This document shows positions 1 through 64,000 of a stretch of DNA of 64,000 bases, in pieces. Source of the stretch: an uncultured SAR116 cluster alpha proteobacterium. Lineage in GTDB: Bacteria > Pseudomonadota > Alphaproteobacteria > Puniceispirillales > Marisalimonadaceae. The translations under genes and the position numbers were made by a program. The notes below the pieces were generated by a model. The model saw nothing but the letters and a program-made list of their open reading frames with translations. It made no database searches and had not been told where the DNA came from. Every line of letters begins with the position of its first letter. Position 1 is the stretch's first letter. Location of the stretch: NCBI GenBank assembly GCA_902619805.1, contig CACNGC010000009.1:1-64000 (forward strand), given 5' to 3'.

Positions 1-824
1 AAACTTGAATGCTTAAGAATTTCATAATTATCTTCTAAAATAATTACTTCTATTGGGTAAGATTTTATTTCATTTACTTTTGATAAAACATTTGAGTATT
101 GTGATTTAGTTACTGGTATAATCCAATTTACATTTTTAAATTTATTATTTGTATTTTTTATTAATTTAATAAATTCAGGAAGAACGTAATTTATTTCACT
201 ACTTCTGCTTCCTGGTAATAATAAGATATTATTTTTTTTTGAAATATTATTATAACTTTTTTTAAATTTTTTAGACTGTTCAAAATCTAAAAATTTTTCA
301 ATGATTGGGTTTCCTAAATAAATACACTTAGTATCATATTTTTTAAAAATATCCTCTTCAATTTTATAAAGACAAATTAGTTCATCATGAATGTTTTTCC
401 ATTTTTTTAATCTTGATTTACCATAAGCCCATATTGTAGGAGGTACAAAATGGATTAAAGGACATTTGTAATTGGAATTTTTAAAAGCAATTTTCAAAGA
501 TTTTGCCAATGCAAGAGAAAAACCTTTAGTATCAATTGTGATAACAATTTTTGGTTCTTCTTTGATAATAAATTTCACAATTTCATTAACATAATTTCTT
601 AGTTTTTTTAGTTTTACAACAGTATTTAAAAAACCTATTACATTAAATTCTTTTATATTGTATATAGAGTTTAAACCCTCATTTTCCATAAAACTTCCGC
701 CAACTCCTAAAAATTTGGTGTTATTATTATTTTGTTTAACACCTCTCATGATACATGAACCTATATAATCCCCTGAGGTCTCTCCTGCTAAAATGAAAAT
801 TTTGTTATTTTTGTTTAATTTCAT
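1..824 (-). CDS. lpxB: Lipid-A-disaccharide synthase LpxB (C-terminus cut by window edge)
   Basis: LpxB condenses UDP-2,3-diacylglucosamine with lipid X to make the lipid A disaccharide at the inner membrane. The frame opens with ATG at 824 and stays open to the left edge, giving about 274 of the roughly 380 residues usual for the family. The glycosyltransferase N-terminus AGETSGDYIG is seen at about residues 12-21, followed by GVGG in the next strand. It is the last gene seen of the lpx run, 24 bases after lpxI, so it is probably cotranscribed with it. The missing part is outside the window and is not a truncation that can be judged here. Confidence 0.93.
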   Translation of the reverse strand, partial: MKLNKNNKIFILAGETSGDYIGSCIMRGVKQNNNNTKFLGVGGSFMENEGLNSIYNIKEFNVIGFLNTVVKLKKLRNYVNEIVKFIIKEEPKIVITIDTKGFSLALAKSLKIAFKNSNYKCPLIHFVPPTIWAYGKSRLKKWKNIHDELICLYKIEEDIFKKYDTKCIYLGNPIIEKFLDFEQSKKFKKSYNNISKKNNILLLPGSRSSEINYVLPEFIKLIKNTNNKFKNVNWIIPVTKSQYSNVLSKVNEIKSYPIEVIILEDNYEILKHSS

Positions 825-848
825 AATTTTATTATTAAAATTAAAATT

Positions 849-1658
849 TTAAATTGCAAAAATGCAAAACTTGTTTTTTTTTAAATAATTTTTAACAACG
901 TCGATTTCAGCGATAAGAGTACCCTTTGAAGATAGCACGATTGAGCTAAAACCTAATTCATTACATCTTTTTATTGTTTCTAAACCTATAACTGGCAAAT
1001 CCATATTAAAATTTTGATTTAATTTAGGAATTTTAATTAAGACTGGCCCAAAAACACTGTTTTTGAAGTAATTATTATATAAATCTCCTGCTCTAATTAT
1101 CATTTCATCGGTGCCTTCTAAAGCCTCAATTGCATATACTATTGTGTTACTTACAACTACAGATTGACCAGCATCAAATTCAGACATTTTATTAAGGAAA
1201 TCACTACCAAATCTAGCATTTTGAATTACAAAATCTTTAAATTTTTTTGAAAAAAACTCTTCTTTGTAAAAACCTTTTGTAAAAAAACAGTCTTTAACCA
1301 TTGATCTTACTGGTATTATTTCAAAACCATTTTCATTAAAAAAATTTTCGATAAGATTTAAGGCCGAATTATCACCTAGAGAAAATATTTTTTTTATTAG
1401 ATCATGAGAAAATTCATTATCATCGAATTTTTCATTTGAAATTCTATTAATCTTACCGGCCATTACCAAATGGGTAATTTTTTTTTTCCTCAATGCTAAA
1501 ATCCAACTTAATGGATCATTTAAAGAAATAACTTCTGTATCATTTTTAAATGTACTTGTAGATGAATGATCTTCAATACACAAAACAAAAGCATCTGGAT
1601 TTTCTTTTGCAATTTGAATAGGAAAATCTCCACTACCAGCAATTATAGCTATTTTCAT
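849..1658 (-). CDS. lpxI: UDP-2,3-diacylglucosamine pyrophosphatase LpxI
   Basis: LpxI hydrolyses UDP-2,3-diacylglucosamine to lipid X and UMP, and replaces LpxH in alphaproteobacteria. The 269-residue length and the N-terminal glycine-rich segment IAGSGDFP (residues 6-13) fit the family (formerly DUF1009). The C-terminal part carries the conserved pattern DLPVIGLETI typical of LpxI. The start ATG shares one base with the stop of lpxA (TAATG), so translation is probably coupled. The position between lpxA and lpxB is the classic alphaproteobacterial order and supports the call. Confidence 0.94.
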   Translation of the reverse strand: MKIAIIAGSGDFPIQIAKENPDAFVLCIEDHSSTSTFKNDTEVISLNDPLSWILALRKKKITHLVMAGKINRISNEKFDDNEFSHDLIKKIFSLGDNSALNLIENFFNENGFEIIPVRSMVKDCFFTKGFYKEEFFSKKFKDFVIQNARFGSDFLNKMSEFDAGQSVVVSNTIVYAIEALEGTDEMIIRAGDLYNNYFKNSVFGPVLIKIPKLNQNFNMDLPVIGLETIKRCNELGFSSIVLSSKGTLIAEIDVVKNYLKKNKFCIFAI

Positions 1659-2455
1659 TAGTGTTTGCCCATTTTAGGGTGGACTAATGGTCGATTAAGA
1701 TTTTCTTTCAGAAAACTTAGTATTTCTTTAACTATCTCATTTTTACTATATGTTTCACTTACTTCTAAAAGTCTTTCATTAAATGTTCCTTCAGGCGCAA
1801 ATAGAAGTCTATAAACATTTCTCAATGTCTTTATTTCATCTTTTTTAAAACATCTTCTTTTTAAACCAACTAAATTCAAACCACTAAGATAACCCCTACT
1901 TCCTATAACTGAAGTAAAAGGTATAACATCTCCATCAATAGTAGTTCCAGCACCTATAATAGCGTGTTTCCCAATTCTACAATATTGATGAACGGCACTT
2001 TGACCACCTAGATAAACAAAATCAGAAATTTCTACATGCCCTCCAATAACAGCATTATTTACAAATACAACATTATTTCCTACCAAACAATCGTGAGCCA
2101 CATGTGAACCAACCATAAAGAAACCATTATCACCGATGATTGTTTTTTTAATACCTACTTTTGTTCCTGGATGAATAGTCACGTGTTCTCTAAATATATT
2201 ATTATTACCAATAATAAGTTTAGTCTTTTCACCTTGATATTTCAAATGTTGAGGATTAGATCCTAAGACAGAAAACGAATAAATTTCATTATTAAACCCA
2301 ATAATAGTATTCCCATCAATTAAAACGTGAGAATGAATTTTAGAATTTTTTCCAATTTTAACATTCGGGCCAATTATAGAATAAGCGCCTATTGTTACGT
2401 TTTCGTCAATTTCACATCCTTTGTGTATTATTGATGTTGGATGTACATTGTTCAT
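1658..2455 (-). CDS. lpxA: UDP-N-acetylglucosamine acyltransferase LpxA
   Basis: LpxA transfers a 3-hydroxyacyl chain from ACP to UDP-GlcNAc, the first step of lipid A synthesis in the cytoplasm. The 265-residue protein is a left-handed beta helix of hexapeptide repeats through about residue 190, then a helical C-terminal domain. The catalytic histidine is visible as His121 in the GSHVAHDC segment. The length is the family norm. The ATG overlaps the end of fabZ by four bases and the stop overlaps the lpxI start by one, as expected in a tight operon. Confidence 0.96.
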   Translation of the reverse strand: MNNVHPTSIIHKGCEIDENVTIGAYSIIGPNVKIGKNSKIHSHVLIDGNTIIGFNNEIYSFSVLGSNPQHLKYQGEKTKLIIGNNNIFREHVTIHPGTKVGIKKTIIGDNGFFMVGSHVAHDCLVGNNVVFVNNAVIGGHVEISDFVYLGGQSAVHQYCRIGKHAIIGAGTTIDGDVIPFTSVIGSRGYLSGLNLVGLKRRCFKKDEIKTLRNVYRLLFAPEGTFNERLLEVSETYSKNEIVKEILSFLKENLNRPLVHPKMGKH

Positions 2456-2931
2456 TTTGCTTTTTCCTTGTTAACAAGCATTGCTGAAAATTCAGAAGAT
2501 GCTACTAATTTAGTTTGGACAAAAGCTTCACCGTTAAATTTATATAAAGATCGTTTGTTAGAAATAAGATTTATTTTTAAAATTAACTCATTTCCTGGAA
2601 TAACTGGTTTTCTAAACTTAGCTTTTTCTATACCAGTAAAAAAAACGAGATTGTTGGAAGATAAAGATTTGTTTTGATATGAAATCAAACATGCAGCAGT
2701 TTGAGCCATTGACTCTAAAATCAAAACACCAGGCATAACTGGAAGTTCAGGAAAATGACCCGGAAAGAAAGGTTCATTAAATGTTACAGATTTTATACCA
2801 GTAACACTTTCGTTAAATATTATATCTGTTACTTTATCAATTAACAAAAAAGGATATCTATGAGGAATTAATTTAATAATATCATTATGTAAAAGTGTAA
2901 TTATTTCACCTTTATCATCTTTTATAACCAT
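2452..2931 (-). CDS. fabZ: 3-hydroxyacyl-ACP dehydratase FabZ
   Basis: FabZ dehydrates 3-hydroxyacyl-ACP to trans-2-enoyl-ACP in type II fatty acid synthesis and competes with LpxA and LpxD for hydroxyacyl-ACP. The 159-residue hot-dog-fold protein has LIPHRYPFLLIDKV at about residues 21-34. The FFPGHFPELPVMPGVLILE segment gives the catalytic pair His59 and Glu73. It lies one base after lpxD and overlaps lpxA by four bases, the usual place in proteobacterial lipid A operons. Confidence 0.96.
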   Translation of the reverse strand: MVIKDDKGEIITLLHNDIIKLIPHRYPFLLIDKVTDIIFNESVTGIKSVTFNEPFFPGHFPELPVMPGVLILESMAQTAACLISYQNKSLSSNNLVFFTGIEKAKFRKPVIPGNELILKINLISNKRSLYKFNGEAFVQTKLVASSEFSAMLVNKEKAK

Positions 2932-2932
2932 A

Positions 2933-3985
2933 TCAGTTTTTCTTTCTTTTTTTATAACTTAACCTTTGAGATGCTACTAGTCTTTTCCAGGAATTAATAT
3001 CTTGAGCTGGACTACCACCTATTTTGCTAGCTTTAGGAAAACTGTTAAAAACTTTTGAAGCACCAGCTACAATAGATCCCTCACCAATCTTTATATTATC
3101 TTTTACACTAACATCTCCACCTAGAATAACGTTTTTTTCTAAAACAACTGAGCCAGACAAACCAACTTGGCCAGCTAAAATACAAAAATCATCTATAACA
3201 CAGTTATGGCCTATGTGTACTTGATTATCAATCATTACATATTTACCAATTAGAGTTTTATCTATCAAACCTCTATCAATCGTGCAACCAGATCCAATAT
3301 TAGTACCTTTGCCAATAATAAGACTTCCTACATGAGGAGTTAAAATTGTATTAGTGTTTTCTGGAATGAAACCAAATCCTATTTTTCCTAAAACAGTGTT
3401 ATGAGCTACATTTACTTTTTTATTTAAAACTGTACATTCTATAAAAACACCAGCACCAATAAAACATTCTTTTCCTACTTTACAATTTGAAGAAATAGTT
3501 ACTCGCTCAGAAATATATGTATTATCTTCAATAATAACATCTTCACAAATAATAGAATATGCACCTATAAAGACATTCTTTCCAATCTTAGCAGTTTTAT
3601 GAACTATTGCTGATGGATGAATTTTATTTTTTTTTTTATATTGTTGATTTTCTGTTACATATTTTTTTAAAATTTTTGAAAATCCCTTTTTAGGATTACT
3701 ATAAGGTATCTTAATAATATCTTTATTTAAATATTTAAAATTTTCCTTTTCAGCTATACAAATCCCAGAAGATACATTTTTAAAATTACTTTTTACATTT
3801 GTAAAAAAGGATAATTTATTTTTTTTTAAATTTTCAAATGAAACAAAATCTTCAATATTAATTTTTTCAGGGTGAACATCTAGGTTCTCTTTTTTAAAAA
3901 CAATTTCATCTTTAGATATGTCTAAAATATGTAAAATATCTAATAAATTAATTTTATGATTAATTTTAAAAAATTCTTTATCCAT
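2933..3985 (-). CDS. lpxD: UDP-3-O-(3-hydroxyacyl)glucosamine N-acyltransferase LpxD
   Basis: LpxD adds the N-linked hydroxyacyl chain to UDP-3-O-acyl-glucosamine, the third lipid A step. The 350-residue product has the LpxD N-terminal uridine-binding domain (about residues 1-115) followed by a long run of hexapeptide repeats from the HPSAIVHKTAKIG segment onward. The catalytic histidine lies in the conserved VHIGHNCVIDDFCILAGQ stretch near residue 255. The C-terminal helix is lysine-rich. It sits between skp and fabZ with spacers of 12 and 1 bases. Confidence 0.95.
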   Translation of the reverse strand: MDKEFFKINHKINLLDILHILDISKDEIVFKKENLDVHPEKINIEDFVSFENLKKNKLSFFTNVKSNFKNVSSGICIAEKENFKYLNKDIIKIPYSNPKKGFSKILKKYVTENQQYKKKNKIHPSAIVHKTAKIGKNVFIGAYSIICEDVIIEDNTYISERVTISSNCKVGKECFIGAGVFIECTVLNKKVNVAHNTVLGKIGFGFIPENTNTILTPHVGSLIIGKGTNIGSGCTIDRGLIDKTLIGKYVMIDNQVHIGHNCVIDDFCILAGQVGLSGSVVLEKNVILGGDVSVKDNIKIGEGSIVAGASKVFNSFPKASKIGGSPAQDINSWKRLVASQRLSYKKRKKN

Positions 3986-3997
3986 TTGTTATCCTAA

Positions 3998-4597
3998 CTA
4001 TTTAGGAGAATTAATTATAATTTTCATAGATTTTGTCTTATTATTGAATAATTCAAGAACCTCGTTGGTGAAATCAATGCTTTGATTATTAAATAAAAAA
4101 ACGTTTTCTTTAAGCAAAACAACATTAATGTTTTTATTTATTGAAACATCCTTAATAATTTTAGCTAATAAATCCTTAATATCTTTTTGAATGTTTTGAA
4201 AAGACTTATTCAATACAGCTCTCTCATCTTTATATTTTTTTTGAATTTTAAAAACTTGTTTTTTAAATAATTTCACTCTTTTTTTATATTCTAATTCTGT
4301 CAGGTTATTTTTATTTTTTTTTAAAGTCTCTTCCTTTTGTTTAAGAAAAATCTGTTCTTGTTTAATTTTTTCGTTAATTTTTTCCTCTAAAGTCAAGAAT
4401 TTATTACCTAAGAGCTTCATCGCATTGGAACTTTTTAAGATATATCTAAAATCAATAATGCCAATCCTATTATTTACATCATTATTTGAAATATTCTGAA
4501 TATTAAAAAATTTATTTTTGTATTTATGTTTGTTTATATACTTGATGTATTGGTTGTCTAATAATGAAGAAAAAACAAGAAAATCAAAAAAAAACAT
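3998..4597 (-). CDS. OmpH/Skp-family periplasmic chaperone
   Basis: Skp-type proteins hold unfolded outer-membrane proteins in the periplasm and pass them to the BAM complex. The core begins at RIGIIDFRYILKSS (about residue 43), which matches the family strand that precedes two long charged helices (about residues 68-150) rich in Lys and Glu. The position directly after bamA and before lpxD is the standard place for skp. The first 40 residues are odd: there is a short hydrophobic run with an Asp inside and no basic start, so no ordinary signal peptide is apparent. The true start or the export route is therefore uncertain. Confidence 0.8.
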   Translation of the reverse strand: MFFFDFLVFSSLLDNQYIKYINKHKYKNKFFNIQNISNNDVNNRIGIIDFRYILKSSNAMKLLGNKFLTLEEKINEKIKQEQIFLKQKEETLKKNKNNLTELEYKKRVKLFKKQVFKIQKKYKDERAVLNKSFQNIQKDIKDLLAKIIKDVSINKNINVVLLKENVFLFNNQSIDFTNEVLELFNNKTKSMKIIINSPK

Positions 4598-4617
4598 ATG
4601 GAGTCCAATATTACAAT

Positions 4618-6891
4618 TTAAAAACTTGTACCTATAAAAAATTGAAAATTTTCTTCAATATCATAAGTTTCACTTTGTAGAGGAAATCCCCAAATCATTT
4701 GTAATGGTCCAACAGGTGTAATCATTGACAAACCAAAACCATTTGTAATTCTTGGGTTTTTATCGTTATAACCTCTAACGCCTGATTTATAGTCAGTCCC
4801 CCATATTGAACCTATATCTGAAAAAACAAACCATTCCAAACCGGTATCATCAGGCATAAATTTATCAGATTTTAATTCAAAAGATACATTGTAATAATTA
4901 TTTCCACCAATAGCCTGATTGTTTCCCGTATCACGTGGCCCAACTCCTGCCTTATCAAACCCTCTTAATGTTTTACCCCCTAAGAAAAAACGATTTGATG
5001 AAGTGATATTATCCTCTATTGCTGTAATTAATCCTAGGCCAGTTTTAAAACCTAATACATAATCACCATATTCAATTGGATAATATGTTTTGGCTTTAAT
5101 TTCTGTTTTGTAAAATTTTGCATCTCCACCAATACCAGCTATTGTATTATCAAAACCCCATCTATATCCAGATGTTGGATTGAAATAATTATCTCTTGTA
5201 TCCTGGAACAAACTATAAGTTACAGAAGAGGTAGTAATTTCTTTACCCTCCTCTCCAGTTTCAGATGCTGCAGTAGATGAACTTGAGGTTGTAGTTTCAG
5301 ATGTTGACAAATTATATTTAATTGCTTGAGATATATCATTTATTTTAAAACCAACACCAAAATTAACTCCAGATCTATTAGTTTTTACATCTCCTTTTTT
5401 ATTTTCAATTTCTTCATCAAAAATGTTACCAGAAAGAGATAAATGTCTTTCTAAGAAATAAGGTTCTGTAACACCTATATTATAAGATGATTTTTGGTCT
5501 GATAAACTAGTTTCAAAACGAACATTTTTTCCTTCGCCAAGAAAGTTTTTTTCTCTTAAGCCAAATGTTAAAGTAGTACTATCTAATGAAGAATAACCAA
5601 CGCCAAATGATACGGAGCCAGTATTCATTTCTTTAACCTCAATAATTACATCAATGGCTTGAGAAACATTAGTATCTTCTAATCTATAATTTACTGTTTC
5701 AAAAAAACCTAGTCTTTTTAGAGAATTTATAGATAAATCAAGTTTATTTTTATTAAAAGGATCACCTTCTAAAAAAGATAATTCTCTTCTAATTACACTA
5801 TCATTAGTTCTAGTATTACCAAGTATTATTATTTTATTTATAAATTTCTTACTGCCTTCACTAATGTTATAAGATATATCGATTAAATTTTTACGCTTTT
5901 TAATAGAAGGGAGAACCTCAACAAAACTGAAACCTGAGCTTTCGAAATGTTTAATCAAAAATTTAGTAGACTCATCTAAAGCACGTGAGTCAAAGATATC
6001 ACCTTTTTGTACATACAATTCTTTTAATAAATTTTTGTTATCGTCAATGAGTGAGGTATTAATTTTAATTTTATCTATAGAAAATCTTTGACCTTCGCTA
6101 ATAATAAAATTTATATTAAAACCTGAAAAATTAGGGAGAAGATCTCCTCTAGCCACTTTTGCAGTAAAATCCAAATAACCTCTTTGGTTATAAAATTCTC
6201 TTAGTTTTTCTTTATCATAATCTAAACGTTCAGGTATAAATTTATTAGAACCAAAAATTTTATACCATGCATCTTCTTTTGTTGATATTTTTGACTTCAA
6301 TTCACTATCAGAGAAATTTTTATTACCTATAAAATTAATATTTTTAACAACGAGTAAGGCTCCTTCATCAATTTCAAAATTTATATTTACCCTTCCTTCA
6401 CCTATTTCAATTTTCTTAACATTAACTTGGGCTAAATAACGACCAATTTTTTGATATTCTACTTTTATTGTTTTTATTGCATCACTTAAATTATTTTTAT
6501 TAAAAATATCTCTTGAATTTATTGAGATTAAATTGCTAAGTGTTTCATTATCTAACAAATCGTTTCCTGTAAAAGAAATTTCATTAATAATAGGATATTC
6601 CACAACATTGATTAATAGAATATAGTTATCGACTTTCACACTAACCTTATCAAACATACCCGTATTATACATATCTTTTGTAAATTTATTTAATACTTCA
6701 TTGTTGAAATTTGTATTTGGGTATTCTGGAAGAAAATTTAAGATAAATGATTCAGATAACCTTTTTGCGCCGTTTATTTTAACTTTTTCAATTCTTAATT
6801 GATCGGCATAAGATAATGAGAATTTTGCTAAAATGGTTAATATTAGCAAAAATTTAATTAATAATAAAAAAAATTTTGAAAAATTAAACAT
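4618..6891 (-). CDS. bamA: Outer membrane protein assembly factor BamA
   Basis: BamA is the outer-membrane core of the BAM machine that inserts beta-barrel proteins. The 757-residue protein starts with a signal peptide (about residues 1-29, ending SYA before DQLRIEK). POTRA repeats follow to about residue 350, and then a 16-strand Omp85 barrel. The loop-6 motif appears as TLRGF near residue 640, and the chain ends with an aromatic terminal strand, FQFFIGTSF, the expected C-terminal beta signal. A serine/threonine-rich loop lies around residues 530-545. It is 44 bases after rseP, as in many proteobacteria. Confidence 0.96.
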   Translation of the reverse strand: MFNFSKFFLLLIKFLLILTILAKFSLSYADQLRIEKVKINGAKRLSESFILNFLPEYPNTNFNNEVLNKFTKDMYNTGMFDKVSVKVDNYILLINVVEYPIINEISFTGNDLLDNETLSNLISINSRDIFNKNNLSDAIKTIKVEYQKIGRYLAQVNVKKIEIGEGRVNINFEIDEGALLVVKNINFIGNKNFSDSELKSKISTKEDAWYKIFGSNKFIPERLDYDKEKLREFYNQRGYLDFTAKVARGDLLPNFSGFNINFIISEGQRFSIDKIKINTSLIDDNKNLLKELYVQKGDIFDSRALDESTKFLIKHFESSGFSFVEVLPSIKKRKNLIDISYNISEGSKKFINKIIILGNTRTNDSVIRRELSFLEGDPFNKNKLDLSINSLKRLGFFETVNYRLEDTNVSQAIDVIIEVKEMNTGSVSFGVGYSSLDSTTLTFGLREKNFLGEGKNVRFETSLSDQKSSYNIGVTEPYFLERHLSLSGNIFDEEIENKKGDVKTNRSGVNFGVGFKINDISQAIKYNLSTSETTTSSSSTAASETGEEGKEITTSSVTYSLFQDTRDNYFNPTSGYRWGFDNTIAGIGGDAKFYKTEIKAKTYYPIEYGDYVLGFKTGLGLITAIEDNITSSNRFFLGGKTLRGFDKAGVGPRDTGNNQAIGGNNYYNVSFELKSDKFMPDDTGLEWFVFSDIGSIWGTDYKSGVRGYNDKNPRITNGFGLSMITPVGPLQMIWGFPLQSETYDIEENFQFFIGTSF

Positions 6892-6935
6892 GTGTATATT
6901 TTATATTTTTTTTAATTAATGTATAGCATTTATAT

Positions 6936-8006
6936 TTATAATCCTAAATCAAAAGCTGTCACTAAAATCATCAATGAAATTAAAAATAAAAAACCAAATT
7001 TTAGTAAAAATAATTGTATCGAACCTGATAAAGGTTTTCCAAATATCAACTCATAAGTAAAAAGTAAAATATACCCGCCATCTAAAGCAGGAATTGGCAA
7101 TAGATTTATCAATCCCAAGTTTATAGACAAAATTGCCATTAGAAAAATTGTTGCAGTTAATCCTCTGTCTAAACTTGTACCAGAAATTTTTGCAATACCT
7201 ATAGGACCCAACACATCTTTTTTATCAACTTCGAACGATAATAGAGCTTTTATACCTTTTAACCACTCAAGAGTCATATTTATAGAATCTAAAACTCCAA
7301 ATTTTAATGCCGGTAAAATAGATAATGTAACCAATTCAGATGACTTTGCAGTAACACCAATCTTACCCAACACTCTTTTTGAATTTTTTTCATAAAATTC
7401 ATCAGGTACAATATTAATATAAATAACATCCTCATTTCTTAAAACTTCAAATAAAAGATTGTTTTTAGGATTTTTTTCAACAATATTTTTAATATCAGCA
7501 AAATTTTTTATTTTTACATTATTTATACTTAAAACTTTATCTCCAGACATGATGCCACCAATTTTGGCTGGTTTAGTTTCTAATACTTCATTTATAATTG
7601 GCGGAGAAACATATCTACCATTAAAATAATAAAGGCTAGTAATTAAAAGTAATCCTAAAATCAAATTAGCTAAAGGCCCAGATAAAACAATCAGAAATCT
7701 AGAAAACAAATTTGCTTGCAAAAAAGTATCTTTTTCTAAAGAGTTTACGTCATTTTTTTTGGTAATATTTACAAGTTCCCCTTTCATTTTTACGTAACCA
7801 CCCAATGGTATTAATGAAAATTTCCACCTAGTATTACTTTTGTCTGTATATCCAATTATTTCAGGCCCAAAACCAATTGAGAAGGACTCCACACCTACTC
7901 CAGACTTTTTGGCGGCAAAATAATGTCCAAGTTCATGGAAAAATATCAAAGGGGTTAAAACAATGAAAAAACCAATCAATGATGTAAAAAAACCACTCTC
8001 AATCAT
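6936..8006 (-). CDS. rseP: Site-2 zinc metalloprotease RseP
   Basis: RseP cleaves transmembrane segments of anti-sigma factors and leftover signal peptides within the inner membrane. The 356-residue protein has the zinc motif HELGH at residues 24-28 in the first membrane helix and the second metal-ligand motif NLLPIPALDGG near residue 303. One PDZ domain is seen at about residues 120-195, where enterobacterial RseP has two. C-terminal hydrophobic helices follow. The start ATG overlaps the dxr end by four bases, and it forms the usual dxr-rseP-bamA series. Confidence 0.94.
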   Translation of the reverse strand: MIESGFFTSLIGFFIVLTPLIFFHELGHYFAAKKSGVGVESFSIGFGPEIIGYTDKSNTRWKFSLIPLGGYVKMKGELVNITKKNDVNSLEKDTFLQANLFSRFLIVLSGPLANLILGLLLITSLYYFNGRYVSPPIINEVLETKPAKIGGIMSGDKVLSINNVKIKNFADIKNIVEKNPKNNLLFEVLRNEDVIYINIVPDEFYEKNSKRVLGKIGVTAKSSELVTLSILPALKFGVLDSINMTLEWLKGIKALLSFEVDKKDVLGPIGIAKISGTSLDRGLTATIFLMAILSINLGLINLLPIPALDGGYILLFTYELIFGKPLSGSIQLFLLKFGFLFLISLMILVTAFDLGL

Positions 8007-9157
8007 TTATTAAATTTCCTTTTAATTAGATTTAATGCATTCATTCTTGCTATATTATCTATTTCAATTATATCATCTATATTTTTGGGGATACTTGGCT
8101 TGCAAACATTTAGAGTTTCGTAAACAATTTTATATATATCTGTAAATTTAACTTTATTTTTCAAGAAAGCATCAACTGCAATTTCATTTGAAGCATTTAG
8201 AACAACTGGAGAGCAATCAGAACTTTCAAGTACTTGCCAACCTAATTTTAATCCTGGGAATTTATTAAAATCCGGTTCAAAAAAATTAAGATTACTAATA
8301 TTGTTTAATAATAATTTTTTTAAATTTAAATCTATTCTTTCTGGCCAGTTAAGAGCAACACTTAATGGTGTTATCATATCAGGAAAACCTAAGTTTGCTA
8401 TAATTGAACCATCTTTATAATGAACTAATCCATGAATAATATGTTCAGGATGAACTGTAACTTCAATTTTATCACTTTTAATATTAAAAAGCACGGAAGC
8501 TTCAATAATTTCTAATGCTTTATTAAACATAGTGGCGCTATCAACAGATATCTTTTCGCCCATTTTCCAAACAGGATGTTTTATTGCATCTTTTGGTTTA
8601 ATATTTTTAAAATTTTCAATTGGCATATTTAAAAAAGGGCCTCCAGATGCAGTAAGTGTAATAAAATCAACATTAGCAATATTATTTTTTTCTAGACATT
8701 GAAATATTGCGCTGTGCTCAGAATCCACTGGCAAGATTCTAACTTTTTTCTCATGACTTTTTTCCATAAAAATTTTACCAGCAGATACTAATGTTTCTTT
8801 ATTTGCAATAGCAAGATTGTTTCCAGCACTGATCGCAGCAAATGCTGGATACAAACCCGACATTCCAATTATTCCTGAAATTACAATATCACAATTTATC
8901 TTTGCTAATTCAATTAAACTAGACTGCCCTACATATAACTCATTTTTACCATTATATGATTTAGCATTTTTAGGATCAGATAATACAACATTAGGAACAT
9001 CAAATTCATTAACTATTTTGCTTAATAATTCTGCGTTGTTATGAGCAGAGACACCAATTAGATTAAATCTTTCTTTATTTTTTCTTAACAATCGCAAAGA
9101 AGACTCACCTATAGAACCAGTTGCTCCCAACAATATAATATTTTTTTTAATATCCAT
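8003..9157 (-). CDS. dxr: 1-deoxy-D-xylulose 5-phosphate reductoisomerase Dxr
   Basis: Dxr converts DXP to 2-C-methyl-D-erythritol 4-phosphate with NADPH, the committed step of the MEP isoprenoid pathway. The NADPH-binding loop LLGATGSIGESS is at the N-terminus. VDSEHSAIFQ, TASGGPF and HPVWKMGEKISVDSATMFNK are the conserved metal and substrate segments. ATG at 9157 is chosen, giving 384 residues. A TTG fifteen bases upstream, which overlaps the cdsA stop as TTGA, is an alternative start adding five residues. The gene lies between cdsA and rseP in the core lipid operon. Confidence 0.95.
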   Translation of the reverse strand: MDIKKNIILLGATGSIGESSLRLLRKNKERFNLIGVSAHNNAELLSKIVNEFDVPNVVLSDPKNAKSYNGKNELYVGQSSLIELAKINCDIVISGIIGMSGLYPAFAAISAGNNLAIANKETLVSAGKIFMEKSHEKKVRILPVDSEHSAIFQCLEKNNIANVDFITLTASGGPFLNMPIENFKNIKPKDAIKHPVWKMGEKISVDSATMFNKALEIIEASVLFNIKSDKIEVTVHPEHIIHGLVHYKDGSIIANLGFPDMITPLSVALNWPERIDLNLKKLLLNNISNLNFFEPDFNKFPGLKLGWQVLESSDCSPVVLNASNEIAVDAFLKNKVKFTDIYKIVYETLNVCKPSIPKNIDDIIEIDNIARMNALNLIKRKFNK

Positions 9158-9168
9158 TATTAAAGTTT

Positions 9169-10005
9169 TCAAGAAATAGAAATATATAAAAAAGGTATTA
9201 CAACAAAATATCCATCTAATCTATCCATTAAACCTCCATGTCCAGGGATTAACTTTCCACTATCCTTTACACCTATTTTTCTTTTAAAAGCAGACTCTAA
9301 AAGGTCTCCGGAAAAAGCAAGAACAGCTATAAAAAAGCCATAAATTAAAGAATTTGCAACATTAAAGCTCATTAAATCCTTGATAAAAAAAGAAACCAAA
9401 ATAGTGGAAGCCATCCCAATCATAGTACCTTCAACTGTTTTACCCTTACTTACAGAAGGAATTATTTTTCTTTTACCAAATAATTTACCTCCCAAATATG
9501 CAAAAATATCCATAGTGCTGACTAGAATCACAGCATATAAGATTGTATATAATCCATTAGGAAAATGCAAAATAGCTATTAGAGCAAAAAAAGAAACAAT
9601 TATTAAATTTGATAAGATAAAAATGATCAAATTTGATTTTTTACAGAAAAGAAAAATGATATTAAAAAAAACTGCAATAAAAAGAAAAGTAATATTATTA
9701 TTAAAAAACAAATAAAAGATTTCTATTTTATAAATTTCAAAAATAGTAAAAAACAAAAAAATTACTTGCAGAAACAGAATCTTAAAAACTTGTAATTTTC
9801 GTAAAATTTTAGAAGTTAATTTTTCATATTCAAAAAAGACAAAACTAAAAAAAAGAGAAAAGAAAATTGAAACAAAAGGATTGCCTAATAAAATTAAAAA
9901 TAAAAATAAGAAAGATAATATTGTAGTTGAAATAAACCTTTGTCTAAATTCTTGAACATTCACCATAGATATCATGTTTTTGAAAAGTTTAATTATCCCC
10001 ACCAT
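9169..10005 (-). CDS. cdsA: Phosphatidate cytidylyltransferase CdsA
   Basis: CdsA makes CDP-diacylglycerol from phosphatidic acid and CTP at the inner membrane, feeding all phospholipid synthesis. The 278-residue protein has about seven hydrophobic segments. The family signature is seen near the C-terminus as KDSGKLIPGHGGLMDRLDG, preceded by SVSKGKTVEGT. The first ATG overlaps uppS by 17 bases. Internal ATG codons at residues 11 and 14 would remove that overlap, so the start is uncertain. It follows uppS and precedes dxr, the usual order. Confidence 0.94.
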   Translation of the reverse strand: MVGIIKLFKNMISMVNVQEFRQRFISTTILSFLFLFLILLGNPFVSIFFSLFFSFVFFEYEKLTSKILRKLQVFKILFLQVIFLFFTIFEIYKIEIFYLFFNNNITFLFIAVFFNIIFLFCKKSNLIIFILSNLIIVSFFALIAILHFPNGLYTILYAVILVSTMDIFAYLGGKLFGKRKIIPSVSKGKTVEGTMIGMASTILVSFFIKDLMSFNVANSLIYGFFIAVLAFSGDLLESAFKRKIGVKDSGKLIPGHGGLMDRLDGYFVVIPFLYISIS

Positions 10006-10675
10006 ATTTTCTTGTTCTTTTATTGTACTCTAAGATACAATTTTCTAAAATCAATTTATCAAAATCAGGCCACATTTGTGGCACAAACATCAATTCAGTA
10101 TAAGCCAAATCCCATAGTAAAAAATTTGATAACCTCATCTCTCCACCTGTCCTTATTAATAGATCCGGATCTGGTAAATCTTTGTTTAATGTATATTTCT
10201 TAAATTCTTTTTCACTAATTGGTTTGAAATTTTCGTTGTGAATTATAATTTTATTGATTGCAGAAATAATATCTAATCTACCACCGTAATTTAAAGCTAA
10301 AGTTATAACAATACCACTATTTGATTGTGAGTTGTTTTGAATGATTTCTATCTTATCTTTTATTTTCTTTTCGAATACTGATAAATCACCTATAAACCTA
10401 ATTCTAAAACTATTTTCATTAATTTTAGAAATTGTTTGATCTAAAAATTGATTCAACAAATTCATTAAAAAAGAGATTTCTCTTTTAGATCTTTTCCAAT
10501 TTTCAGTTGAGAAAACAAATAAAGTAAGAAATTTTAATTTAAACTCTTTAATATTATTTATAATATCCCATAAATTTTCAGCTCCTTTTTTATGGCCTTC
10601 GTAAGAGGGTAAGTTGTTAGAAGTTGCCCAACGTCTATTGCCATCCATAATAATAGCTATATGATCTAATTTCAT
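9989..10675 (-). CDS. uppS: Undecaprenyl diphosphate synthase UppS
   Basis: UppS is the cis-prenyltransferase that extends farnesyl diphosphate to C55 undecaprenyl diphosphate, the lipid carrier for peptidoglycan. The 228-residue protein begins with HIAIIMDGNRRWA, containing the catalytic Asp11. It has FSTENW and the C-terminal DLLIRTGGEMRLSNFLLWDL and AYTELMF motifs of the family. ATG at 10675 lies two bases after frr ends. Its partners in the operon, dxr and cdsA, belong to the same isoprenoid and lipid supply. Confidence 0.96.
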   Translation of the reverse strand: MKLDHIAIIMDGNRRWATSNNLPSYEGHKKGAENLWDIINNIKEFKLKFLTLFVFSTENWKRSKREISFLMNLLNQFLDQTISKINENSFRIRFIGDLSVFEKKIKDKIEIIQNNSQSNSGIVITLALNYGGRLDIISAINKIIIHNENFKPISEKEFKKYTLNKDLPDPDLLIRTGGEMRLSNFLLWDLAYTELMFVPQMWPDFDKLILENCILEYNKRTRKYGGDN

Positions 10676-10677
10676 AA

Positions 10678-11235
10678 TTAATTGTCTAATATTTCTTTTT
10701 CTTTATTTGAAAAGACTTTATCAATATTATTAATAATTTCGTCTGTGATTTCTTGAATTAATAACTCATCTTGATGTTTTTGATCTTCACTAATTTCACC
10801 ATTTTTTTGAAGCTTTCTTACATTTTCAACATAATCTCTTCTGATGTTTCTTACGGCAACTTTAGAGTTTTCAGCATATTTAGCTGCAACTCTAGTAATT
10901 TCTATTCTTCTTTCTTCAGATAAAGGAGGAATATTGATCCTAATTGCATTACCTTCTACCATTGGATTAAGACCTAATGGACTCTCTCTTATACTTTTTT
11001 CTGTTGAAGCCACTACCGAACTATCCCATACATTCACTAGCAATAATCTAGGCTCTGGAACGCTAACAGTACTAACTTGGTTTATTGGCATTAAACTTCC
11101 ATATGCATTAACACTTATTTGATCTAACATCGAAGATGATGCTCTTCCAACTCTTAGTCCACTTAAATCTTTTTTTAGGGAATCTATAGCTTTTTCCATT
11201 CTAGCTTTAATCTCATTAGATTTTAGTTCAACCAT
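10678..11235 (-). CDS. frr: Ribosome recycling factor Frr
   Basis: Frr splits the post-termination ribosome together with EF-G. The 185-residue length is the family norm. The protein shows the conserved LRVGRASSSMLD segment at about residues 27-38, the beta domain with VPEPRLLLVNVWD, and the C-terminal helix with RNIRRDYVENVRK. A good ribosome-binding site, GGAGGAATTTTT, precedes the ATG. It follows pyrH by 11 bases in the conserved rpsB-tsf-pyrH-frr set. Confidence 0.97.
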   Translation of the reverse strand: MVELKSNEIKARMEKAIDSLKKDLSGLRVGRASSSMLDQISVNAYGSLMPINQVSTVSVPEPRLLLVNVWDSSVVASTEKSIRESPLGLNPMVEGNAIRINIPPLSEERRIEITRVAAKYAENSKVAVRNIRRDYVENVRKLQKNGEISEDQKHQDELLIQEITDEIINNIDKVFSNKEKEILDN

Positions 11236-11246
11236 AAAAATTCCTC

Positions 11247-11963
11247 CTAATCAGAAATTAAAGTAAAAGAACCTTTGCCTTTTAAAACTTTCGTAAAGTT
11301 TTTATTTTTGTTTATAGAACAAACCACAATTGGTATTTTGTTTTCTCTAGCCAACGATATAGCCGATGCATCCATGACTTTAAGATCTTTACTTAATACA
11401 TCAAGATAATTAAGGTTTTTAAATTTAACGGCATTTTTATCTTTTTTTGGATCAGCAGAATACACACCATCAACAAGGGTTGCTTTAATAATTGCATCGC
11501 AATTCATTTCAGATGCCCTAAGAGCGGCTGCTGTGTCCGTTGTAAAATATGGGTTGCCAGTTCCAGCAGCAAAAATCACCACCCTACCTTTTTCCATATG
11601 CCTCTTTGCTCTTCTTCTAATATATTGCTCACAAACTGCAGAAATTGGCAAGGCTGATTGAACTCTTGTTTGAATTCCAATTTTTTCCATAGCATTTTGA
11701 ATTGCTAAACTGTTCATAACGGTGGCTAGCATACCCATGTAGTCTCCAGTAGCTCTATCCATACCGTTTTGAGTATTTGAAATACCTCTATAAATATTTC
11801 CACCACCTACTACTATACACAACTGAACACCTAATTTAACAACTTCATGTATTTGATTTGCAAATGACTCTACAACTGAAGAATTTATACCAAAAGAATC
11901 ATCTCCCATAAGAGATTCACCAGATATTTTGAGAAGAATTTTTTTCCAATTAAAATTATTCAA
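11247..11963 (-). CDS. pyrH: UMP kinase PyrH
   Basis: PyrH phosphorylates UMP to UDP and is the bacterial amino-acid-kinase-fold UMP kinase. The 238-residue protein has the phosphate loop [11 protein letters not shown], the GGGNIYRG loop and the [17 protein letters not shown] segment of the family. No ATG lies near the conserved N-terminus, and TTG at 11963 is the likely start, with AGGA about eight bases upstream. It sits between tsf and frr, as in most proteobacteria. Confidence 0.96.
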
Positions 11964-11988
11964 AACTAATCCTGAAATTTTGTTTTTA

Positions 11989-12915
11989 TCACTTTATACC
12001 AGCTGTAGCCGCAACTTCCGCTGCAAAATCATTTTCAGCCACCTCTATACCTTCTCCTAATTTTAATATTTTAAAATCCTTAATTTTTACTTCAGTTCCA
12101 AGATCATCAGATAATTTCTTTATGACATCTTTGATTTTAGTTTCACCATCAATTACTGACACTTGTTCATTTAAAACAACTTCTTGAAAAAATTTTTGTA
12201 ATCTTCCTTGGACCATTTTTTCTGCAATTTCTTTAGGCTTTCCAGTTGACATGGCTTGATCAATTAAAACTACTTTTTCTCTTTTTACTAAATCGTTATC
12301 AAGATCATCAATATTAAGAGCTCTAGGAGAAGTAGCTGCAATATGCATAGCAATTTGTTTACCTACATCTAATAATTGACTTTTTTTTGCTTGAGACTCG
12401 ATTGCAACAATTACTCCTAATTTCCCAAGATCCTCTGCAATTTTATTATGAATATATGAAGCTACAACTCCCTCTGACACCTCAAGGTATTCTACTCTTC
12501 TTATATTCATGTTTTCACCAATAGTAGCAATGTTGTTATTAAGTTCTTGATCTACAGTTCTATCTGAGTCAGGAAAAGGCAATTTTTTTAGTACGTTAAT
12601 GTCAGATTTATTTGAAAGAACTAAATTACTGCAATTTTTTACAAAATTTTGGAATAATTCATTTCTTGCTACAAAGTCTGTTTCAGAGTTGATCTCTACG
12701 ATTGCTCCTTTAACTTCACTTACACTTATGCCTATTAAGCCTTCAGCTGCAACTCTGTTAGATTTTTTTGCTACAGCAGACAAGCCTTGTTTTCTAAGCC
12801 AATCAATTGCATCTTCCATGTTTCCATTAGATTCAACTAAAGCTTTTTTACAGTCCATCATGCCTGCACCACTTTTTTCTCTTAATTCTTTAATCATTGA
12901 TGCTGACAAATTCAT
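11989..12915 (-). CDS. tsf: Translation elongation factor Ts
   Basis: EF-Ts exchanges GDP for GTP on EF-Tu. The 308-residue product shows the N-terminal UBA-like domain ending in [15 protein letters not shown], then [11 protein letters not shown] in the first core subdomain and [11 protein letters not shown] in the middle, all hallmark segments. A clear ribosome-binding site (AGAAAGGAA) precedes the ATG. It lies 61 bases after rpsB and is expected to share the rpsB promoter and the leader control described there. Confidence 0.97.
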
Positions 12916-12976
12916 TTTTTTTCCTTTCTAAATTATATTAGGTACTATTAAGTTTACATTCGTTTATATAATTTAT

Positions 12977-13858
12977 TTAATCATTTTTGATTGGGCTTTC
13001 TTCACTTTCAACTTCTTTAGTAGAAGAGCTTAAATTAATATATTCTTTATTTTCAGTACCTTCACTTACAATAACATCATGAACATTAACTTCATTTGAA
13101 AAGTCATCTATTATTTTTTCTTCTGCTAAATCTTTTGTCTCACCAATATCAACACCACTCTCCTCTAAATTAGTCTCTAATCCCTTCAATACAGAAGCAG
13201 CAATTAAATCACAGTATAAAGAGATTGCTCTTAATGCATCGTCATTACCAGGTATAGGGTAATCTACATTAGATGGATTAGTATTAGTATCACATATGGC
13301 AATAACTGGTATATTCAAGTTATTAGCTTCCAAGACTGCAATAGCCTCTTTATTTGTATCTATTACAAATAATGCGTCTGGAATACCATTCATGTCTTTA
13401 ATACCACCTAGGGTTAAATCTAGCTTTTCCTTTTGCCTTTCTATATTGAGTCTTTCTTTCTTGGTTAAATTATTAATTTCCCCAGATGAAATTCTATCTT
13501 CTAAATTTTTGAGTTTTTTTATAGATTTAGATACAGTCTCCCAATTCGTCAACATGCCACCTAACCATCTATGATTAACATAATATTGTCCACAGTTGGT
13601 TGCTGCTTGTGCAATTAAATCTGAAGCAGAACGTTTTGTTCCTACAAATAGAAATTTGCCTCCATTTTTAGCAATTGACTGTACCGCTTCTAATGCTTCA
13701 TATAACATAGGAACGGTTTTTTCTAAATTTATGATATGAATGCTATTTCTTTTGCCAAATATGTATGGTGACATTTTAGGGTTCCATCTTCTAGTATGGT
13801 GACCAAAATGTACCCCAGCTTCCAGCAATTGACGCATTGTAAACGTAGGTATTGACAT
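12977..13858 (-). CDS. rpsB: 30S ribosomal protein S2
   Basis: S2 binds the 30S subunit near the head-body junction. The start [20 protein letters not shown], the segment [17 protein letters not shown] and the segment [14 protein letters not shown] are diagnostic. At 293 residues the protein is longer than E. coli S2 because of an acidic, serine-rich C-terminal tail of about 55 residues, an extension common in alphaproteobacterial S2. The ATG is preceded by AAAAGGA with a seven-base spacer. The gene heads the translation block and has its own promoter and structured leader. Confidence 0.97.
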
Positions 13859-13864
13859 AATTAA

Positions 13865-13930
13865 TCCTTTTACCGGTTAATGTTAAAGTAATGTTTACGA
13901 ACACCGGATGGCTTAAAAACCAAACATTAC
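13865..13930 (-). promoter_or_regulatory. Predicted structured rpsB leader with pseudoknot
   Basis: On the minus strand upstream of rpsB a perfect nine-base-pair helix forms between 13922-13930 and 13888-13896. Its loop carries CCGGT (13903-13907), which can pair with ACCGG (13873-13877) just downstream of the helix and immediately before the AAAAGG ribosome-binding site (about 13866-13871). Such a pseudoknot would sequester or expose the start region. The rpsB leader of enterobacteria is a known autoregulatory RNA bound by S2, so the same role is inferred here. The pairing is read directly and the regulation is not proven. Confidence 0.65.
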
Positions 13931-13943
13931 ACAAGATTTTTAT

Positions 13944-13972
13944 CTCATAGATTAAATTCATTAATTATGCAA
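13944..13972 (-). promoter_or_regulatory. Candidate promoter of the rpsB operon
   Basis: On the minus strand TTGCAT (13967-13972) and TATGAG (13944-13949) are separated by 17 bases, between the end of dnaE and the start of the structured leader. The hexamers are imperfect sigma70-type matches, but the spacing is ideal and the position fits an independent promoter for ribosomal protein S2. Confidence 0.45.
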
Positions 13973-13992
13973 GTTTTAAAATTAACAGAAAA

Positions 13993-16900
13993 TCAAGAAA
14001 ATTTGAAGTGATCAATTCCACTTATTGTAGACAGATCATTTATAAATTTAGATGATAGTTTTATATTTTCTTTAATTTTAATTTCAACTTGCTGTTCTTT
14101 ATTACAACTATTTATTAAAATATCCGAATGACCAACTTCCAAAGTTCTTAATAGTGGAACAAGTTTGTCTAGATGTTTGTTAGTATTTGTAAATAAGGTA
14201 ATATTATATTTGTTATCTGAGACATAATCATTCAACAAATATATCCTTTTAGCAATAATTATAGAGGTTTGATTATTTTCATTTTTAATTTCAGCGTCAA
14301 CTAAAATTAGATTTTTTTCTACTAAATAATCTTCATATTTAAGCAAAACATCTGAAAATATACTTATCTCCACCGAACCACTTAAATCATTTAACTGAAT
14401 TGATAGCCATCTACCTCTAGGAGATTGTCTTTTTTGAATTTTAGAAATCAAACCGCATAACTTTAAATTCTGTTTGATATATTTTTCAGGTTCGTTAAGT
14501 ATTTCAATACTTTTTCTTACATTCATTGTTGATAAAATGTTTGAATAACTATCTAATGGGTGAGCTGATAAATATAATCCAAGAGATAAAAATTCATTAT
14601 TTATACTTTCTTGAAAACTCCACTCTGTAGTATCTTGAAGATTTATAAGTAACTTGTTAGATTCATTATTATTAAAAAGATTTGATTGCTGAGAAACTTT
14701 TTCTTTTTCTATTGAATGAGAATAATTCAACATCAAATCAATAGACTTGTATAATTTATTCCTATTAGCTTCAATAATGGCAAAAGCTCCAGATTTTACA
14801 AGACTTTCAAACGATTTTTTCGTTATTAAACCGTAAGATACCCTATTTAAAAAATCGTCAATATTTTTAAATTCACCATCTTTATCTCTAATCTGCACAA
14901 CTTTTTTAATAGCATCAGCTCCAACATTTTTTATAGAAGATAATGAGTATCTAATACCAAATTCACTAGAAGAAATATCTTCGATAAGAAACTCATAACT
15001 ACTTTTATTGATACATGGTTGTAATATTTTCAAACCTAGTTTTTTGGCATCCTCTACAAATAAAGATAATTTATCAGTGTTGTTGTTCTCTACAGTCATC
15101 ATAGAAACAAAAAACTCATGTATATAATTTGTTTTTACCCAGGCAGTTTGATAGGCAATCAAAGCATAAGCAGCAGCATGTGATTTATTAAAACCATATC
15201 CAGCAAAAGCAGCGATTTGATCAAAAATTTCATTTGCTTTTTCTACACTAATTCCTCTTTTTTTTGTACCGTTTAAAAAATATTTTTTTTGTTCAGCCAT
15301 TTCTTCTTTGTCTTTTTTACCCATCGCTCTTCTTAAAATATCCGCTTTACCAAGTGAGAAATCAGCTAAAATTTGTGCAGCTCTTAAAACTTGCTCTTGA
15401 TAGATAAATATTCCATATGTTTCTTCTAAAATAGTTTCTAAAGTAGGATGCATATAAACTATATTTTCTTTGCCATGTTTTCTATTTATATAGTTTGGAA
15501 TATTTTCCATTGGACCTGGTCTATATAACGACACAACAGCAATTATATCCTCAAATCTGTCTGGTTTTAATCCAACTAAAACATCTTTCATTCCAGCAGA
15601 TTCTAGCTGAAATATACCGGTGGTAGAGCCAGTTGATAACATTTCATATGTTTTTTTATCATTTAACGAAATTTTACTAAGATCAAAATTTTTATCTTTA
15701 AGCTTTATTAGAGCTTCAGCTTTAGAAAGAACAGTTAAAGTTTTTAAGCCAAGAAAATCAAATTTTACAAGCCCAGCTTTTTCAACAAATTTCATATTAA
15801 ATTGTGTGGCAGGAATTTCATCTTCATTAAACTTGTATAATGGAAGTAATTCATGAAGTGGTTTATCTCCAATAACCAAACCTGCTGCATGTGTGGAAAC
15901 ATGCTTATTTAAACCTTCAACATTAATGGCAGTTTCAATTAAATTTTGTACTTGTTCATTTTCAACTATTTCGTTCTGAAGTACATCATTCGTATTAATA
16001 GCTTCTTGAATTGTAATTGGTTTAGACGGAACAAAGGGTATTAATTTTGCAATTTTATCCACTTGACCATAAGGCATCTCTAATACTCTTCCAACATCTC
16101 TAATAGCTGCTTTTGCTTGAAGACTTCCAAAAGTAATTATTTGAGCAACCTTATCTTTTCCATATCTATTTCTAACATAGTCAATCACTTCCTCTCTTCT
16201 ATCTTGACAAAAATCAATATCAAAATCAGGCATTGAAATTCGTTCTGGATTTAGAAAACGTTCAAACAACAAGCCCCATCTTATTGGGTCAAGGTCTGTA
16301 ATACTCAATGACCAAGCGACTATTGATCCTGCTCCAGATCCACGACCAGGGCCGACTGGAATACCATTTTCTTTTGACCATTTTATGAAATCGTAAACAA
16401 TTAAAAAATATCCTGCAAAACCCATCTCATTAATAATTTCAAGTTCTTTATCAAGACGATTTTTATAATTATTTTTTTCATCATCAGAAAATTTAGTTAT
16501 TGATAAGTTAAATCTTTCAACCAAACCCTTAAAGGATATTTTTGAGAGATAATCAGCTTCGGAAATATTTTCTAAACCAGGATATTTTGGCAATATAGGA
16601 TTTATTTCTTTTAAAAAGAAAGAACATCTTTTTGCAATTATTATAGTGTTTTCAATAGCTTCTGGAATATCTTTAAATAATGATATCATTGTTTTGGGGT
16701 CTTTTAGATAATGTTCTTTAGTCAGCATTCTTATATTATCAGATGAAATTGTAAGCCCCTTATCAATACACGTTAATACCTGATGGGCTGCAAATTTACC
16801 TTCATTTTGAAAAAAACAATCGTTTGTTGCCACTAAAGGAATATCATATTCATATGCAAGATCTATTAAATTTTTTTCAGCAATTAATTGACTTTTAATG

Positions 16901-17418
16901 CCATGTCTTTGGAGCTCAACATATAAATTATCATTAAAAATATTTTTTAAATATTTTAAACGCTCTTTTACTAATTTTACGTTATTTAAAGAAGCTGGAT
17001 TTCCCAAAAACCCATTTTCAATACCACCAGTTAGAAGTAAAAGTCCATCTCTATATTTTTCTAATTCAATTCCATCTATAAATTTTTCATAATTTTCATT
17101 ACTCGAAAATGAATTAGTTAAAAAAAGTAAATTTTTATAACCTATTTCATTTTTAGCTAATAAAACAACTTCTCCAGTATCTTTATCATCTTTTCCATTT
17201 TGACTAATATTCATTTGAATTCCAATTATAGGTTGGATTCCATAGGAAGTCATTTTTAAAGAAAATTCTAAAGCTCCAAAAAGATTATTTGTATCAGTAA
17301 TTGCTATTGCTGGTTGGTTGTTTTCAATACAAAACTTTGATAAATCCTCGAAGGATAACATTCCTTCAGCAAGAGAAAAATTTGAGTGTAATCGTAAGTG
17401 AATAAATAAATTTTTCAT
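13993..17418 (-). CDS. dnaE: DNA polymerase III alpha subunit DnaE
   Basis: DnaE is the replicative polymerase of the main fork. The 1141-residue protein begins with a PHP domain (FIHLRLHSNFSLAEG, residues 4-18). It carries the catalytic aspartates in SMPDFDIDFCQDRR near residue 400 and GPGRGSGAGSIVAWSL just before. A helix-hairpin-helix region follows, and a C-terminal OB-fold segment starts near residue 970 (KLCGLISKIQKRQSPRGRW). The length is typical. It lies downstream of lolD and 22 bases from it, a neighbourhood common in alphaproteobacteria. Confidence 0.97.
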   Translation of the reverse strand: MKNLFIHLRLHSNFSLAEGMLSFEDLSKFCIENNQPAIAITDTNNLFGALEFSLKMTSYGIQPIIGIQMNISQNGKDDKDTGEVVLLAKNEIGYKNLLFLTNSFSSNENYEKFIDGIELEKYRDGLLLLTGGIENGFLGNPASLNNVKLVKERLKYLKNIFNDNLYVELQRHGIKSQLIAEKNLIDLAYEYDIPLVATNDCFFQNEGKFAAHQVLTCIDKGLTISSDNIRMLTKEHYLKDPKTMISLFKDIPEAIENTIIIAKRCSFFLKEINPILPKYPGLENISEADYLSKISFKGLVERFNLSITKFSDDEKNNYKNRLDKELEIINEMGFAGYFLIVYDFIKWSKENGIPVGPGRGSGAGSIVAWSLSITDLDPIRWGLLFERFLNPERISMPDFDIDFCQDRREEVIDYVRNRYGKDKVAQIITFGSLQAKAAIRDVGRVLEMPYGQVDKIAKLIPFVPSKPITIQEAINTNDVLQNEIVENEQVQNLIETAINVEGLNKHVSTHAAGLVIGDKPLHELLPLYKFNEDEIPATQFNMKFVEKAGLVKFDFLGLKTLTVLSKAEALIKLKDKNFDLSKISLNDKKTYEMLSTGSTTGIFQLESAGMKDVLVGLKPDRFEDIIAVVSLYRPGPMENIPNYINRKHGKENIVYMHPTLETILEETYGIFIYQEQVLRAAQILADFSLGKADILRRAMGKKDKEEMAEQKKYFLNGTKKRGISVEKANEIFDQIAAFAGYGFNKSHAAAYALIAYQTAWVKTNYIHEFFVSMMTVENNNTDKLSLFVEDAKKLGLKILQPCINKSSYEFLIEDISSSEFGIRYSLSSIKNVGADAIKKVVQIRDKDGEFKNIDDFLNRVSYGLITKKSFESLVKSGAFAIIEANRNKLYKSIDLMLNYSHSIEKEKVSQQSNLFNNNESNKLLINLQDTTEWSFQESINNEFLSLGLYLSAHPLDSYSNILSTMNVRKSIEILNEPEKYIKQNLKLCGLISKIQKRQSPRGRWLSIQLNDLSGSVEISIFSDVLLKYEDYLVEKNLILVDAEIKNENNQTSIIIAKRIYLLNDYVSDNKYNITLFTNTNKHLDKLVPLLRTLEVGHSDILINSCNKEQQVEIKIKENIKLSSKFINDLSTISGIDHFKFS

Positions 17419-17439
17419 TTTTAAAATTTAATTTTAAAA

Positions 17440-18135
17440 TTATTCATCGAAAACAGAACCATTTTTTAAAACTATTTTTCTGTCCATTAGTTTTGCTAAA
17501 TCACTATTATGGGTAGCAAAAATACAACTTATATCTAATGACTTAACTAATTCGTATAAAATTTCAAATACGTTTTTAGCACTAATAGCATCCAAATTTC
17601 CTGTAGGTTCGTCAGCTAAGATTAAATTAGGAGAATTAGACAATGCTCTTGCAATAGCAACTCTTTGAGCCTCCCCACCAGACAACTTTGCAGGTCTAAA
17701 TTCAAGTCTGTTCTTCAAACCAAGAGCTGATAATATTTCTTTAGATTTTTTTTCTGCTTCAATTTTAGATTTCCCCATAATTAGTTGTGGTAACATAACA
17801 TTCTCTAAAGCAGAAAATTCTTGAAAAAGACGATGTGACTGAAAGATAAATCCAATCTCAGCCCCTCTTATGTATGTTTTACTGTCTTCACTTATTTTTG
17901 TACAATCACAGCCACTTAAACTAATTGATCCAAATGTGGGTTTTTCTAGCAAACCTGCGATATTTAATAAAGTTGATTTTCCAGTTCCACTAGGTCCAAT
18001 TAAGGAAATCATTTCACCCTTCAAAACTTTAATATTTACGTTATTTAAAACTCTAATCTTTTGTGATTCTTGATTATAAATATGAGAAATATTCTTTAAA
18101 ATTAATAAATCTTTATTATCCAAAACACTACTCAT
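17440..18135 (-). CDS. lolD: Lipoprotein-releasing ABC transporter ATPase LolD
   Basis: LolD powers the release of outer-membrane lipoproteins from the inner membrane to LolA. The 231-residue ATPase has Walker A GPSGTGKST (about residues 43-51), the signature LSGGEAQR and Walker B LILADEPTGNLD, with the MacB/LolD-type pattern of a short ATPase. The start overlaps the lolC/E gene by eight bases, so the two subunits are made together. Confidence 0.95.
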   Translation of the reverse strand: MSSVLDNKDLLILKNISHIYNQESQKIRVLNNVNIKVLKGEMISLIGPSGTGKSTLLNIAGLLEKPTFGSISLSGCDCTKISEDSKTYIRGAEIGFIFQSHRLFQEFSALENVMLPQLIMGKSKIEAEKKSKEILSALGLKNRLEFRPAKLSGGEAQRVAIARALSNSPNLILADEPTGNLDAISAKNVFEILYELVKSLDISCIFATHNSDLAKLMDRKIVLKNGSVFDE

Positions 18136-19396
18136 ATCGCAATGCCTCTGCTGGAGATATTTTTGATGCTTTCCAAGCAGGAAACATGCTTGCTATTAAA
18201 GTTAGGGAAATAGATAACACCATAACAATTAAAACTTCATTAAAATTTATATTTGAAGGTAATGTTGATAAAAAATAAATCTGAGGAGAGAATAATTCTT
18301 GCCCAAAAAGAGATGATACAAAATTTCGAATTGTTTCAATATTTATAGATATAATAGTACCTAAAATTGCTCCTATAATTGTACCTATAATACCAATAAT
18401 AGAACCTGTTAACATAAAAATTCTTATAACAAAATGTTTAGAAGCACCCATTGTTCTCATAAGAGCAATATCTGACTTTTTTGTTTGAACTAGCATTATC
18501 ATGGATGATATTATATTGAATGTTGCCACAAGAATTATTAACGTCAATATCACAAACATTACGTTTTTTTCTACATCAAGAGCATTCATAAAAGATGAGT
18601 TTCTTTTTTTCCAATCAATTATTGTCAAATTTTCATCTAATTTAGAAATTAAATCATCATAAACATTTTGAGTTGTTTTGGGATTATCTAAAAAAATTTC
18701 AATGCCATGAGCAATTTTTTTTATTGATAGAAATTTTTCAGCTTTTTCCCATGGTATAAAAATAAAGTTATTGTCATATTCATACATACCAATATCAAAA
18801 AAACCACCAACCATAAAGTTTTGCTTGATAGGCAATACACCAATCGCAGTTTCCATAACATTCGGAGAAATAAGCGATATATAATCACCTACTCTTAAAT
18901 TTAATCTTTGAGCAAGCCTATATCCTAATATTATATTTTGTTTTATTTTAAAATTATTAATAGCAGTCTTATCAAGAGACTTCCATAGTAATTTTTTAGC
19001 AGGTAAATCTGACCATTTTGTACCTCTAATAATTATTCCTGAGATAGAATTCTTAGTTTTGGCAAGGGCTTGCCCTTCCAAATACGGTGTGACAGCAACA
19101 ACATTTTGTGTATCTGAAATTTGACTTACTATTTTATTATAATTTTCAATTAATAATCCATTTTTTTTATAAACGATTAAATGCCCATTTATTCCCAATA
19201 TTCTTTCAACTAATTCTGTACGAAAACCATTCATCACAGACATTACTACAATTAAAGTAGCTACACCTAAAACAATGCCGATAAGAGAAAACCAGGCTGA
19301 AACTGAGATAAAACCCTCAACTCGCCTAGATTTTATATACCTTAAGGCGATAGTTCTCTCAGTTTCATTAAAAATAAAATTACTCATGTGTTTCAT
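18128..19396 (-). CDS. Lipoprotein-releasing ABC transporter permease, LolC/LolE family
   Basis: This is the membrane subunit that works with LolD. The 422-residue protein has a first membrane helix at about residues 25-50, a large periplasmic MacB-like domain to about 265, and three C-terminal membrane helices of the FtsX type. The N-terminal ALRYIKSRRVEGFISVSAWF segment is diagnostic. Only one permease gene is present, as in alphaproteobacteria that use a single LolC/E (LolF-type) subunit, so the exact letter is left open. It overlaps proS by four bases. ATG codons at residues 1 and 4 are both possible starts. Confidence 0.93.
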   Translation of the reverse strand: MKHMSNFIFNETERTIALRYIKSRRVEGFISVSAWFSLIGIVLGVATLIVVMSVMNGFRTELVERILGINGHLIVYKKNGLLIENYNKIVSQISDTQNVVAVTPYLEGQALAKTKNSISGIIIRGTKWSDLPAKKLLWKSLDKTAINNFKIKQNIILGYRLAQRLNLRVGDYISLISPNVMETAIGVLPIKQNFMVGGFFDIGMYEYDNNFIFIPWEKAEKFLSIKKIAHGIEIFLDNPKTTQNVYDDLISKLDENLTIIDWKKRNSSFMNALDVEKNVMFVILTLIILVATFNIISSMIMLVQTKKSDIALMRTMGASKHFVIRIFMLTGSIIGIIGTIIGAILGTIISINIETIRNFVSSLFGQELFSPQIYFLSTLPSNINFNEVLIVMVLSISLTLIASMFPAWKASKISPAEALRYE

Positions 19397-20712
19397 TGAT
19401 TAGTTTGAACAAAATTCAGTAGCTCATCGTAAGATAATCTAGATATATCTCCACTTTTCCTACACTTTAAATCATATAATTGATCTTTTATTCCCTTCGG
19501 TCCAATTATAATTTGATATGGCAAACCAATTAAATCTGCTCTAGCGAGTTTGGCGCCAGCCCTTTCTTCAGTGTCATCATACAATACTTTTATTTCATTA
19601 ATATTCATAGCATTATATAATTCTGAACAAATTTTATCACAATCAATATCACCACATTTTAAATTAATTATGTTATAATCCCAAGGAGTTAATTCTTTGG
19701 GCCAAATTATACCTTTTTGATCATGATTTGCTTCAATAACAGCACCCACCAACCTTGATAGGCCCACACCATATGAGCCCATAAAAACTGGAATATTATC
19801 TCCGACCCTATCTGATATGGTAGCTCTCATTGGCAAAGAATATTTTTGTCCAAAATGAAATATATGACCTACCTCAATACCTCTAGTTTTAATTAAAGTA
19901 TTACATTTATGGTCAAAATTATTTACATCGTGCTTTTCTTCTGTAGCAGCATATAGAGAGGTAAATTTATTTACTTTTTCTTGAAGATCGTCATTATAAT
20001 TAATTTTCAAAAATGAATCATCAATATTTAATAATTGTTTATCTACGTAAACTTCACTTTCACCAGTATCAGCTAAAATAATAAATTCATGACTTAAATC
20101 TCCTCCAATTGGGCCAGTATCTGCTTTCATTGGTATTGCTTTTAAACCCATTTTTTTAAATAACTGCATATAAGCTATGAACATTATATTGTATGATTTA
20201 ATGGAATTGTTGTAGTCAACATCAAATGAATATGCATCTTTCATCAAAAATTCTCTTCCTCTCATAACACCAAATCTTGGTCTTAGCTCATCTCTAAATT
20301 TCCATTGAATGTGAAAAAGATTTAATGGTAATTCTTTATAACTATATACGTGAGTTCTAAATATTTCAGTTACTAGCTCTTCGTTAGTTGGACCATATAA
20401 TAAATTTCTATTATTTCTATCTTTAATACGAAGCATTTCTTTACCATAATCATCGTATCTCCCAGATTCTTTCCAGATCTCAGCAGATTGAAGTGTAGGC
20501 ATTAAAATCTCATTAGCACCCGCTTTTATCATTTCTTGTCTACAAATTTCTGTGATTTTTTCTAAAACAATTTTACCAAGAGGTAACCAGGAGTAAATTC
20601 CAGAAGCTGATTGTTGTATCATGCCAGCTCTAAGCATATAAATATGTGATATAATTTCAGCTTCTTTTGGATTTTCCTTTAACACAGGAAGAAAAAATCT
20701 TGTTAATAACAT
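19393..20712 (-). CDS. proS: Prolyl-tRNA synthetase, short alphaproteobacterial type
   Basis: ProRS charges tRNA-Pro. The 439-residue length is that of the form lacking the YbaK-like editing insertion, usual in alphaproteobacteria. Class II motif 1 is near residues 55-75. Motif 2 is seen as FRDELRPRFGVMRGREFLMK, and motif 3 lies near GSYGVGLSRLVGAV. The anticodon-binding domain follows from about residue 340. It is the first gene of the minus-strand block and is transcribed away from hemB. Confidence 0.96.
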   Translation of the reverse strand: MLLTRFFLPVLKENPKEAEIISHIYMLRAGMIQQSASGIYSWLPLGKIVLEKITEICRQEMIKAGANEILMPTLQSAEIWKESGRYDDYGKEMLRIKDRNNRNLLYGPTNEELVTEIFRTHVYSYKELPLNLFHIQWKFRDELRPRFGVMRGREFLMKDAYSFDVDYNNSIKSYNIMFIAYMQLFKKMGLKAIPMKADTGPIGGDLSHEFIILADTGESEVYVDKQLLNIDDSFLKINYNDDLQEKVNKFTSLYAATEEKHDVNNFDHKCNTLIKTRGIEVGHIFHFGQKYSLPMRATISDRVGDNIPVFMGSYGVGLSRLVGAVIEANHDQKGIIWPKELTPWDYNIINLKCGDIDCDKICSELYNAMNINEIKVLYDDTEERAGAKLARADLIGLPYQIIIGPKGIKDQLYDLKCRKSGDISRLSYDELLNFVQTNQ

Positions 20713-20761
20713 TATATTTGTTCCCTAATAGGCTTATATCTAAAATTAAATTAAAACTAAT

Positions 20762-20790
20762 TTGATTGATAGTTTATACCAGTATAAATT
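20762..20790 (+). promoter_or_regulatory. Candidate hemB promoter overlapped by a dyad
   Basis: TTGATT (20762-20767) is followed at 15 to 17 bases by TATAAA/TAAATT (20783-20790). A perfect seven-base dyad with a two-base centre, TTTATACCAGTATAAA (20773-20788), covers the -10 element. The position between divergent proS and hemB makes it a plausible repressor site. The hemB ATG at 20820 has AGGA nine bases upstream. Confidence 0.4.
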
Positions 20791-20819
20791 ATTTATGTAA
20801 TTATTAACAGGACATCAAC

Positions 20820-21848
20820 ATGAAACAACGGTCAAATAAACAATTTTCTATAAATAGTTTTCCAAGAGTAAGAATGCGAAGAAATCGTTTATCAGAATTT
20901 TCAAGAAAACTTATGTCTGAAAATAATTTGTCAGTTAACGATTTAATTTATCCAATTTTTATTACTTATGGATCAAAAGTTAAAGATGAAATAAGTTCTA
21001 TGCCTGGAATTTATCGATATTCTTTAGATTTACTTCACAAAGAAATTGAATATATTTCTTTTTTAAATATTCCTGCAATTGCATTATTTCCAAAAATTGA
21101 AAATGAATTAAAAACACCTGATGGCAAAGAGGCTCTGAATAAAAACAATTTAATATGCAAAGCTATTAAGATTTCTAAAAAAGTTAACCCTGATCTAGGT
21201 GTTATAACTGATGTTGCACTAGATCCTTATACAGATCATGGCCATGATGGTATAATAAAAGAGGATCAAATTGATAATGACTTAACGATAGATATTTTAT
21301 GCAAACAGGCTATTGTACAGGCAAAAGCTGGATGTGATATTATAGCGCCTAGTGATATGATGGATGGACGAGTTGGAGTTATTAGAGATGCTTTAGATAA
21401 ACATGGTTTTATTAACGTTCAAATAATGTCATATGCTGCTAAATATGCATCATCATTTTATGGTCCTTTTAGAGATGCTGTTGGTTCAGCAGTCAATTTA
21501 TCAAATAAATCAAAAAAAAGTTATCAAATGGACCCAGCAAATTCAGCAGAAGCATTAAGAGAAATTAGACTTGATATTAATGAAGGTACAGACATGATAA
21601 TAATTAAACCAGGAATGCCTTATCTAGATATTATTAGTAAAGCAAAAAATGAATTAAATTTTCCTGTTATTGCCTATCAAGTATCTGGAGAGTATTCAAT
21701 GATAAAAGGTGCAATTCAGAATGACTGGTTTGACGAAGAAAAGATTATATTTGAAACCATGATGTGTTTTAAAAGAGCTGGCTGTGATGCAATAATAACT
21801 TATTTTGCTCCATTTGTTGCAAAAACATTAATTAATAAAACTTTTTAA
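20820..21848 (+). CDS. hemB: Delta-aminolevulinic acid dehydratase (porphobilinogen synthase) HemB
   Basis: HemB condenses two 5-aminolevulinate molecules to porphobilinogen in heme synthesis. The 342-residue protein has the Schiff-base lysine in DMIIIKPGMPYLD near residue 262 and the second active lysine in MSYAAKYASSFYGPFRDA near residue 208. The metal region reads DVALDPYTDHGHDG, the aspartate-type site of magnesium-dependent alphaproteobacterial enzymes rather than the cysteine-rich zinc site. It is followed 29 bases later by bpt on the same strand. Confidence 0.96.
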   Translation: MKQRSNKQFSINSFPRVRMRRNRLSEFSRKLMSENNLSVNDLIYPIFITYGSKVKDEISSMPGIYRYSLDLLHKEIEYISFLNIPAIALFPKIENELKTPDGKEALNKNNLICKAIKISKKVNPDLGVITDVALDPYTDHGHDGIIKEDQIDNDLTIDILCKQAIVQAKAGCDIIAPSDMMDGRVGVIRDALDKHGFINVQIMSYAAKYASSFYGPFRDAVGSAVNLSNKSKKSYQMDPANSAEALREIRLDINEGTDMIIIKPGMPYLDIISKAKNELNFPVIAYQVSGEYSMIKGAIQNDWFDEEKIIFETMMCFKRAGCDAIITYFAPFVAKTLINKTF

Positions 21849-21877
21849 AAATTAGCAAACAAGTCGTATTTTAAATT

Positions 21878-22597
21878 ATGATTGACATAAAACCTAAAAA
21901 CGTTCTAGAGCAACCTATTTTCATGCTTACAAAAGCAACCACATGTCCATATTTAACTGGAAAAGTTGAAAAAAGAATAGCTACAGATATATCTGAAAAC
22001 AAAAATATATATGAAGAGCTTTCTATAAATGGTTTTAGAAGAGTTGAAAATTGGATGTACAGACCTGTATGTGACAATTGTAGCGCCTGTAAATCTTATA
22101 GAGTAGACATACAAAATTTTAAAATAACAAAAAGTTTAAAAAGAGTTTCCAAAAATTTTGAAAATTTTAGTTTTAAGCTAGTAAAGAACATCTCAACTAA
22201 AGAACATTTTGAACTTTTTAAAAAGTATCAATTAGAAAGACACGCTGGTGGAACTATGTCAGAGATGGATGAAAATGAATTTACATCAATGATAGAAACA
22301 TCACCAATAAAAACTTCACTTTTAGAGTTTAGAGATAAATTTAAAAATTTAACAGGGGTTATTCTTTTAGATATTAATAAAAAAAACTTATCTGCTGTTT
22401 ATAGTTTTTTTGACCCAGAATTTAATAAATTTGGTCTAGGAAATTATATGATTATGCAATGCTTGTTGTATGGTAAAAGTAAAAAATATGAGTATTTGTA
22501 CCTTGGTTATTATATTGAAGAATTATCCAGTATGTCTTACAAATCTAGGTTTAAGCCAGGACAAATATTAAATAATAATGATTGGGAAAATTTTTAA
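21878..22597 (+). CDS. bpt: Bacterial aminoacyl-tRNA--protein transferase (Bpt/Ate family)
   Basis: These enzymes attach a leucine (or arginine) from tRNA to the N-terminus of proteins, creating N-degrons for ClpS-ClpAP. The 239-residue protein shows the N-terminal CPYLTGKVEKRIATD segment, the RPVCDNCSACKSYRVD cysteine motif near residues 66-81 and YKSRFKPGQ at the C-terminus, all family features. The length is normal. Its stop is two bases from the convergent ggt stop. The choice between leucyl and arginyl transfer rests on the family (Bpt, leucyl) and is not visible directly. Confidence 0.92.
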   Translation: MIDIKPKNVLEQPIFMLTKATTCPYLTGKVEKRIATDISENKNIYEELSINGFRRVENWMYRPVCDNCSACKSYRVDIQNFKITKSLKRVSKNFENFSFKLVKNISTKEHFELFKKYQLERHAGGTMSEMDENEFTSMIETSPIKTSLLEFRDKFKNLTGVILLDINKKNLSAVYSFFDPEFNKFGLGNYMIMQCLLYGKSKKYEYLYLGYYIEELSSMSYKSRFKPGQILNNNDWENF

Positions 22598-22599
22598 CT

Positions 22600-24192
22600 T
22601 TATCCCCCAATAGCTGATCCATCGCTTCTTAAATCATAGCCTCCTTCTTTCAGACCATTAGGATAACAAACTAAAGCACCTGCATGACCCATTATTTCTT
22701 CGTATGCTCCTACCTTTTCAACGATATGACCCATAGATTTTAATTTATCGAAAGTATCAGCAGAAAAACGTTCTTCAATTTTTAATGAGGTCGTTTCCTC
22801 GCCCCATGTTTTGCCTAATAGCCATCTTGGTTCGTTAACTGCATTCTGTAGATTTAAATTTTGAATATTATATCTATAAAAAATTGTGGCTTGTGTCTGT
22901 GGTTGCCCTTCTCCACCCATGGTCCCGTATGACATTACCCTACCATCATCGAAATGAGCTAACGCTGGTTGAATTGTATGAAATGGTTTTCTTCCAGGTA
23001 ATAAATGATTATGATTTTTTAGATCAAGAGAAAAACTAACACCTCTATTTTGCATTGTTATACCAGTATTAGGTAAAACTAAACCTGATCCAAACTCCCA
23101 ATAAATACTCTGTATAAAACTTACAGTATTTCCATGTGTATCAGTGGCTCCTAACCAAACTGTATCACCACCTAAAGAAGACGTAGGCCAAGGTACAGCT
23201 TTTTCAAAATTAATTTCCTTAGCTAATTTTTTAATAAAATCTTTTGTTAAAAATTCACTAACATGAAAGCTCATATATCTTGGATCAGAAATATGTTTAT
23301 CTCTTATCTTAAAAACTGCTTTTGTTATCTCAACAATATTATGAATTAATTCAACGTTATTTTTGCAAGTAATTGATAATTCATCTAGCAATCCTAAAAT
23401 TAATATAGATGCTAATCCTTGAGTAGGTGGTGGTAAGTTAAATAATTTAGCATCTTTAATTTTTAATTCTAAGGGATCTACAAAAGTTGCTTTATAATTT
23501 TTAAAATCGTCTGAATTTAGTGGAGATCCTAAAATATCTAAATCAGAAATAATTTTTCTAAAAACATCTCCCGAATAGAAGTCTTGTAATCCATTTTTTA
23601 TAAGTAAAGAAAAAGTATTCGACAATTTTGGAATAATTAATCTATCTCCAACATTAGGAATTTTACCATTTTTTAAATAAGTATCTTTGAAACCTACAAC
23701 TTCAACAAGCTGATTTAATTTTGATTTTAAATTATTTCTTAGAGTTTTAGTTACTGCAATTCCTTCTTTAGCAGCTTGTTCCGCATCAAACAAAAGTCTA
23801 CTTATTGGAATTTTACCCCCTAAATTTTTAACACTAAAATCATATGCCAGTTTCCAACCTGCAACAGCGCCTGGAACAGTTAAAGCCGACAATGGCCCTC
23901 TTGATGGAATAGAGTTAAAACCTAGTTTTTTATAAAAATCTATATTTATATTATTAGATGCTGGTCCACAGGAATCAATTGCATGAATATTTTTGTTTTT
24001 GTCAGAAATTAACCAGAAATTATCACCACCCATAGAATTCATATGAGGATATACAACTGATATCATTGCAGCAGAAGCAATCATAGCTTCAACAACATTA
24101 CCGCCTTCTTTTAAAATATCAGAACCAGTTTTTGTTGCTAAATGATGAGGAGCAATCATCATATAGTTATAAGAAAGTTTTGAAGAAAGCAT
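22600..24192 (-). CDS. Gamma-glutamyltransferase-family Ntn hydrolase
   Basis: GGT-type enzymes self-cleave and then hydrolyse or transfer gamma-glutamyl groups. The 530-residue protein carries the N-terminal GGT segment with GSDILKEGGNVVEAMIA and the autoprocessing site as GGDTVWLGATD, with Thr344 the likely nucleophile. A GTMGGEGQPQTQ loop follows near residue 425. No signal peptide is seen, so a cytoplasmic enzyme is likely, unlike E. coli Ggt. ATG at 24192, with TAGG eight bases upstream, is preferred over a TTG that overlaps dctM. It is the last gene of the TRAP operon, so its substrate may be imported by that system. Related acylases cannot be excluded. Confidence 0.88.
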   Translation of the reverse strand: MLSSKLSYNYMMIAPHHLATKTGSDILKEGGNVVEAMIASAAMISVVYPHMNSMGGDNFWLISDKNKNIHAIDSCGPASNNINIDFYKKLGFNSIPSRGPLSALTVPGAVAGWKLAYDFSVKNLGGKIPISRLLFDAEQAAKEGIAVTKTLRNNLKSKLNQLVEVVGFKDTYLKNGKIPNVGDRLIIPKLSNTFSLLIKNGLQDFYSGDVFRKIISDLDILGSPLNSDDFKNYKATFVDPLELKIKDAKLFNLPPPTQGLASILILGLLDELSITCKNNVELIHNIVEITKAVFKIRDKHISDPRYMSFHVSEFLTKDFIKKLAKEINFEKAVPWPTSSLGGDTVWLGATDTHGNTVSFIQSIYWEFGSGLVLPNTGITMQNRGVSFSLDLKNHNHLLPGRKPFHTIQPALAHFDDGRVMSYGTMGGEGQPQTQATIFYRYNIQNLNLQNAVNEPRWLLGKTWGEETTSLKIEERFSADTFDKLKSMGHIVEKVGAYEEIMGHAGALVCYPNGLKEGGYDLRSDGSAIGG

Positions 24193-24203
24193 AATAATGC
24201 CTA

Positions 24204-26858
24204 TCAAAAATATAAGGACAAATCACGGTGATCAGATTTACATCCTGCTAAAAACAAAGCAATATCTCTAGGAATTTTTTCCTGTTGTCTTAATCCTATT
24301 GTAAATTTTGTACTTTCAAGAAATACTGATAAGGATTCGATTACTTTATTATCGATTTTTTTAAGATCACTATATTTTTTTTCAAACTCTGCAAAAGAAA
24401 GATTAAAATCTTTTACAACTTTCTTATAATTTACTTTTTTCTTTTTTAAATTTCTAGACACTTTAGAAAGTTTGGATGTAATTCTTGAATTATCGGGTAA
24501 ACGTGAAACCTTTTTGGACAAAACTTTAATTTCTTTTGATAAAGATTTAGGCTCACTTATCTCTAATTTATTGCTAAATTTTTTAAACTCATCTCTAAAC
24601 ATATAAAATTCAGTTCTTGATAATAAAATGTTAAGCAATGTTGTCATTTCGTCATACGAATTATCCATTGCTCTTCTGTATTTAATACGATTTAAATTTT
24701 CTTCTTTTATTAATTTCTGAAAATTTTTATAGGTATCAGACCAATTTTTTGGAAAATCTCTTTTTTCAATTCGAATATCATTTTTAAGTTTTTCAATTTC
24801 TGATTTTAAAAATGAAATTCTTTGTTTATCATCATTTTCAATTCTTGAAATGGTTGTTTCATTATCTTTAATAAAAGTTTCAAGTTCTCTAATATTTTTT
24901 TCTTTATTTCTTACTATTTTTAATAATGGCAAATAATTTATAGATTGATCTTGTATTTTAGCTTCAATTTCAAATGCTTTCTTTAAATTCAATAAACCAC
25001 TTTCAATTGTATTAATCGAGTTTGTAATTGTATTGTAATAATTCTTTGGCAATGAGGACAAATCAGCTTTAGATAAATTAGTAACTGAGAGTTTTGTTAA
25101 ACCATTAGAATATAATACATTCTCTTTCATATATTTTTCTGTACACAATTGTAATTTTGGATTCTTAGGAGGAGGAGATGTTTCTGAAAGAAAATTTAGT
25201 CTATTTGGTAAGTAGTTTACTAAAAAAGGGTATGAGCCCACGACTGCTAAAGCTATTAATTGTAAAGTTATGAATGGCACAACACCTTTATACATTTGGA
25301 TAGTCTTGACTGCTTTTGAAGCAACACCTCTTAAATAAAACAAAGCAAAACCAAAAGGAGGAGTTAAAAAAGAGGTCTGAATATTTAGGCCAATCATTAC
25401 CCCTAACCATACAGCCGTTATATTTGCTGAGGGATCCGCAAGTAAAATAGGAGCGACAATTGGCACAACTACAACTGCAATTTCTATAAAATCTAGGAAA
25501 AAACCCAGTATAAAAATTACTATCATTACAATAACAAATTTTGACCAAAAACCACCAGGCAAAGAATTTAAATATTCTTTTACAAGTTCTTCTCCTCCAA
25601 ACGCCCTAAACGCAGCTGTAAGCATAGCAGCACCTAAAAGAATGATAAAAACTAAGGAAGTTGTTTTGGCTGTTTCCATCATTACACCTTGCATAGTATT
25701 ATTTAGCTTAAACAGTCTCCAACTGCTCCATCCAAGAGCAAATAATAAGATAAAAGATCCTAAAACACCTATGAAAATACCTATTTTGTCCTCAAACGTA
25801 TTTATAAGTTTTATATTCATTGTATAATTGCTGACTGCATATGCCAAAAGTAATATTGCAATTAAAACTAAGATTGCTGGATACAAAGAGGATTTTTTTC
25901 CTTCTGTTTGCCTGTAACCAGCCATTATAATAGCACCGGCTGCACCTATTGCGCCAGCCTGGTTCACAGTGGCAATTCCAGTAATAATTGATCCTAACAC
26001 TAATATAATTAGCGTTAGTGGAGGTATTAATATCAACATTACATTTAGCCAGAATTTTTTGTCCATTTTCCCTTCATATGGAACTGAGGGGGCACTTTTA
26101 GGTGAAACAAAAGCTAGTAATAGAATAAAAAGCATATATATGCCTACAAGCAAAATACCTGGAAGAAAAGCACCTAAAAACATTTCTCCTGCGCTAGTAG
26201 AAACAACATCAAATACTGATGGCATTGATATTTGTCCTGTCGCTTCTTTATAAAGAGCTTTTCTCATAGTGCTAGCTTGATCCGAGGCTGTTGCAAGTTG
26301 ATCAGCTAAAATAATTAAAACAATAGATGGAGGAATAATTTGTCCTAAAGTTCCAGATGCAGCTATTGTTCCAGTAGCAAGAGGTGCAGAATATTTATTT
26401 CTAAGCATAGCTGGCAACGATATTAATCCCATTGCTACAACGGTTGCACCAACAATTCCAGTTGTAGCCGCCAGTAATGCTCCAACAAAAACAACTGAAA
26501 TTCCTAAACCCCCACGAACAGGTCCAAAAAGTTGTGCCATGGTTACTAACAAATCTTCAGCAATTTTAGATCTTTGTAGCATTAAGCCCATAAAAATAAA
26601 CAAAGGTATGGCTATTAATGTGTCTCTTTCAACCTCCCAATAAACACCTCTCAGGTTTGTAACTCCGGCAGACAACCATTCAGATGCCCCACCAGAATAA
26701 AAATATGCATCCGTGTTATTTTCAAATAAATATCCAAAAAGAGCAGCAACACCTATAGAAATTATAGCTGAACCAGGTAAAGCAAAAGCAACTGGGAAAC
26801 CTGATCCAAGAGAAATAGCCATCAAAATTATTAATAATGCTAAAAATAAAAGTTCCAT
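24204..26858 (-). CDS. TRAP transporter large permease DctM with long coiled-coil C-terminal extension
   Basis: DctM is the sodium-coupled membrane subunit of TRAP importers. Residues 1-551 carry many hydrophobic helices with the family patterns GSGFPVAFALPGSAI, IAASGTLGQIIPPSIVL and NIQTSFLTPPFGFALFYLRG. After a Pro-rich linker (SETSPPPKNPKL) the protein continues for about 330 hydrophilic residues dominated by Lys, Glu, Leu and Asn in heptad-like order, a probable coiled coil. Such a tail is far beyond the usual DctM length of about 430-600. The gene starts three bases after dctQ and the ATG is clear. The tail's side of the membrane is not known. Confidence 0.93.
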   Translation of the reverse strand: MELLFLALLIILMAISLGSGFPVAFALPGSAIISIGVAALFGYLFENNTDAYFYSGGASEWLSAGVTNLRGVYWEVERDTLIAIPLFIFMGLMLQRSKIAEDLLVTMAQLFGPVRGGLGISVVFVGALLAATTGIVGATVVAMGLISLPAMLRNKYSAPLATGTIAASGTLGQIIPPSIVLIILADQLATASDQASTMRKALYKEATGQISMPSVFDVVSTSAGEMFLGAFLPGILLVGIYMLFILLLAFVSPKSAPSVPYEGKMDKKFWLNVMLILIPPLTLIILVLGSIITGIATVNQAGAIGAAGAIIMAGYRQTEGKKSSLYPAILVLIAILLLAYAVSNYTMNIKLINTFEDKIGIFIGVLGSFILLFALGWSSWRLFKLNNTMQGVMMETAKTTSLVFIILLGAAMLTAAFRAFGGEELVKEYLNSLPGGFWSKFVIVMIVIFILGFFLDFIEIAVVVVPIVAPILLADPSANITAVWLGVMIGLNIQTSFLTPPFGFALFYLRGVASKAVKTIQMYKGVVPFITLQLIALAVVGSYPFLVNYLPNRLNFLSETSPPPKNPKLQLCTEKYMKENVLYSNGLTKLSVTNLSKADLSSLPKNYYNTITNSINTIESGLLNLKKAFEIEAKIQDQSINYLPLLKIVRNKEKNIRELETFIKDNETTISRIENDDKQRISFLKSEIEKLKNDIRIEKRDFPKNWSDTYKNFQKLIKEENLNRIKYRRAMDNSYDEMTTLLNILLSRTEFYMFRDEFKKFSNKLEISEPKSLSKEIKVLSKKVSRLPDNSRITSKLSKVSRNLKKKKVNYKKVVKDFNLSFAEFEKKYSDLKKIDNKVIESLSVFLESTKFTIGLRQQEKIPRDIALFLAGCKSDHRDLSLYF

Positions 26859-26861
26859 TGA

Positions 26862-27827
26862 CTAATTTCCTAACTGATCTTCTATAATTCGTTTACCTTT
26901 TTCACCATGATAATCAGCAAGAGATTCAAAAAAATAACTTATAAATTGAATCAGCATTGTTAAACCAAAAATACCTAAAAACATAGCGAGATGGTATTTT
27001 ATAAACATACCTACACTACCCTGTTGTGTTATTTCAAAATTTAGTACTGGACTATTAATTATTGATTGTTTCCCGTTAAATCCTATAAAGATGATTGTTA
27101 ATGAGGTGGATACACCAAGAGTTATCGATCCAATTGAATTAACAAGACCTTTTGTTCTGTCTTTAAGTCCTTGATATAAAATATCTACCCTAACATGACC
27201 TTCATCATAAAGAGTATATGCAGATGCAAATAAAAATAATCCCGCATACCAATAACGTACAAGATCTCCCATAAATGTTTGTTCATATGAAAAAATAAAT
27301 CTGGTGATAACTATAACAAGTTCACTTAACACAATTAAAAGAGATAACCAGTGAAAACCTAATGTTCTTGTAAATAAGCCAATAATAAAACCAAATATAA
27401 TTAACGGAATGTGTATATAAGTACCAACAAAAACGGGTCTTGTGAATTGAGCTGTAATATTTTTTGTTAGGAAAAGATCAAAGATTTTTTCAACTCTTAA
27501 GAAAGCTATTGAAATATCAACTATTCCAATTAAAAAAATTACCCAAAAACAAGAACGAATAATGTAGATATTCAAATTATGTAAAAATTTAGAATCATTT
27601 CTTAGAGACTGGTTTTTGTATTTAGGTATAAAATAAAAGACAAGACATAAGGAAAATACATAAATGACTAACTCAATTGATGAGAATAGTGAAAAACCGT
27701 TAGTCAAAGATAAAATGCCAGGAAATTGAAAGCCGACCATTAATATATTATCAATCAAAAAAGCAAATATGATCGCTAATATTGACCATCCAAATAATCG
27801 GTAATAAGTATAAATATTTTTATCCAT
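26862..27827 (-). CDS. TRAP transporter small permease DctQ (enlarged)
   Basis: DctQ is the small membrane subunit that pairs with DctM. The 321-residue protein has about eight hydrophobic segments, larger than the four-helix minimum of about 160-200 residues. The DctQ core lies in the C-terminal half (LVRYWYAGLFLFASAYTLYD followed by HVRVDILYQGL). The N-terminal half adds further membrane helices of unclear role. It lies between dctP and dctM, with a strong hairpin in the spacer before it and three bases after it. Confidence 0.9.
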   Translation of the reverse strand: MDKNIYTYYRLFGWSILAIIFAFLIDNILMVGFQFPGILSLTNGFSLFSSIELVIYVFSLCLVFYFIPKYKNQSLRNDSKFLHNLNIYIIRSCFWVIFLIGIVDISIAFLRVEKIFDLFLTKNITAQFTRPVFVGTYIHIPLIIFGFIIGLFTRTLGFHWLSLLIVLSELVIVITRFIFSYEQTFMGDLVRYWYAGLFLFASAYTLYDEGHVRVDILYQGLKDRTKGLVNSIGSITLGVSTSLTIIFIGFNGKQSIINSPVLNFEITQQGSVGMFIKYHLAMFLGIFGLTMLIQFISYFFESLADYHGEKGKRIIEDQLGN

Positions 27828-27835
27828 TTATTTAA

Positions 27836-27862
27836 TAGAGGTCAGCTCTTAGCTGACCTCTA
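27836..27862 (-). terminator. Intercistronic hairpin between dctP and dctQ
   Basis: A perfect 12-base-pair inverted repeat (27836-27847 with 27851-27862, loop CTT) begins nine bases after the dctP stop and is followed by the dctQ start. No T-run follows on the minus strand, so it looks like an mRNA-stabilising or attenuating hairpin rather than a full terminator. Confidence 0.8.
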
Positions 27863-27871
27863 GTTATTATT

Positions 27872-28972
27872 TTATGAAAGTCCTAAGACTCTATTTCTTT
27901 GGTTAACGTATGATATTTCAAACTTTGCCATCATACTTCCGCATTCTTTTAAAAATGCTTGATAAGCGTCATCTATTTCTTTAGCTAATGCAGAATGATT
28001 TCTTGTTTCTTCAAAAACTTCTGCTGCGGCCTCTCCAAATGAATCCCATACATCATCATTAAATGATTTTACCTTAGTACCATGTTCATTAATGAGTTTT
28101 GCAAGATACTCACCATTTTTAGCGCATGTTTCTTCATATTGAGCTGCATGTTCTTCCATGGAAGCAGCAGTAATGAGAGCCTTTTCATTATCTGTTAACT
28201 TACCCCAGAAACTTGCATTAAATGCTAAAGCTAGACATGAACCTGGCTCATGCATACCACCTGTGTAGTAATATTTAGCAGCTTCATAAAATTTCATGAA
28301 ATAATCATTGTAAGGTCCTACCCACTCTGTAGCATCGATAGAGCCTGATACTAAATTTTCATATATTTGTCCACCTGGTAATGAGACTGGAGAAGCACCT
28401 AATTTTGACATAACTGTACCACCTAATCCAGGAATTCGCATTTTAAGTCCTTTTAGATCTTCACTAGAGTTGATTTCTTTATTAAACCATCCACCAGCTT
28501 GCGTGCCAGTTCCACCACACGGAAGTGCTTTTAAACCAAACTCACCTGACATTTTATCCCAAAGCTGTTGTCCACCACCAAACTTAATCCAAGCATTCCA
28601 CTCAACAGTAGTCATACCAAATGGTACGGCTGTAAAATAAGCAAAACCAGGATGCTTACCTTTCCAATAATAATCTGCAGCAATGTAAGCTTGTGAATTT
28701 CCAGATGCAACTTCGTCAAAAACGTCAAATGCTCCAACTTTTTCACCTGCAGCAAAGTAATTGACCTTTAACTTACCTTTTGATAACTCTGTAATTCTAG
28801 CTGATAATCTTTGAGCTGATAATCCTAAACCTGGAAAATCTCTTGGCCAAGTTGACACGATATTAATTTCTTTATGGCCTCCTGCTACAGCAGGTGCAGA
28901 TAATGCAGATGCGCCAGCAACACCTGCTACCACGCCAACACCAGCCTTAGATATAAAATCTCTACGTTTCAT
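27872..28972 (-). CDS. TRAP transporter solute-binding protein DctP
   Basis: This is the periplasmic receptor of the TRAP importer. The 366-residue protein begins MKRRDFI, a twin-arginine motif, and has a likely cleavage site near SAPAVAGG (about residue 30), so it is probably exported folded by Tat. The body matches DctP7-like/TakP-type receptors that bind oxo acids or other carboxylates, with AGGWFNKEI, MRIPGLGG and EWVGPYNDYFM segments. The ribosome-binding site GGGAGGA is the strongest in the window, in line with the high level needed for a receptor. The ligand cannot be named from the sequence. Confidence 0.93.
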   Translation of the reverse strand: MKRRDFISKAGVGVVAGVAGASALSAPAVAGGHKEINIVSTWPRDFPGLGLSAQRLSARITELSKGKLKVNYFAAGEKVGAFDVFDEVASGNSQAYIAADYYWKGKHPGFAYFTAVPFGMTTVEWNAWIKFGGGQQLWDKMSGEFGLKALPCGGTGTQAGGWFNKEINSSEDLKGLKMRIPGLGGTVMSKLGASPVSLPGGQIYENLVSGSIDATEWVGPYNDYFMKFYEAAKYYYTGGMHEPGSCLALAFNASFWGKLTDNEKALITAASMEEHAAQYEETCAKNGEYLAKLINEHGTKVKSFNDDVWDSFGEAAAEVFEETRNHSALAKEIDDAYQAFLKECGSMMAKFEISYVNQRNRVLGLS

Positions 28973-29141
28973 TAAACGTCCTCCCTATTAAGTAATTATT
29001 AATTTAAATTTATGCTTACATTACTACACATAATTAATGCTAATAAAAGATAATTATTACATAAAAATTAAATATATTAATTTTAATCAAAATCGCTTAA
29101 ATATTGATCAATAATAATTTTATTTATTTGAAAGTTTAAAA
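28973..29141 (-). promoter_or_regulatory. Upstream region of the TRAP operon
   Basis: This 169-base AT-rich spacer between parC and dctP must hold the dctP promoter. No single -35/-10 pair stands out. A palindrome TATTGATCAATA lies at 29102-29113 and could be a regulator site, but its match to any known operator is weak. Confidence 0.3.
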
Positions 29142-31358
29142 CTAATTAAAAATGGGTGGTCTTGGAAAGCCATTAGGAACCATCCTACCTGCACCACCCC
29201 TTTTACCCTGCCATGTTAATAAATCTTTTTCTGTTCTCTGACGTCCACCAGTCATTTTCCAGATTATTCCATCTTCTTTGTTAAATGTAGTTATATCAGA
29301 CAATGTACCATCTTTATACCTTTGAAGTATAACACCTTTCCCTTTATTTAATTCTGGAACTTCATCTATTGGATATACTAATAGTTTTCTATTATTACCA
29401 ACAACAGCAATAGTATCTCCTTCGATTTTTTTACATACTTTTGCTTTATTATTACCTTTAGAATTTAATATTTGTTTTCCAGATTTTGTCTGTGCAACAA
29501 TATTAGTAGTATTAATTTTAAACCCATGGCCTGATTCAAGCGCTATAACTATATTTCCTTCAAAAAATGGAAAACAAGAGATAATTTTATTTTCTGTTTT
29601 GAGATCTATAGTAAGAGATACAGGCTCTCCAAACCCCCTTCCAGATGGAAGTTTGTTTGCAGAAACACAAAAAAACCTTCCATTGTCTGCAAAGAAAATT
29701 ATCTTATCAGTGGTAAAGGCATGTATCTTAAATTTTTCTTTATCGCCTTCCCTATATTTAAGTTCGACATCATTATTTAAATGATTTTTTTGAGTTCTGA
29801 TCCAGCCTTGATCAGATAAAATTATTGTTATTGGTTCTTTAGTTAAAAATTGATCTTCATCAAATTCTTCAACTAAAGGTAAGTCACTAATTTCTGTTTT
29901 TCTGGATGAAATATCTTGAAAATCTTTCTTTAGATTTTTTATGTCTGCATAAATTTCTTTCCATTGAACATTAATGTTATTTAAAATTTCATTTAGATTA
30001 TTCTGTTCATTTTCTAATTTGCTGAGCTCATTTCTAAGTTCAATTTCCTCTAATTTTTTAAGTGAACGTAGACGCATATCTAAAATAGCATTAGCCTGAA
30101 TTTCGTTAATCTTAAAATATGATATTAAAACAACTTTAGGATTGTCTTCTACTCTTATGATTTCAATAACTTTATCAAGATTTAAATATACAATTATATA
30201 ACCATTTAAAATGTTAATTCTATTTTCAATTTGATTTAATCTATATTTACTTTTTCTCTGCAGAATGATTTGTCTATGATCTATCCAAGATTTCAGTGCT
30301 TCTTTTAAAGATTTTACACCTGGTATATTTTTATCATCAATTACATTTAAATTAAGGGAAACTCTGACCTCTAAGTCGGTTTTTTTAAAAAGTGTTTCCA
30401 TAATCATTTCAGGTGATAAATTTCGACTTTTTGGCTCAATAACTATTCTAATATTTTCTGTACTTTCATCTCTTATATCAGAAATCATAGGAAGAGATTT
30501 ATTATCAATAAACTCTGAGATTTTTTCTAACAATCTACTTTTTTGAACTTGGTAGGGAATTTCACTTATAATTATTTTCCATTGTCCACCTTTAATATTT
30601 TCAATATTCCATCTAGCTCTTAATCTAAAACTTCCTTTTCCATTTTTGTAAGAGCTTTCAATTGATGATTTTGGTTCAACTAAAATACCTCCAGTTGGAA
30701 AATCTGGTCCTTTTACAAAATTAGAAATCGTAGTATCAGAGGCATTTGGAAATTTAATTAAATGAAGGAGAGCGTCAATTAATTCGTAAATATTATGTGG
30801 AGGAATTGAAGTTGCCATACCTACCGCAATACCTTGCGATCCATTAGCCAATAAATTAGGAAAAGCTGAAGGCAATACAACAGGCTCTTTCCCTTCGTCA
30901 TCATAAGTAACTCTAAAGTCTACCGTGTCTTTATCAATATCAGATAATAATAATTCTGCAGCCTTAGACATTCTTGCCTCAGTATATCTCATGGCAGCTG
31001 CATTATCTCCATCGATATTACCAAAATTACCCTGACCATCAACTAATGGATATCTTAATGCAAAATCTTGAGCCATTCGTACCATTGAGTCATAAATTGC
31101 AGCATCCCCATGAGGATGAAATTTTCCCATTACGTCACCTACAACACGAGCAGACTTTTTGAATGATAGGTTATGATTTAGTTTTAATTGCATCATCGCA
31201 AATAAAACTCTTCTATGAACAGGCTTTAAACCATCTCTTACGTCTGGCAAAGATCTTGATGTTATTGTTGATAATGCATATGCAAGGTATCGCTCAGAGA
31301 TTGCTTTTGAAAAAGGAGTAAGGCTTATATTTTCATTTTGTAATTCTTCATTTTCCAT
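29142..31358 (-). CDS. parC: DNA topoisomerase IV subunit A ParC
   Basis: ParC cuts and rejoins DNA to unlink daughter chromosomes. The 738-residue protein has the N-terminal [21 protein letters not shown] segment and the active-site tyrosine in [11 protein letters not shown] near residue 119. A tower and coiled-coil region leads to about residue 480, and then a beta-pinwheel C-terminal domain. The length and the [17 protein letters not shown] context favour ParC over GyrA, which is usually near 870-900 residues. It follows recO by 17 bases. Confidence 0.9.
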
Positions 31359-31375
31359 AAAATAACTCTCTATAA

Positions 31376-32134
31376 TTATAGTTTTTTAATCATGTTTTCT
31401 AATCTGTCTCTAGGATTTGGTAAATTCACAATTCTAGGGTCATTTATAGATAATAATAATTTATTTTTGAAGAAATAAGTTGTTATATTAAGACCCATAA
31501 TAATCTCTTCATGAAGACTTAATCCAATAACTTCTGTACCTCCTAAAAACGTTGGTAATTTTAAGAGTTTAGGAGCGAATTTTCCTGCACCATCCTTAGA
31601 TACTGCTTTGCCAGTTTTTGGACTTACATAAAATAAATTATTTTTTTGTCCTGTTACAGCGCATTGTTTTAAATCTAAAGAAAAACCAATTGATGATAAT
31701 AATCCAATTTCCCATTTCACATACCCTTTAATCCATTGTTTATTATTTACTTCATCATTCATAACAATAACATTTAAAAAAGCCTTTGTTGCATTAAAAA
31801 CTTCATAATAACTTTGTCTTTCAGGTAAAAATTTTTCTAATAAAGAACATAATGAATTTAAAGCTTGTAATTTAAGTTTTTCGTCAAAAATCTTTCCTGA
31901 AATTGAAGAAATTAGTTCAATTTTAAAGTTACCCATTTGTTCAATTATTCTGGATTTCCAATATACTTTAACTAAATTTCCAGGTTGAACACTAGATAAA
32001 ATACTTTTCGTTTTATAATTATTAATCCAACCTACATAACGTCCATGTGTTTCTGTCAAAATATTTATAATCAGACCTTTTTCACCATATTTTTTTGCAG
32101 ATAATATTATACCAACATCATTCCATTCAGGCAT
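31376..32134 (-). CDS. recO: DNA repair protein RecO
   Basis: RecO loads RecA onto SSB-coated DNA together with RecR. The 252-residue protein begins with an OB fold ([20 protein letters not shown]) followed by a helical domain. The central zinc-type cysteines of many RecO proteins are reduced here to a single Cys in [11 protein letters not shown], which is common in alphaproteobacteria. The start overlaps era by eight bases. Confidence 0.92.
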
Positions 32135-33044
32135 TATATTTCAAACCAATAGATGAATATTTAGATGGGTCTTCCATCCAGTTTTTTTTAAATTTTATAT
32201 GCAAAAATAAATGAATTTTGCAATCTAACAATTTTTCAAGTTCTTTACGAGCCAAAGTGCCAATTCTTTTTATATTTTTACCTTGTTTTCCTAATATTAT
32301 CGGTTTATAGCTTTGTTTATTGATGTATATTGTCTGCTGGATATTTATAGTTTCATCAGTATTAATTACCCATTTTTCTGTTTCAACCGTAAGATTATAT
32401 GGTAATTCTTGATTAAGATTTTTAAACAACTTTTCTCTTGTGATTTCAGAAGCTAAAATTGATTGAGGTAAATCTGAAATAGTATTTTCATCATAAAAAA
32501 AAGAGTGCTCTGGCATTTTTATTGCTAAATATTCTAATAGCTTGCTACAACCACTTCCATTTTTTGCAGAAATCAAAAATGTTTCTTCAAAGTCATATAA
32601 ATTTTTAATTTCAGAAATTTTTTTGAGAAGTATTTCCTTAGGCAACAAATCAATTTTATTTAAAACTAAAATTACATCTGGTTTTATTTGAAAAATTTTT
32701 TTAATTATTTCTTTAGTGTTATTATCTATTTTTTTTAAAACATCATGAATAAAAACTACTTTATCAGTTAATTTTAACTCGGACCATGCAGCTGTTACCA
32801 TGGCTTTTTCAAATCTTCTTTTTGGTAAAAAAATACCAGGTGTATCAACAAAAATTATTTGAGATTTCAATTTTTTGGTCAAATGAAAATTATATATCCC
32901 TCTAATACAAAATCTAGTAGTTTGCACTTTATGAGATACTATAGAAATTTTTCTGCCAACTAATTTGTTGATAAGAGTAGATTTACCTGAGTTTGGAATT
33001 CCTACTAAATTAACAAACCCTGATTTCAAGTCTATTTTTTCCAA
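32127..33044 (-). CDS. era: GTPase Era
   Basis: Era is a GTPase that binds the 3' end of 16S rRNA during 30S assembly. G1 is GIPNSGKST (about residues 15-23), G3 is VDTPGIF, and G4 is NKIDLLP. The C-terminal KH domain includes KPIILGKQGKNIKRIG. No ATG is near the N-terminus, and TTG at 33044 is the likely start. A second TTG five codons further in is an alternative. It follows rnc by 31 bases, the classic lepB-rnc-era order. Confidence 0.94.
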   Translation of the reverse strand: MEKIDLKSGFVNLVGIPNSGKSTLINKLVGRKISIVSHKVQTTRFCIRGIYNFHLTKKLKSQIIFVDTPGIFLPKRRFEKAMVTAAWSELKLTDKVVFIHDVLKKIDNNTKEIIKKIFQIKPDVILVLNKIDLLPKEILLKKISEIKNLYDFEETFLISAKNGSGCSKLLEYLAIKMPEHSFFYDENTISDLPQSILASEITREKLFKNLNQELPYNLTVETEKWVINTDETINIQQTIYINKQSYKPIILGKQGKNIKRIGTLARKELEKLLDCKIHLFLHIKFKKNWMEDPSKYSSIGLKYNA

Positions 33045-33075
33045 ATTAATTATATACCACTTTTATCTATTAACT

Positions 33076-33747
33076 CTAAATTTTTATAATATTTAATAAT
33101 TTTGTTGCCGCAGCTTCTTCAGCTTTTTTTAAATTAGCACCTGTTGCAGAAACTACATCATGATTTTTAACATATACAGAAACTTCGTAAATGGGTTGAT
33201 GTTCATTTCCAGATTTATTTAAAATACTATATTTGGGTAGAGTATTATATTGATTTAAACAATATTCTTGAAGTATGGATTTAGGATGTTTTTCGGGTTT
33301 GGAATAAATAAAATCTTTGTCAATGAGATTGTTTATTATAAAACTTTTACAATTTTTTAATCCTGTATCAATGTATATTGCTCCAATTATTGATTCAACA
33401 ACATCACTCAATATAGATTTGTTGTTTTCTAAATTATCACCTTTTTGTGTCTTCAAAAATTTTGAAAGGTTTATTTTTTTAGCATAATTAAATAGATTAT
33501 CCTGGTTAGCAAATTTTTGAAAATAATTATCTAAAACACCCTCTCTGGCTTCAGGAAAAATTTTTAAGAGATATTCTGATAATACCAAACCTAAAACTCT
33601 ATCACCGAGAAACTCTAATCTTTCGTAATTTTTTTTATCAATTTTTAATTTATTTTTTTGAAAACTAGAATGTGTTATAGCCTCTTCTAACAAAGCAATA
33701 TTTTTAAACTTGTAATTAATCTGTTTTTCTAATTTACCTATACACAC
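33076..33747 (-). CDS. rnc: Ribonuclease III
   Basis: RNase III processes rRNA precursors and other double-stranded RNA. The signature ERLEFLGDRVLG with catalytic Glu and Asp is at about residues 42-53. A second acidic motif DVVESIIGAIYIDTG follows, and a double-stranded RNA-binding domain occupies the C-terminal 70 residues. The start is set at GTG 33747, which shares one base with the lepB stop (TAGTG) and has AAGG about ten bases upstream, giving 223 residues, the family norm. A longer frame from TTG 33801 would overlap lepB by 55 bases and its extra residues do not look like RNase III. Confidence 0.93.
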   Translation of the reverse strand: MCIGKLEKQINYKFKNIALLEEAITHSSFQKNKLKIDKKNYERLEFLGDRVLGLVLSEYLLKIFPEAREGVLDNYFQKFANQDNLFNYAKKINLSKFLKTQKGDNLENNKSILSDVVESIIGAIYIDTGLKNCKSFIINNLIDKDFIYSKPEKHPKSILQEYCLNQYNTLPKYSILNKSGNEHQPIYEVSVYVKNHDVVSATGANLKKAEEAAATKLLNIIKI

Positions 33748-34472
33748 TATTCTATAGCCTTGCCAATTCTTGAAAATCTTATTGCTTTGTGCCACTTCCA
33801 AATTTCAAAAATTGAAGCTGAACTATTATGAGAGAAAAAAATAATTTCAGCTTTCCCAATTAAATTTTTCCTTGGAACAAAGCCAACCTCAGGTGTTCTA
33901 CTGTCCCTACTATTGTCTCTATTATCACCCATGAAGAAAAAATGGTTTGGTGGCACTTTGAATAAAATTGTATCGTCAAATGGATCATTATCACTAGCCT
34001 CAATTATCTGATGTGATTTTGATCCTTCAAAAACCTCATCATATTGTGTGAAAACTTTTTCATCACCAAATACGTTTTTCATTATCCCTATATTTGTTTT
34101 AATCCTTTTAGCTTTTTTTGAATTAATATAAAGAATGCCTTCTTTAACTTGTACTGTATCGTTTGGAAGTGCAACCAACCTTTTGATATAATCAATTGTT
34201 TCATCTCCTGGCTTTCTAAAAACAATAACATCTCCTCTTTGTGGAGTTTTATATAATACTCTATCTTTTATTGGTCCCAATCCAAATGGGAAACTATATT
34301 TTGAATAACCATATGAGTATTTCGACACAAATAAATAATCACCAACCAATAATGTTGGTATCATAGAACCTGATGGAATATTAAATGGTTCAAAAAAAAT
34401 AGAGCGAAAAAAAATTGCTATTGAGCCAGCTATCAAAAGTGTCTTAGTTAACTCTTTAAAGGAATTCTTCAT
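33747..34472 (-). CDS. lepB: Signal peptidase I
   Basis: LepB removes signal peptides from exported proteins at the periplasmic face of the inner membrane. The 241-residue protein has a membrane helix at about residues 8-26, the nucleophile Ser36 in PSGSMIPTL and the general base Lys97 in DYIKRLVALP. The C-terminal box FFMGDNRDNSRDSR is typical. It is upstream of rnc with a one-base overlap. Confidence 0.96.
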   Translation of the reverse strand: MKNSFKELTKTLLIAGSIAIFFRSIFFEPFNIPSGSMIPTLLVGDYLFVSKYSYGYSKYSFPFGLGPIKDRVLYKTPQRGDVIVFRKPGDETIDYIKRLVALPNDTVQVKEGILYINSKKAKRIKTNIGIMKNVFGDEKVFTQYDEVFEGSKSHQIIEASDNDPFDDTILFKVPPNHFFFMGDNRDNSRDSRTPEVGFVPRKNLIGKAEIIFFSHNSSASIFEIWKWHKAIRFSRIGKAIE

Positions 34473-34524
34473 AAAATATACTCCAAAGGTATGTGTTCTC
34501 TAAATAATTTACTTTATGCAATAG

Positions 34525-34932
34525 CTAAACATAAGGAGCAAGTGAAATCACAACAAAAGCAATAACAAATGGAGGGTCATCTGACAAAGAAATATCAAAT
34601 TTTAATTTAGCCTTTAAATTTTTCTCTTTTTTTTCAATAAATTGTTTTGTTTTACCCGAAAAAAATAAATATGGCCTACCATTGATATCATTTAGTATTT
34701 CTATTTCTTTAAAAAACAGTCCCTCGCCTCTTGTAGGACTTAGGGCCTTCCAAGTTGCTTCTTTTGCTGAAAACCTTTTTCCAAAATAATTTATAGTGTT
34801 TTTTAATTTACTCTTTGAAATTTTAATCTCATTCTTCCCATAAATACGATCAATAAATTTTTGATCATATTTATTTATAATTTTGTTGAGTCTTTCTAAA
34901 TTTAAAATGTCTGTTCCAATTCCAATAATCAT
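34525..34932 (-). CDS. acpS: Holo-[acyl-carrier-protein] synthase AcpS
   Basis: AcpS moves 4'-phosphopantetheine from CoA to acyl carrier protein. The 135-residue protein has the two metal-binding motifs GIGTDILNLERL (Asp8) and FSAKEATWKAL (Glu58). The length is normal. It overlaps pdxJ by four bases, the pdxJ-acpS-lepB-rnc-era order of many proteobacteria. Confidence 0.95.
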   Translation of the reverse strand: MIIGIGTDILNLERLNKIINKYDQKFIDRIYGKNEIKISKSKLKNTINYFGKRFSAKEATWKALSPTRGEGLFFKEIEILNDINGRPYLFFSGKTKQFIEKKEKNLKAKLKFDISLSDDPPFVIAFVVISLAPYV

Positions 34933-35666
34933 TTAATCGTTTCTGAAATTATTTTACGCATTTTTAATATTGAATTTTCTAACCCTTCAAAAATAGAATT
35001 TGCTATAATAAAATGTCCTATATTTAATTCAACAATATCATTTATAGATACAATTGAACTTACATTATCATAAGTTAAGCCATGACCGGCATGACAATTT
35101 AAACCCAATTTATTTGCAAAAGTAGTGCTGTCAGTAATTTTTTTTAATTCTAATTCAACATTATTTTTTTTTAAGAAGGCATTTGCGTAACTACCAGTAT
35201 GAAACTCGATTGTTTTTACACCTAATTTTTGAGTGGCAATTAATTGATCTTTATCTGGATCAATAAAAAAAGCTATGTTTATATTATGATTAGAGAATGA
35301 TTTAAGAATTTTTTTTAATTTATCAAAATTATTTACTACATCTAAACCGCCTTCAGTAGTAATTTCCTGTCGATTTTCGGGAACAAAGCATACAAATTTA
35401 GGCTTATATTCAATCGCAATATTAACCATTTCTGAGTTTGCTGCAATTTCAAGATTAACAGGAATATTAATAATATTCAAAATATCCTCTAAATCCTTTT
35501 CATTGATATGTCTCCTATCTTCCCTTACATGAACAGTCACTAAATCTGCACCAGATTTTTCAACAATTTTTGCAGCTTCTGAAACTTCTGGATAATTTTC
35601 TCCACGAGCATTCCTCAATGTAGCAACATGGTCAATATTTATGCCTAACCTAACATATCTTTTCAT
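34929..35666 (-). CDS. pdxJ: Pyridoxine 5'-phosphate synthase PdxJ
   Basis: PdxJ condenses 1-deoxyxylulose 5-phosphate with 3-amino-2-oxopropyl phosphate to form pyridoxine phosphate. The 245-residue TIM-barrel protein begins with LGINIDHVATLRNARG and shows VTVHVREDRRHI and LNCHAGHGLTY, all diagnostic. One base overlaps the preceding DUF2062 gene. Confidence 0.96.
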   Translation of the reverse strand: MKRYVRLGINIDHVATLRNARGENYPEVSEAAKIVEKSGADLVTVHVREDRRHINEKDLEDILNIINIPVNLEIAANSEMVNIAIEYKPKFVCFVPENRQEITTEGGLDVVNNFDKLKKILKSFSNHNINIAFFIDPDKDQLIATQKLGVKTIEFHTGSYANAFLKKNNVELELKKITDSTTFANKLGLNCHAGHGLTYDNVSSIVSINDIVELNIGHFIIANSIFEGLENSILKMRKIISETIK

Positions 35667-36199
35667 TACAATATCCTTTTGTTTTTTTTATTTCTTCTTT
35701 TTTTGAACGAAGCAACAAAACTATAAATAACATAGTAAGTTATTATCCAAACCAACGGCGCTATAATAATACCACCTACAAGCATTGGAAAAAAGATCTC
35801 ATATGTTTGGTTCACTATCATGTCAAAATTTATTTCATGAGTTATTTTCTGTAACTTAATATTTGTGAGATAAGTACCAATTTTATATATTAATCCCCAA
35901 ATAAACGGAAAAGTTATAGGATTTCCAACTACTGTTCCAATCAATGCAGCTATAAAGTTACCCCTTATCAAATAAGCAAAAATTACAGCTAAAACAAAAT
36001 GAAATCCGAGAAGAGGTGTAAAAGAAACCATAGCGCCACATGCAAAGCCTGAAGAGATAGCATAATTAGAGTCAGGCAAACGAGCTAATCTTAATTTATA
36101 ATAAGATATGACCCTTTTAACCTTAATTAATAAATTTCTGTAATAAAAATTAAAATTAATTATATAAATACCCCACCTAATCCTTACCTCTTTGTACAC
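35666..36199 (-). CDS. DUF2062 membrane protein
   Basis: The 177-residue protein has two or three hydrophobic segments and the DUF2062 core SSGFACGAMVSFTPLLGFHF followed by GTVVGNPITFPFIW. The family's function is unknown. The predicted GTG start gives a 23-base overlap with rsh, and no better start codon is seen until well into the conserved core, so the N-terminus is uncertain. It sits between rsh and pdxJ. No membrane role beyond an inner-membrane location can be claimed. Confidence 0.85.
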   Translation of the reverse strand: MYKEVRIRWGIYIINFNFYYRNLLIKVKRVISYYKLRLARLPDSNYAISSGFACGAMVSFTPLLGFHFVLAVIFAYLIRGNFIAALIGTVVGNPITFPFIWGLIYKIGTYLTNIKLQKITHEINFDMIVNQTYEIFFPMLVGGIIIAPLVWIITYYVIYSFVASFKKRRNKKNKRIL

Positions 36200-38294
36200 T
36201 TTCTACAAAATGAGACAACCTTATTGCTGCGATTATTTGATTTAAATGATTTAAGTTTCTGACTTCTAAATCAATATTAAATTTATAAAAATCTAAGTCT
36301 CTTGAAACCACTTGGATGTTAGATATATTTCCTTCATTTAAACTTATTATTTTAGTAACGTCTGCTAGACTTCCAGGCTCATTTGACAAAATTGTTACCA
36401 GACTACCTTTATGAAAAGATTCACCCTCTCTTTCCCATGAAATTTCAAGCCATACCTCAGGCATATCATTAAATTTCTCTAGTGCAAAACAATCTAAAGC
36501 ATGAACAGTAATCCCTTTCCCAGTAGTTACAATTCCAACAATCCGTTCACCCGGCAGTGGATGACAACAATGTGCATAATGCGTAGCCATCCCAGAAATC
36601 AAACCCTTAATCTTCATAGTTTCTTGTAAATGCGGTTTTTTTAATATTGGTAATTTATTTTTTAAATTTTCTTTTTCTGGATATAAAAAGTTTAACACAT
36701 CTCTAGATTTTATGTTTCCTTTTCCTATTTCAATCAACAATTCTTCTAAGTCAGAAAGACCAAATGCATTAATAACTTTAATTAAACTTTTTTCATGCAT
36801 TATTTTATTTTGTTGTCTATATTCTTTTTGCAATAATGCAGTACCTAATTGTAAAAATTCTTTTATCTCTCTATTTCTAATGAATCTTTTTATTGCTGAT
36901 TTAGCCTTTCCAGTGATACATATTTCTATCCATTTTGGATCTGGAAACCCACTTTTAGAGGTTAAAATTTCTACTTGATCACCATTTTTAATTTCTGTTG
37001 TTATCAATCTATTCTTATTATTTATTTTTGCACCTACTGCAGAATTGCCAATTTCAGAATGAACAGCGTACGAGAAGTCAATTGCGTTTGCTCCTTTTGG
37101 TAAAATTATTAAATTCCCCTTTGGCGTAAAACAAAAAATTTGGTCATTATACATTTCTAACTTTGTATTTTCTAAAAACTCTTCAGGCTCAGTACTCTCC
37201 TCAATAATTTGAATTAACTCTCTAACCCACTTATATTTTATGCCTTCAGACCATTTTTTCCCCTCTTTATATATCCAGTGTGCAGCAACTCCATTAAGAG
37301 CAAATTCATTCATAATGGAAGTTCTTATTTGTACTTCTATTCTTGTTTTCTTTGGGCCAATTAAGCTTGAATGAAGTGATTGATATCCATTTCTTTTTGG
37401 AGCGGAAATATAATCCTTAAAACGCCCCATTATTGCAGTATATTCTTGATGCAATAATCCTAGACTTTTATAACAGCTAGGAACATTATCAACAATAACT
37501 CTGAATGCCATTATATCAGACAGTTGGTCCATACTTAAATTTTTATATTGCATTTTTTTCCAAATTGAATAACTGCTTTTAATTCTGCCAGTTATCAAAC
37601 AATTGATATCATTTTTTTTTAAAAGAGTTTCAATTTCATTAGTAATGTATGGTATGTTCAATTCATCTTGAGAATATATTAATTTTAGACGTTTTAATAT
37701 TGAGTCACGAGTTTCTGGTTTCAAAACAGCAAAACATCTATCTTCTAATTCTCTCTGTATAGCATTAATTCCTAAACGTTCAGCTAGTGGAGCAAAAATC
37801 TCTAAGGTCTCAAAACAAATTTTAGACCTTTTTGTATCGTTTTTAATGCCATCAATAGTTCTAATATTATGTAATCTGTCAGCTAATTTTACCAACAAGA
37901 CCCTAATGTCATCAGAAGATGCCAACAAAAGCTTTCGAAAATTTTCAGCTTGAGCAAATCCAAATTTTAAATCTAACTTTGATAGTTTAGTAACTCCGTC
38001 AACAAGTTTTGATATTTCAGATCCAAATTCATCTTCAATATATTTTAAAGTAAATTCGCTATCTTCAACTACATCATGAAGAAGTGCTGTAATAATCGTA
38101 GATGTGTCTAATCTCATATTAACTAAATAATCAGCTACAGCTAAAGGATGAGTAAAATAAGCTTCACCACTGCCTCGAAATTGATTTGCATGTGCTTTTT
38201 TTGATAAATTATATGCTTTCTTAATTGCACTCAATGAAGCTAAGTTATCATATTTAGATATTTTTTTATAGAGACGAGATGCTGTAATGATCAT
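36177..38294 (-). CDS. Bifunctional (p)ppGpp synthetase/hydrolase (RelA/SpoT homolog)
   Basis: RSH proteins make and degrade the alarmone (p)ppGpp. The 705-residue protein has an HD hydrolase domain with TALLHDVVEDSEFT near residues 67-80 and a synthetase domain with GRFKDYISAPKRNGYQSLHS near residue 290. A TGS domain (ITPKG-like segment CFTPKGNLIILPKGANAIDF) follows near residue 390, and a C-terminal ACT domain ends the chain. The intact HD motif suggests a bifunctional enzyme, the usual single RSH of alphaproteobacteria. It lies directly downstream of rpoZ, the classic rpoZ-spoT pairing. Confidence 0.94.
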   Translation of the reverse strand: MIITASRLYKKISKYDNLASLSAIKKAYNLSKKAHANQFRGSGEAYFTHPLAVADYLVNMRLDTSTIITALLHDVVEDSEFTLKYIEDEFGSEISKLVDGVTKLSKLDLKFGFAQAENFRKLLLASSDDIRVLLVKLADRLHNIRTIDGIKNDTKRSKICFETLEIFAPLAERLGINAIQRELEDRCFAVLKPETRDSILKRLKLIYSQDELNIPYITNEIETLLKKNDINCLITGRIKSSYSIWKKMQYKNLSMDQLSDIMAFRVIVDNVPSCYKSLGLLHQEYTAIMGRFKDYISAPKRNGYQSLHSSLIGPKKTRIEVQIRTSIMNEFALNGVAAHWIYKEGKKWSEGIKYKWVRELIQIIEESTEPEEFLENTKLEMYNDQIFCFTPKGNLIILPKGANAIDFSYAVHSEIGNSAVGAKINNKNRLITTEIKNGDQVEILTSKSGFPDPKWIEICITGKAKSAIKRFIRNREIKEFLQLGTALLQKEYRQQNKIMHEKSLIKVINAFGLSDLEELLIEIGKGNIKSRDVLNFLYPEKENLKNKLPILKKPHLQETMKIKGLISGMATHYAHCCHPLPGERIVGIVTTGKGITVHALDCFALEKFNDMPEVWLEISWEREGESFHKGSLVTILSNEPGSLADVTKIISLNEGNISNIQVVSRDLDFYKFNIDLEVRNLNHLNQIIAAIRLSHFVESVQRGKD

Positions 38295-38356
38295 TACACT
38301 ACAATATATTATAAAAGATTACTAATCTAGATTAAATGAGTAACAAATTAAAAATT

Positions 38357-38761
38357 TTAATCTTCGTTTTTAATAATTTCTTCGGAGATGTCCTCAAAAG
38401 AACCCTCATCTTCTTGTGTGGTTTTATTAATAACAAGATCATTATTAATATTAGTCTCTGGGTTTGATTCATTTAAATAAGCAGCAAATTCTTCTTCCAA
38501 AGATGCTTCTTCCTCAATTTCATTATCTTCTTTAATTAAATTTTTTTGCATAGAACGTATAAATCTTTCTTGCAAGGTTTCGGCATCAACTGCTTCAGAA
38601 GCAATTTCACGCAATGAAACAACTGGGTTTTTGTCATTGTCTCTATCTACCTCAATTTCAATACCATTTGAAATTTCTCTAGAGCGCTGTGCTGCAGCTA
38701 TAACAAGATCAAATCTATTAGGTATTTTTTTTACACAATCTTCAACAGTTACACGTGCCAT
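38357..38761 (-). CDS. rpoZ: RNA polymerase omega subunit
   Basis: Omega helps assemble RNA polymerase and contributes to ppGpp binding. The start [20 protein letters not shown] and the segment [20 protein letters not shown] are diagnostic. At 134 residues it has an acidic C-terminal extension rich in Glu and Asn, as in many alphaproteobacteria. It precedes rsh by 62 bases. A 12-base palindrome (38323-38334) lies in that spacer. Confidence 0.95.
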
Positions 38762-38815
38762 AATATTATATCTCCATACTTTTCATGAGTTATTTAAGTA
38801 ATATACAATAAAAAA

Positions 38816-39334
38816 TCAAACTAAAATTTCTTTTTCATTAAAAATTTTAATATTTTGATTATGTAAATTTTTTAAAATCTTATTAATATTTATTTTTAAA
38901 ATTGGATGTACCCAGGTTTTGTCTAGTTCGGCTAGTGGTTCCATTACAAACCTTCTTTGATGAGCCCTTGGATGAGGAATAACAATTTCTTTATTTATTA
39001 TTATTTTATTGGAATAATCAATGAGATCTAAATCTATTATCCTAGCCTCATTTACCATCCTTCTTTTTCTACCAAGTTTATGTTCTATTTCATGCAATGA
39101 TTTTAAAACATCTAACTCATTTAAGTTTGTATCTGCAAGAACTATACAATTGAAAAAATTTGGCTGATCACTTTTTGGAATTGGTTCAGTTTCATACCAG
39201 CTTGACTGATTAGTAACATTAATTAAATAATCTTTGAAATAGCTGATTGCCTTCATCGCAACCTTAATTGGATGAACTCCTTCCTCAGACTTTAAATTAC
39301 CACCAATACCAATTATTATTTTTTTATTTTGCAT
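38816..39334 (-). CDS. folK: 2-amino-4-hydroxy-6-hydroxymethyldihydropteridine pyrophosphokinase FolK
   Basis: FolK pyrophosphorylates the pterin in folate synthesis. The 172-residue protein shows IGIGGNLKSEEG at the N-terminus, NFFNCIVLADTN in the middle, and the catalytic RIIDLDLIDY and IPHPRAHQRRFVMEPLAEL motifs. The length is normal. It is the gene between smpB and rpoZ on the same strand. Confidence 0.95.
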   Translation of the reverse strand: MQNKKIIIGIGGNLKSEEGVHPIKVAMKAISYFKDYLINVTNQSSWYETEPIPKSDQPNFFNCIVLADTNLNELDVLKSLHEIEHKLGRKRRMVNEARIIDLDLIDYSNKIIINKEIVIPHPRAHQRRFVMEPLAELDKTWVHPILKININKILKNLHNQNIKIFNEKEILV

Positions 39335-39372
39335 AAATTGATATAGAACTTAAGTATTTAAAAATACAAGGT

Positions 39373-39858
39373 TTAATTATTATTTTTTAAAATTCTATGT
39401 TTTTCTCTATCCCAATCTCGTTTTTTAATTACCTCTCTTTTATCAACTTTCTTTTTACCCTCCGCAATTCCTAAAGATATTTTAGCCAAACCTTTGTTAT
39501 TGAAATATAAACTTAAGGGGACAACTGTACATCCATCTTTATTTATTTGTCCTAAAATTTTATCTCTTTCTTTTTTATGTACTAAAAGACGCCTCACTCT
39601 TTTAGGATCATGATTTTGACCAGATGCTGCTAAATTGTATTCTGGAATATTTGAATTTACTAAAACGATTTGTCCAAATTCATTAGTTGCATATGATTCG
39701 TTAATACTAGCCCTACCAAGTCTTAAACTTTTAACTTCACTGCCTAACAAAACTATTCCAGCTTCTACAGTATCAATTATTGAAAAATCAAATTTAGCAC
39801 GTCTATTTTCTGCAATTCTACCTTGAGAAATAGCTTTGTTTATTTTTTTTTTATTCAT
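39373..39858 (-). CDS. smpB: SsrA-binding protein SmpB
   Basis: SmpB carries tmRNA to stalled ribosomes. The 161-residue protein has RRAKFDFSIIDTVEAGIVL and GSEVKSLRLGRASINESY near the N-terminus and the basic C-terminal tail KRDWDREKHRILK needed for ribosome entry. It starts 15 bases after dapA ends. The tmRNA gene itself is not in this window. Confidence 0.96.
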   Translation of the reverse strand: MNKKKINKAISQGRIAENRRAKFDFSIIDTVEAGIVLLGSEVKSLRLGRASINESYATNEFGQIVLVNSNIPEYNLAASGQNHDPKRVRRLLVHKKERDKILGQINKDGCTVVPLSLYFNNKGLAKISLGIAEGKKKVDKREVIKKRDWDREKHRILKNNN

Positions 39859-39873
39859 TCAAAACACAAGTAT

Positions 39874-40749
39874 TTATAGTAATCCAGCTTTTCCAAGAGC
39901 GTCTTTTACATATGTTTTACTTACTTCTTCAATTTCTACAATTGGAAGTCTAGCCTCAGAAGAACATAAACCTAATAGTGATGCAGCATATTTAAGTGGA
40001 CCTGGACTTGTTTCATAAAATAACGCATCGTGCAGAGGCATTAGTTTTTTATTTATTTCTTGTGCAGTTGAGATATCACCTTGTTTCCATGCATTATGCA
40101 TCCTTGAAAGTAATTTAGGAGCAATATTTGATGTAACAGAAATACAACCATGCCCCCCTGCAGCTAAATAAGCCAATGCCGTACCATCTTCACCAGATAA
40201 TTGAATAAAATCGTCACCGATTATATTTTGCAGTCTTGTGGGTCTTGCTAAATCAGCAGTTGCATCTTTTACACCTACAATTAGTTCATTTTTAGCTAGC
40301 TTAGCCATTGTGGAATCATTCATCTTTATTACAGAACGACCTGGTATATCGTAGATGATTATTGGCTTATTAGAATTTTTAATAAGTTCATTATAGTGAG
40401 CAATTAAGCCTGACTGGGTAGGTTTGTTATAATAAGGCGTAACAACTAACAAACCGTCAGCACCAGCTGAACATGCGTGTTTTACAAAATCAACAGCTTC
40501 GTTCGTAGAATTTGAACCTGCACCCGCTATAATTGGAACTCTTCCATTTGACTGATCTATACATACTTCAACAAGCTTTTTATGTTCATCATGAGATAAA
40601 GTGGGTGACTCACCAGTTGTTCCTACTGGAACTAAGCCATTTGTACCATTTTCTATTTGAAAATCTATTAATTTTCTAAAAGCATCAAAGTCTACTTTAT
40701 TATCTTTGATTGGCGTTAATAAAGCAGTGTAAGAACCATGAAATAACAT
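39874..40749 (-). CDS. dapA: 4-hydroxy-tetrahydrodipicolinate synthase DapA
   Basis: DapA condenses pyruvate with aspartate semialdehyde in lysine and diaminopimelate synthesis. The start is set at ATG 40749, giving the standard N-terminus MLFHGSYTALLTPI and 291 residues, with GAGG-type pairing (ACGAGG) six bases upstream. A TTG 60 bases earlier is less likely. The conserved GTTGESPTLS loop, the tyrosine in PIIIYDIPGRS and the Schiff-base lysine in VGVKDATADL are all present. It leads the minus-strand block of smpB, folK, rpoZ and rsh. Confidence 0.95.
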   Translation of the reverse strand: MLFHGSYTALLTPIKDNKVDFDAFRKLIDFQIENGTNGLVPVGTTGESPTLSHDEHKKLVEVCIDQSNGRVPIIAGAGSNSTNEAVDFVKHACSAGADGLLVVTPYYNKPTQSGLIAHYNELIKNSNKPIIIYDIPGRSVIKMNDSTMAKLAKNELIVGVKDATADLARPTRLQNIIGDDFIQLSGEDGTALAYLAAGGHGCISVTSNIAPKLLSRMHNAWKQGDISTAQEINKKLMPLHDALFYETSPGPLKYAASLLGLCSSEARLPIVEIEEVSKTYVKDALGKAGLL

Positions 40750-40841
40750 ATAAAACCTCGTCAAAAAAAATGATTTGTTTATCATACTCATGTCATTTAA
40801 ATTTAACAAGATATAGAATAAAATAATCTAGGAAAATATTA

Positions 40842-41825
40842 ATGGTTAATAATAATGTTACATTCAATTCTATTTTAGAAGCATCTAAGAGGTTAGAAGG
40901 GAAAATTGTAAGAACACCTATTTTACAATCAAAATATATTAATGAAAAATTAGAATCTAATATTTTTGTGAAAGCTGAAAATCTTCAGACTATTGGTGCA
41001 TTTAAATTTAGAGGCGCCATGAATTCTCTACTTCAGCTTCCATCAGATATTAAGAAAGTTGTAGCATGGTCAAGTGGTAATCATGCACAAGCTGTTGCTG
41101 CTGCATCAAAAATAACGGGTCGCCAAGCAACAATCGTAATGCCAGAAGATTCTCCAAAGGCAAAATTAAATGGAACAGCTTTTTGGGGTGCAATAATTGT
41201 AAAGTATGATAGGAACAAAGAAAATAGAGAAGAAATTGGAAAAAAAATAGCTAAGGATATAAATGCCAAGATTATTCCACCCTTTGATGACGAAAAAGTA
41301 ATAATTGGACAAGGAACTGCTGGTATAGAATGTATTGAACAATTAAATGAAATCAATGTTTCACCAGACATTGTTTTATGTTGTTGCGGAGGTGGTGGTC
41401 TTATTGCTGGTATAAGTACAGCAATAAAAGAAAAATTTCAAAATGCTAAAATATATTCTGTTGAACCAGAAAATTTTGATGATACCAAAAAATCACTTAA
41501 AGAAAATTCTATAATTCCAAATTCTATGAAACATAATTCTATTTGCGATGCACTTTTAGCTGATAAACCAGGAAAAATTACTTTTAAAATTAACAAATTA
41601 AATCTAACATCTGGTTTGTCAGTTTCTGATAAAGAAGCTTTAATTGCAATGAAAACAGCATTTGAATATCTTAAGATTGTTCTCGAACCTGGCGGTGCAG
41701 TTGCGCTAGCAGCTGCTATATTTAAAAAAATAGATATAAGAGATAAGAATGTTCTAGTAATTGCATCTGGAGGAAATGTTGATAAAGATATTTTTGAAAA
41801 TTGCTTAAACCAACAAGCAATTTAA
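40842..41825 (+). CDS. PLP-dependent threonine/serine dehydratase-like enzyme
   Basis: This family removes water from threonine or serine, or racemises serine, with pyridoxal phosphate. The 327-residue protein has the PLP lysine in IGAFKFRGAMN (near residue 53), SSGNHAQAVAAAS and the phosphate-cradling GGGGLIAG loop. It lacks the ACT regulatory domain of long IlvA, so it is a catabolic-type threonine dehydratase or a related hydroxy-amino-acid lyase. The substrate is not certain. The ATG has AGGA about ten bases upstream. It diverges from dapA. Confidence 0.9.
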   Translation: MVNNNVTFNSILEASKRLEGKIVRTPILQSKYINEKLESNIFVKAENLQTIGAFKFRGAMNSLLQLPSDIKKVVAWSSGNHAQAVAAASKITGRQATIVMPEDSPKAKLNGTAFWGAIIVKYDRNKENREEIGKKIAKDINAKIIPPFDDEKVIIGQGTAGIECIEQLNEINVSPDIVLCCCGGGGLIAGISTAIKEKFQNAKIYSVEPENFDDTKKSLKENSIIPNSMKHNSICDALLADKPGKITFKINKLNLTSGLSVSDKEALIAMKTAFEYLKIVLEPGGAVALAAAIFKKIDIRDKNVLVIASGGNVDKDIFENCLNQQAI

Positions 41826-41827
41826 AA

Positions 41828-42403
41828 TTATTCTATTAAATAATTAATAACGTTTTCAATCTTAGGTCTTCTTCTTTCAACTGGCTCTTTTTCTTTATGT
41901 CCAATGTAAATGAAACCAGCCAGTTTATCAGTTTCCGGGATTCCACCAACTACCTTTATCATTCTATCATTGTAAGAATACCACTCTGTTAACCACTGAG
42001 CGGCATAACCTAAAGATTGAGCGGCAACAAGTATATTTGAACATACTGCTCCAGTAGATAATTCCATCTCCCATGATGGTATTTTAGGATGTGAAACAGG
42101 TTTAAATAAAACTGCTATCACAGCACTGGCTCTTAAAAATCTATTTTTTTCAAAATCTATTTCTTCTTCTGTAGCCTCAGGATTTTTGAGAATATATTCA
42201 GGAGCTAAAATTTCTTTTCCTATCCTATATCTTGCTTTGTCTTTTATAACAGTTAAAGACCAAGGATTTAAAGCACCATGATCAGGCACTCTGATACCGC
42301 ACGCTAAGATGTCATTTAGATCACTTTCATTAATATGACCTGAAATCATTGTTTTTGCAGTAGTAGATCTTCTAGTTTTAAGAAAATTTATTATTTCATA
42401 CAT
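41828..42403 (-). CDS. Nitroreductase-family FMN oxidoreductase (YdjA-like)
   Basis: Nitroreductase-family proteins bind FMN and reduce nitro compounds or other substrates with NAD(P)H. The 191-residue protein begins EIINFLKTRRSTTAKTM, the FMN phosphate-binding RRS segment. It has VPDHGALNPWSLTVIKD and AAQSLGYAAQWLTEW typical of the YdjA branch. The physiological substrate is unknown. It ends two bases from the convergent dehydratase and diverges from the TauE/SafE gene. Confidence 0.88.
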   Translation of the reverse strand: MYEIINFLKTRRSTTAKTMISGHINESDLNDILACGIRVPDHGALNPWSLTVIKDKARYRIGKEILAPEYILKNPEATEEEIDFEKNRFLRASAVIAVLFKPVSHPKIPSWEMELSTGAVCSNILVAAQSLGYAAQWLTEWYSYNDRMIKVVGGIPETDKLAGFIYIGHKEKEPVERRRPKIENVINYLIE

Positions 42404-42423
42404 TTAATTTAACAAAAATAAAG

Positions 42424-42446
42424 CTTTACTTGTAAAGTGTTATAAT
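42424..42446. promoter_or_regulatory. Palindrome next to a TATAAT box
   Basis: CTTTAC-TT-GTAAAG (42424-42437) lies three bases before a perfect TATAAT (42441-42446) in the space between the divergent nitroreductase and TauE/SafE genes. On the plus strand no good -35 box is seen at 17 bases, so an activator- or repressor-bound promoter is possible. Confidence 0.35.
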
Positions 42447-42487
42447 ACAAATGTTACTATCAATGCCATACTTTTTAAAAATTAACA

Positions 42488-43231
42488 ATGTATAATGACC
42501 CAACAATAGTAATTGTAATAATATTAGCAGTAATGGCTGGAGGGCTTATTAAAGGTACTATTGGATTTGGGATGCCTATGGTAGCTTTGCCTTTAATTGC
42601 ATTCGCAGTTCCAGTAACAACAGCTATGATTTTACTTTGTGCTCCTATTTTTTTAACTAATTTTTTACAAATAAAATTTAAACAAGGTGTTAGTAGCTAT
42701 AGGTTTTTGCCAATGTTTTTATTTCTTGTTGTAGGGCTGATTGTAGGTGCAAGGCTGATACTTGAAATAAATATAAATACAATTACCCAAATAATCGCGA
42801 TTTTAATAATATTTGCGGCTATAATTAATTGTTTTGGTTTTAAAATTAATAATAATATCAATAAAAAACACGAAAGAATAATCACATCTTTTATTGGTTT
42901 TGGATCAGGAATATTAGGAGGATTATCAACTATCTACGGACCACCGATGTTAGCTTATTTGGTTGCAGTAGACTTACCAAAAGAGAAATTTGTAAGAACA
43001 GTATCAACTATGTACTTTATAGGTTCTTTTCCATTATACGGATCATTGATTTATTATGGATTTGCTACAAAACAAGATCTTATTATGAGCTTGTTATTGA
43101 TTATACCCGCTTTAATAGCCCAACAAATAGGCACAAGAGTAAGGGATAAAATTAATCAAAAACAGTTTAGAAACTGTATTCTAGTAACTTTAGTTATTCT
43201 TGGTATAATGCTTTTTGTTAAAACAATATAA
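42488..43231 (+). CDS. TauE/SafE-family sulfite/organosulfonate permease-like protein
   Basis: The family moves sulfite, sulfoacetate or related anions across the inner membrane. The 247-residue protein has about eight hydrophobic segments. The N-terminal half has GGLIKGTIGFGMPMVALPLI, and the second half repeats with FGSGILGGLSTIYGPPMLAYL, the paired signature of TauE. The substrate is unknown. No linked sulfonate-degradation gene is seen nearby. Confidence 0.88.
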   Translation: MYNDPTIVIVIILAVMAGGLIKGTIGFGMPMVALPLIAFAVPVTTAMILLCAPIFLTNFLQIKFKQGVSSYRFLPMFLFLVVGLIVGARLILEININTITQIIAILIIFAAIINCFGFKINNNINKKHERIITSFIGFGSGILGGLSTIYGPPMLAYLVAVDLPKEKFVRTVSTMYFIGSFPLYGSLIYYGFATKQDLIMSLLLIIPALIAQQIGTRVRDKINQKQFRNCILVTLVILGIMLFVKTI

Positions 43232-43236
43232 ATAAA

Positions 43237-43914
43237 TTATTTTTTTAAAATAGGAACTAACTTTAAGCTTAGTGATATAAATGGTCCTATGAAAATTGCA
43301 AAAATAATTGTTCCAATGCCAAAAGTACCTCCTAAAAGCCAGCCCAAAAAAACTACCAAAAATTCTATGCCGAAACGAATGAGGGTAATAGGTTTGTTAT
43401 AGTTTTTAGCAATTCCAGTCATTAAACCATCTCTAGTCCCAGGACCAAGGTTAGCAATTAAATAAATTCCACTTCCAAAAGCAACTATAAATGTTCCCAA
43501 AATAGATAAAAACAAAGGATTAAAGATTTCATTGAAAAATTGAATTAATGGTATTAAACCACCCATCGTTAATGCAATTATAATTATGTTCATGATAGTA
43601 CCTAATCCAGGTTTAAGTTTTAACGGAAACCATAAAATTAATACTGCACAACTTATATAAAACGTGGATAAACCAACACCAATGTCAAATTCCTTAGCAA
43701 TACCCTCGGCTAAGACTGTCCATGGTGTAACGCCATTTTGAGAAATTACTAATATACTTTCACCTAAACCAAATAGAAACAAACCGAAACATAGTAAAAA
43801 AAAAGTTTCTAATTTTGGGGTGATATTATCAGGTTTATGTGAACTCCAAGTTGTTTTAGGAACTAAAGTTATCAAAAAAATTTTTGAAATTAGTTTCAAA
43901 TTTGATTTCAACAA
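43237..43914 (-). CDS. YczE/YyaS-family membrane protein
   Basis: This 225-residue integral membrane protein has about five hydrophobic helices and the family patterns GVTPWTVLAEGIAKEFDIGV and LGPGTRDGLMTGI. YczE-like proteins have no firmly known activity. No ATG is near the start, and TTG at 43914 with GGTAAG just upstream is used. It converges with the TauE/SafE gene and follows the FMN dehydrogenase. Confidence 0.82.
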   Translation of the reverse strand: MLKSNLKLISKIFLITLVPKTTWSSHKPDNITPKLETFFLLCFGLFLFGLGESILVISQNGVTPWTVLAEGIAKEFDIGVGLSTFYISCAVLILWFPLKLKPGLGTIMNIIIIALTMGGLIPLIQFFNEIFNPLFLSILGTFIVAFGSGIYLIANLGPGTRDGLMTGIAKNYNKPITLIRFGIEFLVVFLGWLLGGTFGIGTIIFAIFIGPFISLSLKLVPILKK

Positions 43915-43931
43915 CTTACCAATTGAATTTT

Positions 43932-45080
43932 TTATCTAAATTTTATATTTGATCTATTTAATTCTTTAATGCTCGTACATCCCATTAGTTTCATATCTCT
44001 TTCAATTTCACTCCGATATAAACCTAAAGCCTTTTCAACACCCTTTTGACCAGCTGCAGCTAATGCATATAAGTATAACCTTCCACCGGAGCAAGCTTTT
44101 GCACCTACCGATAATGCTTTTAATATATGAGTACCTCTTTGGATTCCACCTTCACAAATGACATCAATTTTATCACCTACAGCATCAACAATTTCAGCTA
44201 ATTGATCAAAAGGTGCTCTAGCTCCATCTAATTGACGACCACCATGATTTGAAACCATTATACCAGTACATCCAATATCGACCGCTTTTTTGGCATCTTC
44301 AACACTCATTATACCTTTAAGTGCAAAATGACCACCCCACTTTGAACTTAAACGTTCAGCATCTTTCCAATTCATAGACTGGTCTAACATTGATGAAAAA
44401 TAATTTCCTATAGAAGTTGCTGTGTTAGTTCCTTCACTTACATGATCTTGTAATTGTGGTAATTCAAATTTAGGTTTTGTTAAATAATTTATTGCCCACA
44501 TAGGCTTAGATGCAAAACTAAATAAGCTAGCTAGGGTTAGTCTTGGTGGAGATGTAAAACCAGTTCTGAGATCTCTTTCTCTATTGCCTCCTGTGATTGT
44601 ATCTACAGTAAGAGCCAAAACATCAAATTTAGCTGCTTTAACCCTCTCAAGCATACTGTCATTAAGTCCCCTATCTTTATGAAAATAAAATTGAAACATC
44701 TTAGGTGTTGAAACAATAGAAGATATCTCTTCAACACTCACTGTACCTAATGAAGAAACCCCAAACATAGTTCCAAATTTTTGTGCTGCTTTTCCAACAG
44801 CTCTTTCTCCATCATAATGAAATAATCTTTGTAAAGCAGTTGGAGCACAATAAAATGGTAAATCTAATTTTTTTCCAAAAACAGTGGTAGATAAATCAAC
44901 ATTTTCAACCCCTCTAAGTACATTTGGTATTAAATCAGCATCATTATAAGCAGCTGTATTTCTATTATAAGTAACCTCATCATCTGCCGCACCATCTATG
45001 TAGTGAAATATAGGTGAAGGAAGTCTTTTTCTAGCTAGTTTTCTAAAATCTTGAAAGTTATGACAATCGTTTAAATTCAT
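43932..45080 (-). CDS. FMN-dependent alpha-hydroxy-acid dehydrogenase (LldD-like)
   Basis: The family oxidises L-2-hydroxy acids such as L-lactate or mandelate to 2-oxo acids. The 382-residue TIM-barrel protein shows IFHYIDGAADDEVTYNRN, the FMN segments APTALQRL and SSLGTVSVEEI, and the catalytic His in MVSNHGGRQLDGARAP near residue 280. The length matches membrane-linked LldD. The substrate is not fixed by sequence. It diverges from an enolase-superfamily dehydratase across a shared 126-base regulatory space, so both may serve hydroxy-acid or sugar-acid breakdown. Confidence 0.93.
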   Translation of the reverse strand: MNLNDCHNFQDFRKLARKRLPSPIFHYIDGAADDEVTYNRNTAAYNDADLIPNVLRGVENVDLSTTVFGKKLDLPFYCAPTALQRLFHYDGERAVGKAAQKFGTMFGVSSLGTVSVEEISSIVSTPKMFQFYFHKDRGLNDSMLERVKAAKFDVLALTVDTITGGNRERDLRTGFTSPPRLTLASLFSFASKPMWAINYLTKPKFELPQLQDHVSEGTNTATSIGNYFSSMLDQSMNWKDAERLSSKWGGHFALKGIMSVEDAKKAVDIGCTGIMVSNHGGRQLDGARAPFDQLAEIVDAVGDKIDVICEGGIQRGTHILKALSVGAKACSGGRLYLYALAAAGQKGVEKALGLYRSEIERDMKLMGCTSIKELNRSNIKFR

Positions 45081-45206
45081 TAAATTTCCTTTACATGAAA
45101 TGAAGTAGTAACTATTTTGAAGTAATAATTTTTAATAATTTTACTAGTAGTTACATAAATATAAGTTTTTTAAATTTTGTCTATGTAAATTTTAAATGGA
45201 AAATAA
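45081..45206. promoter_or_regulatory. Divergent regulatory space between LldD-like and enolase-family genes
   Basis: This 126-base region must carry both promoters. It contains the inverted pair GTAACT ... AGTTAC about 40 bases apart and a wider TTTACAT ... ATGTAAA pair near its two ends, which could be operator halves for a shared regulator. The matches are short and the region is AT-rich, so this is tentative. Confidence 0.3.
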
Positions 45207-46382
45207 ATGAACCAAATTAAAAGAGTTGAAATACACGAATTTACTCACTCAGCAACAAATTTAGGTCTATTGACTAATGCAAACACAATTGGAGCAGTTG
45301 GATATTCTAAAGGCCAATCTATTAAATTGGATAAGTTTGCTGTTGTAATAGAGACTAAAGATGGATGTAGAGGTGAGTACGTTACTCACTGGGGAGGCAA
45401 TCAAGTAGCTTGCGCACAAGCTAAAATGTTGGCACCCAAATTATTAGAATATAATGCAGAAGAAAGAGAAAAAATATACGACGACTTTAAAAGAGAACTT
45501 AGGCAATTTGACCACATGGGTCATGGCCCATTAGATATTGCATTGTGGGATTGGGCTGGCAAGAAATTAAATTGTTCAATTGCTGTATTATTAGGAAGTT
45601 ATAGAAAATATCTTAAAGCATATGCAAGCACATATCATGGTGACAGAAATGGTGGATTAGATAGCAAGGAAGCTTTTGCTAATTTTGCTGAGCAATGTTT
45701 TGATATGGGTTACAAAGCCTTCAAAATACATGGATGGCATGAAGGAGATGCAAAAGAAGAGGCAGAAAATGTTTTACACGTAGCAAAAAAAGTTGGAGAT
45801 AAAATGACTTTAATGCTTGACCCAGCATGCCAACTAAAAACTTTTGCCGATGCACATTATGTTGGCAAAGCTTGTGATGAAGCAAATTTCTTTTGGTTAG
45901 AAGATCCATATAGAGATAGTGGTGTGTCTGCTTTTTCACATAAACGTCTTAGGGAAATGTTAAAAACTCCAATATTGCAAACAGAACATATTAGAGGATT
46001 AGAAACCAAATGTGATTTTCTTATTGCTGGAGGAACTGACTTTCTTAGATCTGATCCAGAATATGATATGGGCATAACTGGAGCAATAAAAATTTCACAT
46101 TTAGCAGAATCTTTTGGTGTAGATGTTGAAATCCATGCATGCGGCCCTGCTCACAGGCATGTAATGGCTGCTACTAGAAACACAAATTTTTATGAAGTTG
46201 CTCTAGTTGGTCCAGATTGCCCTAATACAATGGCTCCAGTATACACTTGTGGCTACAGTGATATGATTGATTGCATAAATAACAATGGCTTTGTACCAGT
46301 ACCTGATGGAATTGGATTGGGTGTTAAATATGATTGGGATTTTATTAAAACTAACACAACCAACGTAACTGTTTTTGAGTAA
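45207..46382 (+). CDS. Enolase-superfamily (mandelate racemase/muconate lactonizing type) enzyme
   Basis: Members abstract a proton next to a carboxylate and often dehydrate sugar acids. The 391-residue protein has a capping domain and a barrel with KAFKIHGW (a KxH base motif near residue 173). Metal ligands are seen in MLDPACQ, WLEDPYRD and QTEHIRG, and EIHACGPAHRH lies near residue 312. The KxH instead of KxK places it away from classical mandelate racemase. The substrate is unknown, and a sugar-acid dehydratase is the likeliest role. The photolyase-like gene starts four bases downstream on the same strand. Confidence 0.87.
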   Translation: MNQIKRVEIHEFTHSATNLGLLTNANTIGAVGYSKGQSIKLDKFAVVIETKDGCRGEYVTHWGGNQVACAQAKMLAPKLLEYNAEEREKIYDDFKRELRQFDHMGHGPLDIALWDWAGKKLNCSIAVLLGSYRKYLKAYASTYHGDRNGGLDSKEAFANFAEQCFDMGYKAFKIHGWHEGDAKEEAENVLHVAKKVGDKMTLMLDPACQLKTFADAHYVGKACDEANFFWLEDPYRDSGVSAFSHKRLREMLKTPILQTEHIRGLETKCDFLIAGGTDFLRSDPEYDMGITGAIKISHLAESFGVDVEIHACGPAHRHVMAATRNTNFYEVALVGPDCPNTMAPVYTCGYSDMIDCINNNGFVPVPDGIGLGVKYDWDFIKTNTTNVTVFE

Positions 46383-46386
46383 TAAA

Positions 46387-47889
46387 ATGATAAAAAATGA
46401 TTTATTAATTGTTCTTGGCAACCAATTGTTTACACTTGAACATATTAAAAAAACTAAAGTCAGCATGGTTTTTATGGCTGAGGATTTTGGTCTAACTACA
46501 AATCATAAACATCATAAATTAAAAATTTTAATGTTTTTGTGGTCAATGAGGCAGTATAGGGACAATCTTATTAAAAATGGTTACACTGTATTTTATCATT
46601 CAATTGATGAAGAAAGTTTCCATGATAAGTATGAAGATAAGTTACTTAAAGTAATTAAAGATAATGATATCGAAAAATTAAAATATTTTGAAATTGAAGA
46701 CAATGATTTTGAAGATAAAATTGTTAATTTTATAAATAAACAAAATATTGATAAAGAAGTAATTCAAACTCCAATGTTTCTCACTTCAAGAAAAGAATTT
46801 TTTGAGTTCGCTAAAGAACAAAAAAAATTAATCCGCATGGCAAGTTTTTATCAAAAAATCAGAACTAAAATGAATATTCTTATTGATGAGAATAATAAAC
46901 CAATTGGAGGAAAATGGTCTTATGACGAGGATAATAGAAAAAAAATTCCCAAAAATACTTTAATACCAAAAATACCTAACATTAATAATAGGCATGATAT
47001 CAATGATTTAAAGTCTATTATTAATGTAAAATTTAAAAATCATCCTGGTTTAGTAAATAACTTATGGATGCCAACAAACAGAGATGAGTCATTAAATTGG
47101 TTAGATGAATTCTTTAAAGAAAAATTTATCAAGTTTGGAGATTACGAAGATGCTGTAGTTTCGGAAAATAATTTTCTTTTTCATAGTGCAATTAGCCCAA
47201 TACTTAATATGGGACTTTTAACACCTAAAGAAGTAATTCAAAAAGCGTTAGATTTTGCAAAGTTAAATTCAATTCCTATCAATTCCTTAGAGGGTTTTAT
47301 TCGGCAAATTATTGGATGGAGAGAATTTATTAGAGGCATATACCATTACAAAGGTGAAGAAGAACAAACTTCTAATTTTTGGAAACATGATCGAAAATTA
47401 ACTACTGATTGGTATGAAGGCACAACTGGGATAACACCATTAGATGACGCAATTAAAGATTGTATAAAATATGGTTACACACATCACATACCAAGGTTAA
47501 TGATTATTTGTAATATAATGAATCTGTCAAAAATAGATCCAAATGAAATATATAAATGGTTTATGGAAATGTTTGTAGATTCCTCAGATTGGGTAATGGT
47601 TCCTAACGTTTATGGAATGGGTACATTCGCAGATGGTGGAATATTTGCAACAAAACCTTATTCCTGTGGCTCTAATTATATTTTAAAAATGAGTAATTAT
47701 AAAAAAGATGAATGGTGCGATATAGTTGATGGATTATATTGGATATTTATGAAAGATAATATAGCTTTTTTTAAAAGCAATCCAAGGCTTGCAATATTGG
47801 TTAAATCATTGGAGAGAATGAATGAGAATAGAAAACAAATAATATTTGAAAAAGGAAATGATTTCATTGAAAAAAAGACTTTGATTTAA
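46387..47889 (+). CDS. Photolyase/cryptochrome of the iron-sulfur (FeS-BCP/PhrB) class, missing two cluster cysteines
   Basis: The class includes (6-4) photolyases that repair UV lesions with FAD and normally hold a [4Fe-4S] cluster. The 500-residue protein has the N-terminal LIVLGNQLF domain, the FAD region with RQIIGWREFIRGIYH, YTHHIPRLMI, and DWVMVPNVYGMGTFADGG. The first and fourth cluster cysteines appear to be kept (Cys359 and Cys444), but the usual CxxC is replaced by an NYKKDEW stretch with a shorter loop, so no normal cluster is expected. ATG 46387 is preferred over a TTG 12 bases earlier that overlaps the previous gene. Confidence 0.88.
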   Translation: MIKNDLLIVLGNQLFTLEHIKKTKVSMVFMAEDFGLTTNHKHHKLKILMFLWSMRQYRDNLIKNGYTVFYHSIDEESFHDKYEDKLLKVIKDNDIEKLKYFEIEDNDFEDKIVNFINKQNIDKEVIQTPMFLTSRKEFFEFAKEQKKLIRMASFYQKIRTKMNILIDENNKPIGGKWSYDEDNRKKIPKNTLIPKIPNINNRHDINDLKSIINVKFKNHPGLVNNLWMPTNRDESLNWLDEFFKEKFIKFGDYEDAVVSENNFLFHSAISPILNMGLLTPKEVIQKALDFAKLNSIPINSLEGFIRQIIGWREFIRGIYHYKGEEEQTSNFWKHDRKLTTDWYEGTTGITPLDDAIKDCIKYGYTHHIPRLMIICNIMNLSKIDPNEIYKWFMEMFVDSSDWVMVPNVYGMGTFADGGIFATKPYSCGSNYILKMSNYKKDEWCDIVDGLYWIFMKDNIAFFKSNPRLAILVKSLERMNENRKQIIFEKGNDFIEKKTLI

Positions 47890-47900
47890 ATTATTGAAGT

Positions 47901-47949
47901 TTAATTCTCAAGATTTTATAAAATGAGGAATTAATTTTAATTTTTTTTT
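47901..47949 (+). terminator. Terminator-like hairpin after the photolyase gene
   Basis: TTAATTCTCA (47901-47910) pairs with TGAGGAATTAA (47924-47934) with one bulged base, and a run of nine T residues ends at 47949. The T-run overlaps the 3' end of the convergent membrane-protein gene. This is a reasonable intrinsic terminator on the plus strand. Confidence 0.55.
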
Positions 47950-48368
47950 CGAAAATTTTCTTTATTTCTCCCCAAGAACATTTGATATAACAATAGAGCT
48001 TCAGTTACATTTTTTAACCATTCTAATGGATACAAAAAACCATAATTGATAATATCACCACCAAACATAATTAAAAAAAAATTTAAAGAAAAATATGTTA
48101 AGAAAAAATATTTCCCAATAGGAACAAAAAAATAGATTAAAATCAGACTAAAAAGTGAAAAAAAAGACATAAATATTGTAGCATAGAATTCAAATTTACC
48201 ATCTAATAATACTGATGTATACCCAGGGTTTATAAAACGACTGATACCATAATATTTTTCAAAATCAAAAATACTTGGAATTAGAACTGTCAATATCACT
48301 GTAAAAACCATTAATAAAATAATTCTTCTAAAAAATAATTTATTAACATCTACTTTTTCATTAATCAT
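47937..48368 (-). CDS. Small integral membrane protein, unknown
   Basis: I do not recognise this 143-residue protein. It shows four hydrophobic segments (about residues 13-33, 55-75, 79-97 and 100-112) and a basic C-terminal tail. ATG 48368 is chosen because AAGG lies eight bases upstream, while the earlier TTG overlaps the MATE stop. It follows the MATE gene by two bases, so it is probably cotranscribed with it. Its function is unknown. Confidence 0.72.
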   Translation of the reverse strand: MINEKVDVNKLFFRRIILLMVFTVILTVLIPSIFDFEKYYGISRFINPGYTSVLLDGKFEFYATIFMSFFSLFSLILIYFFVPIGKYFFLTYFSLNFFLIMFGGDIINYGFLYPLEWLKNVTEALLLYQMFLGRNKENFRKKN

Positions 48369-48370
48369 TA

Positions 48371-49693
48371 TCAAACCTTATTCAATTTTACCAATTTAAA
48401 GACGCGAGGCAAATACATCGTTAAAAATATCCCCCTAGAAATTAAAAATAAAAGAAAACAAGAATATAAGCCTTTTAAATCTAAATTGCTTTCAAAACAA
48501 TATTCTAAAATAATGAAAAAAATGAATGATGAAAATATTATACAATTACGCATTTCTTTAGCTAATGTTGAGCCAATAAAAATTCCATCTAGTTGAAAAG
48601 CCAACATAGATATAAATGGTGTGATAACAACTAATCCCCATAATTCGAATGTCAAATCTTGCAATGCGCTTATATCTGTAAAAAAAGAAATTAAATAAAA
48701 TTCCAAAAAATACAATACAATACCAATAATTATTGAAAAAAATAAAGCAAATTCAGTTGTAATTCTTATAGCCTTATAAATATTTCTTTTATTTTGAGAA
48801 CCGATAGAAACTCCTACACAAGATTCTGCAGAGTGTGCAAACGCATCTAACGAGTATGATGACAAACTAAAAATTACTAATAAAATTTCAATAGTAGCAA
48901 GCTCATCAACACCAATATGACCTGCTTTTTTGATTATGTATGCTTGTACTGAAACCATCAACATTGTTCTTATAAATAAATCTTTGCTGATAGAAAAAAA
49001 TTTAAGAAATCTAGACAAATTTTTAAACTTTCTGAAATTTACAGTTTTTAAGTTTAATTTTTTTAATGAATATGAAAAAATTATAATTGACATAAAAAGA
49101 CCGGAAAATTGTGCCAATACGCTACCTAGCGCTACACCAAAAATTCCATAGTCTAAAACAACTGCCAAATATAAGGAAAAAATTACATTTACAACATTGA
49201 TAGTAATAAGTTGTGTCATCACTGATCTTGTTTTTTGTATTCCAAAAAACCAGCCTAAAAATACTATATTCAGTAATCCAGCCGGCAAGCCAATCATTCT
49301 TACAAAGAGATATTCTTTATATAGTTTTTGTAATTTTTCATCAGGAGTTAAAAAATAAACTGATAAATTAAACAGAAATTCTTTTAATAAAAATAAAACT
49401 ATTCCGATTAAAAGAGCTATAAATAATGGTCTTAACAAACTTAAAAACACTTCATCGAAATCTTTAGAACCCAGTTTTTGAGACACTATTCCAGTTGTTC
49501 CCATCCTTAAAAAATTTAATCCTGCATACATAAAGTTAAAAACTATACCTCCAAGAGCTATTGCTGCTATATATGTGCTTTCAGGCATATGTCCCATAAT
49601 TATGGTGTCGGTAAGGCCTACTAGGGGAATGGTAAAATTAGCAATTATCAAAGGCCAAGATAAGGACCAAATATTTTTTCTATTTATAACCAT
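48371..49693 (-). CDS. MATE-family efflux transporter
   Basis: MATE proteins export drugs or metabolites in exchange for Na+ or H+. The 440-residue protein has twelve hydrophobic segments and the N-terminal SLSWPLIIANFTIPLVGLTD and TGIVSQKLGSKD patterns of the DinF branch. The midpoint segment DAFAHSAESCVGVSIGSQN repeats the motif in the second half. ATG 49693 is chosen, overlapping the RraA-like gene by ten bases. A TTG 27 bases upstream is possible. Confidence 0.9.
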   Translation of the reverse strand: MVINRKNIWSLSWPLIIANFTIPLVGLTDTIIMGHMPESTYIAAIALGGIVFNFMYAGLNFLRMGTTGIVSQKLGSKDFDEVFLSLLRPLFIALLIGIVLFLLKEFLFNLSVYFLTPDEKLQKLYKEYLFVRMIGLPAGLLNIVFLGWFFGIQKTRSVMTQLITINVVNVIFSLYLAVVLDYGIFGVALGSVLAQFSGLFMSIIIFSYSLKKLNLKTVNFRKFKNLSRFLKFFSISKDLFIRTMLMVSVQAYIIKKAGHIGVDELATIEILLVIFSLSSYSLDAFAHSAESCVGVSIGSQNKRNIYKAIRITTEFALFFSIIIGIVLYFLEFYLISFFTDISALQDLTFELWGLVVITPFISMLAFQLDGIFIGSTLAKEMRNCIIFSSFIFFIILEYCFESNLDLKGLYSCFLLFLISRGIFLTMYLPRVFKLVKLNKV

Positions 49694-50364
49694 ATAAATT
49701 TTAGACCTATGTAAATCCAAAATTTTCTAAACTTAAGATATGCTTGCTCTGGATCCATACCATTTAATATTGCTTTTCTCATTTCACTTTCAGTAATCAT
49801 AACTTCTTCAGTCTTTTGAATCACTTCTTCTACTACTTTTTGAGGTATTATAAAAGCTCCATCCATATCAGCTATAATAAAGTCACCTGAACATTTCGTA
49901 ACGCTTCCTATAGTGATAGGTTCCCCAAGTAAGTTATATCTCCATCTTTCAACAATATCGGCAGGAGTTGTTAATCGGCAGAAAACTGGAAATTGAGCAT
50001 CTATAATTTCTTCAACATCTCTACAGTGCCCATCCATTAAGTAACCTTTGGTACCTTTTACCATTAATGCTCGTGCAGATAGTTCTCCCATAAGAGCAAT
50101 AGAATGTGTATTAGGTTGACAAACAATAACTTTATTATTTGGAACCTTGGATAAAACTTGAGACCATAAAAGTAAAGACTCATGTCTTGATAATGTTTTG
50201 TCTACATGGCCAGATACTGTAAAAATTTCTCCAAATAACTTTTGACCTCTTTGTAAAGCCTGTATTTCAGGTGGTAGGACACAATTTTGATACCCCTTTT
50301 CTCTAAGTACATCATGAATAGCACTAGCATAACATTTTGAAAGACGGGTTGTTAAATCAGTCAT
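49684..50364 (-). CDS. RraA-like protein / HMG aldolase family
   Basis: The family includes 4-hydroxy-4-methyl-2-oxoglutarate aldolases and RNase E regulators. The 226-residue protein has MKGTKGYLMDGHCRDVEEII near residue 125, the DGxxRD metal-binding signature. It also has QFPVFCRLTTPAD and DFIIADMDGAFIIPQKVVEE. Such metabolic members are more common beside catabolic genes than true RraA. The neighbouring MATE gene overlaps its end. The substrate is not known. Confidence 0.87.
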   Translation of the reverse strand: MTDLTTRLSKCYASAIHDVLREKGYQNCVLPPEIQALQRGQKLFGEIFTVSGHVDKTLSRHESLLLWSQVLSKVPNNKVIVCQPNTHSIALMGELSARALMVKGTKGYLMDGHCRDVEEIIDAQFPVFCRLTTPADIVERWRYNLLGEPITIGSVTKCSGDFIIADMDGAFIIPQKVVEEVIQKTEEVMITESEMRKAILNGMDPEQAYLKFRKFWIYIGLKFIWL

Positions 50365-50583
50365 TTCTTAACACCAGTAAATTTTAAAAATTATATCATT
50401 AAGTAATATTTAAAGTGGACACAATTGAAACATCTAGATATATAAAAAAATTAATTTATTTTTTCTTTAACTAATTTTCTGAAATTTATTCCAAAAAATT
50501 CTTATTAAAGCGAGAGAATGTCAGTTAACATGTTTATTTATTTTTACAAAACAAAATAGATAATCAATAAGCTTTAAAATTTT

Positions 50584-50748
50584 CTATTGAGTATTTTTTT
50601 GGAGTTCTTTTTGAAATTTACAGCTTATGACTTCTCCACTACAACAATCGTCAAAAACTCTCTTGCATTCAAGACATTGATAATGTGATTGGATATATAC
50701 ATAACCTTTTTTAATTGAACAGAATGGGCAAGGAAGCTTAGTATTCAT
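50584..50748 (-). CDS. Small zinc-ribbon-like protein, 54 residues
   Basis: An ATG at 50748 opens a 54-codon frame on the minus strand encoding a cysteine-rich peptide. It has CPFC at residues 7-10, CLEC at 25-28 and a DCC-SGE stretch near residues 35-39. The paired CxxC knuckles spaced about 14 residues apart are a zinc-ribbon pattern, and the translation is otherwise compact and ordered. No strong ribosome-binding site is seen. It lies alone in a 520-base spacer between the RraA-like gene and the next plus-strand gene. The function is unknown, and nucleic-acid or metal binding is an inference from the fold pattern. Confidence 0.7.
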   Translation of the reverse strand: MNTKLPCPFCSIKKGYVYIQSHYQCLECKRVFDDCCSGEVISCKFQKELQKNTQ

Positions 50749-50825
50749 TTTAAAATATCATTTTTTGAATTTAAGATTAATAATGATGCAATTTAACTAA
50801 TTCATTGTTTATTAATCAATTAAAA

Positions 50826-50853
50826 TTGTATACATTTAGAATTTTAGTATAGA
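50826..50853 (+). promoter_or_regulatory. Candidate promoter for the secreted-protein gene
   Basis: TTGTAT (50826-50831) and TATAGA (50848-50853) are 16 bases apart, 33 bases before the ATG at 50886. The match to a sigma70 promoter is fair, and the surrounding DNA is very AT-rich. Confidence 0.35.
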
Positions 50854-50885
50854 TAATTAATTTAATTTATATATGATTATTTAGC

Positions 50886-51257
50886 ATGAAGTTTTTTTGG
50901 ATTTTCTTATTCTTTACATTTCTAAACATTAAATTAGTTAAAGCTGTGGAAAAACCATTTTTTATAAAATGCAAGAATTCAGATAACACCAAAATTTTAG
51001 ATTTTAAAATAAATAAAGACAACAACCTTTACACAACGGTATTTAAAAAGATAAAAAATAATTTTATTGAAATTGGAGATGTGGTCGGACAAAAAGAAGG
51101 TTCTTTTATCTTATTTGAAGACAAATATGCTTACCTTGGAGTAGATTTTGCCTGGCATTATGATAAAAACACCCTTAAATTGAAACCAGTTTTATTGAGT
51201 AAAGGGACTATAAAGTTAAAAAAATTACCTGAAGAATTATTATGTGTTTTAATTTAA
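50886..51257 (+). CDS. Secreted protein of unknown function, paralog A
   Basis: The 123-residue protein begins with a signal peptide (about residues 1-20, ending KA before VEKPFF). The mature part shares a clear pattern with the protein at 57417-57803: VVGQKEGSFILFED followed by FAWHYDKNTLKLKP. Both also have a Cys near the start of the mature protein and another near the end that could form a disulfide. It lies with other small genes and has no recognisable domain. A periplasmic location is inferred from the signal peptide. Confidence 0.78.
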   Translation: MKFFWIFLFFTFLNIKLVKAVEKPFFIKCKNSDNTKILDFKINKDNNLYTTVFKKIKNNFIEIGDVVGQKEGSFILFEDKYAYLGVDFAWHYDKNTLKLKPVLLSKGTIKLKKLPEELLCVLI

Positions 51258-51333
51258 AACATATAATATGAAGTATTATTAATAACCTTTATTTAAAATA
51301 TTAATATATAAAATCAAATTTAATATAAAAAAG

Positions 51334-51633
51334 ATGAAATTTAAAGAATTAAAATTTATTAACGGTATTTGTCAACTTGATTATAATTACTATGTAATTT
51401 CTTTCACTTTTTCTAAAGATAAAAACTCCTACTCATGTACTATTTTTAATAGAGCCAAATTACCTGTTGATCTTCCCGGAATTAAAACGGAAGTAATTAA
51501 AAATAATAAATTGACTAAGATCAATTTTTCAAAGACTGGAATCGAAACTTTAATTAAAAAAATACAAGCATTCACCGGAAACAAAGATCCAAAACATATG
51601 AACGAAAATGATTTTTATAAGGATATATATTAG
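51334..51633 (+). CDS. Hypothetical protein, 99 residues
   Basis: I do not recognise this protein. It has no signal peptide or membrane segment and looks like a mixed alpha/beta domain: strands around YYVISFTFS and SYSCTIFNR, then a helix around ETLIKKIQAFTG. The ATG lies 76 bases after the secreted-protein gene on the same strand, with no obvious terminator between them. Codon use is like that of its neighbours. The function is unknown. Confidence 0.6.
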   Translation: MKFKELKFINGICQLDYNYYVISFTFSKDKNSYSCTIFNRAKLPVDLPGIKTEVIKNNKLTKINFSKTGIETLIKKIQAFTGNKDPKHMNENDFYKDIY

Positions 51634-51671
51634 AGCATAAAAATTCTTGTTTTTAAAAAAGTAAATCTAGT

Positions 51672-51812
51672 TTATATAAAATATCCAATGATAAACCCAA
51701 TTGTTAAACCTTCAATGAAACTAATCCATATTATCTGATAATTTGATAAACCAGTTATTTTTTGGACTTTTTCAATTAAATTTATATGCCAAGCCTTAAA
51801 TCTATTAATCAT
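51672..51812 (-). CDS. One-helix membrane peptide, 46 residues
   Basis: An ATG at 51812 opens a 46-codon frame on the minus strand. The N-terminal half is a hydrophilic helix (HINLIEKVQKITGLSNYQ) and the C-terminal half is a single membrane helix from about residue 27 to the end (IIWISFIEGLTIGFIIGYFI). The clean amphipathic-then-hydrophobic layout suggests a real single-pass membrane protein. It sits alone in the 300-base spacer between two plus-strand genes. The function is unknown. Confidence 0.6.
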   Translation of the reverse strand: MINRFKAWHINLIEKVQKITGLSNYQIIWISFIEGLTIGFIIGYFI

Positions 51813-51932
51813 AACAGACTGATCCAATAAAATTTTAATTACAAATCTAATAGTAATTCATTAATATTAATTAGAATATTTATTAAAATTACATATATAA
51901 CGTTCAATTAGATAATAATACAAATTAGACAA

Positions 51933-52694
51933 ATGCTATATAAACATTTTACAAAAAAGATGATTATTTATTTTTTTAACCTTGCTTTTATTTTTTTTAC
52001 AAATTTTACATTGGCGAAGGATATTACAATGCAAAAAATTTCATATTACTCCATTGATTTAAATGAAGTTTCTATTGGAGAGTTTGGAAAATTTGCTGAA
52101 ACTATAAATTATAAAACAGAAGCTGAAAAAAGAGGCTGGGGTTATGTGTATGAATTTGGTTGGATTAAAAAAGAAGGATGGAACTGGAAAAAACCTTATG
52201 GAATAAAAGGTGAAATAAATGAACCTGCTGTTCATATTAATTTTGATGAAGCTCAAATGTTTTGTAAATGGAAAAACAAAAGACTGCCAACTGAAGAAGA
52301 ATGGGTATACGCAGCATATACAGAAACTCGAGAAAAATCTGTCAGCAAATTTATTTATAAAAAAACTTATGAGTACCCAGTTGGTAATACACCTATAGGT
52401 GCTAATTGTTTAGGAGATTGTGACTTTAACAATTATGTAAATTACAAGAAATTATTATCAAGAGGTAATGGTCATTCCAAAATTGGTTATACAAAAAAAG
52501 GGATTAATGGATTGTATGATATGGGTGCTAATGTTTGGGAATGGGCAAATATAGACAATAATGATGTCAAAGCTACAAAGGGTGGTTCTTGGTGGTATGG
52601 AAAAGAACAGATGCATTTAAAACATCAAGCAAGGAAAGATAAAAAAATGTCAGCAGTTTATATTGGATTTAGGTGTGTTAAAAATTTAAACTAA
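51933..52694 (+). CDS. Secreted formylglycine-generating-enzyme-like (SUMF) domain protein
   Basis: SUMF/FGE-fold proteins include sulfatase activators and many oxidases or binding proteins of unknown role. The 253-residue protein has a signal peptide (about residues 1-28), then the fold from about residue 38: NEPAVHINFDEAQMFCKWKN, RLPTEEEWVYAAY, GLYDMGANVWEWAN, KGGSWWYG and YIGFRCVKN, all family motifs. There is no sulfatase gene beside it. Whether it keeps the copper-binding cysteine pair of true FGE is not supported, so a structural or binding role is possible. Confidence 0.85.
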   Translation: MLYKHFTKKMIIYFFNLAFIFFTNFTLAKDITMQKISYYSIDLNEVSIGEFGKFAETINYKTEAEKRGWGYVYEFGWIKKEGWNWKKPYGIKGEINEPAVHINFDEAQMFCKWKNKRLPTEEEWVYAAYTETREKSVSKFIYKKTYEYPVGNTPIGANCLGDCDFNNYVNYKKLLSRGNGHSKIGYTKKGINGLYDMGANVWEWANIDNNDVKATKGGSWWYGKEQMHLKHQARKDKKMSAVYIGFRCVKNLN

Positions 52695-52795
52695 ATCTCT
52701 ACTTTTTAATATATTTGCCATTAATTTACCTTATTTTTTCAGATTTATGTCATAATTTTATGTTTATTATCGAACTATGAAAAAATATTTTTCAT

Positions 52796-53194
52796 TTATA
52801 ACCTCCTAGTAGCATTAGCTGATAATTCAGCTAATGCATAATTTCCTAGATATTTTAAATGACTTCCACAACATAAATTACAATCAGAACTACCAAAACC
52901 TCTAATAATTATCGTTCCGTGTATTTTTTTATTTAAACTACATTCAATCATTTCTGAATTTTTTATATCAATAATTTTTACAGCATCATTATTCAGTAAA
53001 TAATCTATATGCCAATGGAGTTTTTTTTCCTTAGAAAGATGTCTTTCAATTATTTTATCTATATTTGTTTTGGCAGAGCCAGTATACACGTAAGATCCTA
53101 CAGGAAAAATAAATCTTCCTAGTTTTCCAACTTTTAAATCTATGTTTTTAATTACTTTTATAAGTAATTGATAAGATTGCACTTTATTTACCAA
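52796..53194 (-). CDS. DUF123 / GIY-YIG-related small protein
   Basis: The 132-residue protein matches the DUF123 family, a GIY-YIG-like fold. It has [21 protein letters not shown] near residue 28, [11 protein letters not shown] near residue 80 and [19 protein letters not shown] near the C-terminus. The family is often linked to endonuclease III, but its activity is unproven. The start is TTG 53194 or GTG four codons later, as no ATG is present. A strong inverted repeat lies within its last codons. Confidence 0.85.
52812..52837. repeat. Perfect inverted repeat at the 3' end of the DUF123 gene
   Basis: GCATTAGCTGA (52812-52822) and TCAGCTAATGC (52827-52837) form a perfect 11-base-pair hairpin with a four-base loop inside the last coding bases of the DUF123 gene. 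It may slow 3' decay or help end transcription of the convergent genes, but there is no T-run on either strand. Confidence 0.55.
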
Positions 53195-53212
53195 TAAAAT
53201 TAAATAAATATA

Positions 53213-53482
53213 CTAACTACAGTAATTCTCTACTTTTGAAGTATATTCAGGAAAATATTTTGAAATTACTGTAATTTCAAATTTAGATAATATTGAAGTA
53301 TTTGGTTCTCTTTCAAGAAGAAAATTAAAGCTAAAGTTTAAAAGTTCTTCTTTAGAAATTCTATTTTTAGTAAGGTTGAGTAGCATATGATCTGTTACAC
53401 TTACAACATGTTTTATTATTTGATCAACATTTACTGTAATTTCAAATTTATCCTTAGATAATTCAGTAATCAATAATTCCAA
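53213..53482 (-). CDS. Hypothetical protein, 89 residues
   Basis: I do not recognise this small acidic protein. It has no signal peptide or membrane helix. It shows a probable beta strand (KFEITVNVDQ) and then helices (QIIKHVVSVTDHMLL and KEELLNFSFNFLLE). The TTG start overlaps the preceding 65-residue gene by 13 bases, so the two are translationally linked. The pair may be a small two-gene unit of unknown role. Confidence 0.6.
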   Translation of the reverse strand: MELLITELSKDKFEITVNVDQIIKHVVSVTDHMLLNLTKNRISKEELLNFSFNFLLEREPNTSILSKFEITVISKYFPEYTSKVENYCS

Positions 53483-53667
53483 ATCTTCTTTACCCCGTCT
53501 ACTTTTAAAAATACACTATTATCATATTCATTTATTACCATTTCAATAGCTTGATCTTCATTTTCTGCTTCAACAATCAAACTATTATTTTTAATTTCTT
53601 TTCTTCCATCTTCATGTTTAAATTCAAGTCTAAATTTTACTTCAAAATCAGTTTTCCAATTGCTCAT
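53470..53667 (-). CDS. Hypothetical protein, 65 residues
   Basis: I do not recognise this protein. It begins with ATG and reads MSNWKTDFEVKFRLEFKHED and then AENEDQAIEMVINEYD, a pattern of two strands and a helix. It has no cysteine or membrane segment. It overlaps the next gene by 13 bases, and the two together look like a small operon. The function is unknown. Confidence 0.62.
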   Translation of the reverse strand: MSNWKTDFEVKFRLEFKHEDGRKEIKNNSLIVEAENEDQAIEMVINEYDNSVFLKVDGVKKIWNY

Positions 53668-53701
53668 TGTTTATTCAATTCAAAAAATATTTAAAAAAAC
53701 T

Positions 53702-54045
53702 TTAATCAGATTTATAAAATGTAGCTTCTTTAGTTAATGTTTCTAAGAAATTAGAAGAGACCGCTGTAGCTCCTAATACTTCACCATCATTTAAATTAAC
53801 CTTAAGACCTTGTTCTTTAAAAGAATCTATAATAGGACCAGCTAAATTATTATGATCTTTCATAAATGTATTATGATCTGGAAAAATTAAAATAAAGTAG
53901 CAATTACGTCTGAATTACTAAAAATCAACTTCATAAGTGTACCATTTTTTATGCCCTTAGCATCTGCCTTGGTATCAGTATAATTTACGAACATGTCTTT
54001 AGACATTTTATCTTTAAATGTTATTTTTATGGTTCTCACATACAT
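53702..54045 (-). pseudogene. Frameshifted small protein gene
   Basis: A frame starting at ATG 54045 (MYVRTIKITFKDKMSKDMFV) reads 52 codons and stops at 53887. The next frame continues at once from about 53899 (YFILIFPDHNTFMKDHN) to a stop at 53702 with a coherent sequence and no start codon. Joined, they give a single protein of about 114 residues that looks like an alpha/beta domain. One base appears to be missing in the GCn codon near 53899. No canonical slippery heptamer is seen there. The product family is not recognised. Confidence 0.6.
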
Positions 54046-54198
54046 TTAATTCACCCACATTAAAATAAAGATATGTTACTTAATCAAACAAATTAGCTAT
54101 CGTAAAGATAATAAATTTTGAAAAAAATTAAACTTTTATTCTTGTAAAATTAAAGTTTTTTATTAAAAACAATTTATTATCAATTTTTGGTTAGTTTT

Positions 54199-54981
54199 AT
54201 GTCTACTTTTAAAAATATTATAGAAAATAAATATTTCGTTACATTTATTACAACAGTAATCATAATCAACGCAATTACCCTTGGTCTTGAAACTAGCAAA
54301 AACATCAAAAAAGATTATGGTTTTTATTTATCTTTAATTGACACTATAGCTCTAACAATTTTCACAATTGAATTACTAGCTAAAATTACTCTTTACAGAC
54401 TCAGATTTTTTAGAAATGGCTGGAATATTTTTGATTTTATAATAGTTGTAGTTTCTCTAATTCCAGCATCAGGCCCTTTTTCAGTTTTAAGAGCTTTCCG
54501 AATTTTCAGAACATTGAGATTATTATCAATTGTCCCATCAATGAAAAGGATAATACAAGCTATATTTATTTCTATTCCTGGTATTTTATCTGTAGGCACA
54601 ATTATTATTTTGATCTTTTATATTTCTTCTGTGCTGACCACTACTTTTTTTGGAGACAAATTTTATGAGTGGTTTGGTACAGTTGGAAGCTCAATGTATA
54701 CACTATTTCAAATTATGACTTTAGAAAGTTGGTCAATGGGAATTGTAAGGCCTGTAATGAAAGAATTTCCATTAGCATGGTTGTTTTTTGTACCATTCAT
54801 TCTAGTTACAACATTTGCAGTGCTAAATTTATTTATAGGAATAATAGTTGATGCAATGCAACAAATATCAAACGATGGTAATGCAGAAGATGAAATATCT
54901 GAAAAAGAATTACATCAAAAAATTTTTAATATTGAAAAACAATTAAAAGAAATTGCTAAGGCTTTAAAAAATAAAAAATAA
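54199..54981 (+). CDS. Bacterial voltage-gated sodium channel (BacNav/NaChBac family)
   Basis: The protein is a single-repeat, six-helix voltage-gated channel that would assemble as a tetramer. The voltage sensor S4 has arginines at every third position (Arg98, 101, 104, 107). The selectivity filter is TLESWSM (residues 174-180), as in known bacterial sodium channels. The pore-lining S6 helix follows, with a C-terminal coiled-coil-like tail rich in Glu and Lys (about residues 233-258). ATG 54199 is chosen, giving 260 residues, while a TTG 12 bases earlier is less likely. A small CxxC protein gene follows 12 bases downstream. Confidence 0.93.
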   Translation: MSTFKNIIENKYFVTFITTVIIINAITLGLETSKNIKKDYGFYLSLIDTIALTIFTIELLAKITLYRLRFFRNGWNIFDFIIVVVSLIPASGPFSVLRAFRIFRTLRLLSIVPSMKRIIQAIFISIPGILSVGTIIILIFYISSVLTTTFFGDKFYEWFGTVGSSMYTLFQIMTLESWSMGIVRPVMKEFPLAWLFFVPFILVTTFAVLNLFIGIIVDAMQQISNDGNAEDEISEKELHQKIFNIEKQLKEIAKALKNKK

Positions 54982-54993
54982 TGGATTGTATTA

Positions 54994-55236
54994 ATGTCAT
55001 TCAATTATAACAAAAAAAATGCTAAATGCATGTGGTGTAAAAGAACTCAAAATCCACATCCTGACTATTCTTATGAAACTATACCTACTAAAATTTTTAT
55101 ATCTAAAAAAGGAAGAAAAGTTGAACTCTGCTCTAGTTGCTTTGAAAATGAAAAAGATATTTCAAAAGAAAATGACATTCTTTTTAAAAAAAATTTAGAT
55201 TTAAAACTTGAAAGTTTAAAATTATTAAATATTTAG
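54994..55236 (+). CDS. Small CxxC protein, 80 residues
   Basis: I do not recognise this protein. It carries CMWC at residues 12-15 and CSSC at about residues 47-50, two CxxC knuckles that probably bind one zinc ion. A lysine-rich helical tail follows. It starts 12 bases after the sodium-channel gene on the same strand, so the two are likely cotranscribed. Its stop overlaps the convergent EamA stop by four bases. The role is unknown. Confidence 0.7.
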   Translation: MSFNYNKKNAKCMWCKRTQNPHPDYSYETIPTKIFISKKGRKVELCSSCFENEKDISKENDILFKKNLDLKLESLKLLNI

Positions 55237-56141
55237 TGTAATTTAAACAAACTAATTTCCTTTACTTTTTTAAAAATTCTCCCATCTAAAATCAGCAAAC
55301 CAAAAATTATAATCAACATCCCTATAAATTCATGAATTTTTATCATTTCATTGATAAAAATTGCATTTAGAATAATTGCAGAAGGTGGAATAATAATTGT
55401 ACATAAAAGCAAATTTCCAGGACCTGTAGTTGAAAGTATTTTAAAATAAATCAAATACGCTAAAACTGAGCACACAATAGCAAAGGCGATAGAATATTTA
55501 ATCGAGATAAAATTCAAATTGTAAATTTCATTACTATAATAAAAAAACATAATCGGAGTTAAAATTATTGTACTAGTGGTTAACATCCCTGTTGCCGCTA
55601 AGCTTGGATCTGCTTCATTTAATTTAATTTTTGCAAAAATGGCAGCAAATGCATAAGAAACACTTGAAAGAATTATAAAAAATTTACCAATCTCAGTGGA
55701 AACAATACCTGATAGATTTTCATAACCAATTGTTATTATTACACCTATCAACCCAAACGTAACACCAATAAGTCTTGATCTTAAAAGTTTCTCATTCTTA
55801 ATAAACAAAGATGCGATTAAAATTGTCATAAAAGATGTGTTAGCGTTAAGTATTGATGCTAATCCTCCTGTTATATACTGTTGACCGTTAGTTATTAGAA
55901 GAAAAGGAAAGACATTATTTAAAAGACCCATAATGAAAAGATTAAAAATAAGCTTATTTGAAAATTGAATTTCAATCTTTATAAGTAACAAATAAAAAAT
56001 TAAAATAATTGAGGCAATAGAGACTCTGAGATAAACAATTATAAATGGATTCATGAAATTAAGTAAAATTTCTACAAATAAAAAACTTGATCCCCATAAA
56101 ATTCCTAGGAATAGTACTAATAGCCAATTTTTATTGTCCAT
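55233..56141 (-). CDS. EamA (DMT-superfamily) transporter
   Basis: EamA-family proteins move metabolites across the inner membrane. The 302-residue protein has ten hydrophobic segments in two EamA repeats, beginning WLLVLFLGILWGSSFLFVE. The first repeat ends near GLASILNANTSFMTILIASL, and the second contains GMLTTSTIILTPIMFFYYS. The direction and substrate are unknown. It converges on the CxxC gene and is followed upstream by a TPR protein gene on the same strand. Confidence 0.88.
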   Translation of the reverse strand: MDNKNWLLVLFLGILWGSSFLFVEILLNFMNPFIIVYLRVSIASIILIFYLLLIKIEIQFSNKLIFNLFIMGLLNNVFPFLLITNGQQYITGGLASILNANTSFMTILIASLFIKNEKLLRSRLIGVTFGLIGVIITIGYENLSGIVSTEIGKFFIILSSVSYAFAAIFAKIKLNEADPSLAATGMLTTSTIILTPIMFFYYSNEIYNLNFISIKYSIAFAIVCSVLAYLIYFKILSTTGPGNLLLCTIIIPPSAIILNAIFINEMIKIHEFIGMLIIIFGLLILDGRIFKKVKEISLFKLH

Positions 56142-56187
56142 AAATTACTCTCAATTATTTCTTACTTAATACAAACAAGTATTTAAC

Positions 56188-56772
56188 TTATATAGAAGAT
56201 TTTTTTAACAATTTCTTGAGATAAGGTTTAAGTTTTTTAATACCAATATTAGGGTGTATATTAAGTACGTATTCAAGATTTATTAACGCCTCTTCATATT
56301 TTTTTAAAATTATATTGATTTGAACTAAACCTGAAATAGCACCAAAATGTCTTGGTTCCAACTTAAGAGTTTTTTTTATATCATTTATTGAACCTAAATA
56401 ATCACCTTTTAAAAACTTGATAATTGCAATTTTATTATATGCTTCTGCCCATTTAGGGTCTTTTTTGGATATGTCTATAAATATTGTAAGTGCTTGGTCT
56501 AATTTACCATTATTTAGTAAGTCTACACCTTTTTGCATTTGGGTATTGCTTGCATCACTTGTTCCATTATTTAGCCATAATTTCCAAATTTTACTTTCAT
56601 AATTTCTTGCTATCATAGGATTTTCGGATTGTTTTAATCTTAAAAAAAGATTATCTAACTCGGATGAAAAAGCATTATGAAAAAAAGAAATAAAAATAAT
56701 TATGAAAAATAAAAAAATTTTACTAATTACTAATAAATGATGAAAAGATTTTGTTTCCAAATAATTACTCAT
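56188..56772 (-). CDS. Tetratricopeptide-repeat protein, membrane-anchored or exported
   Basis: The 194-residue protein has an N-terminal hydrophobic segment (about residues 14-37, ending FHNAFSSELDN) that serves as signal peptide or anchor. TPR units lie between residues 80 and 180, with GVDLLNNGKLDQALTIF, DPKWAEAYNKIAIIKFLKGD and KLEPRHFGAISGLVQINI, each a TPR pattern. ATG 56772 overlaps the upstream gene stop by one base (TGATG). It may act as a scaffold at the periplasmic face; the partner is unknown. Confidence 0.82.
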   Translation of the reverse strand: MSNYLETKSFHHLLVISKIFLFFIIIFISFFHNAFSSELDNLFLRLKQSENPMIARNYESKIWKLWLNNGTSDASNTQMQKGVDLLNNGKLDQALTIFIDISKKDPKWAEAYNKIAIIKFLKGDYLGSINDIKKTLKLEPRHFGAISGLVQINIILKKYEEALINLEYVLNIHPNIGIKKLKPYLKKLLKKSSI

Positions 56773-57101
56773 CAATAATTAACATCATACAAAACAATTC
56801 CTCTATTAGAAAAAACCTTCCAAACTATACCAGTTTTATTTTTGAATTCTAATTCAGCTTCTCTAAAAATTTTCTGACATTCTACAAAAGCTTTTTCATC
56901 TTTATATTCCCACAAATGGCCTAACCTTAATGCACCCTCTTTATTCCATATTTGAGTAACTGTTTGTCTGACTGCTCCAGCCTTTTTGAATTTATCAAAG
57001 TTTTTTTTCATTATCTTTTCCCATTCAACTTCCCCAACTTTCATGTCACTCTTTGTTTGAAAGTCAGAAGTTATATAACTTACAAGCTTTGAATTACTCA
57101 T
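56772..57101 (-). CDS. Small ferredoxin-fold (ABM/NIPSNAP-like) protein, unknown
   Basis: The 109-residue protein has an alpha/beta pattern seen in dimeric alpha-beta barrel proteins, with GAVRQTVTQIWNKEGALRLG and a helix EKAFVECQKIFREAELE. I do not assign a family firmly. ATG 57101 is chosen over a GTG 15 bases earlier. It is followed directly by the TPR gene (one-base overlap) and lies 23 bases after the cupin gene, so these three probably form one unit. Confidence 0.62.
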   Translation of the reverse strand: MSNSKLVSYITSDFQTKSDMKVGEVEWEKIMKKNFDKFKKAGAVRQTVTQIWNKEGALRLGHLWEYKDEKAFVECQKIFREAELEFKNKTGIVWKVFSNRGIVLYDVNY

Positions 57102-57124
57102 TTTAAAAACCTTCACAGAATTTT

Positions 57125-57400
57125 TTATTTAAACTCAATTTCAACAAATGAATATGGGAAATCATTATTATTAATTACATTATGGTTGACTCCCTTTTTT
57201 CTAAAATAACTTACTCCCTCAGAAAGTTCTGAAATAGCAATTTCTTCATCATGGTTAATAATCTTAAGTTGACCATCCACTAATGGAACTACAACATAAT
57301 CATATTCATGAATATGTTCACCCGTATCTTCACCTGGCTCAATAGACCAACGTGTAACTCGTGTCTTTTCATTATCAATCATTATTTCAGATTTAGCCAT
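57125..57400 (-). CDS. Small single-domain cupin protein
   Basis: The 91-residue protein shows the cupin first motif as SIEPGEDTGEHIHEYDYVVVPL, cut short, and ends with EGVSYFRKKGVNHNVINNND as the second motif. The histidines at about residues 31 and 33 and near 78 are possible metal ligands. ATG 57400 is preferred to a GTG nine bases earlier. The substrate is unknown, and it sits in the small gene cluster next to the TPR gene. Confidence 0.82.
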   Translation of the reverse strand: MAKSEIMIDNEKTRVTRWSIEPGEDTGEHIHEYDYVVVPLVDGQLKIINHDEEIAISELSEGVSYFRKKGVNHNVINNNDFPYSFVEIEFK

Positions 57401-57416
57401 ATTTTGCACACACTTA

Positions 57417-57803
57417 CTAAAACCAAAAATTTTTACTTATGCAATCATATTTTTCTGGCATTTCGAACTTATTTTTATCATCAAGAGTCAATATAAATGG
57501 TTTTAAATTTTTTGTGACCATATCTAAATGCCATGCAAAATTTAAATTTTTATCGATTGTCATGTCTTCAAACAATAAAAAAGATGAAACTTTTTGTCCA
57601 ACAACATTTCCTACTTTGCTGAATTGTCCGTTAACCCTTTTGTAAGCAGTTGCATAGATATGATTTTCATCATGTTTAAAAAAATATTCTTCTTTTCCCT
57701 TTACCCTGTCACTATGGCATGAAATACCTGAATAAGGTTCGAATGCATATATATGGAAGCTATAAAAATTAAATAAAATTATTAGAATTATTTTTTTTAA
57801 CAT
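57417..57803 (-). CDS. Secreted protein of unknown function, paralog B
   Basis: The 128-residue protein has a signal peptide (about residues 1-20, ending YA before FEPYSG). It matches the protein at 50886-51257 over most of its mature length: YATAYKRVNGQFSKVGNVVG against the same region there, then SFLLFED and NFAWHLDMVTKNLKP. The shared residues fall at the same spacing, so the two are true paralogs. Both have cysteines at the ends of the mature part. The function is unknown. Confidence 0.78.
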   Translation of the reverse strand: MLKKIILIILFNFYSFHIYAFEPYSGISCHSDRVKGKEEYFFKHDENHIYATAYKRVNGQFSKVGNVVGQKVSSFLLFEDMTIDKNLNFAWHLDMVTKNLKPFILTLDDKNKFEMPEKYDCISKNFWF

Positions 57804-57877
57804 TTTTATGAGTACAATAGTTTTTTTAAAATACTATCAGAAAATAATTTAAAAAAACATATTTAAAATTCAAATTA

Positions 57878-58075
57878 TCAATGTTGCGTGTTATTTTTTT
57901 TTAATAAATCTTCCATAACGACTTTTAATGACTCAAATAAATCAATTGCAATAACCTTTTCATCCTCAGTAAGAGACAAAAACTGTTCATTAAGTTGTTT
58001 CTTACCAGTACCTTTAGACTGTAATTTGATCCAAACAGGGTTTTGCTGTATTTCTTGAAGACTTTTATATTTCAA
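57878..58075 (-). CDS. Small helical protein, 65 residues
   Basis: I do not recognise this protein. It appears helical (SLTEDEKVIAIDLFESLKVV and EDLLKKNN) with no cysteine or membrane segment. TTG at 58075 is supported by AAGGA nine to ten bases upstream. It is divergent from the ferredoxin-cyclase-Rieske gene, with a 104-base spacer. A link between the two is possible but unproven. Confidence 0.58.
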   Translation of the reverse strand: MKYKSLQEIQQNPVWIKLQSKGTGKKQLNEQFLSLTEDEKVIAIDLFESLKVVMEDLLKKNNTQH

Positions 58076-58179
58076 AATAAATTCCTTAAGTATATTTAAT
58101 TAATTGGAAAAAATTTAATCAAAAAAGTTTTAAGTTTGGAAGTTTTTTTTCATTAGTTGATTCAATTTTTATTTTCATT

Positions 58180-59520
58180 ATGATTTTATTTATGAATGGT
58201 AACATATTTAAAATCGACTTAATACCAGACAATACTGAAATATCAATTTCAGAAGACGAAACTATTTTAACAGCGTCATTAAGAAATGACATACAACATC
58301 TTCATGCGTGTGGTGGTCTTGGAATGTGCTCTACTTGTAGAGTTGAAATTATAGAAGGAGAAAAGAATTTATCTCCAAAAACCAAGTCTGAGCAAAGTTT
58401 ATCTGAAAAACTAGAATTACCAAATAACATTCGATTAGCGTGTCAAACAAAAATTAAAGGCGATGTAAAGCTCAAAAGATTATTGCTTGACCAGAAAGAC
58501 ATGATTTTAGCCAATCAAATGACTAAGAATTCTGTTGGTTCAATTGGTAACACCAAAAAACTTGCACTCATGTTTGTAGATATAGTCGCATTTACACCTC
58601 TAAGTGAACAACTACCCTCTTATGACGTTATGTATATTCTAAATAGATACTTTGATGATATGGGAACAATAGTTAAAAAAAATGGTGGTGATATAAATAA
58701 TTTTATTGGAGATGCCTTTCTTGCAGCTTTTGGTATAGACGATAAACTTGATTCAGTTTATCGATGCACTCAAGCCGCTATAGAAATATTAGAAGATGTA
58801 GATAACAAGAAAAAAGTTTTTTTAGATAATTATAATATTGATTTTGATGTGAGAGTAGGTATTCATTATGGTGAAGCCATAGTAGGTATGCTTGGAAATG
58901 CTGGAAATCAGCGTTTAAGTATAATTGGCCAATCTGTTAATATAGCTAGTAGAGTCGAAACGGCTAACAAAGAAGCTGAAACAAGATTATTGATCTCAGA
59001 AGAGGCATTTAAAGAAATTGAAGATAGAGCTGAGGTTGAGGATTTTGTTAGAGTTAAATTAAAAGGCTCCTCTCAAAGATCTACGTTATATGAAATTTCA
59101 AAACTTAAAGGAAAGTCTTTAGTATCTCAAGATGATAAAATATTTGAATCGGGTATTTTTTGGAATAAAGTAATGCTATCTAAAGATTTAGATAATGGTG
59201 AAAAAAAGAAGATTAGTTATCAAGATGAAGAGATTTTAATTGTTAGAAATGATGATAATTTATCAGCATTTTCTAATTTATGCCCTCATATGAATTTACC
59301 ACTAGAAATGGGCCAGATAACAACAGATAATGAGTTCTTATGCCCATTCCACGATAGTAAATTTTGTTTAAGAACTGGTGCTGTAAAAAAATGGGTTACA
59401 ACAAGTGCAGACTGGATGCCAGATGAAGCAGTTGAACTCACTAAAGCCATTAAAGAAATACCATTAGATTTATTACCAATCATGGATAAAGACGGATATA
59501 TTTGGATAGGTAGTGAATAG
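58180..59520 (+). CDS. Ferredoxin-class III cyclase-Rieske fusion protein
   Basis: The 446-residue protein has three domains in order. Residues 1-100 are an adrenodoxin-type [2Fe-2S] ferredoxin with Cys44, Cys50, Cys53 and Cys88. Residues 125-300 are a class III nucleotide cyclase with metal Asp134 (MFVDIVAFT) and Asp178 (FIGDAFLAAFG), plus Asn254 and Arg258. Residues 325-446 are a Rieske [2Fe-2S] domain with CPH at 368-370 and CPFH at 388-391. No membrane segment is seen. Ferredoxin-cyclase fusions are known; the added Rieske domain is the odd part. The usual Lys and Asp/Thr that read the purine base look like Asn174 and Ser247, so cAMP or cGMP as product is open. Confidence 0.9.
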   Translation: MILFMNGNIFKIDLIPDNTEISISEDETILTASLRNDIQHLHACGGLGMCSTCRVEIIEGEKNLSPKTKSEQSLSEKLELPNNIRLACQTKIKGDVKLKRLLLDQKDMILANQMTKNSVGSIGNTKKLALMFVDIVAFTPLSEQLPSYDVMYILNRYFDDMGTIVKKNGGDINNFIGDAFLAAFGIDDKLDSVYRCTQAAIEILEDVDNKKKVFLDNYNIDFDVRVGIHYGEAIVGMLGNAGNQRLSIIGQSVNIASRVETANKEAETRLLISEEAFKEIEDRAEVEDFVRVKLKGSSQRSTLYEISKLKGKSLVSQDDKIFESGIFWNKVMLSKDLDNGEKKKISYQDEEILIVRNDDNLSAFSNLCPHMNLPLEMGQITTDNEFLCPFHDSKFCLRTGAVKKWVTTSADWMPDEAVELTKAIKEIPLDLLPIMDKDGYIWIGSE

Positions 59521-59536
59521 AATAAATTAGATAAAA

Positions 59537-59737
59537 TTATTTTACATATTTAAATAAAATAAGATAAATCGAATATATAAAAATTCCTAGCATAAAAATA
59601 TCAAGAAAAAGCATTGGGTTATTTAATACATTAAATAATCTGAAAATTGCATACAGTATACTTGATGTACCGATTATTAGACCTTTACCGAAATCTCCTC
59701 TAATATTTTTAATTAAAGATTCTTTTTTAATAAGCAT
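59537..59737 (-). CDS. Small two-helix membrane protein, 66 residues
   Basis: I do not recognise this protein. It has a basic N-terminus and two hydrophobic segments (about residues 17-33 and 42-61: KGLIIGTSSILYAIFRLF and LFLDIFMLGIFIYSIYLILF). The ATG at 59737 is usable but no clear ribosome-binding site stands out. It lies between the fusion gene and the ABC operon on the opposite strand to the fusion gene. The function is unknown. Confidence 0.6.
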   Translation of the reverse strand: MLIKKESLIKNIRGDFGKGLIIGTSSILYAIFRLFNVLNNPMLFLDIFMLGIFIYSIYLILFKYVK

Positions 59738-59783
59738 TTTTTAAGTTAAAATTAATTATCATTTAAATAATAGTTTTAAGTTT

Positions 59784-60539
59784 CTAATCAGAGGAACGTT
59801 CTGCCCATCCCGCAAAAATTTTTTCTAAAACAACTACAACATAATATAAACCAATACCTAATAATGCTAAAGCAATAAGTACTGCAAACATAAGAGGGTA
59901 ATCTGAATTAGTCTTACCACTATCAAACAGAGCACCTAACCCCCTACCATGAGGAGATACAATTTCCATCAAGTTTGTACCAATAAATGCTAGTGTAACA
60001 GCTACCTTTAATGCCCCAAAAAACTCAGGCAAAGTTTTAGGCAATGCAATTTTCCAAAATATTAATGATTTTGATGCTCCTAAAGACCTTAAAATGTCTC
60101 TATATTCTGGTTCTAAAGTTGATAAACCAATTGAGACAGAAACTGCTATTGGGAAAAAAGAAATCATAAAAGCTATCAAAACAGTATTTAGATCGTGCTG
60201 ACCTACAAACATTAATGCAATTATAGGCACGACAGTAGCTTTTGGAATTGCATTAAATCCTACTAACAAAGGATATATAGCTTCACGCAAAACCTTTGAA
60301 AAACCCATAATCATTCCTAAAAAAACACCACATAGTACTGCTATAAACAAGCCAACAACCGTTCGCCAAAGAGTATCCCAACCATATTGGAAAAATAAAA
60401 CTTTAAATTTCCAAAATGCAGGCCATATGTCAGAAGGAGACGCCATTTTATAGTTTGGCCAATCATTTACCCATACTAAAAGCTCCCACAAAACAAGAAA
60501 AATAATGATGGCGTATAATGGTACTAAAATATTTCTCAT
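59784..60539 (-). CDS. ABC transporter permease, NMT1/SsuC type
   Basis: This is the inner-membrane channel of a pyrimidine-, taurine- or nitrate-type ABC importer. The 251-residue protein has about six membrane helices and the EAA loop YRDILRSLGASKSLIFWKIALPKTLP near residue 145. The N-terminal part begins NILVPLYAIIIFLVLWELLV. Its ATG overlaps the ATPase gene by four bases. Confidence 0.92.
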   Translation of the reverse strand: MRNILVPLYAIIIFLVLWELLVWVNDWPNYKMASPSDIWPAFWKFKVLFFQYGWDTLWRTVVGLFIAVLCGVFLGMIMGFSKVLREAIYPLLVGFNAIPKATVVPIIALMFVGQHDLNTVLIAFMISFFPIAVSVSIGLSTLEPEYRDILRSLGASKSLIFWKIALPKTLPEFFGALKVAVTLAFIGTNLMEIVSPHGRGLGALFDSGKTNSDYPLMFAVLIALALLGIGLYYVVVVLEKIFAGWAERSSD

Positions 60540-61339
60540 TTATTTTGTTCTTGTTGATTTTGAGCTATTTCTATTTGTTTTCGAAGACTTTTTAAAAGAT
60601 CGATAGATTTAGATGAATAAAGGCTCTCAAGTTTTGGTATTTTGGATTTTGGTACTTTAACAAAGAATTGTTTTGAAGCTGGTCTACCAGAAAGAACTAC
60701 AACTTCATCAGCAAGGAAAATTGACTCTCTTAAATCATGTGTAATAAGTATTCCAGTAAATGGTTCTTCTTTTCTTAGATTATGCATTACTTGCCATAAA
60801 TCCTCACGTGTAAATGCATCTAATGCTCCAAAAGGTTCGTCTAAAATAAGGACTTCCGGTTTGTGTACTAATGCTCTACATAATGATGCTCTTTGTCGCA
60901 TTCCCCCAGATAGTTCAGAAGGTTTTTTTTCTTCAAATCCCTCTAATCCTACTAAAGACAAAAGTTGTTTTGCTCTTTTTTCTTTTTCTAGCGAATTTAG
61001 TTTATTTGGGACAATTTCTAGTGGTAATATAACATTTTTAATAACACTTCTCCACTCTAATAAAACAGGATTTTGAAAGGCCATTCCAACAGTAGGTCTA
61101 GGTGTGGTAATTTTTTCTCCACCAAGGTAAACCTCACCCTCGTCTGGTTGCAGAAGACCTGAAATTAGTTTAGTTAGGGTGGATTTCCCGCAACCGGAGG
61201 GTCCTACAACAGCTGTAAAACCATTTTCTGGTACGCTCATATTTAAGTTTTTTATAACTGGTAGTAACCCAGTTTCAGTTTTATAGGTATGTGTTACATC
61301 TTTAATTATTATCGTGTCTTTTTTTTTATATAATGACAT
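60536..61339 (-). CDS. ABC transporter ATP-binding protein, SsuB/TauB type
   Basis: This ATPase drives the importer. The 267-residue protein has Walker A GPSGCGKST (about residues 43-51), signature LSGGMRQR and Walker B VLILDEPFGALDAFTRE, the last a pattern of the nitrate/sulfonate/taurine/pyrimidine group. A C-terminal lysine- and glutamine-rich tail ends the protein. It lies between the binding protein and the permease. The substrate follows from the receptor and is not fixed here. Confidence 0.93.
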   Translation of the reverse strand: MSLYKKKDTIIIKDVTHTYKTETGLLPVIKNLNMSVPENGFTAVVGPSGCGKSTLTKLISGLLQPDEGEVYLGGEKITTPRPTVGMAFQNPVLLEWRSVIKNVILPLEIVPNKLNSLEKEKRAKQLLSLVGLEGFEEKKPSELSGGMRQRASLCRALVHKPEVLILDEPFGALDAFTREDLWQVMHNLRKEEPFTGILITHDLRESIFLADEVVVLSGRPASKQFFVKVPKSKIPKLESLYSSKSIDLLKSLRKQIEIAQNQQEQNK

Positions 61340-61350
61340 AAATATACCTT

Positions 61351-61381
61351 AAAATAGGATGAAAAAATTTCACCCTATTTT
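61351..61381 (-). terminator. Intercistronic hairpin after the substrate-binding-protein gene
   Basis: An imperfect inverted repeat, AAAATAGG-A-TGAAA (61351-61364) against TTTCA-C-CCTATTTT (61368-61381), pairs 13 bases with one A-C mismatch and a three-base loop. It lies between the binding-protein stop and the ATPase start on the minus strand. No T-run follows, so a role in transcript stability or partial termination is likely. Confidence 0.65.
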
Positions 61382-61396
61382 ATATTTGTTTTAAAT

Positions 61397-62398
61397 TTAC
61401 TTCAACTTAAACCCACCTTTTGGTAAATACTCATCTGTAAAATATAACTCTGCATCAGGTTTAGTTTTATATTTATAAGTCTCACTTAATTGAGCGATAG
61501 CTGCTTCAAAACGTGCCTTATCAATATTACCCATTCCATTTTTTAGGACATAATCTGTCATAACATTACCAGATAAGGCCAAATTAAACCTTCTTTCTTC
61601 TAAATTTTTGTCAGCAGCTGGATTTCTTTTAACAAGTGCATCAATGGCTGAACTTGGATTTAAAACAGCATCTTTCCAACCCTTACCAACTGCACCAAGA
61701 AAAGATTTAACAACCTTAGCATTTGAAGATGCAAAATCGGTGTTGACAATGATTGCATTTCCATACAGCTTGAGCCCGTGATCGGCCATTAATATGGTAG
61801 TAATATCATCTTCTGGAACTCCAAGACGAACTAAATTAAGAAAAGATGAAAATGAGTAACCTGTTACGGAAGAAACTTTACCCTCAGCTAACATGGGTTC
61901 GCGAGTAGGAAAGCCAACTGATTCAACTTTTATTTTATTCATGTCTAAGCCATTTGCTTTCGCAAAAGATGGAAATTGAGCCCAGGCACCATCAGGCGGA
62001 GGGGCACCCAAAACTGAGCCAGGCAAATCAGCCGGTGATTTTATACCAAGAGATTTTCTTCCTATTACTGCAAATGGAGGTTTATCATAAATCATCATTA
62101 TTGCTGTAACTGGTGCACCAGGATTTTGATCTAAAAATTTAATCAAAGAATTAATATCAGCGAAGCCAAGAGGGAATGAACCCGTTGCAACTTTTGGAAT
62201 TGCATCTAATGATCCTTTACCAGGTGAAATCTCAACATTTAAACCTGCATCTTTAAAATAACCTTTATCGATAGCATTAAAAAATGGCGCTGATGGACCT
62301 TCAAATTTCCAATCTAATGTAAATGGTATTTTAGTATCTGCATAACTTGTAATTGAAATTAATAACGAAGCTAGTATTATTAGTAATTTGTTTAACAA
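61397..62398 (-). CDS. ABC transporter substrate-binding protein, NMT1/THI5 family
   Basis: The periplasmic receptor of the ABC importer has a signal peptide (about residues 1-20, SYA before DTKIP). The mature 313 residues match the NMT1/THI5-like fold used for thiamine-pyrimidine and related nitrogen compounds. They include FTLDWKFEGPSAPFFNAIDK, KGYFKDAGLNVEISPGKGS and VATGSFPLGFADI. The exact ligand is not fixed; ThiY-like hydroxymethylpyrimidine, riboflavin or taurine receptors all share this fold. TTG at 62398 is supported by AAAGGAG eight bases upstream. No riboswitch is seen in front of it. Confidence 0.92.
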   Translation of the reverse strand: MLNKLLIILASLLISITSYADTKIPFTLDWKFEGPSAPFFNAIDKGYFKDAGLNVEISPGKGSLDAIPKVATGSFPLGFADINSLIKFLDQNPGAPVTAIMMIYDKPPFAVIGRKSLGIKSPADLPGSVLGAPPPDGAWAQFPSFAKANGLDMNKIKVESVGFPTREPMLAEGKVSSVTGYSFSSFLNLVRLGVPEDDITTILMADHGLKLYGNAIIVNTDFASSNAKVVKSFLGAVGKGWKDAVLNPSSAIDALVKRNPAADKNLEERRFNLALSGNVMTDYVLKNGMGNIDKARFEAAIAQLSETYKYKTKPDAELYFTDEYLPKGGFKLK

Positions 62399-62489
62399 AA
62401 TTGTCTCCTTTCTAACTTGATAAATAATATAGTTTAATTAGAATTTAATGTTCTACAGCAATATTATTATGAATAAGAAAACTTTTCCC

Positions 62490-62517
62490 GCTAATGATTA
62501 ATTATTAATCAGTTAGC
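62490..62517. promoter_or_regulatory. Long dyad in the divergent ABC regulatory space
   Basis: GCTAATGATTAAT (62490-62502) and ATTAATCAGTTAGC (62504-62517) form a 13-base-pair dyad around a single T, with one bulged G. It lies about 92 bases upstream of the binding-protein start and 77 bases before the next plus-strand gene, so it is a good candidate operator for either gene. The 195-base spacer holds no other clear element. Confidence 0.5.
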
Positions 62518-62593
62518 AATAAATTGAAATAAGATCTTTGCTCAAAAAAAATTAAAAATTAAGCTAATCTAAAATGCTTTAATGGAGTAATAT

Positions 62594-63211
62594 TTGGCAA
62601 TAGTATCTAGGCGAATTTTAAAACCAATTTTGGGTAAAAATAAATTAGCGATGGAAAGAGCTACAAAATATAAAAATATTATGGTTTCCCAAGGGATAAA
62701 AACAAGATTGGGAACATTTATTGGAGGTGAATTAAATGGTTGTTTACAGTTGACTGCAATATATTCCGACATGACTACTGCAACAAAATCATTTGCAGAA
62801 CTTAGTTAAAATAAGGAAATTATTGAAATGATGAGTATAAGAGAAGATGATCCATCAGGTCATTTAATTGGCCCTGAAGTTTACAGGACTGTTTTTGGAC
62901 AGCCCTCTGTTGATCATAATACTTTATTGATAAGGGAATACGATGTTGACAGAAAATATATTCCTCAAACAATTGAATTACTGAACGAAGTTGAAGATAT
63001 TGGAAAGGATGAAGATACTAAAGTTTTAGCTCTTTATCCTATAATTGCAGACAAAATGGATTCATTATTTGTTGTTTATTATTACTCATCTTTTGAAGCA
63101 ATGGGTGATATTATTGACAGAATAGGAATGTCTGATGCTTTCCAAAATGTTGTAAATAGAGCAAACGAAATTGGAAAATTAAAAACATCTAACGTGGTTA
63201 AAATAATTTAA
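62594..63211 (+). pseudogene. Split two-domain (alpha/beta barrel-like) protein, in-frame stop
   Basis: TTG at 62594, with GGAG just upstream, opens a frame that runs to 63211 apart from one in-frame TAA at 62807-62809. The first part is 71 residues and the second continues without a break as NKEIIEMMSIREDDPSG. If TAA were CAA the product would be a single 205-residue protein. The two halves look like two related alpha/beta domains, with YDVDRKYIPQTIELLNEVED and a helix MGDIIDRIGMSDAFQ in the second. An alternative is two coupled genes, since AAGGAA (62813-62818) precedes ATG 62828. I do not name the family. Confidence 0.65.
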
Positions 63212-63225
63212 TAAATTTAATATTT

Positions 63226-63258
63226 AAAAAGTCCGCACAATTAAGTAGACTTTTTTTT
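63226..63258. terminator. Bidirectional terminator
   Basis: AAAAAGTC (63226-63233) pairs with GACTTTTT (63248-63255), and T residues continue to 63258. The stem is flanked by A and T runs, so it can end transcription from both the plus-strand split gene and the minus-strand transporter gene. Confidence 0.65.
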
Positions 63259-63271
63259 ATATAATTAATGT

Positions 63272-64000
63272 TTAATTTTTCTCTCTCCAAGCAATATATG
63301 AAGATGCTCCAACGATTAATGTACCACCTATCCAAAGGCTAATTGTTGTGCTCTCTACAAAAATAGTATACCCAATCAATACCGACCAAATTAATTTCAA
63401 ATAATCAAAAGGTAACAGAATTGCAAGTTGGCCTCTTTTAAATGCACTATTTAAAAGTGTTTGGGCAATTGTTCCAGTTACAGCAATAAATAAAATTATT
63501 AAAAATTGATATAAGTTAGGCATTGTTAAATATGGGTATGCAGCTACAAATGTAGCAGGTATCATACCTACACCTGCATAAAGAGATATTGTAACTGGAG
63601 AGTCTGTTTCAGTTAATTTTTTAATAAAAATTAATGAAACCGACCATATTAATGCTGAAATGAGTATTAAAACTCCCCCAATATTAATATAAATATCAGG
63701 TCTTAAAACTATAATTGCACCTAAAAAGCCAAAAAACAAAGCTGAAAGTCTGTGTTTTTTTAATTTTTCATTTAAACAGGAATGCTAAGAGTGTTGTAAA
63801 AATAGGAACTGTCAAATTAAGAGCAGTTACTTCAGCAAGTGTGGTTAATGTTAATCCATAAAAAAAACATAACATAGCAATTGAACTTGTAATAATTCTA
63901 TAAATTTGAAATTTTGGTTGTTTAGTTATTAATGAAGACTTCCCTTCTTTGAATATCATTGGAGCTAGTACAACAGCAACAAGTGCGCACCTAAGAAATG
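63272..64000 (-). pseudogene. EamA-family transporter, frameshifted and cut by the right edge
   Basis: The translated sequence reads as an EamA (DMT) transporter, with AEVTALNLTVPIFTTLLAFL from the first repeat and AQTLLNSAFKRGQLAILLPF from the second. The first repeat ends at a TGA (63768-63770) after FLFK. The next frame then carries on as NEKLKKHRLSALFFGFLG, which is exactly the residue run expected after FLF in this family. A deletion of two bases or insertion of one near 63773 explains it. The N-terminus lies beyond the right edge. Function depends on whether the shift is real. Confidence 0.7.

Follow-up and report, generated by a model that had tools for sequence, protein, structure and literature searches.

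The window, a 64,000-nucleotide stretch of the genome of an uncultured SAR116 cluster alphaproteobacterium, carries an intact, continuous open frame of 446 codons at positions 58180–59520 of its forward strand. The real start is probably the ATG of Met5 (position 58192), giving a protein of 442 amino acids, since upstream of residue 5 several orthologues carry Ile and a single one carries a stop codon (at residue 3); orthologues often have no start codon at residue 1. Within the genus, the context of the gene consists of a divergent block of DUF, cupin, DUF6974 and TPR genes and an NMT1-type ABC transporter. A small conserved ORF (65 amino acids, TTG start, positions 57878–58075, reverse strand) lies between the gene and the divergent DUF gene, and is also found at two loci (L167 and L168) from which the gene is missing.

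The encoded protein comprises three domains, each detected by Pfam above its curated cut-off and without overlap: Fer2 (PF00111, 2.3e-12, residues 16–93), Guanylate_cyc (PF00211, 1.6e-22, residues 125–299) and Rieske (PF00355, 2.4e-17, residues 328–406). This confirms the fusion of ferredoxin, cyclase and Rieske domains, in that order, which the first-pass annotation had read from the frame, and upholds the assignment of the C-terminal region to the Rieske fold. The first domain (58192–58479, this and the following features on the forward strand) is a predicted [2Fe-2S] ferredoxin of the adrenodoxin/ISC-ferredoxin type, with all four Cys ligands (C44, C50, C53 and C88) in CX5CX2C...C spacing; a PDB sequence search gave as its closest solved structure an ISC ferredoxin, E. 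coli ferredoxin 1i7h. A linker (residues 101–124, 58480–58551), in which orthologues differ by few amino-acid changes, leads to a class III nucleotide cyclase domain (58552–59103, closest solved structure CyaB, 3r5g) with both metal-binding residues, Asp134 and Asp178, and the transition-state pair Asn254 and Arg258. The Rieske [2Fe-2S] domain (59158–59511) is of the dioxygenase-ferredoxin type, with a complete CxH ... CxxH pair (C368, H370, C388 and H391), and is closest among solved structures to monooxygenase and dioxygenase Rieske ferredoxins (8jng, 3gce and 4emj). These ferredoxins serve aromatic-ring dioxygenases and methanesulfonate monooxygenase; the Rieske domain has the same CxH-x17-CxxH spacing and matches them in sequence over the length of the domain but, unlike them, is fused to a cyclase. 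All of the ligand and catalytic residues named at first pass are in place; moreover, the Fer2 ligands and catalytic residues are invariant across all homologues compared, as are the Rieske ligands in all homologues with a complete Rieske domain. The AlphaFold2 model of the protein, made from a shallow alignment, is poor (mean pLDDT 43).

The gene was found in 19/40 genomes of the genus, the window genome included. Of the others, sixteen hold full-length matches, 86–98% identical, one of which is interrupted by a stop among the first codons, where the start is uncertain; the remaining two hold the gene in broken frames, and these frameshifted copies (L019:8001–9323 and L039) represent either sequencing error or real decay. 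Between orthologues, dN/dS was approximately 0.04–0.09 for Fer2, 0.02–0.03 for the cyclase, the lowest of the three, and 0.04–0.1 for Rieske, indicating that all three parts are maintained by selection. In a sister genome (G038), intact flanks enclose only remnants of the gene (L167:5880–6838), which match positions 58180–58305, 58957–58996 and 59454–59520 of the window, so that the gene has been lost there. It is therefore accessory, selected for in some lineages and dispensable in others.

Such an unusual architecture might, on that ground and no other, be put down to a chimeric gene call or to the misassembly of separate genes, an outcome that the first-pass annotation had named as fatal to its reading. 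This is refuted, and carries next to no probability: the identical frame recurs in independent single-cell genomes, the gene is present in a further 18 genomes of the genus, and homologues of some 40% identity extend over its whole length in other genera, which likewise disposes of chance. A case that does look chimeric is a contig of a Desulfocapsa metagenome-assembled genome (JAESPV010000054.1), the first 219 bp of which (L020:1–219) are 98% identical to window positions 58144–58362 and the rest of which is unrelated sequence.

Beyond the genus, full-length Fer2–cyclase–Rieske homologues share 37–46% identity with the window protein. The architecture occurs in a second SAR116 family, f3 (full length in seven genomes, and split over contigs in one more), in a genus of another order (g232), in families f182 and f264, and in Rhizobium etli 8C-3 and R. 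gallicum R602, which carry it on megaplasmids. It is nonetheless sparse, being detected, apart from the window genome, in just one of 385 sampled across the class, and in 5/297 genomes of the order to which another carrier, G751, belongs; viral contigs held no relative of the window protein. The window protein is thus a member of a rare but multi-lineage family. The first-pass annotation, which could name no protein with these three domains, was wrong in so far as uniqueness was implied, the architecture being spread over several alphaproteobacterial lineages; no paper on the three-domain architecture, or on the five-domain one described below, was found in the open-licence literature, where only membrane-anchored ferredoxin-cyclases turned up.

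In family f3 and genus g232 (L064–L070, L075 and L149) the same core is preceded by two CDGSH domains, giving the order CDGSH–CDGSH–Fer2–cyclase–Rieske (for example L120:7306–8844 and L123:7711–9222); this N-terminal mitoNEET-type pair is confirmed by Pfam zf-CDGSH in L064 and L075. Judged by their motifs, these proteins would assemble four [2Fe-2S] clusters, of three kinds, around a single cyclase. They share the Fer2–cyclase–Rieske core with the window protein at approximately 45% identity and form its sister group, differing from it in the two additional domains and in having Asn/Thr at the purine-reading sites. In two of the genomes (G104 and G391) the fusion protein holds the sole CDGSH domains found, while the window protein lacks both N-terminal CDGSH motifs and no CDGSH gene was found in the window genome (91% complete).

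Two groups of proteins share the ferredoxin–cyclase portion. Approximately 30 class IIIb cyclases have been described in which a cytochrome b-type membrane anchor, a predicted heme anchor, is followed by ferredoxin and then cyclase (eLife 2016, PMC4821796). In these six-transmembrane proteins, such as Rhodopseudomonas palustris Q132R4, Fer2 directly precedes the cyclase as it does in the window protein, catalytic residues are identical and homology over Fer2–cyclase is clear. The window protein differs in having no such anchor (the frame has 43 residues before the first ligand Cys, or 73 counted to the upstream stop), an extra C-terminal Rieske domain, another linker, and Asn/Ser where the anchored proteins have Lys/Thr; without anchor or Lys/Thr, and with Rieske added, it falls outside the published cluster as a new variant of ferredoxin-linked cyclases. 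The second group consists of soluble Fer2-cyclases of approximately 310 amino acids, exemplified by WP_245126431.1 from a Hymenobacter volaticus plasmid (38% identity over residues 4–307 of the window protein) and by proteins from genomes of family f191 and from G201, which have the Fer2–linker–cyclase core in common with the window protein but neither Rieske nor CDGSH. A linker signature, (K/R)RL-LD-xxD, formed in the window protein by R100 together with residues 101–124, is present in nearly all soluble Fer2-cyclases and never in membrane-anchored ones.

A tree built on the Fer2–cyclase part separated membrane-anchored from soluble Fer2-cyclases with full support. Soluble Fer2-cyclases without Rieske branch outside the Rieske-bearing proteins, save that one Rieske-less soluble protein (L076) clusters with the latter and the base of this cluster is not resolved; a single Rieske-bearing clade was not rejected (AU p 0.18). 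The data are therefore compatible with one origin of the Rieske-bearing family from soluble Fer2-cyclases. CDGSH-bearing proteins formed one clade, sister to the window genus, and the simplest history is one gain of Rieske by a soluble Fer2-cyclase, followed either by gain of CDGSH in one branch or by its loss in the window genus.

The purine-reading residues vary across the family. Membrane-anchored relatives have Lys/Thr in 31/31 cases, while Rieske-bearing proteins have Lys/Thr (f264 and G1047), Asn/Thr (f3, g232 and Rhizobium) or Leu/Thr (G751 and G909). The notion that Lys is replaced in every Rieske-bearing cyclase is incorrect, given that G936, G1078 and G1047 retain Lys/Thr. In the window genus the residues are Asn/Ser, and the residue table bears out the non-standard Asn174 and Ser247 noted at first pass. 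Substrate choice is not readable from these residues; the product would presumably be cAMP or cGMP, and the non-canonical pair casts doubt on the product and even on activity. Taken together with the occasional broken copies, the replacement of Lys by Asn could point to a degenerate, inactive cyclase acting as a scaffold, but this is very improbable, as neither the metal-binding Asp pair nor the Asn/Arg pair varies in any homologue compared, and dN/dS is lowest in the cyclase domain. The natural series of pairs (Lys/Thr, Asn/Thr, Asn/Ser, Leu/Thr and Asp/Ala) offers a means of probing substrate choice.

Gene context differs among lineages, and for this reason no neighbour was taken as a partner and inference of a partner from neighbouring genes was rejected. 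Among the lineages compared there was no conserved neighbour pointing to a redox partner, no reductase or oxygenase gene conserved beside the cyclase gene, and no iron-uptake or ISC gene conserved adjacent to it; in the window's own genome region no oxygenase gene was seen beside it. In genus g232 the cyclase gene is tightly flanked by guaB and guaA, so named by reading of the sequences, apparently in one operon (L123:6241–10787 and L151:1423–4901), a location that is suggestive of a link to GTP metabolism but may be incidental. Two f3 genomes have CO dehydrogenase genes near the cyclase gene.

These contexts bear on two other ways in which the iron–sulfur domains might be used. In the first, Fer2 alone would regulate the cyclase, and Rieske would be an electron-transfer partner of the Fer2 cluster or of some other acceptor, making the protein in part an electron carrier. 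The affinity of the Rieske domain with oxygenase ferredoxins, and the existence of Rieske-less soluble Fer2-cyclases branching outside, are in keeping with this, as is the position of the R. etli 8C-3 gene just downstream, on the same strand, of a catechol/benzoate degradation cluster with benzoate dioxygenase (L104:345–9386). However, neither R. gallicum nor SAR116 shows this context, and with no partner reductase or oxygenase gene conserved nearby we consider this account unlikely. In the second, the protein would sense iron or Fe-S supply, cluster loss or damage (by iron starvation, NO or superoxide) rather than reversible redox change switching the cyclase. A single protein with such chemically different [2Fe-2S] folds as Fer2, Rieske and CDGSH would be well placed to report on cluster assembly, and the nearest Fer2 relative of solved structure is an ISC ferredoxin; but conserved iron-uptake or ISC neighbours are lacking, and the Fur-type gene of f3 loci lies approximately 6 kb downstream, with a peptide transporter in between. 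Supply sensing is thus a possible reading, albeit one on the doubtful side.

No effector of the window cyclase was found, although the window genome encodes proteins with cyclic-nucleotide-binding (CNB) domains. Those inspected in the window genus are stand-alone domains and not CRP-like regulators. At two SAR116 loci (L136:671–1827 and L130:610–1773) stand-alone CNB proteins adjoin metallo-beta-lactamase-fold hydrolase-like proteins, possibly as effector/hydrolase pairs.

Class III cyclases are dimers with active sites at the interface, and their N-terminal regulators act via the stretch directly preceding the catalytic domain. The presence of a cyclase and two different iron–sulfur modules in one gene suggests that redox or iron state is read into a second messenger, and the window protein is probably a cytosolic homodimeric class III cyclase, the output of which would be regulated by the redox state or occupancy of its [2Fe-2S] clusters. 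The earlier proposal that two [2Fe-2S] centres may set cyclase activity fits the invariant ligands, dN/dS of approximately 0.1 or less in each domain, the conserved Fer2–cyclase linker and the widespread occurrence of the Fer2–cyclase fusion. The Fer2 cluster would sit directly before the catalytic domain, joined to it by the conserved short linker; its reduction, oxidation or loss would change the linker, and the dimeric active site would open or close. The Rieske cluster might act as a second input at a different potential or exchange electrons with Fer2, the two CDGSH clusters of relatives might add further input, and the cyclic nucleotide would then act via the stand-alone CNB proteins. 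Conservation of the fusion in several alphaproteobacterial lineages, a soluble Fer2-cyclase parent group, widespread membrane-anchored Fer2-cyclases, the CDGSH domains added in relatives and the CNB proteins of the genome also argue for this explanation; the accessory nature of the gene (19/40 genomes, decayed in one), the lack of a conserved redox-partner neighbour, the non-canonical purine-reading residues and the poor AlphaFold2 model argue against it.

More tentatively, and falling somewhat short of an even chance, the protein may be a multi-threshold redox/Fe-S sensor cyclase that integrates [2Fe-2S] centres of differing chemistry, Fer2 and Rieske (with CDGSH in relatives), and turns the redox state of the cell directly into a cyclic nucleotide signal, possibly with altered nucleotide specificity.

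The best-known bacterial Fe-S sensors are the transcription factors FNR, IscR, SoxR and NsrR. A cyclase with two predicted [2Fe-2S] clusters, and four in its relatives, would let a second messenger report directly on electron-transfer or iron status; the natural series from Fer2 alone, through addition of Rieske, to addition of CDGSH would allow the contribution of each cluster to be measured.
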